From assembly GCF_000001735.4 (NCBI RefSeq), contig NC_003074.8, positions 17,429,261 through 17,493,260 of the forward strand: 64,000 nucleotides of DNA. The letters run 5' to 3'. The notes beneath the pieces are model-generated. The model had not been told where the DNA came from and searched no databases. It worked only from the letters and a program-made list of their open reading frames with translations. The stretch is from Arabidopsis thaliana. Lineage: Eukaryota > Streptophyta > Magnoliopsida > Brassicales > Brassicaceae. Positions within the stretch are counted from its first letter, which is position 1; every line of letters starts with the position of its first letter. A program made the position numbers and the translations under genes. Of this stretch, positions 1 to 64,000 are shown piece after piece.

Positions 1-295
1 AAATCGGAAAAGTACTTGTACGAGCAGGAGATGCAGAAGTTGATCTCTACGGTGTTTCCATATCCAACACCAGTTGACTTCTGCTAAAAAGACAAACGAT
101 TAGAACACAAGTGGTGTGCGAGATGTTATGTAGGAATGAATTCGACTTCACCTGTGCGGGGAAATCTAGGGTTTCTGAGATAGACGGTGGTGATTGGTGC
201 TGAGATTTCGGCGGTGGAGGCGTGAAGAGATTGAAGAGATCGGAACAAAGCAGGAAAATCGGTAGTCCTAACAAGATCAATTGTGTTTTGTCCAT
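1..295 (-). CDS. SELT: Selenoprotein T-like (SELT), first two exons, runs off the window
   Basis: Plant selenoprotein T homologue, a thioredoxin-like ER/secretory redox protein family. Coding exon 1 is 152-295 (48 codons, starting MDKTQLILLG with a hydrophobic signal or anchor stretch over residues 6-20). It ends at CAG before a GTGAAG donor. Exon 2 is 16-80 and encodes KSTGVGYGNTVEINFCISC, with the redox CxxC at Cys64/Cys67; Cys replaces the Sec found in animal SelT. The next donor, GTAC, begins at 15, and the rest lies left of base 1. The acceptor of intron 1 is a tandem AGCAG (NAG NAG), so one Gln can be gained or lost. The start is the only ATG fitting the family N-terminus. A VANDAL transposon target duplication begins 59 bp upstream of the ATG, so the 5' leader and promoter have been interrupted. 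The gene identity is recognised from memory of the Arabidopsis protein. Confidence 0.9.
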
Positions 296-353
296 GGCGG
301 ATTTTGAAATCTCAGAGAGGGAATTTGAAGTTGAAATTTTGAAGGAGATCGAT

Positions 354-362
354 CGGAGAAGA
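354..362. repeat. Left target-site duplication of the VANDAL element
   Basis: CGGAGAAGA directly left of the element end. The identical 9 bp at 8034-8042 abut the right end. It falls 59 bp upstream of the SELT ATG, probably in its 5' leader. Confidence 0.8.
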
Positions 363-873
363 GAACTTTTATCACTTATGCCACTTTTTTTAAAAAACTG
401 ATCTGGACTGCCATCAGTGAATGTCACCGAAAATGTGATATACCAGTTGTACCCTTAATGAGTTGATTAAAAAAATAAAAAAGAAATTCAAAAGCTAAAT
501 AAAGAAAATCGAGATTCTCCGTTCTCTCTTCTTCGTCGTCGTGTTCTTCTTCTTGCGTCGACGTTCATCTTCTTCGTCGGCCACCATCGATTCCGGCCGC
601 CGCCGACTTGAAATCCGTCGTAAAAGGCAACGAATTAGGTCAGTTTCTTCTCATATTTCCTTTGACATTGGTGCATTGTGATTTTAGATTAGGATTTTGA
701 ATTATATATAATTCCCAGATTCAATTTGATAGTTTGATGATTGGTTTGCAAAGTAAAGAGTAATCGATTAGAGGTTGCCGAAACGTTATTTGAGGTGATG
801 AGCAAAGGAATGTAGGTTGAATGTGAGTTGAATTTGAATTCCGAGATTTCATATTAAAGATTTGGGGGGTTTC

Positions 874-3099
874 ATGTTAGTTGACAAGATCATGAAGAAG
901 GTTGCGATTGATGAAGCTTCTGTGAAGTTGAAACTGAGTTACAATCTGTCTAAAGTTAGGAGAGAGACATATATTGTAGATGATGAGGATGTCTTTATAT
1001 TTTTAACAGAATCTGATGAAGAGAGTCGGATTCCTGTTTTGCATGTGGAGAAATTAAATGGTATAGGAGTTGAGAGGAGAGAGGAAATTTCTGTACCGGA
1101 GCGTCGAAGTTCAGTTGGTGTAAATGTAAGAAAAGATGATGTTTTAAATGAAGTATGTGAGATGGTGCATGATGGATATGATAATGATGTGAATGATTGT
1201 GAGAATGTAGTAGGTACGGAGATCGTGGCTGTCGAAAGGCCGATGGAAAGGCCGGTGAATTCTGTTGAGGAAGAAGATGAGGATGATAGGATTGATTATG
1301 ATGATATTCACAATATTCCACGAAGTGTAGAAGTTACTCCGCAGGTTATAGAATGGGATGATGGTACGGGTATTGAAATTGGTCAAGAATTTTGTTCAAG
1401 GGAGGCTGTGTGGGAATTGGTTAACAGAGCTGCAAAGCAAGAAGTTTTTGGAGTCTATACTATTAAGTCAGACCCGTTGAGACTTATGCTACGATGCCGC
1501 CAAGCTTCTAAAGGGTGTACTTGGTATCTAAGAGTTGCGAGAACTAAGAAATCTCATTTTTGGAGTGTTAGAGTGCATAGAAAGATGCATACATGCTCTC
1601 GGAGTGTTGAGACTACAAGCAACAGTATACAGCGAGGCACACCAAGATTGATAGCATCGGTTTTGCATTGTGACTATCCCGGAAATTTAGAGACCCCAAC
1701 TCCAAACAACATTATGTCGATTGTAAGAGGAAGACTTGGGGTGCATTGTTCATACTCCACTGCCTTAAGAGGCAAAATGCTACATGTTAGTGATGTGCGA
1801 GGGACTCCGGAAAGAAGCTACACGATGTTATTTTCTTATCTTTACATGTTAGAGAAGGTAAATCCAGGGACAGTAACTTATGTGGAGTTGGAAGGAGAGA
1901 AAAAGTTCAAGTACCTCTTCATTGCATTAGGCGCTTGCATTGAAGGTTTTAGGACAATGCGGAAAGTGATAGTTGTGGATGCAACTCATCTTAAAACTGT
2001 GTATGGTGGGATGTTGGTTATTGCAACAGCACAAGATCCTAATCATCATCATTATCCACTTGCGTTTGGAATCATTGATAGCGAGAATGATGTAAGTTGG
2101 ATTTGGTTCTTAGAAAAGCTGAAAACTGTATATTCGGATGTTCCCGGATTGGTCTTTATTAGTGATAGGCATCAAAGCATAAAGAAGGTTGTCAAGACGG
2201 TGTACCCGAATGCGCTTCATGCAGCTTGTATATGGCATTTGTGTCAAAACATGAGAGATCGTGTGAAAATTGACAAGGATGGAGCTGCTGTCAAGTTCAG
2301 GGATTGTGCTCATGCATATACTGAGAGTGAGTTCGAGAAAGAGTTTGGTCATTTTACAAGTTTATGGCCTAAAGCTGCTGACTTTCTTGTGAAAGTAGGG
2401 TTTGAGAAATGGTCGAGGTGCCATTTTAAAGGAGACAAGTATAACATTGACACTAGTAATTCTGCGGAGTCCATTAATGGTGTGTTTAAAAAAGCGAGAA
2501 AATATCACTTGTTACCAATGATTGATGTGATGATTTCTAAGTTTTCTGAATGGTTCAACGAGCATAGGCAAGATTCAAGTTCTTGTCCAATCACAGCACA
2601 AGTTGTGCCTACTGTCGAGAACATATTGCACATTAGATGTCCAATTGCAGCCAAATTAACTGTGTTTGAGCTTAACAGTTACAACCAAGAATACAACGTG
2701 ATTGATCTCAACTCGGTAAGTTTTCTGGTGGATTTGAAAATGAAAAGTTGTTCATGCAAATGTTTTGATATAGACAAGATCCCGTGTGTCCATGCTATGG
2801 CCGCAGCCAGGCACCTCGCCCGCAAGGAAGGGAGAAATGCGAATACAACCATCTACGGACTCTGCTCTGTGTATTACTTGATAGAGAGTTGGGCATTGGC
2901 CTATTACCGGACGTTGTATGTAGTCCCACATGAGTCGGTTTGGGTTCTTCCTGCCCATATTAAAGAGTTAGTTGCCTTTCCGCCGGAATACACACCAAAA
3001 GGACCAGGACGAAATCAAGAGAAGCGGTTTCCATCAGTTGGTGAAGCGCGAAAGAGGAGAATAAATTTGGAGGCTTGGCTGCAGCCTGAGGAAGATTAA
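874..3099 (+). CDS. MULE transposase (vanA-type)
   Basis: DDE transposase of the Mutator/VANDAL superfamily, a single open frame of 741 aa from the ATG at 874 (an ATG at 892 is also possible if a leader intron ends near 880). Numbering from four codons upstream of the 874 ATG, it shows an N-terminal acidic PB1-like region (about 10-60) and a MuDR-type zinc DNA-binding domain (about 165-250, C212/C219 and HTC at 243-245). The MULE catalytic core follows, with Asp373 in VVDATH, Asp435 in FISDRH and Glu536 in SNSAESING, then a SWIM zinc finger (C632-x-C634, C642-x-H644) and a basic C-terminus. All expected catalytic residues are present and no internal stop occurs. It probably binds the element ends and catalyses cut-and-paste transposition. 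It lies upstream of the GRF gene on the same strand. Confidence 0.92.
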   Translation: MLVDKIMKKVAIDEASVKLKLSYNLSKVRRETYIVDDEDVFIFLTESDEESRIPVLHVEKLNGIGVERREEISVPERRSSVGVNVRKDDVLNEVCEMVHDGYDNDVNDCENVVGTEIVAVERPMERPVNSVEEEDEDDRIDYDDIHNIPRSVEVTPQVIEWDDGTGIEIGQEFCSREAVWELVNRAAKQEVFGVYTIKSDPLRLMLRCRQASKGCTWYLRVARTKKSHFWSVRVHRKMHTCSRSVETTSNSIQRGTPRLIASVLHCDYPGNLETPTPNNIMSIVRGRLGVHCSYSTALRGKMLHVSDVRGTPERSYTMLFSYLYMLEKVNPGTVTYVELEGEKKFKYLFIALGACIEGFRTMRKVIVVDATHLKTVYGGMLVIATAQDPNHHHYPLAFGIIDSENDVSWIWFLEKLKTVYSDVPGLVFISDRHQSIKKVVKTVYPNALHAACIWHLCQNMRDRVKIDKDGAAVKFRDCAHAYTESEFEKEFGHFTSLWPKAADFLVKVGFEKWSRCHFKGDKYNIDTSNSAESINGVFKKARKYHLLPMIDVMISKFSEWFNEHRQDSSSCPITAQVVPTVENILHIRCPIAAKLTVFELNSYNQEYNVIDLNSVSFLVDLKMKSCSCKCFDIDKIPCVHAMAAARHLARKEGRNANTTIYGLCSVYYLIESWALAYYRTLYVVPHESVWVLPAHIKELVAFPPEYTPKGPGRNQEKRFPSVGEARKRRINLEAWLQPEED

Positions 3100-3231
3100 G
3101 TCTAATGCAGAAAAGGTTAAACCGGAACAACCTGGCCAACTGCAGAAAGGGTTCAACCAATACAACTAAGTTCATTTGTATTTGTATTATATTATTTGTA
3201 AGTGTGATGTACTATGTTTTATGTTTTCGTA

Positions 3232-3700
3232 TTTGTATTGAATTCTTTGCAAGTTTATTGAATTATTTGCAAGTTTAATGTATTTTTTTAAGTTCAACTG
3301 AGACAACTGATATATGTATCTGTATTTTAGGATTAACAAAATGATAAAATAATTCTCAATATTTTCAGCTATTATCAACATCTAAACATTGAATAAATCC
3401 AAAATATGATATTACAACATTGTTATTACTAAACTTGATCATAAACTGGTTTCTTAATAAATCACCTATGTATAACAAGGAACATATAGTTCATGATTGT
3501 CCAATGTACATACGTTATGTATGAAAACAGATATTTACTAAATATGATTCTATCAAAACTTATTAAAATCCATTAATATGTTAAAACTTATGGGACCAAC
3601 TAAAAAAATGAGTTGGTTTTTCAGATTCAACTTCAAAAACACAAAATTTAGAATAGTTCAACTGTTTGTGATTCCGGCCAACTGTACATATACATACAAC
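3232..3700 (+). repeat. Scattered CAACTG motifs downstream of the VANDAL transposase
   Basis: The spacer between the transposase and the GRF gene contains CAACTG at 3295-3300, 3304-3309 (arranged CAACTGAGACAACTG), 3659-3664 and 3679-3684 (as CCGGCCAACTG). Another GGCCAACTG lies at 3134-3142. They match the core of the 53-bp tandem array at 4815-5061, so they look like dispersed or ancestral copies of the same short motif. The rest of the spacer is AT-rich and I see no gene in it. Confidence 0.55.
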
Positions 3701-4034
3701 TATGTGTATTCTCAATATTCTAATAAATAATTTTAAAAAAAAAATAGACCCCACGAAGTCGGGTTCACACTACGATTATTGCGTTCACACTACAAAGTTT
3801 CTACCTATTTATTCTCGTTCATCTCTCTTTCTCTCTCTCTCTTCTATTTCACTTCTCTCGTTCTTCTCTCTTCTTCCTCTCTCTCGTTCTTCTCTCTTCT
3901 TCCTTCCCAACATCGGCGACGACAACTGAAAATAGGGTTCCCATTATTCGCCGCCGCCGACGACAACAACAACAACCAAGGTATTACATGCACTGGAGTT
4001 CTTCCTCTCTCTCGTTCTTCTCTCTTCTTCTAAA

Positions 4035-4159
4035 GGGTTTCTAGCCGCCGTAATTAGTAGATCTAAGGTTTCTTACGGGTTTTTAGCCGCCATAATTAGT
4101 AAATCTAGGGTTTCTTACGGGTTTCTAGCCGCCGTAATTAGTAAATCTAGGGTTTATAG
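4035..4159 (+). repeat. 42-bp tandem repeat, three copies, in the vanB leader intron
   Basis: Copies at 4035-4076, 4077-4118 and 4119-4159, each starting GGGTTT(C/T)TAGCCGCC and containing TAATTAGTA(A/G)ATCTA. The CT-rich leader sequence CTCTCGTTCTTCTCTCTTCT is also duplicated around 3853-3900 and 4007-4030, so the whole leader looks locally amplified. Confidence 0.8.
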
Positions 4160-4198
4160 CGTTCATGATTCATATCTCTTTCTTTCTCTGTTCTGTAG

Positions 4199-4706
4199 AT
4201 GCCCTATAGTTACTCTCAACCATCCACGTCCGAAGCTAGTTGGAATAGTGGAAAGGCGAATGCCGATGCAAATTGGGGGGTTCCAGAAAAATGTTTTTGT
4301 GGTAAGCCTGTAAAACTTGAAGTGTGCAAAACTGGTTACAGGCAAGGCGACAGAGTCTACAAATGCCCAATGCTTAAAGTAAGTTATTGTGTTTTCATTT
4401 CATTGGAACAACAAAGTACAAGTGAATTATATTTATGAAGTCTTCTCTCTTTCGCAGGCTGAAGAGTACGAGTCCCGAAACCACCTTATTCAGTGGTGGG
4501 ATCAGGCGGTAACTGAGGAGCTTGAGAAGGTAAATCACAAACTTGATTCCACACTAAGACATGGACAACTAGCATGCAATCATGCTTTGGAGTCCATCCG
4601 GGAAACTATTCATCTCATGCAAGGCGAAATTGAAACCCTTAAAGAAAGGTTACTCGCCAAAGAAGTCGAGATTGATAGGCTTAAGGCATTACTTTCTACA
4701 TGGTGA
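4199..4706 (+). CDS. GRF-type zinc-finger coiled-coil protein (probably vanB)
   Basis: Two coding exons, 4199-4378 and 4458-4706, joined GT-AG, give 142 aa. The start ATG directly follows a CTGTAG acceptor, so an untranslated leader exon ends near 3980 (donor AAG|GTATTA) and a leader intron covers 3981-4198. Residues about 32-75 form a GRF zinc finger (CFCG...C...GRxY-like VYKCP...W), a nucleic-acid-binding fold. Residues about 80-142 are a heptad-rich coiled coil (LEKVNHKL...IETLKERLL). It lies on the transposase strand within the VANDAL element, in the place expected for vanB, whose function I do not know. No frame damage is visible. The zf-GRF assignment is by motif only. Confidence 0.75.
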
Positions 4707-4814
4707 TTATGATGTGATTTATGTTATTGAGGATGGTGTATGGCATTTGAACTTAAATATGTTATGTTTCGGGATTTTATGTAATATTTGAACCTAATTA
4801 GACATGTATTTACC

Positions 4815-5061
4815 TATTTTAAGTTATGTGTATTGACCGGCCAACTGGGACAACTTAGCTACTCTTGTATTTTAAGTTATGTGTATTGACCGGCCAAATG
4901 GGACAACTTAGCTACTCTTGTATTTTAAGTTATGTGTATTGACCGGCCAACTGGGACAACTTAGCTACTCTTGTATTTTAAGTTATGTGTATTGACCGGC
5001 CAACTGGGACAACTTAGCTACTCTTGTATTATTGACCGGCCAACCGGGACAACTTAGCCAA
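4815..5061 (+). repeat. 53-bp tandem array with CAACTGGGACAAC core (candidate VANC target)
   Basis: Four almost identical 53-bp units (4815-4867, 4868-4920, 4921-4973, 4974-5026) plus a truncated unit to about 5061. Each unit contains GACCGGCCAACTGGGACAAC followed by TTAGCTACTCTTG; unit 2 has AAATGG for AACTGG and the last has AACCGG. The array lies between the 3' ends of the convergent vanB and DUF1985 genes. The core motif recurs elsewhere in the element. Known VANDAL anti-silencing proteins act through short motifs repeated in non-coding parts of their own element. Confidence 0.85.
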
Positions 5062-5232
5062 ACGTTTTGATTTTAATAAAATCCTAAAACACATAAACCA
5101 TTTCAGAAAATAAGTTTGTCCTCTACACATAAACTACGCATAACATTCCCAAATACACAAAAAGAAAGTCTTATTTTGACAGACACCTAAGAGTCCACAC
5201 ACACACATAAGCAAGAAAGAATTTTCAAAGTC

Positions 5233-7652
5233 CTAATTCTTCTGTCTCTTCCTCGTTTGCTTCCCCTCAGCTGTAAACTCTTCCCCCTTATACTTGAAAG
5301 GTTTCCTTCCACGTTTTTCCCCAGATTCCAGAGTAGGACCAACATGCTTTCTCTTCTTCTTCGATATCTGCTTCTTCTTATCCTCTTCATCGGACTCATC
5401 GCTGCCATCACCTACAAAAATATGTAACCAAACATCTAAGAACTATTGTGAAAGCATCACTACACAAAAGTTCAACAAAAACTCACTTAGAGACTCAATA
5501 GTTGGAGGTGCTGGGTCACGGATTCCACTGTGAATAACCAAGGCCTTGCTCTGAGTATCCCTTGGCTGATAAGACAGTGGCACAAAATCAGCAGCTGAAC
5601 CAGGACGTATATCTTCATAACGGGCTTTTTCTGCCTCTTTCTCAAGCTGATCTGCCACATATTCCTCTATTCCTTGTACTCTCACACAAATCCGCTTGAT
5701 TTCGCTATCCATCACAGCAAGCTTGTCCGTGAGCTTGTCAAATCCTCTCTCCATAGCTTCCTTGAACGAGAGAATCGATGTCCCAGGGATTTCAGGTTCA
5801 GGTACAGCTGGAACATCATCAACAGTTTCAATACGTCTACCATCAATGTCTGCTTGGTAGAGACTACGCCAGAAAATCTTCTTTTTCTCTACGATAAGCC
5901 TCTCTCTCCAACTATCAACAATTGGATCGATATATCCAATACCATCATCAACATGCTTCTCTACAACGCGTGACAACATTTTTCTCTCATCCATATCAGG
6001 TTCCAAGATGCTTGAAATATCCTGTCAAGTAAACATATATTTCAAACACCACAAAGATTATAAACATAGATTTCAAGAGAACAAAGCTAACCGTTATATC
6101 TCCAAGTGCTTCATTTATTTCTTCCAAACTAAATCCCTTCATGCAACTTTCATTGAACTTGTGCTTGCACATTCTTGAACATTCCTTGTTTGCAGGTACA
6201 GCTTCTCTAAATCTCTTCCCAAGCTGCGGAATGCACTCAAATGCCAGAATCTAGACACAAAAACATAAAAGTAAATGCAAGTTCACAATAACAAAATCTA
6301 GCCACTCATATAATTTACTCGACTACTTACCTTAAGTGGAGTAATAAATCCATAAAAAGCAGTATGTGTCTTGGGTTTCACCACACCTTTCATGTTCTTC
6401 ATTACTCTCTGCACCCCTTCCATACACTGCTCAAAGGAAAAACGTCCCCACGGGAATGTCTCACAAGCTCTGACATTATCCACAATCCTAAGAAGCAACT
6501 CCTCTATCTTCGAATCCCCTTTAGAATCAGCTTTCATAACCTTAGCTAAGAATAACAGAATTGCCAACTTCAACCTAGCAGTAGACTTCTCACTCTTAAA
6601 CTCTTCCAGCTTCTCTTCCACGTCTTTAATCTTGATGTCCTCAGTCCTCTTAAACAACTTCTCAACAAACTTCAAACTGCCTAAAGTCTTATTGTTTTTT
6701 GGGTACTCACGGCAGTTCAAACCGGTCAACAATGCATGCTCTCTAATTGAGTACCTTATAGGTACTCCATTGACAACAAACCAACACTCTCTCGCCAATT
6801 CTGTCTTAGCCGTGCGAACCATAAGCATCCACATGCCTTGAATCATGTGATTGGGCTCCTTAGGCATGTGGAATATGTGCTTAAATTGGTCATGATTCCT
6901 AAACCACTTCAGTTCTTCATCCAAAGTCTCTATAAATTCCACTGTTTGTACCAACTGACACCTCGTTCCTATCTTACACACCTTCGTGTAGGTAGTTGGA
7001 TCAAAGTACATAACTTCTGGCGGCAATGGTTGATTATCATCATCATCATCATCATCATCCTGCATATTCTGCGGCAGGTTATCATCATCACCATCATGCA
7101 TATTCTGCGGCAGGTTATCATCATCACCATCATCCTGCATATTCAATTCAAAATACTTTCAATTCCACATTAACTACCTAGTTGTACTACTTGTTCCTGA
7201 ATGACCATTCACAAATTTACGACCTAGTTGTACTACTTGTTTTATCTGAAGCAGCATTCACAAATCCAATCATTTACCAATGCATAATATCCTAAAACGA
7301 GCCTAATACAAAAAATAACGGTCTTCTATCATACCTTATTTGCTCCATCATCATGTTGAACAACTGCATTCGTTGCTTCTTCTTCTTCTGCACAAGAATC
7401 GGCATTTGGGTCTGAAAGATCGTCAATTGACTCCCATGCGACGGCGTTTGAATTACCCAAATCGGCGGCGTCACAACCGCCGGTTGTAGGCTGAATTTCT
7501 CCGGCTTCCTCTTCTGTTGTAAGAAGCTCTGCGCCTTCTTCATCTCTTTGGGGAATCTCGGCGGCTGTCTCTTCGACTGATGGAGGAATTTCGCCGGTCG
7601 TTTCAACCCTAGTTGATTCATATTCTCCAGATGAGTCTTTTACTCTAGCCAT
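5233..7652 (-). CDS. DUF1985 protein, likely VANC-type anti-silencing factor
   Basis: Five exons on the minus strand: 7335-7652, 6331-7134, 6092-6250, 5487-6021 and 5233-5411, all GT-AG and in frame, giving 664 aa from MARVKDSSGEY. The N-terminus is acidic. Exon 2 starts with a short repeated acidic block (DDDNLPQNM repeated) and an Asp run, then a DUF1985-like domain at about residues 180-320 (FKHIF, RECWFVVNG, YSIREHALLTGL). The C-terminus is Lys/Arg-rich and probably nuclear. DUF1985 proteins occur in Arabidopsis MULEs; in VANDAL21 the vanC product removes DNA methylation from its own family by binding short repeated motifs. That role here is inferred from domain and position. I see no Ulp1 protease domain, which other DUF1985 elements may carry. 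Intron 1 holds two copies of CTAGTTGTACTACTTG (near 7180 and 7215). Confidence 0.8.
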
Positions 7653-7833
7653 ATGAAAGAGACAAAGACGAACGAAAACGGAGAAGAAAGAAGAATAGAA
7701 GAGATTGATTTTTCCGGTGAAATTGGTGTCGTCGGAGACGAGAGAAGACGACGACGGAGAGAAGAGGAAGAAGTCGAGAAGTGAAAAGGGGGAAGAACTT
7801 AGGTTTTTTCTGTAGTTTCTAGGGTAAATAATA

Positions 7834-7840
7834 CAACTGG
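7834..7840 (+). promoter_or_regulatory. CAACTGG motif near the right end of the VANDAL element
   Basis: CAACTGG within TACAACTGGGCC, in the upstream region of the DUF1985 gene. A complementary CCAGTTG lies near the left end at 443-449, so both outer non-coding regions carry the array motif. Confidence 0.5.
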
Positions 7841-8033
7841 GCCGAGTATTTACATTTTTCTTTGGGCCCGAGTCCAACAAATTAAGTTTTCTTGTAGTTT
7901 TCGTGGTTTCGCAAGGGTTTTTCGTCCTTTCCTCAATTTTCGATTTTAATAAAAATCAATAATATTATTCCAAACATAAGAATGGCACGAGTGATTATTT
8001 CTTCTCCAATAATGGCATAAGAGGTGAGCTCTC

Positions 8034-8042
8034 CGGAGAAGA
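8034..8042. repeat. Right target-site duplication of the VANDAL element
   Basis: CGGAGAAGA, identical to 354-362. Sequence from 8043 onward was presumably continuous with the SELT leader and promoter before insertion. Confidence 0.8.
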
Positions 8043-8875
8043 CAACAGAAGAAGTCAATTGTGTTAAATAGATGACAACGTCCAATATTTTTGTAATATT
8101 ACACTTTTACACCCCCATGTTTTGAAAGTACAAGTACACCCAATAAATTTTTGAAATAAGCTCACAACCCCCATTAGGCCCAAAGAGAAAAACTAAATGG
8201 TAGATTAACCACTTGATAAATTAAACAGAGAATAACGGTATATTTCTTTGAATAATTTCCGAAGTGAGTATAGCCGTCGATACGTTTAGGATGAAGTGTT
8301 TGGGTACTCATTCAGATTTGGTTCTGGTCTTTTTGTTCCAATTTAGTTTTTTACGACCCATTTGAGTACTTTATATGTTTGAGTCGACTATGAATTCGGT
8401 TGGAATTATTTCGAATTCGGATATTTGAAATATCAAAAAAGAACTTTTAAAAATTGACTAGATTTAATTTTTTGTTATCAAAATTTAAAATTTTTGGTAA
8501 ATTGATTTATTAATAATTAGTATTTTTATTTTATAATTATATTTCAGATTCAGTAACAAAAAAAAAATCATTTTTTCATCGAGTTAGTACTATATACAAG
8601 TATCTAAAACCAGATTTATTTTTGAGGTTTTAGATTTATTTTTGGCAAATCGACATAATATAATACATAATTGAAACTTATAAGATTGATGTACATCGAT
8701 CTACGTAAAAGCGGTACATTCAAATCTTACAAAGAAACAAATTTTTACAAGATAGATTATACATTCAGATCTTCATAGGAAAAAAAAAGGATCACATTCT
8801 TATTTTTAAAATCATACAAAACACTTCACCCATTGGGAAGATATAACACATATTTCATCCATTTCTCCTTCGAAG
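8043..8875. other. Spacer between VANDAL element and ASN1 3' end
   Basis: AT-rich, no open frame of note. The part next to 8043 is the likely displaced promoter and leader of SELT (minus). The part up to 8875 should hold the ASN1 3' UTR and polyadenylation signals. Confidence 0.5.
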
Positions 8876-11783
8876 TTATGACTGAATCACAACTCCTTGA
8901 CCCATCATCATCGGCATGTTGTCAATTGCCTTAAGTGGTGGTATGGTCAATGCCACGTTCTTGCCATCGTAGGCCGAAAGGTGAACTCCGATAGCGGCTC
9001 TTCCTGATGGATCCATATTGTTGGACCAGCTTGCATCCCACTCCACTGCCTTTGCAGTCGAACAAGCCACGGTGGCACCTCCAGGAACCGTTAGTCTCGC
9101 AGAGTTCTTAGAAAAAACGTAACACGGAAGTTTGTGAATTAGTTAACGCAAAACGAATAGGAGATTCTGTTACATCATGGAGACTTATAAGACTCTCACC
9201 TGCGGGAAGAACCTTTCAAAGATCATTCTGTAGTAGTAAGCTTCTTTAGTGTTTGGAGTGTTGTGAGGGAAGATATGCCCCGCGTTCGACATCATCTTGT
9301 CATTGACCTTAAAACAGAACAGAATCATTAGATCTGAACATGAATCCAAATGTTATATTTTAGCTAATTAGGGGAGATATGAAATTTTTTATGTGTACAT
9401 TTTGAGCAGCGTGATCTTTCAGGCCATCGATCCAACTGTAGCCAACACCATCACTGAACTGTTCTTTCTGTCTGTAGAGAATGTGTTTTGGTAGATAAGG
9501 ACGTTCTTCGTCGTCAAAGGCTCTCCTTAGAACCCATTTCTCGATCCTTCCTTCCTCTGGCTTGATCTAGAAAAACCCATATAGAAAATTTGTTCAACGT
9601 TAACTTGTGAAGGAAGGTATTGAGTTTGTGATGTGAGTTTTGTAGTTACCATCTTGGATTCAGGGTCGAGAGACATAGCTGTGTTGATGAAGTCTTTGTC
9701 AAGGAAAGGAACACGTGCCTCTAGTCCAAAGGCAGAGGTAGATTTGTTGGCTCTTAGACAGTCATACTTGTGAAGAGCCTTGATCTGCAAGTTATCACCG
9801 AACAATCATATCAAGATAAGTAAAAAAAATTGATGATGTCTTATTTGGTGGTTGAATTGAATACCTTGCGACAAGTTTCTTGGTGAAACTCTTTCTTGTT
9901 AGGTGCCTTGTGGAAATAGAGGTACCCTCCAAAGATCTCGTCCGCACCTTCGCCGGAGAGAACCATCTTGACCCCTAGAGACTTGATTTTCCGGGACATC
10001 AAGAACATCGGTGTGCTCGCTCTGATAGTCGTCACATCATAGGTCTCAACATGGTAAATCACATCCTCTATCGCATCAATCCCGTCCTGCACCGAGAAGT
10101 GGAACTCGTGGTGCACCGTCCCCAAATATTCCGCCACCTCTTTCCCTGCCTTCAAGTCCGGTGAGCCCTAACAGAACAACCATAAATGATGCTAAGTTTG
10201 AATTTCGAATTAGAAAAAACACTTTTAAATCATCCAACTCTCCTATCAAAAAAAATCATCCAACTCTGCTTTGGAAACAGAGGAACTCTGTTCTATATCT
10301 CACCTCAAGACCAACGCAAAAGGAATGGAGCTGAGGACCCCATTGCTTAGCCGCCTTAGTACCGGCCAAGTGACGTGCAGTGATGGAGGCAACAAGGGAA
10401 GAATCAAGACCACCAGAGAGCAAAACTCCAAATGGAACATCAGTCATCAACCGCTTAATCACAGCCTAGAGAGAAAAACAAACATATTTCAGATTACCCT
10501 CTCACACACCACATACAATTAAAAAGAAGAGATGTTTTCTTACGTTTTCAAAGGCGCGTCTTATCGCAAGAGGCTCATAAGGCGTTGAAGGAACAGATTC
10601 ATTGAACCAAGGAGGATTATACCATTGCTTAAACCCTCCTAATTTGCTTGAATAAAAATGACCTGGAGGAAACGTTTCGAAATGCTCACAGTCATCGTTT
10701 AGGCCTTTCATCTCTGAAGATATCCACACAGATCCGTCTAGTCCCCAACCAATGTAGAGCGAAGTGACACCAATCGCATCACGAGCCACCATGAAAGAGT
10801 TATCTCGTGTGTCGAGCAACACAAAGGAGAATATTCCATCCAACATATCAACAAAATCCACACCATACTCCTCGTACTATGTCCATAAAACACATCAAAC
10901 TCAAATCAAAACTTGATAACCACATTAGCAGAAGAATTAAAAATGATACCACACTTACCAAGTGAGCAATGACTTCACAATCACTACCAGTACGGAACTT
11001 GTGATTCTTCAGACGTTTTCTCAGCTCCTCATGGTTATAAATCTCTCCGTTCACCTTCCAAACCATCAACAAACAAAATAAATTTCAGCTTCAAAATTAT
11101 CAAAAGAGTTATTATTTTATGAGTCCATGGATATAGCGTTACCGTGACAACAATGGTCTTGTCCTCGTTGAAAAGAGGTTGATCACCGGAAGCAGGATCG
11201 ATGACGGCAAGACGTTGATGGGCCAAGTAATTATCTCCGTTCTGATATAAGCCACTCCAGTCAGGTCCTCTGTGCCTCAATCTGTAACCAAAAGTTTGGA
11301 AAAAATATACAATTATACATTTATACCATTTCTAGGGTATATTCCACCAACAAAAAAAGATTTAGATTTTTTAAGAGATATCCACATAAACTATGCAAAA
11401 AGGTGACGTTTAATTTGATCAAGCATCACTGTTCATGTCACGTTCAGTAAAAATGGTCCAAGAAAATGAAAATATTGACAATACTACAAAATCAAATTAT
11501 GTATATCGTGATTGTGTAAAATGAGATAGATGACATCAATCTTCCTTAACATATTTCTGAAACAATAAATTTAGTATTTTAAGATGTCTAACATCAAACT
11601 AATCATCACGTAATTTTGCACAATTTAGAATGGTTTTAAAGTGACAAAACAAATAATTTTCTTATTTTGAAAACCAAAAAAAAACAGAGGAAAAATGTAT
11701 TGCCTGCGAGAAAGCTCAAGAACACGAACTCTCTTGGCCTGAGAATCATCGGAACATCCTAACACGGCAAGTATTCCACACAT
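8876..11783 (-). CDS. ASN1: Glutamine-dependent asparagine synthetase 1
   Basis: Makes asparagine from aspartate, glutamine and ATP in the cytosol; in Arabidopsis this is the dark-induced, sugar-repressed isoform (DIN6). Ten exons: 11704-11783, 11143-11281, 10959-11054, 10544-10876, 10304-10465, 9865-10167, 9650-9784, 9399-9566, 9200-9307 and 8876-9106, giving 584 aa. The N-terminal class II amidotransferase domain has Cys2 as nucleophile (MCGIL), exposed after Met removal. The synthetase domain has the pyrophosphate loop SGGLDSS at 233-239 and SGEGADE further on. Intron 1 is a GC-AG intron (CGCAG|GCAATA; acceptor TTACAG at 11282), the only reading that keeps Arg-Leu-Arg-His in frame. The other introns are GT-AG. 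The ATG gives the conserved N-terminus. Start and stop agree with the family length. Confidence 0.97.
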
Positions 11784-12006
11784 GTTTTTTTTTTGAAGAA
11801 AGTGAAAAAGATCACGAAGAATGAGAACAGAAAAACAGAATTTTCCGAAACTTTAGGGGATAGATATTGTAAAACCCCAAAAAGAGATTACAAGAAAATG
11901 TAATAAACAGACAGATGTCCAGGAAGAGAAAGGAGAAAATTGCACGTAGAAGTGTACTATCGATATTCGTGTTTTTGATGTCTTGGTTTTCTACGACCGA
12001 TTGCTC

Positions 12007-12014
12007 TATTTATA
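12007..12014 (-). promoter_or_regulatory. ASN1 TATA box
   Basis: TATAAATA read on the minus strand, about 225 bp upstream of the ASN1 ATG, leaving a leader of roughly 190 bp. Confidence 0.7.
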
Positions 12015-12094
12015 GACACTAAACGGCGCCGTGATGTCGCGTTTGGTTCTGAAGGAGTCGTGTATGGGAACAAATTATTTTTTTACTTGTAACC

Positions 12095-12338
12095 GGATAA
12101 GTTACCGGATAACTCTGACCAGCTGTTTCCACGTGTTAATTAACCTTCTTACGACGTCCGATGGGTTCTTACTTCTTAGTCTTTACATTCTCTTTTGTCC
12201 GGTTTCTTCCAATTTTGACGGTGGGGCAAACTTCCGGTTTAGGGTTTATCCGGCTGAGTCAGCAAGTGGATAGGTACTTATCTGACGGTGTAAAAACTGT
12301 CCAATGATTGTTCTGATTGCTTTAGAGCCGTACACGTG
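12095..12338 (-). promoter_or_regulatory. ASN1 upstream elements: TTATCC, G-boxes, GCN4-like motif
   Basis: On the minus strand TTATCC, a reported sugar-repression element, occurs twice (12095-12100 and 12107-12112). Palindromic G-boxes CACGTG lie at 12130-12135 and 12333-12338, and TGAGTCA, a bZIP/GCN4-like site, at 12255-12261. The set fits an energy-starvation-responsive gene controlled by S1 bZIP factors, which is established for ASN1. Site function here is inference. Confidence 0.55.
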
Positions 12339-12339
12339 T

Positions 12340-15300
12340 TATCACGACAATGGTGTATTTGATTGTAGGATTAGCATTTTATCAGAAAGTGAACACATTT
12401 CAAATGAAAATGATAAGTAAACTGTGTTAGGAAAAATTGATTGGTATTTTTTTCCTTTTGATTAAAAATGAGAAGTAAAGTTAAGACTTAAATTTAAAAA
12501 AAAAAAAACGTTAAAAACACATATAGAAGAAATATATCGTACTATAGTTAGTAAATAATTTTCTCTTCCTATAATTAGTAAATATTCAATATCGTCAACG
12601 AATTATTATTTGTATAGTCTAATAGTACACACATATTCTCAACCTTGGAATCGAATTATAACAATACAAACTGTAAAATTAAAACACGACCCTATATGGC
12701 TATTGCAAATGGTGATTTCACAAACTTTATCATAATATTAAAAAATACATTTACTTCTTACTAATATACAGTAAACAAAAGTCTTTGTGTTATAGTTAAG
12801 CCTATTTTGGATATATGTGTATTTAAAAAATATATATAGAGAGATTTGCCATGTGTTATATAACAAATATATAGGAGATAGTGGATCATATGCAACTTTC
12901 CGCGAAATGAATATCGGAGAAGTATTCGAGTGTATCCATAAATCATGTATATTTTAATATACCGGATCACATGTGAATTGTAGGTATAGGCATCGCACAT
13001 GCCTCACACGTTGCTACAATGTGCAAGGGCGAGAAGATGAATCTCAGTTTATAATCTTTGGACTTTGGATAATGCTAATATATAAATCATCAAAATAAGA
13101 ATATGACGTGTTTTTTCTTTGATTGGACAAAACGAGATATCAGCCCTATTCTTGAGGCAGCAAGACCCAATCGCGACATGATACATTGTAAATCGTTTGA
13201 TATTTTTTTCTTTTTTATATGTAAAAATTGCTGGTGTCCCTATCTATCTATATGGTACACCTTCAGCTATAAATGATTGAAATTCTCTTACAAAGACTGT
13301 AAATACATATCCGAACAGTTTGGATACTAGTACCAAAAATGATAATGTGGTGATTTAGGCGACGTGAGTCGTGAGTGTAGCTGTTATTATTATTTTATCA
13401 ATACTTGAGACGCTAATAATTGTTAAGATCCATGCCGTGTCATGTTTGTATAAGCCAGTTTCGTTATCAAATAAACAGATAACGAAGAAGATTCTTATAC
13501 TTTGTGAAAGGAAAATAGAAAAACAGATGACGTATAACAGTTTGTTCGGTGAAGGAAGCAGATAAAAACAGCCTAATATTCAAATGTATGCCAACGCAAA
13601 AATTGTGTTTAATATACAAAACACACAATTAGTTACAAGTACCCTACAATGTTAACCAAACGTCATTTTGTAAAAGTAAAGGACTTTCAAACGCCTCATA
13701 GTCCTCACAAAGCGACATCATTCGTAATTTAATTACTTCCGGCTGGTCATAACATACTTATATAGTTGGTCAATTAATGAATTAGTAAGTGGGATTGCGT
13801 AAGAGAATATCCCATTAGTTAAAAAAATAACAGAAGAAGAAAATATCACGTTTATAATAAGTTTGGGCATAATTAAAAAAGGTAGCGACTCGTCGTCTTT
13901 CATGAGGTCACGATCCTAGTCTATCTGGCAAATCATCATCTACGAGCTACGGCTAGAAAGAAATAGACGCTACCACTCGTGCACGGCCGTGCCATGTCAT
14001 CTTCGGGCATAAGGATCCGAACCTTAGCCAGCTGGTTCTCCGACTTCAACTTACATTACTAGTTTTTCTTAAATATTATTATTACATTACATAATTAGTT
14101 TGGTTAAATTGTTTTTCTCTTATTGAATTCATATAATTGTATCTTTTGTGAGTTATGTTCTTGCAATATAAATCTGTTGATCTTTTTTTCATCAATATAA
14201 AAACAACTAATATTACCAAAATAACAAAATCATAATAGATACGGCAATTCGACTTTTAAATGAATCAAAGAGTTAATATCCACAGAGGATTAAAATAGTA
14301 GTTTGGAAAAGAACAAATGGTGATGAAACTCGGTCGCAAGGTTGCGTAGTACATTTCGTTATCACTGTTCTAAATTAAATTAGAAAAATCTCGTCATTTG
14401 TCTGACTATAATTTTATTTCTTAAAAGTTAATTGTCATGCACTCATGTCCATTTCTTTTTTTTTATCAAACATAAATATTATCCATCTAAGTTTTGAACT
14501 TTATATTTTTCTCGGAAAAGTACGAAAACTTTTATTATTGTCATTCACACAATTCAGAGAAGAAACAAAAGTTGTAAAATGTGGCCTGCGCTTGACATAA
14601 TTCCACATTCAGTAATATTTGGTAGTTGAATCATATTTATATTTCAGTGTTGCACTTGTACTGATCTTTTGGTTTCTTACAATGGATCATATATACATTT
14701 TTATTTTTATTTACCTCATCAGAATATTCTTTTTTTCTAGCCGGTATATACTTCCACTGAATAATTACCACACTCGATTTGGACTCTGCATCAAAAGTCT
14801 TGCAACGAGATAGTACGTTCTGCGAAACATCACGTTTCCATGTATATCGTGACTAGACAATGAGTCGAAATCTACTTTGCTCATTTAACATTAACTTCCC
14901 TTAACTTACACGGAAACTCTATATTTTGAATTTTCATTACAATGTAATATTTTTTTAATTATATAATTCCAATCTTCGGTAATTGACAGCCAGATAATGA
15001 CATTGACATTTTCTCATGGTAAACTTTTAAACATTTTCACGGTGAAACAAAATAATTAAATAGCAAAGTGTTATGGTTAAAACATTTTTGCAGCTAGATA
15101 ACAAATAAACTGGAACTGATTTGCCACTTAAACATTAGTGGTATATAAACGTTAGAAATTCTTGCACGGTTGATATGAAAATGGCTTTGGGTTCTCATAC
15201 ACAATTCTTGTTATTTTATTTAGTAATGTGTTATCATGTAAAATAGTGTGTCATCATGTAAAAACAACAGTCTATAAAGCATGTTATCATATAAAAAGTA

Positions 15301-15575
15301 ACATAATATATATCATGTAACATTAGTAATGTGTCATCGGATAAATGAACATGTTATTTATTTTCAAATTAAACAAATATAAAATCGTTAATTCTTTTGG
15401 GTTAAAATCTTAAACTCACCTCAAAAATATTTAGCAAATTAAAAAAAAAAAAACCAATAAATCATGTCTCATATTACTTCCTAAAATTTGGCTATCTTTT
15501 GTTGATGTTTTTGGTCTGACCTAAAAAAAGGTTTGGCTATCTAAATCTACCTAAAAACACACACTAATACAATTC
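12340..15575. other. AT-rich intergenic region downstream of the ASN1 promoter
   Basis: No gene recognised; open frames are short and lack codon bias. At 15221-15345 there are about five degenerate copies of a TGT(G)TATCATGTAA-like unit. Elsewhere I see nothing. Confidence 0.4.
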
Positions 15576-15580
15576 GATAC

Positions 15581-15730
15581 TGGGCTTCAAATAAAAACAA
15601 ACTCCTTCATTATTGGGCCACCATAATGATCGACCTCACAATATCTCAGCCCAAGGTTACTTTCGTCATTTAAACTCTCCTACACTTAAAAACCCTAATC
15701 TCTCTACCGTCAATAAACCTCCCTATATAA
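15581..15730 (+). promoter_or_regulatory. snoRNA host promoter: site II motifs, telo-box, TATA
   Basis: TGGGCT at 15581-15586, TGGGCC at 15614-15619 and AGCCCA at 15648-15653 (site II type), a telo-box AAACCCTAA at 15690-15698, then TATATAA at 15724-15730. Site II plus telo-box is the promoter layout typical of plant ribosomal-protein and snoRNA genes, and fits the snoRNAs that follow. Confidence 0.7.
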
Positions 15731-16117
15731 ACACTTCCACACACAAACCATTCCTCTCACACAAAATTCTTCAGCCGATTCATTCTCTAGGGTTCATAGC
15801 TTAGTCCTCGAATCCATATATCTCTGCTGCTGTGTTCTTCAATTGCTTTAGTATTAGCTTGTTCTTAGTGTTCATAGAATTTAGGGTTATTAGAATGGCT
15901 TCATCAGATAGTCGATGTGGATTTGTCCGTTCCCATATGATTCGTTCCCTTGAAGCAATATTAATCGTGTTGCTCTCGTTCTCTAAATTGCTCTCTAATC
16001 ATCAAAGTAATCATACGGTTAATTCTAGTATGATACCGATTAGTGAGCATAACTTGAGCAGCTACATAATCTTCTCTTACGAGGGTTTTGTTTTGTCTTA
16101 ATTCTTGTTTTGTTGTG

Positions 16118-16204
16118 GAAGAACAGTGATGAGTCAGTTTACAGACCTGTAATGATTGCGGTAATGATCGCATTATTATGAACATCTAAGGGACTGAGTT
16201 CTTC
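16118..16204 (+). ncRNA. C/D box snoRNA, U61-like (18S rRNA 2'-O-methylation guide)
   Basis: C box GTGATGA at 16126-16132 and D box CTGA at 16194-16197 are flanked by a perfect 7-bp terminal stem (GAAGAAC 16118-16124 with GTTCTTC 16198-16204). The 13-nt guide GAACATCTAAGGG at 16180-16192 is complementary to the conserved 18S rRNA stretch CCCTTAGATGTTC. By the D+5 rule it would methylate the first U in CCCUUAG. In human this position (Um1442 by my recollection) is guided by U61, so I call this U61-like. The rRNA match is from memory of the 18S sequence. Confidence 0.8.
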
Positions 16205-16547
16205 TATCCATTGTGTTTTAGTTTTCTTTTTGTCTTGGTGGCTTTTACATGATAGAAAGATTCAGGCTTTGAATATATTTTAGATGTGAAGCTTGTTGTG
16301 AAGTGTAATTGCCTACATTGAATTTAGTTTCCCTCGCTATCCTGTTCTTCAATTTTCAATGATGTTTCTTAGGACGTCGGGGAACAATATGTTTTATATT
16401 GATGTTTTGTTATTTTGCAATGGGATTTCAAATGAGGAATACTTTGCCAAGTTGTTGAATGCTCAGATTTTTCTGGGTTTTATGATTCACTTGTATAGGA
16501 AGATCTGATGATTTCCTTTTGCATTGTGTTTTTGTTTTTTGTTTGGG

Positions 16548-16629
16548 AAGCCAGTGATGATTAGATTCAATGGTTGCTGAACATTCAATGTTGAAAAGCA
16601 TCTAACTTGACTAGGACGGTCTGAGGCTT
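16548..16629 (+). ncRNA. C/D box snoRNA, predicted 18S rRNA guide
   Basis: C box GTGATGA at 16554-16560, D box CTGA at 16621-16624, internal D' CTGA at 16577-16580, and a terminal stem AAGCC (16548-16552) with GGCTT (16625-16629). The guide GACTAGGACGGT at 16609-16620 directly abuts the D box and is complementary to the plant 18S rRNA stretch ACCGTCCTAGTC. The D+5 rule points to the U in ACCGU. I could not place the D' guide on rRNA. Confidence 0.78.
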
Positions 16630-16689
16630 TTAATGAACTTTTTGTTTGCTCTATCGTTAGTTTTGTGTCCATGATTCAGGATTGTTAAT

Positions 16690-16800
16690 GTTTTGTGATG
16701 TTTTGGATGATGAGAAACAAAAATCAAAATACAGTTATCCCTGGCTTAGGGTTTAAAGCCCGTTGCTGAGTCTTTTGTAATCTGACACACATCACAACAA
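16690..16800 (+). ncRNA. Candidate C/D box snoRNA, possible 25S rRNA guide
   Basis: C box ATGATGA at 16707-16713 followed by CTGA at 16766-16769 and again at 16782-16785. An outer stem TTGTGATG (16693-16700) with CATCACAA (16790-16797) favours the second CTGA as D box and the first as D'. CAGTTATCCCTG at 16732-16743 is complementary to CAGGGATAACTG of 25S rRNA near the peptidyl-transferase centre, but it is not cleanly next to a D or D' box. This is the weakest of the three. Confidence 0.5.
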
Positions 16801-17587
16801 TTTCTCTTTACGTTCTTTTGGTACGATGCTTTTGTGTTTTCAGTTTATCTTAACTTTGTTTTATTTCTCAATTTTACGATTCATGGTTCTGTAAATCCAT
16901 ATTGGGCAGTCTTTTCATAAACAAAACGAGGTGTGATGCTAAATTTCATTGGGACAACGCTATATTGTAGAAGACGGTGAAGATTGTTATACGTTTTGCA
17001 AGGCAGGGATTTATGATGACACTCTCCGGTCGTTTTGCTTCCTTGATGCAATTGTTTTTCCAATTTAGGTTTTGAATTATTACTCACTATTTTATCAGGG
17101 TAGCAACATTACCTGAAAGTGTCTCTGAGCTATCACAAAGATTGAAAGAAGTTTATGTGATCAAAACTTTCCTTTTAACTTTATTGTTTTCAGTATTAGC
17201 TATCTTATGTTATGTATATCAATGAATGTTTTTAACGATTAAGCACACCCTTTAATACAGTCTTGTTTAAGAATATTATGGATCAAGATCAAAAATTTAG
17301 CTGTACGTTCAGGTAATGAATGCGATGTTCTGAATGAGAAATGAAACTAAAATCATGCATTTAGATAACTTTCACATCACTTGATAGAGAGGGACGATAT
17401 TTTTGCAGGATTTAACTTCGTAATTATGGCTAACAAAGCTACCGTCTTTACATTATTTGCTCGGGGATAACTGAAATACCTCCCTTTCTAGCTTTAAATG
17501 TCACTTAAATAGCCTTCGCTTGTAAAATAAAAGTTTGAATATTTAAACCAGAAAGCTAAGTAGAGAGGTTGTGATGGGTCTGCAAAC

Positions 17588-19834
17588 ATGGATATGCTTC
17601 ACACTATTCTCAATTTTCTTCTTCCTCCTCTTACTATCAGTTTTCTCGTCCTATTTTACCCATTTTATCTTTTTACCAAACTTATGAGTTGTCTTAAGCA
17701 CCTTCACTTTGAAAACGTTACTGGGAAAGTAGTTCTAATCACCGGAGCTTCCTCCGGCATCGGAGAGGTTAGCTAGTATTGGATGTTATGTTTAATTTGT
17801 TTGTTTTGGTTGGTCTTATCTATAATTTTTAGCAACAAATAAAAACAATGATGCAGAAAGTTTTTTTTAAAAATTATGAATGATATGTAATTGGTACATA
17901 ATCACGTTTGGAAAACGAAAACTTGAATTCAAAGTCAAATATTGTTTTGGACGTTCTATCATCATACATATGTACGACCAATTGATCCTTTATATTTGAC
18001 GATTGCTCGAGTAGACTATCATCCGTGAACAGTAAAATTGTTATTTGGAAATATATTCATTTAAAAGAACTTAAGTTTATAGATCAACATAAATTGATAT
18101 ATGTTCTTGTTTTTGTTGGGTCGGAATAAAAAAGCATGTGGCATACGAGTACGCAAAGAAAGGAGCAAAATTAGCTCTTGTTGCTCGAAGAAAGGATCGT
18201 CTAGAGATTGTAGCAGAAACATCACGTCAATTAGGATCTGGCGATGTCATCATCATACCTGGTGATGTTTCTAATGTTGAGGACTGCAAGAAGTTCATCG
18301 ACGAAACGATTCATCATTTCGGAAAACGTAAGTACTCGAATAAAATGATTTATTATCTACTGTATTAATGTTATGATTATGAAGTTCAAATTATTTTTGT
18401 CAAATTTTATTAGATGGTTATTTTCATATCTAAACAGTGGACCACCTGATCAACAATGCTGGAGTACCTCAAACTGTTATATTCGAAGATTTCACACAAA
18501 TTCAAGACGCTAATTCTATAATGGTGAGTTTTTAATGATATTCTTTTACAAGTTCATTAATAATCCATATATTTACAAAAATGCTTAGCTCTTCTTAAAC
18601 ATGATTTGATTGCTTCAAACGCAAGTATTAATGAACTTGTAAACTTAGGTTTTGAATGGATGTTGTGGTTAGTGTGGACTAATCCCTCAGCGGTCTAGTC
18701 TATACTGTTTTTGGGGCGGACAATAAACCGCTGCGGAGTTAGTTTAAAGACGGTCCACAATTAGCCCGCAACGGTTTTATTTTATTTTTTTGGGTCTGCA
18801 CTGTAGACGGTTTTGTTCGCTTGGACCGCTGTAATCATTCGAAACCTTAGAATTTAGACATGTAGGCTAAATTTTGATTGCTTCAAACGCAAGTATTAAT
18901 GATGTAGTTAATGTTAATCTGATACATCGATCAAAATTCAAACCCTATATTTGACTACTACGTACATCTAATTTGTATTTTAAGGATATCAACTTTTGGG
19001 GCTCAACGTACATCACTTATTTTGCTATTCCTCATCTTCGAAAAAGCAAAGGAAAAATTGTTGTGATTTCTTCTGCTACGGCAATTATACCTTTGCAAGC
19101 GGCAAGCGTCTATTCAGTAAGATAAACAAAATCCGTAAGCATCATTATTGGTGGTATCTTAGCCAAATTCTTAAGCTAAGATTTGTAAAAAAAGGGCTCT
19201 TATATAAGAGCTTTTAGGCTTATATTTAAGCTTTTATATAAGAACCCTTTCTTCACAAATCTTAGTTTAAGATTTGGCTAAGATACCATCAATAATGGTG
19301 GTCTTACACGCTTTTTTTTTATATGTTATCTTTTTACATACTTCTCATATACATATAAAATTTATATGATATTGATACTACTTGGTATGACCGTATGATG
19401 TAGGCAAGCAAAGCAGCTTTAGTAAAATTCTTTGAAACATTAAGAGTTGAGATCAGTCCCGATATCAAAATAACAATCGCTCTTCCCGGATTTATATCTA
19501 CGGATATGACCACTCCTCAGTTTAAAGAAATGGTCAGTGATAACTTTCTTGTACATAATTTAATACCTTATATATATGACATTAACGATGTTATGTGTAA
19601 TGTTTTTTGTGCTTTGTTGAAAATTAGTATGGTTCAGATTTCATACTTTCGGAATCAGTGAGTCGATGCGCAAAAGCGATCTTCAGAGGTATTGGTAGAG
19701 GAGAGGCATACGTCATAGAGCCATCTTGGATAAAATGGATCTTTTTGATAAAAAATGTTTGTCCTGAGATCGTTGACTACTTACTCGACTATATATTTGT
19801 TAGTTATCTAAAACCTTATTTCAAGCGTGATTGA
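17588..19834 (+). CDS. HSD2: 11-beta-hydroxysteroid dehydrogenase-like 2 (steroleosin-type SDR)
   Basis: NAD(P)-dependent short-chain dehydrogenase of the oil-body/ER steroleosin family. Six exons: 17588-17767, 18135-18327, 18438-18523, 18985-19116, 19404-19532 and 19628-19834, all GT-AG, giving 308 aa. An N-terminal hydrophobic hairpin with prolines (LLPPLTISFL...YPFY, residues 11-30) resembles the steroleosin proline-knob anchor. The cofactor motif TGASSGIG is at 52-59, NNAG at 130-133, and the catalytic Ser183, Tyr196 and Lys200 are all present. It is the first of two tandem copies. Relative to HSD3, introns 3 and 4 are swollen by a 197-bp hAT-like insertion and a 173-bp hairpin. Substrate is not deducible from sequence. 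Confidence 0.93.
18605..18902. repeat. 30-bp direct repeat flanking the insertion in HSD2 intron 3
   Basis: The same 30 bases (TTTGATTGCTTC...AAGTATTAATGA) occur at 18605-18634 and 18873-18902, on both sides of the MITE-like element at 18649-18845. The spacing is too wide to be the element's own target duplication, so it may reflect repair-associated duplication. Confidence 0.8.
18649..18845. mobile_element. MITE-like insertion (hAT-like ends) in HSD2 intron 3
   Basis: About 197 bp with inverted ends: GTTTTGAATGG at the left and CATTCGAAAC at the right (complement GTTTCGAATG). CTTAG flanks both sides (18644-18648 and 18846-18850) as a possible target duplication, shorter than the 8 bp expected for hAT. 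It has no coding capacity and the equivalent HSD3 intron lacks it. Family assignment is tentative. Confidence 0.55.
19135..19307. mobile_element. Long-hairpin MITE in HSD2 intron 4
   Basis: 173 bp that fold almost completely on themselves. The left arm from GTAAGCATCATTATTGGTGG and the right arm, whose complement starts GTAAGACCACCATTATTGATGG, share GGTATCTTAGCCAAA, AAGATTTGT and AAAGGG(C/T)TCTTATATAA before a short centre near 19215. It begins 18 bp after the exon 4 donor. It looks like a palindromic, Harbinger-like MITE; the family is uncertain. Confidence 0.7.
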
Positions 19835-20054
19835 TCATATCGATCTATCCAAGTTCTCTCTGGTTTTCAACTGTGGTTGTGTTGTCATTATGGCCATGAA
19901 ACTTATACTTTATGTTGTATTAGTTATTGCACTAAGTCTTGGCCTTTTTCCCTTTCTTCGTATATGTTTCAATTTGTTTTAGAACCAAACATTTCATATA
20001 GATAGAGGATTTCTTAATTATTTAATAAAGATGATTCAAATGTATATAATTGTT

Positions 20055-21298
20055 CAACTAGTTCAGTTCGCTTCCAAAAAAACAGCGACGTCTTCTCTCT
20101 CACGGCGATAAAAACAGAGAACCTTCCATTTGTTTCTTTGAGCGCGTGACCGGCGCGTGGCGGCTTAGTTAGCGCCGGCGTCGGTCCTCCAGTCTGGTTT
20201 TCTTTAGGGTTTCATTCTCTACTTAGTCTGGTTCGTTTTTAGATCCTGATTTGATGTTGGCAAGGTGAAGAATTTTTGGATCTTAGATCTGTAAGAGCCA
20301 TCGTTGTGGGCTTTGATTCGTCGAAGGTTTTGTGCGATCGGAACTCCCTTTTCTCTGTTTTGAGAAAATTATGGGTTTCTCCTTTGTTCTTGCAGATCTT
20401 GTTTCCGACGAAGGTTGCAAACGAAAGTTATGACGGCGGCTAATGTTATTGGTGGTCTGGCTCCTTCTTTGGGATAGGGTGGCAACGGTACACCGGTATT
20501 TTAGTGTTAGTTGTCTCATAATTGGGTTTTGCGCTTTCGTTAACCTTGTTCTCTTCATTTCTCTTTTGGGTTCCTATCCTTTAGTCTTCATTGTTGGCTT
20601 GTTGGTAGCGTTTATGGAATCAACTTTATTCTCAGTCTTTTGTGGTCTAGTATCTTGAACTCTTGCCTATTCTATGTCCTGCCGAGTTTGCTTGTTTCTC
20701 GATCCGATTCGTTCTCTTGCCGTCTCCAGTCTTCGGTTTGTTGCGAATTGTATGGGCTCGGTCCTTGTCTCTACGGTTTAGACTTGATCGAGGTCTCTCT
20801 TTTGCATTGGTGTCTTACTAGGCGTGAACCAATCTTGGTTTTGTTTGCTTCGATTTCGCCGTTTCCAGAAGTTGTGTGGGATTTCTAGTCGTCTCCCATT
20901 CTTGCTGGTATGGATGCTTTGGTTCTCTTTATTTGTGAGGTAGTCTTCATTTGGTATAGGAAGAGTCGCTATCCGGTGTCGTGGATTTTCTCGTCTCCAT
21001 TGGCTAGCCACTAATTCAAGCGTTTCTCGTTTTTGGATTGATAATTTGCAAGATGTTTGGTGCTAGATTCTGAGTTATGAGTTTTAATTCCCTCTGATGT
21101 TTGCTTTCTTAGCCGTCAGTGTTTTGACTTGTTTCTTTTGTAGTGTTGTTATTTGCTCCCCATTTTCTTGGACTTAGTTTCCTAGGATATCTTGTTATCC
21201 TTCGGGTTAGTTTTCGGGATCATGTATTGATCGTCGACTCCTTGTATTTCACCTAGTACTCATCAATGAAAATTAATCTTCCAGTGAAAAAAAAAAAA
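20055..21298 (+). mobile_element. Non-autonomous polyadenylated retroposon (Sadhu-like)
   Basis: A 1.24-kb insert with a 12-base A tail (about 21287-21298), bracketed by a 17-bp duplication AAATGTATATAATTGTT at 20038-20054 and 21296-21312 (sharing A's with the tail). It is far more GC-rich at its 5' end (GCGCGTGACCGGCGCGTGG near 20142) than the surroundings and has no open frame above 100 aa. A long perfect target duplication plus poly(A) shows insertion by reverse transcription using LINE machinery. Arabidopsis Sadhu retroposons fit this description, though they are usually nearer 0.9 kb, so the family name is tentative. It separates HSD2 from HSD3. Confidence 0.75.
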
Positions 21299-21851
21299 TG
21301 TATATAATTGTTATGGAATTTCTGTGTCCAGTCCATATTAAGCTTTTTACATATATATATAGCATCGACCGCGAAGTCCGTAACACCATCTCTTCTAGAA
21401 GACTCGGATTTCATTGGCAGAGGCGTATGCTCCTTTGGATCTGATAGTTAAAACACCAAATCTTGTGTAACTTTCTTGTATATAATGCTCTGTTTAACTT
21501 TCATTTTTTTTTAGTAATATTTACATTCCTAGCAACAAATATTTATTTATAGCAATTAATATATATTTTTAGTAATAATTACATTCCTAGCAACAAATAT
21601 ATATTTATTTTTTAACAAATACACAAATATATTTTTAGTAGCAATTAACCTATTTTCCTAACAAGATACAACAGAAGAATAAGAAAATAGTAGACAGATA
21701 GATCCACTTGCTACCATTTCCTCTCCCTGTAGCCTTCTGTGTCTATTAAAATAGACTTCACTTGTAAAGTAAAAGTTTGAACATTTTAACATATAAAAAA
21801 AAAAACCAAGTAGAGAGGTAAGTGGTGGTATTGGTTCTGCAAAAGAACATT

Positions 21852-23583
21852 ATGGATATACTTACCACCATTCTCAATCTTCTTCTTCCTCCTCTTACTA
21901 TCATCTTTCTCTTCCTGTTTTACCCATTTTATCTTTTGATCAAACTTGTGCTTTGTCTTCGTAAGAACCTTCACTTCGAAAACGTAGCCAGAAAAGTAGT
22001 TCTAATCACCGGAGCTTCCTCTGGCATCGGAGAGGTTAGTTAGCTTTGGATGCTATGCCCTTTTGTTAGTTAGTATATTTTTTTTACCAATACTAAGTAA
22101 CTGAGTAGATTTAGTCTATTATACTATTACTGATTCAAATATATGTGTGTATATACATAATATAGATCCGACATTGGTGATAGTGTTTATGGTTTTGTTT
22201 TCGAGGTCCTATTTTGTCGTGGAATCTCTTGCAACTATATGTGTGCTATTTGATCTATTTGATAATAGACGACTAAAAATAACTAAATGTATAGATCCAC
22301 ATAAATTGATATGATATTTGGTTGAGAACTTGAGATTGTTAATGTTCTTGTCTTGTTTGGTTGGAAAAAAATTAAAAAGCATGTGGCATACGAATACGCA
22401 AAGAAAGGAGCATATTTGGCTCTTGTTGCTCGAAGAAGGGATCGTCTAGAGATTGTAGCAGAAACATCACGTCAATTAGGATCTGGTAATGTCATCATCA
22501 TACCTGGTGATGTTTCTAATGTTGAGGACTGCAAGAAGTTCATCGATGAGACGATTCGTCATTTCGGAAAACGTAAGTACTCTAGCTAATATTTAAGTAG
22601 TAATGTAGATCATGGTAGACATAACAATACGTATATGGCATAAATAAAGTAAAAGTTATTTAGATTATCATACTAATCAAGTTATCTTATTTTAACAGTA
22701 GACCACCTGATCAATAATGCTGGTGTATTTCAAACTGTTCTTTTCGAAGATTTCACACAAATTCAAGACGCAAATCCTATAATGGTAAGCTTCCTCCAAC
22801 TTATATCAATGGTAATCCAAATTAAAGTAAAATCCTTACCTTAGTTGTGGAGTATATATGACTTTAATTGCTTTAGACTCAAATCAACAATTTCAAACTC
22901 TATATTGATTACTTCATCTAATTTGTGTATATAAGGACATCAACTTTTGGGGTACAACATACATCACCTATTTTGCAATTCCTCATCTTCGAAAGAGTAA
23001 AGGAAAAATCGTCGCGATTACATCGGGTTCAGCAAATATACCTTTGCCATTGGCAAGCATCTATGCAGTAAGATTTGTCTTTAGAGAGAACAAACAAATT
23101 TTTCTAACCTATTTATTATGTACATAATATTGATGTTACTTGGTTATTTTGGCAGGCAAGCAAAGCAGCCTTATTAAGATTCTTTGAGACATTAAGAATA
23201 GAGCTAAGTCCTGATATCAAAATAACAATTGTTCTCCCAGGAGTTGTATCAACAGATATGACCACTCCTCACTGTATAGAGAAGGTAAGTAATAACATTT
23301 GTACATGTAACTATATCATATACATGTTACACTATATTAATTCTACGTTTTCTGTTTGCTTTATTGAAAAATATAGTATGGTTCGGATTTTATTCTATCG
23401 GAATCAGTGAGTAAATGCGCAAAGGCAATCTTCAGAGGTATTGGCAGAGGAGAGACATACATAGAAGAACCATCTTGGATGAAATGGCTGTTTATAATGA
23501 AAAATGTATGTCCCGAAATCGTTGATTACGGACTTAACTATCTATTTGTTAGTTATCTAAAACCTTATTTCAAGCGTGATTGA
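21852..23583 (+). CDS. HSD3: 11-beta-hydroxysteroid dehydrogenase-like 3 (steroleosin-type SDR)
   Basis: Tandem paralogue of HSD2 with the same six-exon plan: 21852-22034, 22380-22572, 22699-22784, 22936-23067, 23156-23284 and 23377-23583, giving 309 aa. Exon 1 has one extra codon; the other exons are identical in length to those of HSD2. It has the proline-containing N-terminal anchor (LLLPPLTIIFLFLFYPFY), TGASSGIG at 53-60 and catalytic Ser184, Tyr197 and Lys201. The C-terminus FVSYLKPYFKRD is shared with HSD2. Most divergence lies in the region after the catalytic Ser (SGSANIPLPLAS against SATAIIPLQAAS), near where substrate would bind, so specificity may differ. Both genes read the same way and each should have its own promoter. 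Confidence 0.93.
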
Positions 23584-24410
23584 TCATAACAATCAATCCC
23601 AAATCTATAATCTTTTTAATAAGGGTTGTGTACTTGTCTTCCTATGATGACTATTTTTCAATAAAATGTATAATGGTTGTTTCGTTTGGTCTTTGGAAGA
23701 CGCATTTCGTGTCGTCATTCACCAAGGTTTTTAACCGCAAATATTTGACATTTGACACCTTTAAATAAGAAAAGAAAAAGTAACTTGATCATAGAAAATC
23801 TCATTAGCTTAAATAGATGTCATTTAGACATTTTGATCCAAGATCTCATCAGTACTGATCATATTGGATTATTGACGCTTATGAGTCCTAAACCAAAAAC
23901 AAAGCTATTGTATATGTAACATGTTATTAGTTATTGACATAGTATGGTCTAGCATTTGTTCGAGTCTTGTAGTAGAAGAATGACACGGCATGGAAAATAT
24001 ATCAGGATCGAGTATAATTGGCCACCCCTTAGAAGGTCATGTGCTTGTCCCGTGCTTAAGGTTAGAAACCATATGGACATAGTTCTTTCGATGGTTTGCA
24101 CCAGCTCTAGATCAGGGGTTCGAGGATGCGTAAGAAATGGTTCATGGAAAGTGAGACTAGTGTCCTCGTTTAAAACAGTACCATATTCTTAGTTCTATTT
24201 CGGTTTACCACATTTTTAGTGTAACAAGTTGAAATTAAGAATGAAAGCAAGATCTTGAACTGGTTCATTAAGGTCTCTTATAGATGAAAAAAATTCGATA
24301 GACAAAAACCACCTCAGAACTATCAAAACCCAAGAAACAAGGTTGCAAACAAAAATGTAGGACCAGAAACGATAAAATACACTCTTTTGAAGCGGTTTTG
24401 GACCAAGTGT
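23584..24410. other. Spacer between HSD3 and RPS20 3' ends
   Basis: Convergent 3' ends. A plus-strand frame at 23956-24192 (78 codons counted from a non-ATG start) has no recognisable domain and I do not call it a gene. Confidence 0.4.
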
Positions 24411-25183
<773 letters not shown>

Positions 25184-25448
25184 TTACACCTCTTTATCAC
25201 TCTGCAAAAGTCACATATATAAGAACAGATTCAATCAACACAGAACAAATCTCCCAACACAACTTCAACAAAAGATCGTATTTTTATCATTTATAGTTGC
25301 CGATTCATATAACCCACAAAAATTAAGGATCCAAAGAGAAAAAAAGATGAATATTTACCGTTTTTAAGCCGGGAGAGGATTTTTTGCGGTTGTGAATTTG
25401 TGTGCAACTGCGGAGGAAGGTGGTGAAGAAGGAAGACCTTTTATTCTC

Positions 25449-25456
25449 TAGGGTTT
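25449..25456 (-). promoter_or_regulatory. Telo-box of RPS20
   Basis: AAACCCTA read on the minus strand, about 270 bp upstream of the ATG and just upstream of the leader intron. This element is common in plant translation genes. Confidence 0.6.
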
Positions 25457-25459
25457 TAA

Positions 25460-28400
25460 TTAAAGTTTTCATTTTTGTTTTTACTTGAAAGCAACAAAAA
25501 CGGTGACGTTTTAGTTTTGGACCATAATATTTTTCTTTGCGTTGTTTGGGTTTGTGGAATCTAGGCCTGTCAAAAACCTGTTATGTTAGGCCCGCTCTAT
25601 GGTGTCGTTGTACGTCTTGGTTTTATATAGTTAACAAAAACATCCACTTCAAGTCTCCATCTATGTTTTGTACAAATGATTTCTTGATACAAAAAGGAAT
25701 GGGTACTATTCAGAATATATATTAGTGGGTGTAATTCGTTTTTAGGAGGGAAAACTTTCAAAGTTGTGGGTAAGAAAAGAGTCGTGCTCGCGTCAAGGAG
25801 TTTTTTTTTCTTCCAATAAGAAGTAGATCATGGCTTGAAACATAAAATGTTGAATGAGGTTCACATTTGTAGGAGAAGATGAATGAGAGTAATACCATTT
25901 TAATTTCGATAATCATCAAAATCCATGAAGAGGTTTGAGTGAGGAAAAGCTATGCCTTGAGTAACTGTGGCAGCTAAGGAGATCTTCCATAAAATTTAAG
26001 TCTCTCTTTAGTGAAAGTAGCGAGTCATTTTAATTCTGTCTAATTATCATACCAACAACAAATAGCAAACAAAAATAGAAAAGGCCGAGCTCAAAAAGCT
26101 TCATTATTTGCTTCCAAATCCAAACTTAAATTCTATAATTTATTGCCAGGACCGGTCGAAGTTACTTGATGTATAAAGCATACCAAAAAAATGTTGTTCC
26201 TTATGGCATTATCCATACTTAATTTTTTCTTGGACGGAAAAAGTTAAAAATTAATATTGTTATCAATTTATCCTACTTCCTACATGACGTATGTAGTTAC
26301 CTAGTTTAACATTGACATGTGACAAAGAATGCGATCTTCTTAGTCAAAAGAAAAAGAAAAAATAATGCGATCAATACTCACGACCACGTGAATCGGTGGT
26401 AGTGGCCTTCATCCTCCAACAGTTCTGACTTATGTCATATATGAAGTAACACAATATTTATTTTTGCTAATAAGTAATAAGTAACACAATATCATGTAGA
26501 AAAAGGGTAATAAAGTGATATTTTAGTTAATTTATAGTCGACTGAAATTAAAATGAGATATAAGAAAAGAGTTGAGTTCTGAATACATCAATTACAAATC
26601 TATATAGCAAGATATGGTATGGGCCGTATAGTAACTTTAGTAACCCCAGAACTTTATGGATCGCATTTACTCATCACATGCATATAATTATTGTTGCCTT
26701 CTCCATCAAATTTCGATGTGCCTTATTTTCTGAAAACATTTCTAATAGACTAATACTGAAGTTCAATAACACTTCGAGTCATGTAAAATACAAAGTGAAA
26801 CAAGTAATATATACAAGGAAAAAAAAAAAGTGAGTTTTTTCTTCAATTGTCTGACTAAAATAAGAGTTGCAATTGGAGATATAGTAATTTTTTACTTTAT
26901 ATAAAGTGAGATATACTTTTAAGATAAGAGTTGAGTTTTTTTTTTGGTAATGAGTTGAATTTTAAATAGAACCACTACAAAGTGATATATATGTCGGCCG
27001 CCGTATCGTAAGTTCGTGACCCCAAAAATTTATGGATCACAATTGACGCATCACGTGCATATAGCTATTGTTGGCTTCTTTGCATTTTGACGTGCCTTTG
27101 CAAGAAATTGTAAGAGACGTTTTAGATAAAGCGACACCAACAAAAATGAATATTAAAATTTTAAAACCCACTTAAGAAAGCAATGCTAATGGCATTAAGA
27201 TCGTTTTCAAATTTTATAACGGGATGTGAAACTCTGAATAAATTTGACGATTGAAAGATAGCATATTGAGATAAGTTTGAACTCTTAAATTTGACGGTTG
27301 AAAGAGGATTGAAGTAAGTGTGAGTTGTCCAAAAAAAACGGTAAGTGTGAAACTCTTTAAATTTAAATATTGAAAAAGAGCAGTGAGATATCAGATAAGT
27401 GCATGTGAAACCAAATCCCAGCTCCCAAACTAATGTATTATAGACCTTTTTTCTTTCCTTTGACCAATATATATATGTGTGTGTATTTATCTTAATTAAG
27501 TAGTTTAACTTGAAACAAAAATGTAATCATAAGATTCATTAGTCGCCAAATGAACAATTTTTTTACATGTTATTTTGTTAACATCACCTCTATTATTCTA
27601 TGCTTAATTTTTAACTTAATCTGTACATCTTTTTGTCAATAATTAATGAGATACATACATTAGGGTTTATCAAAAAAATATGAGATACACTAGTCGCCTA
27701 ATTTGGTTACATAGCATATCTTTGGACGTGGATCAGACTAATTAGAAGTGTACCTATTGTTGCAATTGGAACGATTTCAGGGTCAAATCCACTATCCATC
27801 TCTTTATGAATTTCATTAATTAGTCGCACAATCCAATTTCTATCTTTTGTTAGTTGCCGGGTGAATATAAAATACTTTGATATATTGACGTAAAGGCAAA
27901 AGATACTTTGCATGATAGTACAAATATGTATCCATTACAAATATGATATATCTATACGTATATTTTTTTTTTTCAAACACATAAAGCGAATAAAAATGAA
28001 CATTTTGTTAATTTGTGACTGATGGTGATGCTAAAATGTTTCATTCATATTGGAATGGAGATGTAAAATAAGTATACGTTGAAATGCCATAATTCCTTGG
28101 AAATGAATCGATGATAAAGATCAACCTGTTTTCATTATAACAACAATACAAAAGGTTAAACCATGTTCACACCAAAAGTCCATTCTGATGATCATTTACG
28201 AAAAATCCTAGATATTCGTTTGTTATTTTGTTCTTTTCATTCCCATGTTACTTTTTGGGTCAAGAAGAAGAAATGAATATAATTGCCATAGTACATTCTT
28301 AATACTTAATAGCAGACAATTCTGGTTATTTCCAACTAATAATCTAGACCTCAGTTGGAAAAACAAATAATCAACCAAAGCGTCAAAGTCAAAGCATATC

Positions 28401-28460
28401 AATTATTCTATTATTATAAACCCTAAGAAAAACCAAACGTACACCAAAGAGTACGTACTA
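25460..28460. other. AT-rich 3-kb spacer with old internal duplication
   Basis: No gene recognised. Segments 26553-26735 and about 26920-27100 are diverged direct copies (shared: AGAGTTGAGTT, ACCCCA, TTTATGGATC, CATCAC(A/G)TGCATATA and ATTGTTG(C/G)CTTCT). At 27230-27360 there are three weak copies of an AAATTTGACG(A/G)TTGAAAG unit. Both are decayed and of unknown origin. Confidence 0.5.
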
Positions 28461-28466
28461 GTCCAC

Positions 28467-28473
28467 TATAAAA
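28467..28473 (+). promoter_or_regulatory. TATA box of the PMEI gene
   Basis: TATAAAA, 62 bp upstream of the start codon, predicting a leader of about 35 bp. Confidence 0.65.
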
Positions 28474-28534
28474 ACTCAAAACCAACTCTTTACCTCTCCA
28501 CAAATATTATCTAAACCAAAACATTTCAAAAGAA

Positions 28535-29143
28535 ATGGCAAAACAAATATTCTACACTCTCTTTCTATTCCTCTTATCCACGGCTATTCTCACGGCGTCG
28601 TCCTCCGCCCCCAGAGCCGCAATAACTTCAAAACGTGCTATAAACTTCATACAAGCCTCTTGCAAAGCCACAACATACCCAACCGTATGCGTCAACTCTC
28701 TCACCGGTTACGCCAACTCCATCCAAACAAGCCCTCGACGTCTAGCCGAGACCGCACTCAATGTGACCGTGACTCAGGCCCAGTCCACCAAGGTCTTCGT
28801 CTGGCGCTTGGGGCGTTTCACTAGTCTCAAGAAACGAGAGATTCAAGCCGTTAAGGACTGCATCGAGGAGATCCATGATGCCGTTGACCGTTTGACCATG
28901 TCGATCCATGAAGTGAAGATGTGTGGTAGTGCTAAAGGTCGTGACCAGTTTTGGTTCCACATGAGCAATGCTCAAACGTGGACCAGCGCTGCTTTGACTA
29001 ATGCAAACACTTGCTCCGATGGGTTTGCGGGTCGGGTCATGGATGGGCGGGTAAAGAACTCAGTAAGGGCACGGATCTTGAATTTGGGAAGAGGAACTAG
29101 TAACGCTTTAGCCTTGATCAATGCTTTCGCTAAAAAATACTAA
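28535..29143 (+). CDS. Invertase/pectin methylesterase inhibitor (PMEI) family protein
   Basis: Single-exon 202-aa secreted protein. Residues 1-24 are a typical signal peptide (hydrophobic LFLFLLSTAILTA). The four cysteines of the PMEI four-helix fold are present as Cys43 and Cys52 (ASCKATTYPTVC) and Cys109 and Cys160; there is an extra Cys130. Family members inhibit pectin methylesterases or acid invertases in the cell wall, and sequence alone does not separate the two. The TATA box TATAAAA at 28467-28473 lies 62 bp before the ATG. A pectin methylesterase gene lies 7 kb downstream on the same strand. I recall this as the PMEI gene of the locus. Length is normal and no damage is seen. Confidence 0.9.
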   Translation: MAKQIFYTLFLFLLSTAILTASSSAPRAAITSKRAINFIQASCKATTYPTVCVNSLTGYANSIQTSPRRLAETALNVTVTQAQSTKVFVWRLGRFTSLKKREIQAVKDCIEEIHDAVDRLTMSIHEVKMCGSAKGRDQFWFHMSNAQTWTSAALTNANTCSDGFAGRVMDGRVKNSVRARILNLGRGTSNALALINAFAKKY

Positions 29144-29357
29144 ATAATGTAATACATTTTCTTTTTGTTCTTAATTCTGTAATTTGAGCTACGAATGTGT
29201 GGATCAGCTCGAGGGAAATTTTATTTCTTAAAATGTTTCATGCATAATCCGATGTAATTCTGGATAAATTTTGATTAAAAATGAATGTACAAGTATAACA
29301 TTGTTAAGTTAATACGCGTTTTTCTTTTTTTGCGACCAGCGATCTAAAATTGCGTTT

Positions 29358-29668
29358 GCAGAGATTTCTAGCAGTTAGACGTATAATTAACGTACTAATT
29401 CACTAGAAATACAATTAACGTTAGAGTCGTTGACGCCGACACATTCGTTGAAGTTTGGACGGTGTTGACTTTTGAGTGTAGATCTCACTCTAGACCATCA
29501 CTTACTATTATACCCCTTCTTAAGTTTAGAAAGTCCTCAACCTAACCTTAATCTTCTCACATAGATAGGCACATGTCTCTCCTGGACCACCGCCCTACCG
29601 TATAACGCCATCTCTCCATAGATAGGCCGTTGTTGTCTCAGAAGCTATGTCCTCATTTGTCAACCAAA
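29358..29668 (+). mobile_element. Short retroposon-like insert with target duplication
   Basis: About 311 bp between two copies of AAAATTGCGTTT (29346-29357 and 29669-29680), the right copy preceded by a short A run. This is the mark of LINE-driven insertion. No open frame and no clear pol III A and B boxes, so a 5'-truncated LINE end or an unclassified SINE are both possible. Confidence 0.5.
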
Positions 29669-30079
29669 AAAATTGCGTTTAAAGATTAATCACATTTAAA
29701 TTTTATGATGTTATTAGTTGTAGAATGTCAAGAGGTTTCAACTATAGTGAAAATACTTTCTGTAAAAAAAAATCTATTTAAAATTGAATTTGTTTAAATT
29801 TATCCATGTTACTATACATGAAAGAATTACTTTTTCTGAGATGCATACTGAATGATTTATTATGTAAAGTATTTTGTTTTCCGTCCATTACATCATCATC
29901 ACAGATACTTGATATAATCATATTACAAAATACAAATGACGATCAACCCATCGATCAATCTAGAAAAACGGCGAAATTGAAGAATGCTAAATTGATCAAA
30001 GGATAAACTTTTGGGCTTAAATAAAGTTTTGCTGAAAATATTTCGGGCTTATATAGGGCTGGCCCTATTAGACTACAAC

Positions 30080-32400
30080 TTTTTTTTTTCTTCTTTGACA
30101 GTAAACGACGACGTCTCCCTTTTTTTCTTTCTTCGATCTCCTTCTGCCAAACACTCTCTTCTTCTTCTTCTTCAATCTTCTTTCTTCGATCTCTTCTTTT
30201 TCAAAATCTCTTCTTTGATTGTGAGAAGCCATAAGTAAAGGTTCGATTTCTCTCTATATGTCTTTCATCTTTCTCATTTTTATATTCTCATAGATTGATA
30301 GATTCTCTATCTTTGGAATCTGATTCATAGGATTGGGGTTTAATGGTTTTCGAAGAAATCTGGGTTAAAGTGTGTTCGTGTGTTCTCTAAATTTGATTCA
30401 CTAAACGTGTGTTCGTGTGTTCTCTAAATTGAATTCTGTGTAGCTATGAACTTGTGAGTCGCTGTAAAATTGGATTTGAACTTGTGGGTCGATTCATGTT
30501 TTCTTTCACATTTGGGGAATCAGATTCTTCTTTTGGGTCTGTTTTTGTATGTTGAAGTGTCGATTTTCTATTAGTAGTTCATACATTCAGACATGTTATG
30601 TATGTGAAGTATCGAGTTTCAATTTGCTGAGGATTGCTTGAGAATTTGGCCTCTGTTGCTTCCGTTTATATCGGTGTTTTTGGGTTTCTATATCATTGAT
30701 TCTGCAACACATTGAACAAGACCAGAGACTACATATAAATGTCTTTTTGGTTGGATATGTTTCTGTTTGAATTTGTATGTTTATAGTTTTGACTATAGAC
30801 TGATCTTTATAGCTCACCAAGAAAAAACAATAAGGAAGGGACGAAATTTGTGTCAAGATAATTGCAGACGACTCTCCTCTGTCTCTCTTTTCATTAACAG
30901 CTTTTTAGTTTTGAAATATGGCTGGAACTTTGGTAAATTAGTTGTATATGTCTTTTTGGTCCAGAGTAGTATGATAGTGTGTATATGTTTACTCATTAGT
31001 GAGTCTGTGATTAAATTAGTTGACTGACCAATTAAATTCAACTTATTTGATGTCTTTTATACCGTACTTCTTGAATGAATCAGCTTTGACATTCTTTACA
31101 ATTCCTTGTGTTTTGCCTTAAGTTTTGCACATAAATTATGCCTCATGATTTTGGTTGAAAATGCAGGTGATTGAAATCTATAATAGGAGCTGCCATTGTG
31201 TGTTGAATGGGTATCAAGTTCTTCTTCTAAGTGATCCAAATCCTGCTTCCGATTAGCTCAAATACTTGGTAATAATTTCTTCTCTTTTCGCAGTTTCTAA
31301 GTGACCCTTTTATACATTTCGCACTTTACATAATTCGTCTGCTTTCTCTTTACCTCACAGACACAAAGAGTTCCTGCAAAAAGAGCTCAAAGAGTTTCTC
31401 TTTACATAATCCGGTGATGTACTGTCTTTCTTTCCTGTATCAGTTCCAACTCTTTGGTAAGATTTTTCTCTTGATTTTTAGTTTGTTTCTGAAACAAATT
31501 AGGTTATGTGTCTGAGTTGGTTTCTAGGGAAAATCTATTTGCTTTATATGTTAAGTCATCATCATATATTCTTTTGCAGACACTTATGTCTGCACTGGAT
31601 TTATTGATATTGAAGCTCCATAAGCACGAATTGATGATATTCCTGGCTTTGTTTATTGGAAATCGAGTTGGTTATGTTAACTTTAGGAGAGCTTGGATGC
31701 ATTAGCACTGTGACTATCTCTGTAGTATAGTCTCTGTTTGAATCTGGAAGTTGAGTAGGTGAAATTATTTAGTTCAGCTATAGAAACAAAAATGAATTGT
31801 TGACATTGATAGTTGAGACTGTTACTACGGCACAAAGCACTGATTAGAGCCTGTCAATAGAAACTAGTTTGATTCTTGGGGTTGGTCCACCACGCTGGAT
31901 CCTGACTCATACTGCATCTGTATTGCTACACTTGTACTCTTTTCGAGCTAGAATTGAAGCTGTTCTTAGGTTGAGTATTGAGTAGATGATAATTTAGAGA
32001 ACTTGAGATGTATGATATGTCACTCTCATTGGCTTCAAAGTTGGAGCTGCCTACTTGAATTTGGGTGTTCCTTGTTTCAGTTAGTATTTGCAGTACGTTT
32101 CTTCTTCTTGAGTTAAGATTCTTGGATTGTTACTTCTCATGAATACTCTACTTGTGATTGAAATTGTTGTCTTTGTTGGCGTATAGTTTACTTGTATTTG
32201 CAGTTTTGGTTTTATCTTGTGGAGTCCTATATTGGGTTGATATGAACTTGTTGCTTATCTTTATGCATTTAAAAGTAAACCTTTTCTATCTGAAACCGCA
32301 GGTATTTCAAGTGTAGTGTCTGATCTTAACCATAGAACCTTCTTTGAATTGGCATGATCCATACATTGTGAAAAGTAAATTATGAAGATTTGTCAACTAT
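30080..32400 (+). ncRNA. Possible spliced noncoding gene
   Basis: The segment looks like a transcription unit without a protein. GGGCTT and GGCCC motifs lie at about 30015-30070, followed by a long CT-rich leader (30110-30220) typical of Arabidopsis 5' UTRs. Plausible internal exons are about 31168-31269 (acceptor TGCAG, donor TTG|GTAATA) and about 31361-31413 (acceptor CACAG, donor CCG|GTGATG). T-rich intron-like sequence surrounds them. Open frames are all below 90 codons and unrelated to known domains. It could also be a decayed repeat. The call is weak. Confidence 0.3.
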
Positions 32401-32833
32401 CTGAAAATACAAACCAATGCTTAATTATTAAGATCCATAATGTTGATTGTTATTATGCTTTGGTTCTTATATAAAATTTTTTTCATGAAAATGGAAGTTT
32501 AAACAATGTGTTATAGGCACAACTATGGCCTAGTTGTGGATTTAACGAGTGCACTTACCTTTATCATTGCCGTTAAATTTGTTATTATATGAAAGAAAAC
32601 TCAAAATAATAATGTCTTATACTAAACTGATAAAAAAACATTTGGTATGGGTTTGTGACAGAATGGATCAAATCCCTCATCGTTGATCACGCAGATAATG
32701 TTATGTATAATAGATTTTTCTTATTGGGCCTATATGGGCTTCTTCTTTATGTCTCATGAGCCCAAATAACATTGCATAACTTTTAAAACTTTCTTTTCTT
32801 CGTTTGCACAGATTAGGCAAATCGATTCTCTCA

Positions 32834-35395
32834 ATGGCTCTTTCATTTCGAATTTCTTCGTCGTCTCCGTTAATCTGCAGAGCCACTCTCTCAAACGGCG
32901 ACAACAGTCGTAACTACCACACGACTGATGCCGCTTTTATCCGACGCGCCGCCGATTTGTCCGAAATGTCCGCCGGACTTACTTCACCTCACCCTAATTT
33001 CGGCTGTGTAATCGCCACTTCTTCCGGTAAAGTCGCCGGAGAAGGATATCTATACGCTCAAGGTACTAAACCGGCGGAAGCGTTGGCTGTTGAAGCTGCC
33101 GGAGAGTTTTCTAGAGGCGCCACTGCTTATTTAAACATGGAGCCTGGTGATTGTCATGGTGACCACACTGCTGTATCTGCTCTTGTTCAGGTTTTTGCTT
33201 CTTTCTCTTAGATTTTTCTGTGAATAAGCCATAAGCCAATGATTGTGTGATATTAGGAAACAATTTGACCAAATTGAGATTGTATAGATTAGGCAGGAAT
33301 TGAACGAGTTGTTGTTGGAATAAGGCATCCTTTGCAACATCTTAGAGGCTCTGCGATTCGTGAATTAAGAAGTCATGGTATCGAAGTTAATGTTCTTGGA
33401 GAAGACTTTGAGAGTAAAGTTCTTGAGGTATCTATGTCTTCTTACTCTTCAATTTGAAGTTAATTGTTAGGATTCTGTTAACTAAATGTTCAAGTTCTTA
33501 TAGGATGCTCGGAAATCGTGTCTTCTTGTGAATGCTCCTTTGATTCATAGAGCTTGTTCTCGAGTTCCGTTCTCTGTTCTTAAGTATGCCATGACTCTTG
33601 ATGGTAACTATTTCAACCTCCATTTCATATGTTTGTAGGATAGCTGTTTTAGCTAACGTTTTTTTTGTTTATTGATAGGTAAGATTGCAGCGAGTAGTGG
33701 ACATGCAGCATGGATAAGTAGTAAACTCTCTAGAACCCGAGTGTTCGAGTTGCGAGGAGGAAGTGATGCTGTGATAGTTGGAGGAAACACAGTACGCCAA
33801 GATGGTAAATATTGTATCTTAAATCTCGCATCTTTACGGATGCTTACAACATATTGAATAGATATGTGAAAGTTGTGCAATTTTGTAACTGCAGATCCTC
33901 GATTGACTGCAAGACACGGACAGGGTCACACCCCTACACGAATTGTGATGACTCAGAGTCTTGATCTTCCTGAGAAAGCTAATCTATGGGATGTCTCGGA
34001 AGTATCTACCATAGTTGTTACCCAAAGGGGTGCAAGAAAGAGTTTCCAGAAATTGCTTGCGTCCAAGGGTGTTGAAGTTGTGGAGTTTGACATGTTGAAT
34101 CCAAGAGAAGTTATGGAATATTTCCATCTCCGTGGATATCTTTCTATACTATGGGAGTGTGGGGGAACATTAGCTGCATCTGCTATATCATCCAGTGTCA
34201 TCCACAAGGTACCCATTATACTATATCCATACTTATTTGTAGTCATCTTATGTTTTTGTCTGGCTAAACCTCATTTTCTTACACTTCTTTCTCTCAATGT
34301 AATTCATTTTTCAGGTTGTTGCTTTCGTTGCTCCAAAAATTATCGGTGGGAGTAAAGCACCTTCCCCTGTGGGTGACCTTGGGATGGTAGAGATGACACA
34401 AGCATTGAATTTAATTGATGTTTGTTATGAGCAGGTAATTTTTTTGCTTTATGAATTAACATTCACTGTGACAAGTTAACCATGTTACTGAATCTGGCCT
34501 CTTAGTTCCGTGGGTTTAATCTAAATCCTTGAACTACAGGTTGGTCCCGACATGCTTGTCAGCGGATTTCTTCAGCCCATACCAGACCTCTTACCTGTTA
34601 TCCCATCAGAGGATGCAACTGTCGAGATTGACCCCAGTGTTGACCCCTTTGAACCTAGTATCATATTCTTCTACAAAACATGGGACCTCTATGGAAGTTT
34701 CTCAAATTTTTCTCCACATCCAATTCGAATGCCCTATGGCGAGGAGAATGATGATTACATGACCTGGTCCAGTGTGGAACATTACTATCAGGTACCACAC
34801 AACAGTCCATGTAAAATGGTATCTTGCTCTTTCAAAAAAACATAATCTCTTGATCCTTCACCCAAAAACTTTAAAGGCAAACAAGTTTGTTGGGGTCGAA
34901 AATCCAAAGGCATATGATTGCGTTGAGAAAATTAGAACAGCTAGAAGTCCAGAGGAGGCAGCTCTGATAGGCAGATCAACACTGAGACAGAAACCTGAAC
35001 TGGTATGAATAAAAGTTGAATTGTCCAGTTTCGAGCATCAAAGCAGTTTTCACTCGTTTGTTGATCTCTCGAGAATCGAGATCGTTATTCAGGGGATCAA
35101 TAATACTGCATTCTCGCTTTAATGATTGTTTTAGGTTCGGAATGATTGGGAAGATGTGAAGATAGAAGTAATGTACAAGGCTTTAAAATGCAAGTTCTCA
35201 ACTTATCCTCACTTGAAATCAATGTTGCTCTCGACAATTGGAACAGTTCTCGTGGAGGCTTCACCGCACGATCTATTCTGGGGAGGTGGCCGTGAAGGAG
35301 AAGGGCTTAACTATCTTGGTCGACTGCTTATGCAGCTTCGTTCTGAGTATCTGGGCGAATCCTCTGTTTCAGCTGAAAAGACTTCTTCGGCCTGA
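32834..35395 (+). CDS. PYRR: Riboflavin biosynthesis protein PYRR (reductase with C-terminal NADAR-type domain)
   Basis: Plastid riboflavin-pathway enzyme reducing the deaminated pyrimidine intermediate. Nine exons: 32834-33190, 33293-33427, 33504-33603, 33679-33804, 33895-34208, 34315-34434, 34540-34791, 34877-35002 and 35135-35395 (596 aa), all in frame. Residues 1-30 are Ser/Arg-rich, a likely plastid transit peptide. The deaminase-like domain (30-170) lacks the usual zinc ligands: PAEALA at 80-85 stands where family enzymes have HAE, and EPGDCHGDHTA where they have the PCxxxGRTPPC-type motif. The reductase domain (about 175-400) looks intact. A NADAR/COG3236 domain follows (about 425-585: FFYKTWDLYGSFSNFSPHPI, WSSVEHYYQANKF, DLFWGGG). 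In plants this domain hydrolyses reactive early riboflavin intermediates. I recall the locus also as PHS1. Confidence 0.95.
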
Positions 35396-36368
35396 TGGAT
35401 GATGATAGTCTTTCATATTTATTCCAAAAAGTTATCAATAAAACTTTCAGTTTTCCTCAATTTTGACATTTACATTGTTGTAATTCTTTAACCTATATAA
35501 CATTATTGTAAGTTTGTAACATTATGATAGTTTTCCTAGACCATTTGATTCACATTAACTCATACTGAGTATTTTAAATGGTAACGGTAGAGTTTTTATT
35601 TGCTTTGTTCGGTTTTAAAACCAATCCAACATATTCAAGAATCCAATTCGATTTGGTCCGGATCAGTGAAAATTCCAAGGCTTATAGGAACACCTTTCGT
35701 AAAGAAGACACTAGGTGGTCGCAACTTTTCGAGAAGAACAGACACTAGGTGGTCACGAAGACACTAGCTGGTGACAACGTCAGAAAATACTCAACATAAA
35801 AGTAAAACTCTTAAAAGAGTTACATAACACAAATATTAAAATATGTATCATATAATCATCATAGTAACATAAACAAGGATTGTTGTAAGAGTTTGCGTAT
35901 GCTTGAAACTACAAGAGTAGAAACTGAGCTAAAAGCACATGGAAGGTTACTTTAACATTGGAAAAACACATCTTTCTTCTTCTTCCTTTCAAGTCACTTT
36001 TCCTCTTCTTTTCTTTCATTTTGACATTTCTTTCTTAATACTTTTTAAATATGTAATGGAATCAATTATAGACCTTTATATAGGTGTTTGATATTATATG
36101 ATTTTATAATCATAGGTTGCTAAATAAGAATGTAAGTCATGATATCATATGAATACAATCCCAAGCAAAGACAACACACATCATCATGTTCTCCCCTCAA
36201 TAACAATCACTTGCAAAGTACATACACACAAACTCAAAATAATAATTCTAGAAAACAATTATTAACTAATTTAATATACAAAACTAAATTCCCTTTAATT
36301 AGTTAAGACATCACACCAAGAAACTTCTCAATTCCCCATACAAACTCATACCCAAGAACTTCAAAAAA
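35396..36368. other. Spacer between PYRR and the PME gene
   Basis: PYRR 3' UTR (AATAAA-like signal near 35438) then an AT-rich spacer. At 35705-35785 three imperfect copies of GACACTAG(G/C)TGGT follow one another. The last 150 bp should be the PME promoter. Confidence 0.45.
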
Positions 36369-38628
36369 ATGCTTAGAGGCATCTTTCACATTTGCCTCTT
36401 GGCCTCATTTCTTCTTCTACCGTTCTCCTCCGCCGTACATGATAGTGGCTTCACCGGTGGTACCGATGCTCCTCCTCCGTGGGACCATAATGTTTCCCCA
36501 CCACCAGAAACCGCACCATCCCCAACCCCCACCTCGAGTCCCTCTACAACCTCACCGCCATCTCCTGGACCGGTGGCTGCGCCATCTCCGATCAACAACG
36601 GCTCTGTCTCCGGGGACATGACATGGTGGTGCAACAAGACTCCACACGCTGAGACATGCAATTACTACTTCCGGAAGAGCTCACAAAACAACATTAACCT
36701 ACGACCACCAAGGTTCCGGTCCGAGTTCTTACGGATGCTGGTCAAGGTAGCACTTGACCAAGCCGTGATCACACACAGTCAAACCGTTAAGTTTGGACCG
36801 AGCTGCACCAACAACCAAAGGAAAGCCGCTTGGTCAGACTGCGTAAATCTCTTCCAAAACACGGTGGCTCAGCTGAACCGAACGCTCAAGGGACTTAACC
36901 CGGCGGCTTCGAGTGATGTCAAATGTACGGACTTCGACGCACAAACGTGGCTCAGCACGGCTCAGACCAACATCGAGACGTGCCGTTCCGGATCCGAGGA
37001 TCTTAACGTCTCGGATTTCGTCATGCCGGTGATATCCAACAAGAACTTGTCGGATTTGATTGGAAACTGCTTGGCCGTCAATGGAGTTCTCATGAAGCAA
37101 CATGATCATACGACTACTGGTACGTTCTATGAATATTATAATTACTTTGAGTCAAAGCAAAAAATTATCAAAATTACTTCAATTAATTAGATTCCTCATT
37201 TACGAATATGCATGCCAATTTGTTCAAATTAATCGTTTTCTGCTTATAAGTTGTCTCGTAATAAATTTATTTTGATACAACAATTATAAGTAAATTAAAC
37301 TGTTACGTTTAACGTAATCTTTGTTCACACGTAATCAGATTAATCATGCATGAATACTAATTTACACCTTAGGCTATAAAATTTTATTTTCCTCCAAAAT
37401 ACACCTTTTTCATGTTAGACGGTATATTAATTTGAGCTGAATACGGTTAATATGTAACATGACTTTATCTAACACGGCCAAATTCCAATTTGTTTGGTTT
37501 GTCAAGCTAACCACAAAGAATACTTCCCAAGCTGGGTTTCAAGACATGAGAGACGATTACTCGTATCAGCCTCTTTAGCGAAATCGAGTCCCCACCTAGT
37601 GGTGGCACAAGACAGGTCCGGCCATTTCCGGTCGATCCAAGCTGCCATAAACTTCGCAGCGAGAAGGAGATTCAAGTCAAGATTTGTGATATATGTGAAG
37701 AAAGGTGTTTACCGAGAGAACATTGATGTCGGCAATGATAACCACAACATCATGCTCGTCGGAGATGGCGAGAGAAAAACAATCATCACAAGTGGCCGAA
37801 GCGTCCAGCATGGCTACACCACCTATAACTCTGCAACCGGCGGTTAAAACTCTATCTTAAAATCTTGGCTAAATCCAACTTTAAGACTTCTAATGGTACT
37901 AATAAGTCTTTTTTCCCAACTCTTTTGAAGGCTTTGGAGGCCAAAGGTTTGTAGCAAAAGACATGACATTCATCAACACGGCCGGGCCATTACGTGGGCA
38001 AGCTGTTGCGGTTCGATCATCCTCTGACCTCTCTGTTTTCTACCGTGTCGGTATCCATGGATTCCAAGACACCCTCTACATCCATTCACAACGCCAGTTC
38101 TTTAGGGAATGTTATATCTCAGGCACCATCGACTTCATCTTCGGAAATGCAGCTGTTGTCTTCCAGAACTGCATGATTCTCGTCCGGCGCCCTCTTCATG
38201 GCCAAGCCAACATCATAACAGCTCAAGGTCGTGGTGACCCTTTTCAGAACACAGGAATAACAATCCATAGCTCAAGGATAATTGCAGCTTCTGATTTGAA
38301 GCCTGTGATCCGAGCTTACAAGACCTATTTAGGCCGACCGTGGCAAGCTTATTCACGCGTCACAATCATGAAGACCTATATAGATAACTCGATCAGCCCC
38401 TTGGGATGGTCTCCTTGGTTAAGAGGATCCAATTTTGCTCTTAATACAGTTTTCTATGGAGAGTATAAAAATTTTGGACCGGGGTCTTCCACAAGATGGC
38501 GGGTCCGGTGGAAAGGATTCCACGCCATAACGAGCACCGCGGTTGCTTCTCGGTTTACGGTTGGAAGCCTTATAGCCGGCGGTTCATGGTTGCCAGCCAC
38601 TGGCGTGCCTTTCAAGTCAGGGTTGTGA
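36369..38628 (+). CDS. Pectin methylesterase with PMEI-like pro-region (type I PME)
   Basis: Secreted cell-wall enzyme that de-esterifies homogalacturonan. Three exons, 36369-37119, 37507-37842 and 37931-38628, give 594 aa. It has a signal peptide (1-22), then a Pro/Ser/Thr-rich linker (35-72) before a PMEI-like pro-domain (about 80-245). A basic processing site RRLL follows at 266-269, then the catalytic domain. The catalytic aspartates Asp409 (GFQDTLY) and Asp430 (GTIDFIFGNA) and Arg498 (LGRPW) are present, so the enzyme should be active after cleavage in the Golgi. The proline-rich insert between signal and pro-domain is a notable addition. Locus recognised from memory as a plant invertase/PMEI superfamily PME. 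Convergent with the next gene. Confidence 0.95.
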
Positions 38629-39534
38629 GGAGAGTCAGCATGTCCTATATTAAAGACTAAACAATGTGTAATGTGTGTATGTGATCCTTGTTTTATTTAT
38701 TACTGATTTATTTATCACCTTTTTATATTGTTTTCAACAAACAAACAAAAAAATCATTCTAATTATAGAGACAGTGGTACATATCTGGTATACTATACAC
38801 TTGGTCCTCCTTGAAATCTGAAACAGAAGCTTTGATCAATGTTACAAAATTTTCACTGAATGTTAGTGGACTACAAGAAAATAGTTTGAAAATTGGTAAA
38901 GAGTAAAGGAAAACATATTCAAAGGATTAGACTTGTAACTGGTGTACTCTAGATTCTAGTTATGTTTCGAAGCCTAATTAGGTTTCTATGAATTTTCTTA
39001 GGGCGACAATCATCATGGTTTGAGAAGATTAGTTATCATTCATCTCCAAATGGTTGATAAATTCATGTGGCAACTTGGAAGAGTAAATTCAATTCTTTTC
39101 CTATTTGTTGTGAACATCTACACCAAAAAACTACACAGTCAAAGTCAGGTGATACGTAATACGTTTACCATCTTCTCTACACATAAGATATGGTGAAGCA
39201 ATCAACTAAACATGGTTAATTTTCATTCAAAAAAAAAAAAAAAAAAAAAACTAGACATGGTTGAAGAAACCTAAAAATCAAACCAAAAAATATTGAATGT
39301 GCATCCTTACTACCTTAAGATATATTTTCGAGATTATGCTCTGCTTTTGTTTTATCAATTAGAAATCTTAAGGTTATTAAAGAAGGATTATACTCAGAAT
39401 TAGTAACAATGAAAAACTGCAAATAATCTATATATATTTTCTTGGGAAAGAATGAAAGTTTGATTAACCAAAAATAAATAAAAAGAATACAACTTAGAGT
39501 CTTTAAGTAGAGTGAAAACGAAACAAATAATCAT
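38629..39534. other. Spacer between convergent PME and unknown-protein genes
   Basis: AT-rich, with a run of about 23 A at 39229-39251. No gene seen. It should contain both 3' UTRs. Confidence 0.4.
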
Positions 39535-40200
39535 TTAAGTAGGGGTAAGGAAATATTTATCCTCCTCCATGATATCACCAATATAACCAACTAAACTCAT
39601 CACACACCCAACTAAACCAATTAAACCGAAACAAACCAATGCCCTAAAACCAACACAACCCTTCTCTTTCACTTCACTAACCATCACATCTTCCTTAACC
39701 GTCGCCACCGCCGGAATCGTAACCTCTCCCTTCTCCGATGATGATGACGCTTCTTGGAACAATGGCCACTGCTCAGCCTCTACTTCTTCCTCCTTCTCTT
39801 CTTCTTCTTCTGCTTTACACTCGATTAGACAAGATTCGACCAAAGAGTAATCCTCACCGGTTTTACCGTTGATAATACAAGCATTAGTTTCCAAACTTTC
39901 CATTTCCGGTTTGATCAATAAACCATTACCATGACCGGGCAATTGGTTGGTGATAAAAGCCTCCATTTCGAATAACCTCTCTGCCATGCAACGCAGTTTA
40001 TACAACTCTTCAATGTCTTCTTCTCCTTCCACATCCTTTGGCCGGGACGATGTCTCAGCCGTTAGAAGGGTCTTCGCGAATGTGATTCCGAGTTGCATTT
40101 TTCGAACATTGGGATCATTATAGTCAAAAGTGATTACTTCAAGAAGAGACTCGAGTTCTTCAAGTTTCTTCTCCAACACTGAGTTGATCTTTGCCTTCAT
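39535..40200 (-). CDS. Unknown protein, acidic with C-terminal membrane anchor
   Basis: Single exon, 221 aa, from MKAKINSVLEKKLEELESLL. I do not recognise a named domain. The N-terminal 100 residues are helical and charged with a coiled-coil tendency. Residues about 130-145 are a Glu/Lys run (EEEEEKEEEVEAEQWP). The last 40 residues contain a hydrophobic stretch (VGFRALVCFGLIGLVGCVMSLVG) that looks like a tail anchor, followed by a short acidic tail. The frame is open with plant-like codon use and a CT-free upstream region, so it is probably a real gene. A cytosol-facing tail-anchored protein is my best description; the role is unknown. Confidence 0.75.
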   Translation of the reverse strand: MKAKINSVLEKKLEELESLLEVITFDYNDPNVRKMQLGITFAKTLLTAETSSRPKDVEGEEDIEELYKLRCMAERLFEMEAFITNQLPGHGNGLLIKPEMESLETNACIINGKTGEDYSLVESCLIECKAEEEEEKEEEVEAEQWPLFQEASSSSEKGEVTIPAVATVKEDVMVSEVKEKGCVGFRALVCFGLIGLVGCVMSLVGYIGDIMEEDKYFLTPT

Positions 40201-40526
40201 TCTCTTGATCCCAATAATGTTTTTTTTTTTTTTTCTCTTCGTCGTATTTTACAATGTCGAAACAGTGTAATACAAAAACTTCTAATGTAGTGGGTTGCGA
40301 CGGTTATCATGTTCATGAATGTGTCTTTTCGTGCACACGTTCATATACGTTACCTAAAAATGTGTTCCATTGGATGTTTTTTTTTAATAGATTTTCTCCT
40401 TAACCTTTTTCCTCTCTTCTAGATTTTTTATAATTAATTAGAATAAATAGATGCTCAAAAAGAGAAAGCATAGATTAAAAGAAAGTTTTGCAAGGGAAAA
40501 ATAGGATAAAAATACCAATTGAGAAA

Positions 40527-41866
40527 TCTAAATATACTAAATCAGCAGTCACTTTTCCAATAACTGATGCATTTAGTGATTGACACATCAGTTTATTACT
40601 ATTTTTTTATTCTTTCATTTTCACGCAGGATTTTTATGTGTCGTTTTTAGTTAACTTTGTTTCTTTCTCAAACGATTTTCTCTTTCATCCCCACGATCTC
40701 CACATCTCCACTTTCTCTCTTCCAAAAACTCCATGACTACTGTGTAAAATCTCAAAGATGGGTTTCTCAACATCATTAATCGATTACTCAGAAATCAGGT
40801 ACTTTGTTCATCTCAATGAACCAATTTCTTTTTTCTTCCTGACAAAGACGAAACGCACCCTAAGAGCTCTATCTTGCATTAGGGAAATCGTATTCGTGAA
40901 TAAATCCCCTTTGTTAACCATCTTCTATTTCTGTTTGTAATTTTGTTTTATATATATAGAATTCTCCATAGATCCGAAAATCATATATCCTTCTTCTAGA
41001 TTTCTATGGCTTTTTTTTTTTTTTTTTTTCTTTGTTTCTGCTTTATTTGACTGAATTCGATTTCTCTCATACATCTCCTTTTTTCCATAGGATTATTCTT
41101 TAATACAATCAATGCCTATGATTCTCCGTCTCACAAACACTCAAGGAACAACGACAAATTTTGGCTTCTCATCTAAACAGTTGCCTTAAAACAAGGGTGA
41201 GTTTAATATCTTAATCGAAGCTCAAGTGTTTTTTTAATGGTAAATTAATTCTCATACTTTTTACTATTCTTCTTTCATCTCTTATTTTACTTCTTTATAT
41301 CTGCAATTTCTTTTTTGTATTAAACCGCAATTGTATTTTCACGCAAGATTTTTGTATTAATACAAATACTTCAATTTTAAAGTCATCTCTTATTTTACTT
41401 CTTTATATCTGCAATATCTTTGATATTGTTTCAAAGGCAGCGTCTGCGTCATGTAGTTACTTACTTGTGCATATTTTACATTTTTTTTTAGACTTCCAAG
41501 CTTTGGGTGTCAACGAATGTTTGTAAACTGAATTACTAATGATGAGAAGAAAAACACATTACAATTGGTTGGAGCTAATGATGAAATAAGCGGACATGTA
41601 TATACCCAGCATAATTTTCGTACTTATACTCTCTTATATTTCTAAACTCTTGATTTGTTAGTTACTGTCTATCGCAATTGATTCTTTGGGTAGAAAAGTT
41701 GTACCTTCTTTATATATTTTTCTTAATCTTTGTATATTCTTCAGTCAATGATAATAAATTTGTTGTATATTTATGCTATCTGCTTTATTTTAAAAATCTT
41801 AGTTAAGAGTTGTAGCAGATATAATTTAAAACAATGTTGTCCCTGCATAGCAGGGCCAAATGCTAG
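40527..41866 (+). mobile_element. Non-autonomous Helitron (ATREP-like), 1.34 kb
   Basis: The 5' end TCTAAATATACTAAATCAGC follows an A, and the 3' end CTAG (41863-41866) is followed by a T, as Helitrons insert between A and T. Ten bases before CTAG is a perfect 6-bp hairpin CCCTGC-ATA-GCAGGG (41841-41855), the structure that marks Helitron 3' ends. No Rep/helicase frame is present. The subterminal 5' sequence (GTCACTTTTCCAATAACTGATG...TGACACATCAG) resembles Arabidopsis ATREP families as I remember them. Inside, 40758-40798 looks like a small first coding exon (MGFSTSLIDYSEIR then GT), perhaps a captured fragment. Confidence 0.75.
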
Positions 41867-43280
41867 TCAGTTAGTATATTTCAAAAGTTAATATCATTTT
41901 CTTGTACTTAACAAAATTTATTTTGTTCCATAATGAATGTTCTGTCCAATTTTGTTTTTAAAACATTTTATGTTTTGTTTTTTTAATACTTCCCATCGGT
42001 TTGATATTTGAGGCCCAAGTATGTGGCGTTTGAATTAATGGCTTCTCTAGTCCATTATGAAATTAAGGTCACAACTCATTTTTTAAGAACAATTTCCAAC
42101 CCATTTCTCCAAAAAGAGAAGAAAAAAAAAATCATAAATTCAAATTCGGAGTTAAGTTTTTCTTCAATTCTACTCCATTTTGCTGTTGAAAAATGGGTTT
42201 AAATTTTAGTGTAAATCGAAAATAAAAAAAATCTATATAAGATGAAGATTTCTATTTTGGAAATTGGAAATAGAGATAGGTTGGAAAAATCTAACTTTAA
42301 ACCATATTTTGGAGATGAATATGGAGATAGTTGGAGATGGTTTTAGCCTCTTAGGCTCTTTTATTCTTCACCAATAATTAGAGTCTATGCTTCTTGGTGA
42401 GAAGGCATGCTTGGAATATATAAAAACTGATATCGTGGAGTTCTCTTATATTTTCCTGTATAAACTATCTGTGGTCCATTGGAGTTAGAGCAAATATATA
42501 TATGCAGTCGTACTCATTCGGACGTATAGATTTTGTTTTATCAATTTTTAGTTTTATGATTTCAAAGAATTTAACATGTAGCCTCAAATAAGTAATGCTA
42601 TATAAAATTCAGATTTGTACACCACAAAACAAGTAGTTTAGAAATAACTGTATCTAAATAATGTGATAATTATGCAGCTTCTAGTGGGATCCGGTTACTT
42701 AATTTGATTCAGTATAAACCAACCTATCATTATCAATTACTCCGTTGTGTGTGCATTTTTTTTCCCTCTGAATGTCAAGAATGTGGTCCTCCATATGTAG
42801 AAGGCACTAGATAGTCTATAGTATTATCTTATATTATTATTAAACAAATCACTAATCAAATGTAGTGGTCTACAATCAAATACTGGAAATCAGAAGTTAT
42901 GGTCCTTAATCTTAGTGATAGATTTTTACATTAGTTAATGTTCTTAATTTATGCTTATTCATATTATACACACACACATAAGAGGGCTTACACTCGTTCT
43001 AATATATACTAATGCCATGACTAGAATATAGCGGAAGGTAAAATGTATATTTATGATTTATGTGTATATTCTGCAAAACCAAGCCAAGAAAATTTGGAGG
43101 GTTTATTTCTTTTGAGAAATTGATCAAATCGATATATAGTAATTATGTACAATGTACATCACAATACAGATTACATGTTTACAAATTCCCACAGACCTAA
43201 ACTCTGGTCCGAAATCTTCCCTATGAAAAAATAAACAAAACTTAAAACGCTACTAAAAAAATGGCGATCAAAGTTGGTGA
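41867..43280. other. AT-rich spacer, possible decayed MITE
   Basis: Between the Helitron and the G3Pp1 3' end. At 42080-42350 TTTCCAACCCATTTCTCCAAAA and, near the other end, TTTTGGAGAT...TTGGAGATGG are weakly inverted, suggesting an old MITE. No gene seen. Confidence 0.35.
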
Positions 43281-44949
43281 TCACACTTCCATCACATGAT
43301 CTTGGACATAGTCCACCGGAGATCTACATTCTTCCGATGGCCTAGACTCAGCTATCTTCTCCGCTACTTCGGCCATTACCAGCCTCGTCAACAATAGTCC
43401 AGCCACAAACGCAGCTCCCATCAACATTGTGAAAACCGCGGTCCAGCTACCCCTCGACGATATGTAACCCGTTAGTAAGGGTCCGACCGCCGCTCCAACG
43501 GATCCCGTTCCATCGATAATAGCCGTTACCGTAGCCAAAGCTCTCGAGTTTCCTTTCAACGAGCTGTGTGTTCCAAGATCAGCTGAAACTGCCGTTGTAA
43601 TCAAAGCGTAAGGACCGTTAACCAACATCCCGGTCAAGAACATGAGAGACGCGTTGGCTAATAACGATACATGTCCGTAGCTACGGTAGAAGAACAAAGC
43701 TGGAATTGAGCAGTACATGAAACTCGCAGCCGTAATAGCTCTTGCACCAATTCGGTCTGAAATGTAACCAGCCATGATTCCACCAACCACACCTCCTACA
43801 TCGAACATTGTCGAAAGATTTCCCGCTGTTTCGTCCGATAAATATTCGCCTTCAATCGCTGCAAAATATCATTCAAAAATTGTAATCAGTAACGCAACCA
43901 AGACAAGTAATCTAGTGGTTTGTACTCACTCAGTAATAATATACAAAAAAATTACCTGTATGGCTAACGTAAAATGGGAGCCAGTAGAGGAAAGTGTAAG
44001 CGACCAACTTAGCAAAGAAGAGACAGAGCGCGAAAGGCGCAACTCCGGGAATCCTCCACGCTTCAATGAATCCAACAGCTCGTTTCTTGTCATCGGTTTC
44101 CGAATCCGACGAGCTCAATAGTAACGGCTCATTAACAGAGTTTCCGATTTTCTCAGACGAAGAATCAAGAACCTCGTCTCGCTCTGCTCCAACATTCTCT
44201 GGACTAACAGGCAAGAAAGCGTAATTCACCAAACCAATCACCACAATGATAACACCAGGAACAACAAAAGACCATCCCCAACCATATCTCAACATAGCAG
44301 CAGCGATCAACGAGCCAGTAATGTTCCCAACAGAAGTATGAGCATTCCATATCCCCATGATCAAACCTCTCTTCTTCTTGTTAAACCAGTTTCCAACAAC
44401 AGCAACAACCGATGGCCAACCCGAAGATTGAAACAAACCAGCTAACATTTGCATTATCAAGAAATAGTAAAAGCTATGAATGTTACCCCAATAACCAACT
44501 CCAAACAGAGAAGTAAACAATCCAGTTCCTATCATTCCAACAGTCAAGAAGATCCTAAGATTCATCCTATCCCCCAAATGTCCAGCGAAATACATTCCGA
44601 AAGCGTAAACCGCAAGAAACGCAACATCGATCTCACCGAGCAAAACCGTACCATCAGGACCATTGAAAGGAGCCCAACCACCTTCTTCTTTTACAGAGGA
44701 ACCAAACGAAGTAAATCTCAAAAGAAGTGAGTTTAGTCCTGTATCTGGAGATTGAGGATCAAGAGCACTTTTGACAATACTTGTTGTTTTTCTTGCAGCG
44801 TGATAGCTAGCGTAAGCGAGAAACGTCACGATCAACACTATGGCTTGATAAGCACTGTAAGAGAGCTTTGAGCCTTTGATACGTTCCAAGAATCGTATCC
44901 CTATCGGTTTTTTCTCCATCTCTGGTTCAGATTGCATTAGAGAACCCAT
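43281..44949 (-). CDS. G3Pp1: Putative glycerol-3-phosphate permease 1 (MFS)
   Basis: Major facilitator protein of the organophosphate:phosphate antiporter type, related to bacterial GlpT and known in Arabidopsis as phosphate-starvation induced (PS3). Two coding exons, 43956-44949 and 43281-43858, give 523 aa with about 12 membrane segments. A charged, Ser-rich central loop (about 255-295: [14 protein letters not shown]...[11 protein letters not shown]) separates the two halves. The MFS loop motif [10 protein letters not shown] lies in the N-half and [10 protein letters not shown] in the C-half. The first ATG is at 44949. A leader exon joins through a probable 0.8-kb 5' UTR intron, about 44994-45797 (donor AAG|GTACTA, acceptor TTTAG). 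Three P1BS sites lie inside that intron. Transport substrate in plants is inferred from family. Confidence 0.93.
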
Positions 44950-45043
44950 CAAAACTTGTTCTTCAGTTCTCGAAATCCAATGTTTTGTTTGACCTAAAGA
45001 TTGGAGAAATAAATATTAGATAAAAAAAAAGTATCAAAAAAGA

Positions 45044-45647
45044 GTATATTCGAATATTTCATATAGAATTTTACTTTTTTAACTCTTGGCGTTACATAAA
45101 GGTTACATCTAGTGAGGAATCTCTAGAAACGTGTCGGAATGAGTGACAGATCGTGATTTTGTACTTGTGTCTCTTTTATGAACTCTCAAGAGAAACTATT
45201 TGAAGTGTTTTGATTAGTTAAATAACTCAGATTTTATTACCTTAATTTATTTATTTTTACTCTAGATATTCTTTACCTTTATATGAGTTATGAGTTATGA
45301 CCACTAAATTGGTATATTTAAGGAATATTCTTTAAACAAAAAAAATAACAGAGCTTGAAAATTCATCAAATCCTTAAACAGTTTACTCATGACCTGATCC
45401 AAGTTCATCTTGATAATATTTGTTGAAATCATGCAAGAAAATAAAACTCATCCTTTGAAATATTCAAAATTATATTAAATACAGATTATAAAACAGAACA
45501 GGATCAACTTAAGATTCGAATCTCGAAGAATGCTAAGAATATAAAAGAACCATCGGGGGACGATGAAGAAAGATATAGAACGATGAAGACGCATATCACG
45601 ATTTGAAGAATTCCTTCGTAAAATCTGTAATAATTACTAGAATATTC
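45044..45647. promoter_or_regulatory. Three P1BS (PHR1-binding) sites in the G3Pp1 leader intron
   Basis: GTATATTC at 45044-45051, GAATATTC at 45323-45330 and GAATATTC at 45640-45647, all exact fits to GNATATNC; the two GAATATTC copies are full palindromes. All fall within the predicted 5' UTR intron. PHR1 binds such sites to activate phosphate-starvation genes. Confidence 0.65.
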
Positions 45648-46010
45648 CATTGGACAGAACAAAAATCTCTGAGAAAATAGAAGATAACTTGATACCAAAG
45701 ATTTGACTCAAAACCAGAAACATTCCAAGTTCACTTCAAAGATAAACAGTAACAACACAACAAAAACTTTAAAACGAAAAATAAGTTGAATTAGTACCTT
45801 TAGCAAAAATAACGCTTCCTCCAAAAGAAATTCTTCGACGAGATTTTTGACTCTAAATACTGAGTACTGACGATTGAGAAAATGATAAAAATTTGGAAAA
45901 AATTGATGTTTTTCTTTTGCTTTGAAGATGCAAAAGATACTTGGACACGTTTTAGGAGCTTGAAGCAACGGCGACGAGTTTATAGCATTTGTGCTCAATA
46001 GTCGACCCAA

Positions 46011-49000
46011 TTAGAAAATTGTTTTTTTTTATATTATAAATCTGAAATTACGATCTCACCCTTCTATCAACAAATCATATTCGTCAGATATGGAATTACA
46101 GTTTTAACCTTGCTAGTTGCGTCTCTAGTTGTCAAACCACGCCAATGAACGAAGTCGAACGATGGTTATTTCCTACGTAATATACCTAATTATATAATAT
46201 GCATTTTTAAATATTAGTTTGCTAGATTCTTTTTTTCTTAATTTACTAAATACTTGTTGAAATGTTCTAGATATACAATTCATGTATGACTTTTAACATT
46301 ATGCATACTAGATCTTTCTTATGCTCATTAAAAACTAAATCTTTACATTTTCTAGAATTACTAAACTGACAAATATATTTTTCTTTTTCTTTTATATTTT
46401 ATAAACTTGAAGCTGGAAATAAATATAGCATTCTACTATATGTTTTTCAAAATTTAAATTTTCCATTTCTTTTATTTCTTTTTTTAATATTTTGTAAATA
46501 CTATTTTTGAACCAAAAAACTTGTTTTTTTGAGAACTGTACACTAAAACTGTTGAGAATTGGTTCAGTTTGATATTCAAATATTTTAATTGGTGTACTAA
46601 TAATTCAGGGTCAAGAATAATTTAGAATTTATGCGTGGTCTACGTTACACGATGATTTTTAGTGGATGATAAATAATAAAAGAAAGAGGTAACAAATGCA
46701 CCTAACCATTTGTTTTACCGTATATAAAAAATTTCGAACTTCATGATAAAAACCGGCATGCAAAGACAGTTAAAAAAATTTTATATACGGTAAAACAAAT
46801 GGTTAGGTGCCTTTTATGCAAATACTTTTGTACGAATGCAAAAATATCTTTAACAAAAACAAAAAAAAGGACTGTAAATATTTTGGATACGTGGTCCTCA
46901 CCTCAACCTCGGCCACATCTACTAATTTGTACTCTATTTAGTGTTTTTTTGTATACTGTATTATACTAAAGTCATTCCTAGGGATTTGTTATCGTAAACA
47001 ATAAAATTGTTTTGGGAACTTGAGGACATAGTAGTTGATACAAGTGGTTTGGAACAAAAGAAGAAAACAAACACTTTGTAAATTCAATCTTATTGGCTAG
47101 AGCTTAGGTGTTAATTTGGGTTGAATTTTTATGAACCCAATTATGTGTTATTGGCAAATGTGGATTCCAAATATCAATCCATATATTAAGCATGTTTAGA
47201 TAATCAACTTCGATGGGTTCACTAGTTAGATGGGTCAACTTTCATAATCAACTTTCACAAGTTTTAGTTTTTTTTTTTTTTTTTAATATATATTTCTATA
47301 TGTATTGTGTAATGTGTAAACTACACCTTTCCCCCTTTCGTGTAGTATTCAAGTCCTTTTCTTCTTATGTGATATGTGACAACAAACTTTTAGTATTCTC
47401 ATTTGGATTATTGGATTTGGTAGTCCCAAAACTGAAGAAAATCATAATCAGAAATTAATGAGTACTGTTCGTGCATGAATTGGGTTTCGCATTCTTCACG
47501 TGCTTTAGAGTATTTAAGGGAAATAACAATTGGAAACTAAATAAACAACCACCACAGAAAAAATGTTCAGTATCATTTGGGATCCGGGGTATACAATTTG
47601 AAGACCCCACAACGCTCAGATCAGAAAGGGCTCTGAAAGAAATTAAGTTTTGGAAACAACTACATTACATAAAGTAATATGTGGATGTGGTGTGGTGAAT
47701 GCAAGTTTCTCATGGATTAGCGCATGGGGCTTTCACATTTTGTCATCAATAATTCTTATTATTAATTTGATCAATGTGGTTGATAAAATATTTGTCAACG
47801 TGGATAGTACATAATTTGCCTCTACGGTCAAAGTAGATATACGATTTTAGAAAAATAAAAGTATTTGTATGAGTATATATGTCAATGTTTAGGTCGTTAT
47901 CACCGATTATTAATACGGGACCGCGTAGATACGTTAAAATCTTTTCCACTGTCTATTTGGTCGGCATTTAATTATCAAGTGTGAGATCTTGTTTTAGGTA
48001 AAAAAATATGACGATAACTAAAGTTTGTGTCGACGTTTTTTTTAAAAAAACTACATTATTTACGATGGTTATATGGAAGTCTCAAACTAAAAGCTAAGAC
48101 AAATTGGTTGGGCCAAAAAATTATTTTAGTAATTTTTTTATATTCTCTTATATCTCAAATTCGAGCCAAATGATTAGCATGTGTTTTCTTTACATACCTT
48201 TAATGCTTTCGAAATGTAAAATTTCAGTGATATTTTTTTGGTGAGTTTTTTTCCTCTAGTAAAGAGAAACTCTTTCGATAGAAAAACTCTAAGCTAGTTA
48301 AAATACGAAGCACTTATTTTAATGTCCAAAGGCTATTCATTCTTCTCCTGTTTAAATGCTTTGTTTTCTTGTCTAAATCTTATACGTGCACATAACAACA
48401 CTTTGTTCAATTACCTATATATGCGCATTAATGCTTGTTTCACAAAAGAAACATAGTTTGGTTTATTATGCCTTGACGGTCGTACTCGTATTTTCAATAC
48501 TTATTTTGAATATAGTAATAGAACTTGCGTATCGGCGAAAACCAAGGAGGAAAGCGCTACCATGTTCGGTGACGAACCATTATTCTAGACTCTGCCTTTA
48601 AATTTCTTATACACAAGAAAAGAAAATCTTTTTTTTGTCTTAGCTCATCCGATCCCTTTCGGTTACTTGATTCAATTGTAGGATTTTCGTTCTATAAAAA
48701 AATATATTACCGTTTTGGTAATATGTAGCCTATTGTATATATATATATATATCTATAAAAAAAATTTGTGTTACTATCTAAATTCAAATCTGGTAGAAAA
48801 AGTATATATACATATATATATATAGTTATTGTGTTAATACTATTTTCATATAAGTATATTTCTTAGTTTTTGTTAAAATTTATGAAAAGTTTTTTTCGTG
48901 ATCAAAAGTGGCTTAGAGTAAATCACATTTTAACAATGAAAACATCAATTAATCATTTAAATTAAGAGTGTCCATTGAATACGTTTCCAATAGTAAAAAT

Positions 49001-51537
49001 ACCTGATCATTCACAAATTATCAGTGGCGGACAAATAATCTAAATATTTAGTTTGAACTTTGATGTAAGAGGTCTTTATCAAAGAAAAAACTTTAATGTA
49101 CGTCTGTTATAAAACAATGGGAATTCAAATTGGAAAAATATTATCCCTAAAAGTTTTGATGAATATATATAAGTTACTTTTAGAATATGGATATGGTAGG
49201 ATGTGATCATCGCATGATGTACTGGGAGCTGCAAAACGCCATCCAAACCAGCACTCATGGGCATGGCCGCCCACGTGCCACGCCGTTCTTCAACTCTGAC
49301 GACTCTGAAACTTCTCAAAATCATGGAACTACACAAAGTTGGTGTGATAAGGGCATTTTAGTCAACACAACGAGTTCTCATCTTGGCCCACACACATTAC
49401 CTCAGAAGTTTTGGAAAACATAAGAAGGGTAGTTACGTAAGTTTAGAGGTCATTATGGAGGGAAATGGCATATTCGCATATACCGAAGGATTATACTTAA
49501 CGTGCAGTGGATATTCTATCAACTTGTCCGGGCCCATATTGGGGCCCATTTGGTGCCACGTTTTTTGTACGGAACCGCCCGACGTGGTAATAATTGTGGA
49601 TGTTGTTCTTTAACAGGATCGATCCTTTGATGACGAGGCGACCAATTGTCTTGAATTGATTCTAGCCTTGGGTTCGAACCGACGTGGTGTTATTTGATTA
49701 TTATATTTGGTTTCAGTGTCATACACTCTACACGAGCCTCCATTTCAAATTTAATAACAAATCTTTGTTAGGTCATATTGTCTAGCTAATATAACAATGC
49801 GACTAGCAGAATGTATGTACTACATAATCAGATTTTATATATTCTTGATAATCTCTTACAGATTTTTTATAACAACTGATTATATGTAATATATGAGTTT
49901 AGTGTCAAAGAAAATTATGATAATATTTTTAGAATCTTGAAAAATTAATAACAAGTTATTTACGTATGGCTGTGGCTGCTTCATTAGTCATTACGTTAGT
50001 CTTTTGAAATTTTCATGACCACAAGAAAATATTTCTTCCGGTTTTGAGATTTTTCGTAACAAACAAAATTGAATAATCGATGTACATCACTAACTTCTAC
50101 GTGGCTTGTGACCAAGACAAATGACTGTATAAAGAAAAGAAGTCGTCGTTAGGGGGAACTCATTTTTTATATTTCTAGGGCTGATATTTGATTTGACAAA
50201 AAATATTGTCCAATTATATGAAAAAGTATTACTTAACAATTCTTCTAACCATTATAATGAAAACATTTCTAGGGCTGATATTTTAGTTTTTTGTAAGAAA
50301 ATCATGAAATGCATTTTGTTTTGTTTGTTTTATTACATGGGCCAAGATATGAACTCTCAATTTCCAAATACAGAGACAGCTGAAGATCAAAGGATAAGGA
50401 GTATTTTCTTTTTCTGTATACGTTTCTTGGTTTCATATGAACAAAATTGATTATGAGAAAAAGAAACAACCATTAGAAATATTTATTTTATCTAGCTATC
50501 TTCAATTATTTTGCCTAACTTGATGTGTCCTTTAGGCTTTAAAAAAAAAACTTGATGTGTCCTTTTAAGTGACACATCAATGAACCATATGTATAGTCTC
50601 TTGTTGTTTTATAAAGATCGATTGAATTTGATTTTCCTCTCTATCTATACGTTTTTGTTTGTTTAAAAATGTCAAAAATTTGGGTATCCAGGATGTTCGA
50701 ACGCAGGACACGTATGAAGTGACGTCTTTCACCGCCGTAAATCTTTGGATTGACAGTCCGGTAAAAACAGATTAATAGCTTGATAGTCCAAAACGCACGT
50801 ATAAAAGTTTTTGCATGTTGAAAATATTCGTATCCACACAACATTAGAGATCAATCATGAAACCGATATATTGAAGGTCACCCGACGTCAAATTTCCCCT
50901 GAAAGGGACACCTCAAAATTACGTGGTTCGTGTAATCTTTTTTCCTTTAAGATAGGGATCGGATTATGCAGTATAAAATTAAGCAAATCGTATTTGGTGA
51001 TATATCGGTTCTAATGCATAACATCTTTTATATTCACACAATGAAATAGCTATTTGTTTTCAGTTTCGAGCTAAAGCCCAAGCTCCAGCCCAAATCAAAC
51101 CCATTTGTACAAAGAACCTCACTCATCTATTTGTGCACAAATTCTCGGATTTCTCCAACGCTCTCAATCATTTTATAAAAATTAGAATTATCTTCAATCT
51201 CGATATACGAACCTAAATAATTGAAAACATTTTTTTTCTTTTTATGTATTTTTCTTTTTTATCAAATTTCTTTTTATGTATATAAAATATTTGTGAAAGT
51301 TTCTTCCACACATATAAAAGATTAAATTTCTTTTTTTATCCCAAGCTTGAATATCAAAACATGAGACAACAAGAGCAAGTATTAGCCACCACAAAGCAAT
51401 CATCTTAAAACTCAAACCCCAAAACAAACAAAAGACAAAACCCGATTGTTTCGAGCACAAACGTCACTTGTGGTTTACATCGTCTTCATCATCTCCATAA
51501 CTTCATATCTCCTCTCCTTCCGCTGCCACCGTTAGCG
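46011..51537. other. 5.5-kb AT-rich spacer between G3Pp1 and PEX11B
   Basis: Divergent promoters at the ends. It contains a 113-bp hairpin (46698-46810), an AT dinucleotide tract near 48735-48760 and a GC-richer patch at 49180-49620. That patch has two overlapping short frames (stops at 49423 and 49613) and a G-box CACGTG near 49272, but no recognisable protein. No gene called. Confidence 0.4.
46698..46810. repeat. Perfect 32-bp inverted repeat hairpin (MITE-like)
   Basis: Left arm 46698-46729 (GCACCTAACCATTTGTTTTA...) and right arm 46779-46810 are exact complements, with a 49-base loop. No clear target duplication. Transcribed, it would form a strong stem, so it may be a recent MITE or a small-RNA source. 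Confidence 0.75.
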
Positions 51538-52432
51538 ATGTCTTTGGACACTGTGGACAAACTGGTGGTGTTCTTGGCCAAGAGAGACGGAATAGACAAG
51601 CTTGTGAAGACATTCCAATACGTGGCCAAGCTCGCGTGCTGGCATGTTGAAGCCACACGACCCGAAGCCGCCGATAGGTTCAAGAAGTGGGAGGTCGCCT
51701 CCGGTCTCAGCCGCAAAGCCTTCAGGTCCCACATCTTTTTAATATTAATCACTTTATCGACAAAGTGGCATCATCGTAAATATAGTTTAATAGATGAAAT
51801 GAAATGAAATGTTTTAGTCACTTCTTGATTAATATCTTATCTCATCTAGCATATTTGAATAGTGACTAGTACGATACACTTTATATTACAAGAAAAATAT
51901 AATTGAATAGTGATTATGGTCGAATTATGCGAACAGGACCGGGAGATCTCTCACGGGGTTCAATGCGCTGAGACGAAACCCCGGGGCAACCCCGATGATC
52001 CGTTTCTTGGCGGTCCTAGCCAATTCAGGGGAAATGGTTTACTTCTTCTTTGATCATTTTCTTTGGTTATCAAGAATTGGTTCAATAGACGCCAAGCTCG
52101 CCAAGAAAATGAGTTTCATATCCGCTTTTGGCGAATCTTTCGGCTACACTTTCTTCATCATCATTGATTGCATCTTCATAAAGCAAAGACTCAAATCCTT
52201 AAAAAAGCTCCAGCATTCGACCGATGAACCGAAAGAAGAAATCGGCGCCAAAATTAGCGAGATTCGGGGAGATATAGTAATGAGGTTGATGGGAATTTCA
52301 GCCAACGTTGCGGATTTACTTATAGCATTGGCAGAAATTCACCCAAACCCCTTTTGTAACCACACCATTACACTCGGTATAAGCGGTTTAGTTTCAGCTT
52401 GGGCCGGTTGGTATAGGAACTGGCCATCGTGA
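51538..52432 (+). CDS. PEX11B: Peroxisomal membrane protein 11B (peroxin 11)
   Basis: Promotes peroxisome elongation and proliferation. Two exons, 51538-51725 and 51937-52432, give 227 aa starting MSLDTVDKLVVFLAKRDGID. PEX11 features are the N-terminal amphipathic helix, a conserved RKAFRTGR...NALR segment across the intron, membrane segments near residues 90-110 and 120-140, and a C-terminal hydrophobic segment (ITLGISGLVSAWAGWY). The Arg codon is split by the intron (AG|G). In Arabidopsis PEX11B is induced by far-red light through phyA and HYH. I see a G-box only 2.2 kb upstream and do not assign control from it. Followed 361 bp later by TIP5;1 on the same strand. Confidence 0.95.
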
Positions 52433-52793
52433 GATGTAATAAAATCAAATGTTTGTTGTTTTGAATGAACGTATCAAACGTGTAATGTAACTCACTTGAA
52501 TATATGAAACATTTCTATTTTACATTATCTATAGTCAAATCGAAATCAAACAAAACTAAGGGTATACAAAAGTATAATCCACATACGTGGGGGACATTTA
52601 TGAAATTCATAAAACTTGGTAACTGTAAAATAGTAACTTCCCACTCTCTCACCCTCTTCACTGGGACGGTTATTTTTTTTTTTAAATTCATTTGCATCAA
52701 AAGTCGTTACCTTCCAGTAATATTTATAGATTTATAACGATGCAATACTCACTAAAGAAACAGAAACAGAGATAATTTTTTCGAAAGAAATTG

Positions 52794-53727
52794 ATGAGAA
52801 GAATGATTCCAACATCGTTTTCAAGTAAGTTTCAAGGAGTACTAAGTATGAATGCGTTGAGATGTTATGTATCAGAGTTTATCTCAACCTTCTTCTTCGT
52901 CCTCGCAGCCGTTGGTTCTGTCATGTCTTCAAGTAATTACTCTGTTTCTTGATGAGTTTGATCCTTTTTTGCAATAAGAAGAAATTGTTAACCTGTGTTT
53001 TTTCTTATCAGGGAAATTGATGGCTGGTGATGTGTCTGGTCCGTTTGGTGTTTTAATACCGGCGATTGCTAATGCGTTGGCGTTATCATCGTCAGTTTAC
53101 ATCTCTTGGAACGTCTCTGGTGGTCATGTGAATCCAGCGGTTACGTTTGCGATGGCTGTTGCTGGTCGGATTAGCGTTCCAACCGCTATGTTTTATTGGA
53201 CTTCTCAGATGATTGCCTCTGTTATGGCTTGCCTTGTTCTTAAAGTAACCGTCATGGAACAGGTAATCAAACATATTTACTTTTTGTCTGATTTTGTGTG
53301 CTTCGTTTTGTTTGGTTATTCTGATTAGTGTGTTTGAATTTATCAGCACGTACCGATTTATAAGATTGCTGGAGAAATGACTGGATTTGGAGCATCTGTT
53401 CTTGAAGGTGTTTTAGCTTTCGTCTTGGTTTATACTGTGTTCACGGCTAGCGATCCCAGACGTGGGCTACCTTTAGCAGTGGGACCTATATTTATAGGGT
53501 TTGTTGCGGGAGCCAATGTTCTAGCCGCTGGTCCATTCTCTGGAGGTTCAATGAATCCTGCGTGTGCCTTTGGGTCGGCGATGGTTTACGGAAGCTTTAA
53601 GAACCAAGCTGTGTATTGGGTTGGGCCTCTGCTTGGAGGAGCCACAGCTGCTTTAGTGTATGATAACGTGGTGGTCCCTGTAGAAGATGATCGTGGTTCA
53701 TCTACTGGTGATGCCATTGGTGTGTAA
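52794..53727 (+). CDS. TIP5;1: Aquaporin TIP5;1 (tonoplast intrinsic protein)
   Basis: Major intrinsic protein, six membrane helices and two half-helix NPA boxes. Exons 52794-52932, 53012-53262 and 53347-53727 give 256 aa. NPA1 is HVNPAV (87-89). NPA2 is SMNPAC (200-202), so Cys203 replaces the arginine that nearly all aquaporins keep in the aromatic/arginine filter. In Arabidopsis the gene is pollen-specific, and its product has been reported as a water/urea channel in mitochondria. The N-terminus is longer and more basic than usual for TIPs (MRRMIPTSFSSKFQG), which might fit non-tonoplast targeting (inference). Its 3' end faces NOA1 across 207 bp. Confidence 0.95.
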
Positions 53728-53934
53728 TGACTTGTTTATACTGTTTCATTTGTTGAATTGTTGATGTAGATCTTTTTTAATTTTCAGTTTCTGAAATGTT
53801 GTTGACTAGATGTTTAATTCCTTGAATGCTATGTTACTTAAGTAGATTTCATTACAAACAATTTACTATTTTGTTACATATAACTCTGGTTTGTGATACT
53901 AAGCCGATATTTTTGCATCTAAACAAAAAAAAAT

Positions 53935-56900
53935 TCAAAAGTACCATTTGGGTCTTACTTCTTCTTCCTTATCGGTTAACTCACGATACTGATACCATTC
54001 AGTACCTGAAGTACCAATTGGCAATGTTGGTCGAAGAAAAACTTCAACTGGTTTTGGCACACTGACACAAATATGTATCTCATGCTCTGCTTCATTGAGA
54101 TCTCTCGGTTCAGTTCCTCGTGTTTTGCGGATTGGTTCAATTGAAATCCATCCTAACCCTGATATTGCCACATCACTAGCCGGTCTGATCAAGAGGTGTG
54201 TTAACGTTAGGTGAGGATCATTTGTTTTACTAAACATAGATGGGAATGGAAGATATATATTTCACCTTTTTGCATCGTTGATTTCGATTTGAAGTAACCG
54301 GTGAGATTGTAACCCTTTCCACTCCTGCATCTGATTTTTCCCTGATGGAGGTGTTAGAAGCACACCCAGTTCTTTCTGCAGAACAAATGAGTATCAAGTA
54401 AATGGTAATAAGAAGATTTAACTTGTCCTTGAATAAGTAACGAAGTTGAAAATGATGGGGAACGGAACTTGCCTCGTAAAAGGCAGTCGCTGTTTTGGTT
54501 GGTACTGCATGAATCTCAAGAGCTTTTGGTCCATAGAATGTGAAACATGTTTCCGGTAGAGCCTGCAATATGTCAAGTATGTTAAAAAATTCTGATATCC
54601 ACTGTGAAACTGAAACATAATTCTAGTAATAATAGTTATTACCTTCAAGATGTCAATCCTAACGAGACCTCCCCAGAAAAATGTATAACCGTTTAAGCTC
54701 TCACCCTTGGGACTACTTGACGATTGAGTTGGCAAAGTTGAAATCTGTAAGGAACAAAAAGCACAGGAAGATCATCACACTGGTGTTACGGTAAAATAAT
54801 CTTTACCTGGCCGTAATAAAGCAGACTTACATCGAAAGATTGGCCTCTGAGACGATTTTGAGGAGCAAGGGCGGGTAAATCATCTGAATGAACGACAGCT
54901 GCTTGCCTGTGGTGTAGGTGCACACCCGGTGTGTCATACAACTTCTGTGGTAATAATGTATTCTTTTAGCAGAATGTCTACTATTGCAATTTTTGGAAAG
55001 TTCTAGAATCTGATCTTGGTTTAAGTTTATACCTCTCCTCCGACGAAAGCGTTGATCTGAATTGGACCCAAGGTGGTTCCAGGGACAGCAGATTGAATTG
55101 GTTTGTACTTTTGTGCCGCTGCTGCAACAGGATCCCTTTCGGCCATCGTTTCTGTATGGTGAAGTACATATACAATCATTCAAACTCTCTTTATAAATTG
55201 TGGAGAAATTGGCCATACTAGAGATCAGGCTAAAGCAGCACCCAGACCATATTCAAGCAGATACAAACTTCAACAACAAGTGACACAAACACAATGGAGA
55301 ACAAATGACTTACTCAGCAAAGCATTGATGAATGCTGACTTCCCTACGTTAGCTGCACCCTGTGAAAGTATGAAGAAATAATAAATGAATATTTTCTAAA
55401 CCGTCAAAGAAGTTTCTTTATAAATGCATAGCCTCTATCTCCAGTAAACGAATTTATGAATTAGTGGATCATATCGAGCAGTGTTGTGTCGAGTTTGTTG
55501 TTCTGATGGACATCCGAGAAAATTGATTTTCACTAAGCACTGCCTCTATCATTTAAAGTGTGTTAAGCTATTAAGTAAATAGTAAGAACTCGCATCAGTT
55601 AGCAATAGGTTTACAAACTAAAACTCTATTTTGTTGGTGACAAAATTACGAATGCACATACCAGAATGTAGACATCTCGTCCCTGAAACAAAAACAGGGA
55701 TACAGAGGTCAGGTTACAGAAGGTAAATAAAGAGAAGGTTATATTGTCCGACACTGAGCCATAATGGAAACAAAATGTACGCTAAAGAAAACAGCTTTAA
55801 GGTGGTGCAATATATAAAAAAAACGCTACCTTTTTCTCCTTCTGGATCTCTGATGCAACTCCGCTAACTCCATCCAGGGACTTTGAACTTGTGAGATGGA
55901 CACTCAAGACACTGAAAAGTTATATCACACCCAAATCAAACACTAGCTCCAGAAACATTACATCACTTTCTAGCAACAACCATAGTAGATAAGTACTTGA
56001 TACCTACTTAAGCTTTTTCCTCATGGTCACTTCCACAACCCAATCCCCGATACAATTCATATCCGTTCCTTTTGGAAGAAGATCAATCTAACAATACAAA
56101 ACACAATTATTTACCATAGTTAGAAAGAATTGAAGAAGTAGCCATGTTATAAAACCTTACCTTAGTTATAACAAGTATAATCGGATTAGCTCCAACTAAA
56201 TCACGAACACGAGCTAAAAAGCTTCCATTAAAATCCACTATATCAACCTGCAACACAACAAGTTGACGATCTCTTGGAACATAAAACAGAAAAGAGAAGT
56301 TCATTCTAACAATATCTACTCACCAATTTAACAATCAAAGCTTTCTCATGGCGTAAATGAGAAAGTTTCTCACGAAGTTCATCAGCTGATACAAATTGTT
56401 TCCCACCTGGATAACCTCCATTACCACCAACTGCTGTAATCATATGTCCATGTGACAATAGCTGACATCTTCCACATATCATAGTTCTTAACTGGTGATG
56501 CTTCTTCTTCTACAATAAACACAGAAGAAACCATCTCTAATTCATCAATCAACTAACTCAAAATTGAGATTCTCAAGCTCGAATTCATACCAATTCATAA
56601 GTAACCAAATCGACAAATCCCGGAGAATCGACGTCGGAAGTTTGTAACGGAGCTCCGCAGCCGTAACAACATGAGACTGAGGTATCAACAACTTTCCGTG
56701 CAATAATCTCCTCTTTCTTTTTCTTCTTCTCCTTTTTGATCTCTTTCTTCACTACTTTCTGAGCTTCATGAGCTCGTTGGTTCTCCAGGAACCTTTCTCC
56801 AGGGGTTGGAGCAGCCGCCGCAAATCCATCTCGTTCCGAGAGTGAAACTGGTGGTTCTGAATTAGCTATTGATTTACAGACGATTGATGTCGTCGGATTA

Positions 56901-56989
56901 CGGTAAATGACGGTGAGATTGGGTTCACGTCTCGTCGTTGTGTGGCGACGAGGAAGAGAAGGAAACGTTGAGAGTGTTCGTAGCGCCAT
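53935..56989 (-). CDS. NOA1: NOA1/RIF1, circularly permuted GTPase for plastid ribosomes
   Basis: YqeH-type GTPase needed for chloroplast ribosome function; once proposed as a nitric oxide synthase. Thirteen exons: 56591-56989, 56324-56509, 56161-56247, 56008-56087, 55830-55911, 55662-55682, 55314-55359, 55033-55151, 54831-54944, 54643-54744, 54473-54562, 54266-54375 and 53935-54184 (561 aa). It has a plastid transit region, a Lys-rich stretch (80-93), zinc-finger cysteines (C108/C111 and C145/C148), then G motifs in permuted order: G4 TKID 223-226, G1 GAANVGKS 286-293, G2 PGTT 324-327, G3 DTPG 344-347. Exon 6 is a 21-nt microexon just before G1. Intron 11 is GC-AG (GAG|GCAAGT). The frame closes exactly with both. 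Divergent from SMC2. Confidence 0.96.
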
Positions 56990-57203
56990 TGCTGAGATTT
57001 TTCCTCACCAGCTGTTGTTTGTTGTTATGTTATCTATTAAACCCAGAGAGAGAACAAGAGAGACTCTAACTGGTACAGAGGTTTTACTCGAAAGAAGAAC
57101 CTCTGGTTGATTGGAGACGGTTATATCCGCCCGGGACAAAATAACCGGAATCGAATACCCGAAATGAACCGATCCAAAATTAGGGTATAGATTAGAAATT
57201 CAG

Positions 57204-57211
57204 TTTCCCGC
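57204..57211 (+). promoter_or_regulatory. E2F-type site in the NOA1-SMC2 shared promoter
   Basis: TTTCCCGC, an exact match to the E2F consensus TTTSSCGC, 294 bp upstream of the SMC2 ATG and within the 515 bp between the two start codons. It fits cell-cycle control of a condensin subunit. A telo-box-like TAGGGTTT lies at 57442-57449. Confidence 0.6.
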
Positions 57212-57504
57212 TCTTTTGCTACCAAATCTCAGAAGGCCCAATTTTAAAGAGAAAATTATGTTTTTTTATTTGGTAAATTGAAAAAAAGAAAAAAGAAAAA
57301 TTCAAATTTGCTTGTAATAATCCTCTCAAAGAGAATTCAGTTAGACGATTCGTCTCTACTTCTCCTGCAACGGTTAGATTTTGAATCTACGCTCTCAATT
57401 TCGGAAGCTTGTTGTGATACTTCCGTCTGGGTTTCCATTTCTAGGGTTTATGGGGTTTAGTTTCTAAATTAGGGTAAAATTTGGGGAAGAAGAAGACAAC
57501 AAAG

Positions 57505-60500
57505 ATGCATATAAAGGAGATATGCTTGGAAGGTTTCAAATCATACGCAACGAGGACAGTAGTTCCGGGTTTTGACCCGCATTTCAACGCGATTACGGGT
57601 CTAAACGGATCCGGAAAATCCAACATCCTCGATTCCATCTGCTTCGTTCTAGGTATCACTAATCTTCAACAAGTTCGAGCTGCTAATCTACAGGAACTCG
57701 TTTACAAGCAAGGACAAGCTGGAATCACTAGAGCCACTGTTTCAGTTACCTTCGACAATTCCGAGAGAAATCGAAGTCCTTTAGGTCATGAAGATCATTC
57801 AGAGATTACAGTAACTAGACAAGTAAGTCTTATTTAAGGTTTTAGTGAAAAAAGGTTTCGTTTTTAAGTTTTGTTAAGAGTGAATTTTGTTTGTTTGTGT
57901 GTGTTTGAAGATTGTAGTTGGTGGAAAGAACAAGTATTTGATCAATGGGAAGCTTGCACAACCAAATCAAGTTCAGAATCTTTTCCATTCGGTGCAGCTT
58001 AATGTGAACAATCCTCATTTTCTGATTATGCAAGGGCGTATTACCAAAGTTTTAAACATGAAACCTATGGAGATTTTATCTATGCTTGAAGAAGCTGCTG
58101 GTACGAGAATGTATGAGAATAAGAAAGAGGCTGCGTTAAAGACGTTGGAGAAAAAGCAAACTAAGGTTGATGAGATTAATAAGCTTCTTGAGAAAGATAT
58201 ATTGCCAGCTTTGGAGAAGTTGAGGAGAGAAAAGTCGCAGTATATGCAGTGGGCTAATGGTAATGCGGAATTAGATCGGTTAAAGAGGTTTTGTGTCGCT
58301 TTTGAGTATGTGCAAGCGGAGAAGATTAGAGATAATTCGATACATGTTGTTGAAGAAATGAAGATAAAAATGACTGGTATTGATGAGCAGACAGATAAGA
58401 CACAGGGTGAAATATCGGAACTGGAGAAACAGATTAAAGCTTTGACTCAAGCAAGGGAAGCTAGTATGGGAGGAGAAGTAAAAGCTTTGTCTGACAAAGT
58501 TGATTCATTGTCTAATGAAGTGACACGTGAATTATCCAAGCTTACTAATATGGAGGACACCCTTCAAGGCGAAGAAAAGAATGCTGAAAAGGTTACCTGA
58601 CAGTTATTACCTTGGGTTGAAATTGTTACAGATTCTCAGCTATTTCTGACATTTTTTGGTGTTGCTAGATGGTTCATAATATAGAAGATTTGAAGAAATC
58701 TGTAGAAGAAAGAGCTTCTGCTCTCAACAAGTGTGACGAAGGAGCAGCAGAACTAAAACAAAAATTCCAGGAATTTTCAACCACATTGGAAGAGTGTGAA
58801 AGAGAACACCAGGTAGTTTTAATAAGTAGAAGCTTTATTTACTGAACCTATCTTGTATGTTAATTGGGTTTACATCCCTTGATAATTAGGGTATACTAGC
58901 TGGTAAGAGTAGTGGAGATGAAGAGAAATGTCTCGAAGATCAACTACGTGATGCAAAGATTTCTGTTGGAACAGCTGAAACGGAGTTGAAGCAGCTGAAT
59001 ACCAAAATTAGTCACTGTGAAAAGGAACTAAAAGAGAAAAAGTCTCAGTTAATGTCAAAACAAGACGAAGCTGTTGCAGTGGAAAATGAACTTGATGCTA
59101 GAAAAAATGATGTAGAAAGTGTAAAAAGGGCATTTGATTCTCTTCCATATAAAGAGGGTCAGATGGAAGCATTGGAGAAGGTTAGTATGCTTTCCCTATG
59201 ATTTTTTTTCTTTCTTCTTCTGTTACATAATGAATACATCTGTGACTCAAATTTTCTTAGGATCGAGAATCAGAACTTGAAATTGGGCACAGGCTGAAAG
59301 ATAAAGTGCACGAACTTTCGGCTCAATTAGCAAATGTTCAGTTTACATACCGCGATCCTGTGAAAAACTTTGATCGATCAAAGGTGAAAGGTGTGGTTGC
59401 AAAACTGATAAAAGTGAATGATAGGTCCTCAATGACAGCTTTGGAGGTAAGTAAGTTATTATATTGTTGTTATATTATTATACTTTGTCAGATTGTTTGA
59501 GTTCTCTAAGGTGACTATTTTTTCAGGTTACTGCTGGTGGGAAGTTATTTAATGTTATTGTAGACACAGAAGATACTGGAAAACAGCTCCTTCAAAAGGG
59601 TGATCTTCGGAGAAGAGTTACAATTATTCCTCTTAACAAAATTCAGTCTCACCTAGTTCCACCTAGAGTGCAGCAAGCCACTGTTAAATTAGTATGTGGA
59701 TCTTTTTTGTTCTACTGTCAAATTCAACTCTTTCTTTGTTCCTTGCTGATTTTCTGCTAATTTCTCCAGGTTGGAAAGGGTAATGCGGAATTGGCACTTT
59801 CTTTAGTTGGTTATAGTGAAGAATTAAAGGTGGGTTGGTTGCCTGCTCAAAGTACCAAGAATCTGATACATTTGCAATTTTGCATCATCTATTAGTTTAT
59901 CAAATTTCTGATAACCTTATATTATGCAATGCAGACAATTAAATCCTCTCACTCATGAGCTGTGTAACTGCTGATTTTGTGTTTTAGAACATTTAGTTAT
60001 GGACAGACTGATACCATGAATCCAACTATTCAATTTCATTTGACATTCTCTAACTTTTTGCAGAATGCCATGGAATATGTTTTTGGTTCCACTTTTGTTT
60101 GCAAAACTACTGATGCGGCTAAGGAAGTAAGTATTTCCTAGACATTAGAGTACCCTGTGTTTTTTGAGGTGTGTAGAGCTGTATTCTAAGCTGGTTATAT
60201 AACAACCTTACTTGACATGTGTTTTCAGCTGGGCCTTTGTTATATTGTCATCACCTCAATCTTCTCTCAAAACTTGGACCGGCGATTTCCCTCTTTATAT
60301 TAATGGAATATGACTCTAGCAAAATTTAATTCCTATAGTTCTCATATATGTTCATCGTTCTCAAATAAATTTTTTTTTTTGCTCAAAATTTGATTGGTTT
60401 GCAATTGTCAGACATAATTTATTTTCCGTACTATCTTCTTCCTTATATTGAGACTACTCTGTTTTCTTTAGATATTTCATTCGTTGATTTGTGTCTCAAA

Positions 60501-63500
60501 TGGTTGTTCGGCAGGTAGCATTTAATAGGGAAATTCGGACTCCTAGTGTTACACTTGAAGGTGATGTATTTCAGCCAAGTGGTCTTCTTACTGGTGGAAG
60601 TCGCAAGTATGTCATTCTTTCTATTAGACCAGTAGATCTTCATGGCGTTCATCTTCTTGATTTCATATAGATATGGTTCAGCAAGGCCTATAACCTGACC
60701 AAAAACATTATATATTTTGTATTCCTCTGTTGCAGGGGTGGAGGTGATCTGCTAAGACAACTTCATGATCTGGCCGAGGCTGAAACAAAATTTCGAGCAC
60801 ATCAGAAAAGTTTGTCTGAAATTGAAGCAAACGTATATATTTCTTCAATTTTTGATATGCTATTGCTTTCCTTTTAGAAAAAGACACTTTGGCCTTTGAC
60901 AACTGAATTAGGCGCCATAGAATTTCTACCGAACCATTTGAAGTAAAACCATATACATTTTCTTCAGGTTAGAATTAGATCTGGGTCATTGGGAACTCGA
61001 GGCTCATGTCTGTTCATTGGTGATCTAAAAGAAAATATAATCTTAGCTGCTGAAACTGACACTTTGAACCTTATTTAGATGTCTCATCATCTTAGATAGT
61101 CAATCAGTTTGGTTGTTTCTGGTTCAAATGAAACATGGTTTAGTTAGTGCCATTGCAGCATATTGATATACCATGTTTATTTTTCTAGGATTTATTGATA
61201 ACTCAATTATGTTTGTGAAGGCTCCCACATAATGTTGTTGTCGACTCTGGGTTCCTACTGCAAGTTATATGGTTTTGCATAAACCCTACATGTTCTTCAA
61301 ATTGCAGATCAAGGAGCTTCAGCCTCTTCAAACGAAGTTCACAGACATGAAAGCACAGTTGGAGCTGAAAATGTATGACATGTCCTTATTTCTAAAAAGG
61401 GCTGAACAGAACGAGCACCACAAGGTTTTATATTTTTTCTTGTCTTCGTATCTCCATTTGTCTACATCCTTGTAGCTTAAATTTCCGAATTATATTTTTT
61501 CCCTTCCTATTGGTGCTAAAAGACATATTTATAGTATCACTCCCTTTTACCAATTGTATATATAGCTTGGTGACGCAGTGAAGAAACTTGAAGAAGAGGT
61601 TGAAGAAATGAGATCCCAAATCAAAGAGAAGGAAGGTCTTTACAAAAGTTGTGCTGATACTGTCTCCACGCTGGAGAAATCCATCAAAGATCATGATAAG
61701 AACAGAGAGGGAAGACTCAAGGACTTGGAAAAGAATATTAAAACTCTAAAAGCTCGTATTCAGGCATCCTCAAAAGATCTAAAGGTATCCCAGATCTTTC
61801 AGTCAAAGATTCTTTTTCTTTGTCCTGGACCCCTGGTTTACCAACTTTTTGCCTTTTACATTTCTAAAATGGCTTCATAGCTTTTGGTCTATGTTTCTTC
61901 TTGCTCATAGGGTCATGAAAACGTAAGGGAGAGGCTTGTGATGGAGCAAGAAGCAGTGACGCAGGAACAGTCATATTTAAAGAGCCAGCTAACTTCATTG
62001 AGGACGCAAATTAGCACTCTGGCTTCAGATGTGGGCAATCAACGAGCCAAGGTACTGCAATTATTTCTATCTGTGTCTTTTAACTATAAAGAATATACGA
62101 GTAACATGTGGATGTGACCCTTCTGCAGGTGGATGCCATACAGAAGGATCATGATCAGTCTCTCTCTGAGCTCAAGTTGATACATGCAAAGATGAAGGAA
62201 TGTGATACACAGATTAGTGGTTCTATTGCAGAGCAGGAAAAGTGTCTGCAGAAGATTAGTGACATGAAGCTTGACAGAAAGAAGTTAGAAAATGAGGTCT
62301 GCCCTCTTCACTTTGTTTGTCTGGAAATACATGTGTTATTTCTTGCAGCGTTCTCCCTATCTAATGACAGATGTCTTGGGTTCACTTAATTACTTTGACT
62401 TTAATATTGAAGTAGGACTGGGTGTTGGATGATAGAGGTGGATATAAGTATTAGGACTTCCTGGTAATTCGGCTTATAAAAAAATTGAAGATGTTGTATA
62501 CTCATGGGAGAACATTTTACTCTGAGTAGGTGACAAGGATGGAGATGGAGCACAAGAATTGTTCAGTGAAGGTAGACAAACTTGTTGAGAAGCATACATG
62601 GATTACATCTGAGAAGCGGCTTTTTGGAAACGGAGGGACAGACTATGATTTTGAATCCCGCGATCCTCACAAAGCAAGAGAAGAACTTGAAAGACTCCAG
62701 ACAGATCAATCAAGGTATGTTTCTAAGGATAGTCATAGATTTAATTTTGCAACTTATATAATATTCACTCTCATGCAATGCAATATCAATGGAATGTGCT
62801 TTATTTTTCTTTTTTGTTTCTTCTCTTTAATTAAATGAGAAATCTCTCCTCTCGTTTCCTGGCTATTCATTCTCTTATAAAGTCTAGAGAAAAGAGTGAA
62901 CAAGAAGGTCACGGCTATGTTTGAGAAAGCTGAAGATGAATATAATGCTCTTATGACCAAGAAAAATATAATCGAGGTTAGTTTTGGAGGGTCTGTGCAA
63001 CATAGTTTAAAAAGCTTAAAACACATTTACGAACTATGTTTTTTTTTTTTTCATTTTCTTAGACTGACAAATCAAAAATCAAGAAAGTTATTGAGGAGCT
63101 TGATGAGAAGAAAAAAGAAACACTGAAAGTTACATGGGTTAAAGTTAACCAGTGAGTTGCTTATTTAGTTTCTTTACTTAACCATGTGATTCACTTCTCT
63201 TTACGATATTTAAAGTTGGATCCTTATCGTTAGGGATTTTGGTTCCATCTTTTCAACTCTACTACCTGGCACCATGTCAAAATTAGAACCTCCAGAGGGA
63301 GGTACTTTCCTTGATGGTCTTGAGGTCCGTGTTGCTTTTGGAGATGTCTGGAAACAGTCTTTATCTGAACTAAGTGGAGGGCAAAGATCTCTTCTTGCAC
63401 TATCTTTAATCCTGGCGTTGCTACTCTTTAAGCCAGCTCCTATTTATATCTTAGATGAGGTACATCTCGATTTTCCATTTCCATGAATCATTGCTCTTCC

Positions 63501-63918
63501 TTTGCATTTTCAATACGTAACGACTAAATTCGTGTTGACAGTGATCTTGAAATGTTCACAATCACATGATCTTGTTGAGTTTGATGACATAAGAGAAGTC
63601 ATGACTTTATTTTTATCAGGTTGATGCAGCTCTTGATCTAAGCCACACACAGAACATAGGAAGAATGATAAAATCTCATTTCCCACATTCACAGGTCATA
63701 ATTTTACGGATTTCTCTGATTGTGTAGTCACCATGATTCAAAAAGCTTTAGTTATCTATTTATATCTCAAACATTACTGCTGTCTGATATGATTTCTCTT
63801 ACAGTTCATTGTGGTTTCACTGAAAGAAGGAATGTTCAGCAACGCCGATGTTCTCTTCCGAACAAAATTCGTGGATGGTGTTTCAACGGTCCAGAGGACA
63901 GTAACAAAACAGAGCTAA
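57505..63918 (+). CDS. SMC2: Condensin subunit SMC2 (CAP-E type)
   Basis: Chromosome-condensation ATPase partnering SMC4. Twenty exons: 57505-57822, 57911-58591, 58669-58812, 58890-59180, 59261-59446, 59527-59691, 59770-59829, 60064-60126, 60515-60606, 60736-60832, 61308-61424, 61566-61784, 61911-62051, 62129-62296, 62530-62714, 62883-62976, 63063-63151, 63234-63459, 63620-63694 and 63805-63918, giving 1174 aa. Walker A GLNGSGKS is at 32-39, followed by a long coiled coil, a hinge (about 500-680, with GG turns GGSRKGGG near its end), a second coiled coil, the signature LSGGQ at 1083-1087 and Walker B IYILDEVD at 1107-1114. Start [14 protein letters not shown] is the conserved SMC2 N-terminus. 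All motifs are intact. Arabidopsis has two SMC2 genes and I recall this as the one in this chromosome 3 region. The stop TAA at 63916-63918 leaves only 3' UTR in the window. Confidence 0.95.
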
Positions 63919-64000
63919 TAACCTGCTTATATCCTTAACAACACTAATGATGTATATACTCTTCTTTCCTCAATCAGGTTGGCTTATATGTGTGTTCTAC

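Follow-up and report, generated by a model that had tools for sequence, protein, structure and literature searches.

We read a 53-bp tandem array inside a probable VANDAL element of Arabidopsis thaliana as clustered targets of the VANC6 type (AGTTGTCC, the CC-type motif), and the element that carries it has a VANC gene of its own that is apparently intact as far as its sequence goes; we put the probability of this reading at about 0.8. The motifs, their clustering and the presence of the VANC gene are observed, in one copy of the element within one 64-kb stretch of DNA (the whole of what was analysed, 64,000 nucleotides, called here the window). The label VANC6-type is set by the target motif, while the VANC protein itself was compared with the VANC21 chain. 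The element, its genes and the array are given below in window positions; the exon bounds of the VANC and small gene models were picked from splice signals, with no transcript.

363 to 8033, forward strand: probable whole VANDAL-type Mutator-like element, 7671 bp, about 12% of the window.
892 to 3099, forward strand: VANA-like MULE transposase in one open exon (Pfam Plant_all_beta 1.9e-36, MULE 3.7e-21, SWIM 1.9e-9).
4199 to 4706, forward strand: small gene in the VANB position, 142 aa, two-exon model (4199-4378, 4458-4706).
4815 to 5061, no strand assigned: 53-bp tandem array of 5 units, from TRF and core matches, every unit with GGACAACT.
5233 (about) to 7652, reverse strand: VANC-like gene, five-exon model, 671 aa, with DUF1985 and DUF287.

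VANDAL elements make a 9-bp target site duplication, and their terminal inverted repeats are weak or absent. Here a 9-bp direct repeat, CGGAGAAGA, stands on both flanks (354-362 and 8034-8042), an inverted CTTATGCCA is common to both ends, and 24 of the 40 terminal bases are alike, which is a weak similarity; the ends are probable rather than proven, since 257 of 20,000 random block pairs (41 start positions per block) also shared some 9-mer. No match to the element was found by blastn in window positions 8034-64000 at E 1e-3. We take the gene that adjoins the element to be an ASN1-like asparagine synthetase gene and the one at the far end of the window to be SMC2-like, and these neighbours fit a place on chromosome 3; a literature search with the gene numbers AT3G47310/320/330 found no mention of them.

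The first gene, with its MULE and SWIM domains, encodes the kind of transposase expected of a VANDAL Mutator-like element, and the small gene product matches no Pfam family at its cut-off. The VANC model (exons 7652-7335, 7155-6331, 6250-6092, 6021-5487, and 5411 to the stop) has no internal stops, and an alternative acceptor for the last exon would give 679 aa instead of 671. Its domains are those of a VANC protein (DUF1985 1.3e-27, DUF287 6.2e-24), together with a basic C-terminal tail and an acidic repeated stretch, and residues 150-496, the part with DUF1985 and DUF287, match the VANC21 chain (PDB 9lnj, 9lnk) in sequence at E 6.1e-79; the literature search found no paper clearly about that structure. 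An alignment-free structure prediction for the DUF1985 exon was of low quality (mean pLDDT 44). The acidic repeated peptide lies in the N-terminal part of the model and is encoded by a tandem repeat with a period of about 36 bp (2.7 copies, 7042-7144), and repeated peptides are known in variable parts of VANC proteins (PMC5735166). Scans of the DUF1985 exon against viral contigs and of the transposase against genome contigs found no relatives, and are uninformative on plants because these collections consist of viruses or prokaryotes.

The array is as the first-pass annotation had it: TRF reports a period of 53, 4.1 copies and 98% matches over 4815-5030, units 1 to 4 follow one another at 53-bp spacing, and unit 5, whose core comes 40 bp after that of unit 4, carries the array on to 5061. 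In the gene models the small gene and the VANC gene converge, with the array lying between their 3' ends. All five units read GGGACAACTT, so that AGTTGTCC stands on the minus strand in each of them, and the part of the unit kept throughout, GGACAACT, is this same motif read from the other strand. The string CCGGCCAACTGGGACAAC is exact in three units, with CCAAATGG in its place in unit 2 and CCAACCGG in unit 5, and CAACTG is intact in 3 of 5, against 5 of 5 for AGTTGTCC. The VANC6 motifs described by Hosaka et al. (2017, PMC5735166) are AGTTGTCC, the CC-type, and AGTTGTAC, the AC-type. What is kept in every unit is therefore a published motif, and the separate protein-motif pair of undescribed specificity that had been proposed for this array is not supported. 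The motif is not shared by all the tandem repeats of the element: a second array just upstream of the small gene (42 bp, 3 copies, 4028-4155) is without the AGTTG core.

Outside the array, related sites occur along the element; they are listed here with the array copies.

4848 to 5054, reverse strand: five CC-type VANC6 motifs AGTTGTCC in the array (starts 4848, 4901, 4954, 5007, 5047).
4563 to 4570, reverse strand: a sixth copy of AGTTGTCC, exonic, in the small gene.
444 to 452, forward strand: CAGTTGTAC, an AC-type motif near the left end.
3160 to 3168, reverse strand: TAGTTGTAT.
3694 to 3702, reverse strand: TAGTTGTAT.
7179 to 7233, forward strand: two TAGTTGTAC sites 46 bp apart, a short duplication in intron 1 of the VANC model.
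7831 to 7839, reverse strand: CAGTTGTAT, near the right end.
3295 to 3308, reverse strand: AGTTGTCTCAGTTG, two AGTTG cores 9 bp apart, one base off AGTTGTCCCAGTTG.

Counted as AGTTGTMC, a motif fixed beforehand by PMC5735166, the VANC6 target occurs 9 times in the element and twice in the other 56 kb of the window. Eight of the nine copies are non-coding by the gene models, and they lie partly in tandem repeats, with five in the 53-bp array and two in the intron duplication; the AC-type AGTTGTAC starts at 445, 7180 and 7226. None of 500 element shuffles reached nine, and the maximum in 97 overlapping control stretches was one. Raw element counts of AGTTGTMC, CAACTG and YAGTATTAY were made with provisional element bounds (365-8000), and the shuffles, the control stretches and the 6-mer scan with provisional exon bounds; for the collapsed counts the main counts were redone with bounds 363-8033 and the final exons. 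In these the array counts as a single locus, since its copies are not independent, and so does the intron pair, which leaves 4 loci of AGTTGTMC against 0.27 expected (P = 2e-4).

That slippage made an array which just happens to contain the motif is hardly credible to us, even granting that the array units amount to one event, that the motif has 8 bases only and that AGTTGTCC by itself collapses to 2 loci against 0.14 (P = 0.0085), one of the two being exonic. Chance would leave the collapsed AGTTGTMC excess to be accounted for, as well as the separate AC-type and AC-like sites near both ends, between the genes and in the VANC intron. It would also have to produce YAGTTGTAY, of which the element has six copies, all non-coding, against one outside, and which collapses to 5 loci against 0.14 with a P value of 3.5e-7 that is optimistic, since this 9-mer was chosen after the sites had been seen, guided by the VANC21 motif. 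None of the other 15 YAGTNNTAY words occurs in the element.

YAGTTGTAY is the VANC21 motif YAGTATTAY with its two central bases changed. YAGTATTAY itself has no copy in the element and two elsewhere in the window, and a VANC21-type target is thereby ruled out here. A pyrimidine is also common before the cores in general: C or T precedes AGTTG in 14 of 18 non-array, non-coding cores of the element (both intron copies included) and in 46 of 131 outside it (P = 7e-4), a rule that the array breaks, its AGTTGTCC being preceded by A. Between the transposase and the small gene (3100-4200), 10 of 11 AGTTG cores are on the minus strand, as they are in the array (P = 0.012), and VANC21 motifs are likewise arrayed in the same orientation (PMC5735166).

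The hexamer CAACTG, which had been taken for the amplified word, reads CAGTTG on the other strand and shares the AGTTG core with the VANC6 motif. Of its 27 copies in the window, 15 lie within the element and 12 in the remaining 56 kb, a share that for 12% of the window has a binomial P of 6e-8 (4e-6 without the array); over the whole window the 27 copies compare with 31.4 expected from shuffles, so that the excess is the element's own. Element shuffles have a mean of 4.4 with none of 500 reaching 15, and 97 overlapping control stretches of element length have a maximum of 4. The recurrences listed in the first-pass annotation stand at 3295, 3304, 3659, 3679 and 7834, and as CCAGTTG at 443, but the one placed at 3139 is at 3137; to these are added a non-coding copy at 3923 and four that are coding by the gene models (1112, 3035, 6952 and 7361). 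An unbiased 6-mer scan of the non-coding part of the element, with the array left out, puts CAACTG in third place, after the GA-repeat words GAGAGA and AGAGAG, with 8 copies where 0.63 are expected (P = 3.4e-7), whereas AGTTGT is outside the top 14. Collapsed, CAGTTG has 13 loci against 1.6 (P = 2e-8), a stronger excess than that of collapsed AGTTGTMC, and at 3137, 3295, 3659 and 3679 the AGTTG core is not extended to AGTTGT. The published VANC6 motif thus does not fully explain the CAGTTG excess. As an undescribed main recognition word CAACTG was dropped, since it is the published motif that all five units preserve; as an addition to that motif it is kept alive, because CAGTTG is enriched beyond AGTTGT.

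Two explanations start from this word. Host R2R3-MYB proteins recognise a core CNGTTR, which CAACTG fits, and the CAACTG copies could be MYB sites used for transcription of the element, with the array a neutral minisatellite, as the 42-bp repeat without an AGTTG core might suggest. We consider this very improbable: by the gene models the array lies between the 3' ends of convergent genes and not in a promoter, and AGTTGTMC, YAGTTGTAY and the match to the published VANC6 motif would be left unexplained. The second supposes that the VANC encoded here has come, by drift, to recognise either CAGTTG or a composite AGTTG-N4-AGTTG, a specificity related to that of VANC6 but separate from it; we regard this as unlikely, though several observations point that way. 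Besides the 13 collapsed CAGTTG loci, the base before AGTTG is C in 8 of the element's 18 non-coding cores beyond the array, and in 12 of 131 cores outside the element (P = 5e-4); the 9-bp distance between cores recurs in 4 distinct pairs away from the array (one partner mismatch allowed) where 1.04 are expected (P = 0.02); and CAGTTGGCC occurs at 3134, at 3676 and in three array units and nowhere else in the window. The array itself argues against a shift to CAGTTG, having CAACTG broken in 2 of 5 units and AGTTGTCC kept in all, and the 9-bp spacing, although it has the lowest P of 36 spacings (0.007 before the two sides of one pair were merged), would not survive a correction for all of them if it had been picked freely instead of being dictated by the array.

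The composite site deserves a description of its own. Two AGTTG cores 9 bp apart (AGTTGTCCCAGTTG) occur in three array units, and the window has 6 hits to AGTTGTCCCAGTTG at up to two mismatches. Five of them are the array units (3 exact, 2 one base off); the sixth, also one base off, is 3295-3308, and beside it lies a tandem repeat of 20 bp (2.7 copies, 3236-3288). It is conceivable, if rather improbable, that the recognition unit of VANC in this lineage is a two-core AGTTG-N4-AGTTG, both cores in the same orientation and about one helical turn apart (AGTTGTCYCAGTTG), bound by VANC as a tandem pair, in which case single-core motifs would be half of the site and the second core the place where related VANDAL families drift apart. 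The 9-bp-spaced pair is a weak lead and falls short of a result. Were the two-core reading true, it would add to what is understood of VANC target choice, a matter left to future studies in the Discussion of PMC5735166, and the solved VANC21 structure would offer a means of examining it.

On the preferred reading, that of a VANC6-type target cluster, the candidate sites are the array and, besides it, the AC-type and AC-like sites (AGTTGTAC, YAGTTGTAY) that lie close to each end, in intergenic DNA and in intron 1 of the VANC gene. The element's own VANC, or that of a near relative, would bind these clustered sites, supposing that the protein of this copy recognises the motif; binding would strip DNA methylation from the element, and this removal would allow its genes to be expressed. 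The copy may be active now or may have been so formerly. For the known proteins, VANC21 binds its own motif in vivo and in vitro, and the VANC6 motifs were identified via methylation loss, a motif-dense region being bound by VANC6 in vitro (PMC5735166). The motif alone is no proof that the partner protein is the VANC encoded by the element itself, since AT9TSD1, which is unrelated to VANDAL, also has VANC6 motifs (PMC5735166), and a 2025 paper suggests that VANC6 targets direct repeats in a Pack-type element (PMC12312487).

The element can be set beside two known systems: (i) With VANDAL6 and VANC6, as presented in PMC5735166, it shares AGTTGTCC and AGTTGTAC in non-coding DNA, partly as tandem repeats, a VANC with DUF1985 and DUF287, and a VANA transposase; of the second AGTTG core, 9 bp away in the array, we found no mention in the motif account of that paper. 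VANC6 affects VANDAL6, 7, 8 and 17 (Hosaka et al. 2017, PMC5735166). (ii) With VANDAL21 (Hi) and VANC21 it shares the gene set, motif clusters of one orientation in non-coding DNA, introns included, and a VANC model whose sequence matches the solved VANC21 chain (9lnj), but YAGTATTAY is absent and its counterpart 9-mer is YAGTTGTAY. The joint presence of a VANC-like gene and an amplified short non-coding word, proposed from the first, is thus borne out, and the architecture is as in VANDAL21 and VANDAL6. Taken together, the findings suggest one more copy of an already known self-protection system, not a new system: the published motif reads the array, and a new protein-target pair is unnecessary.
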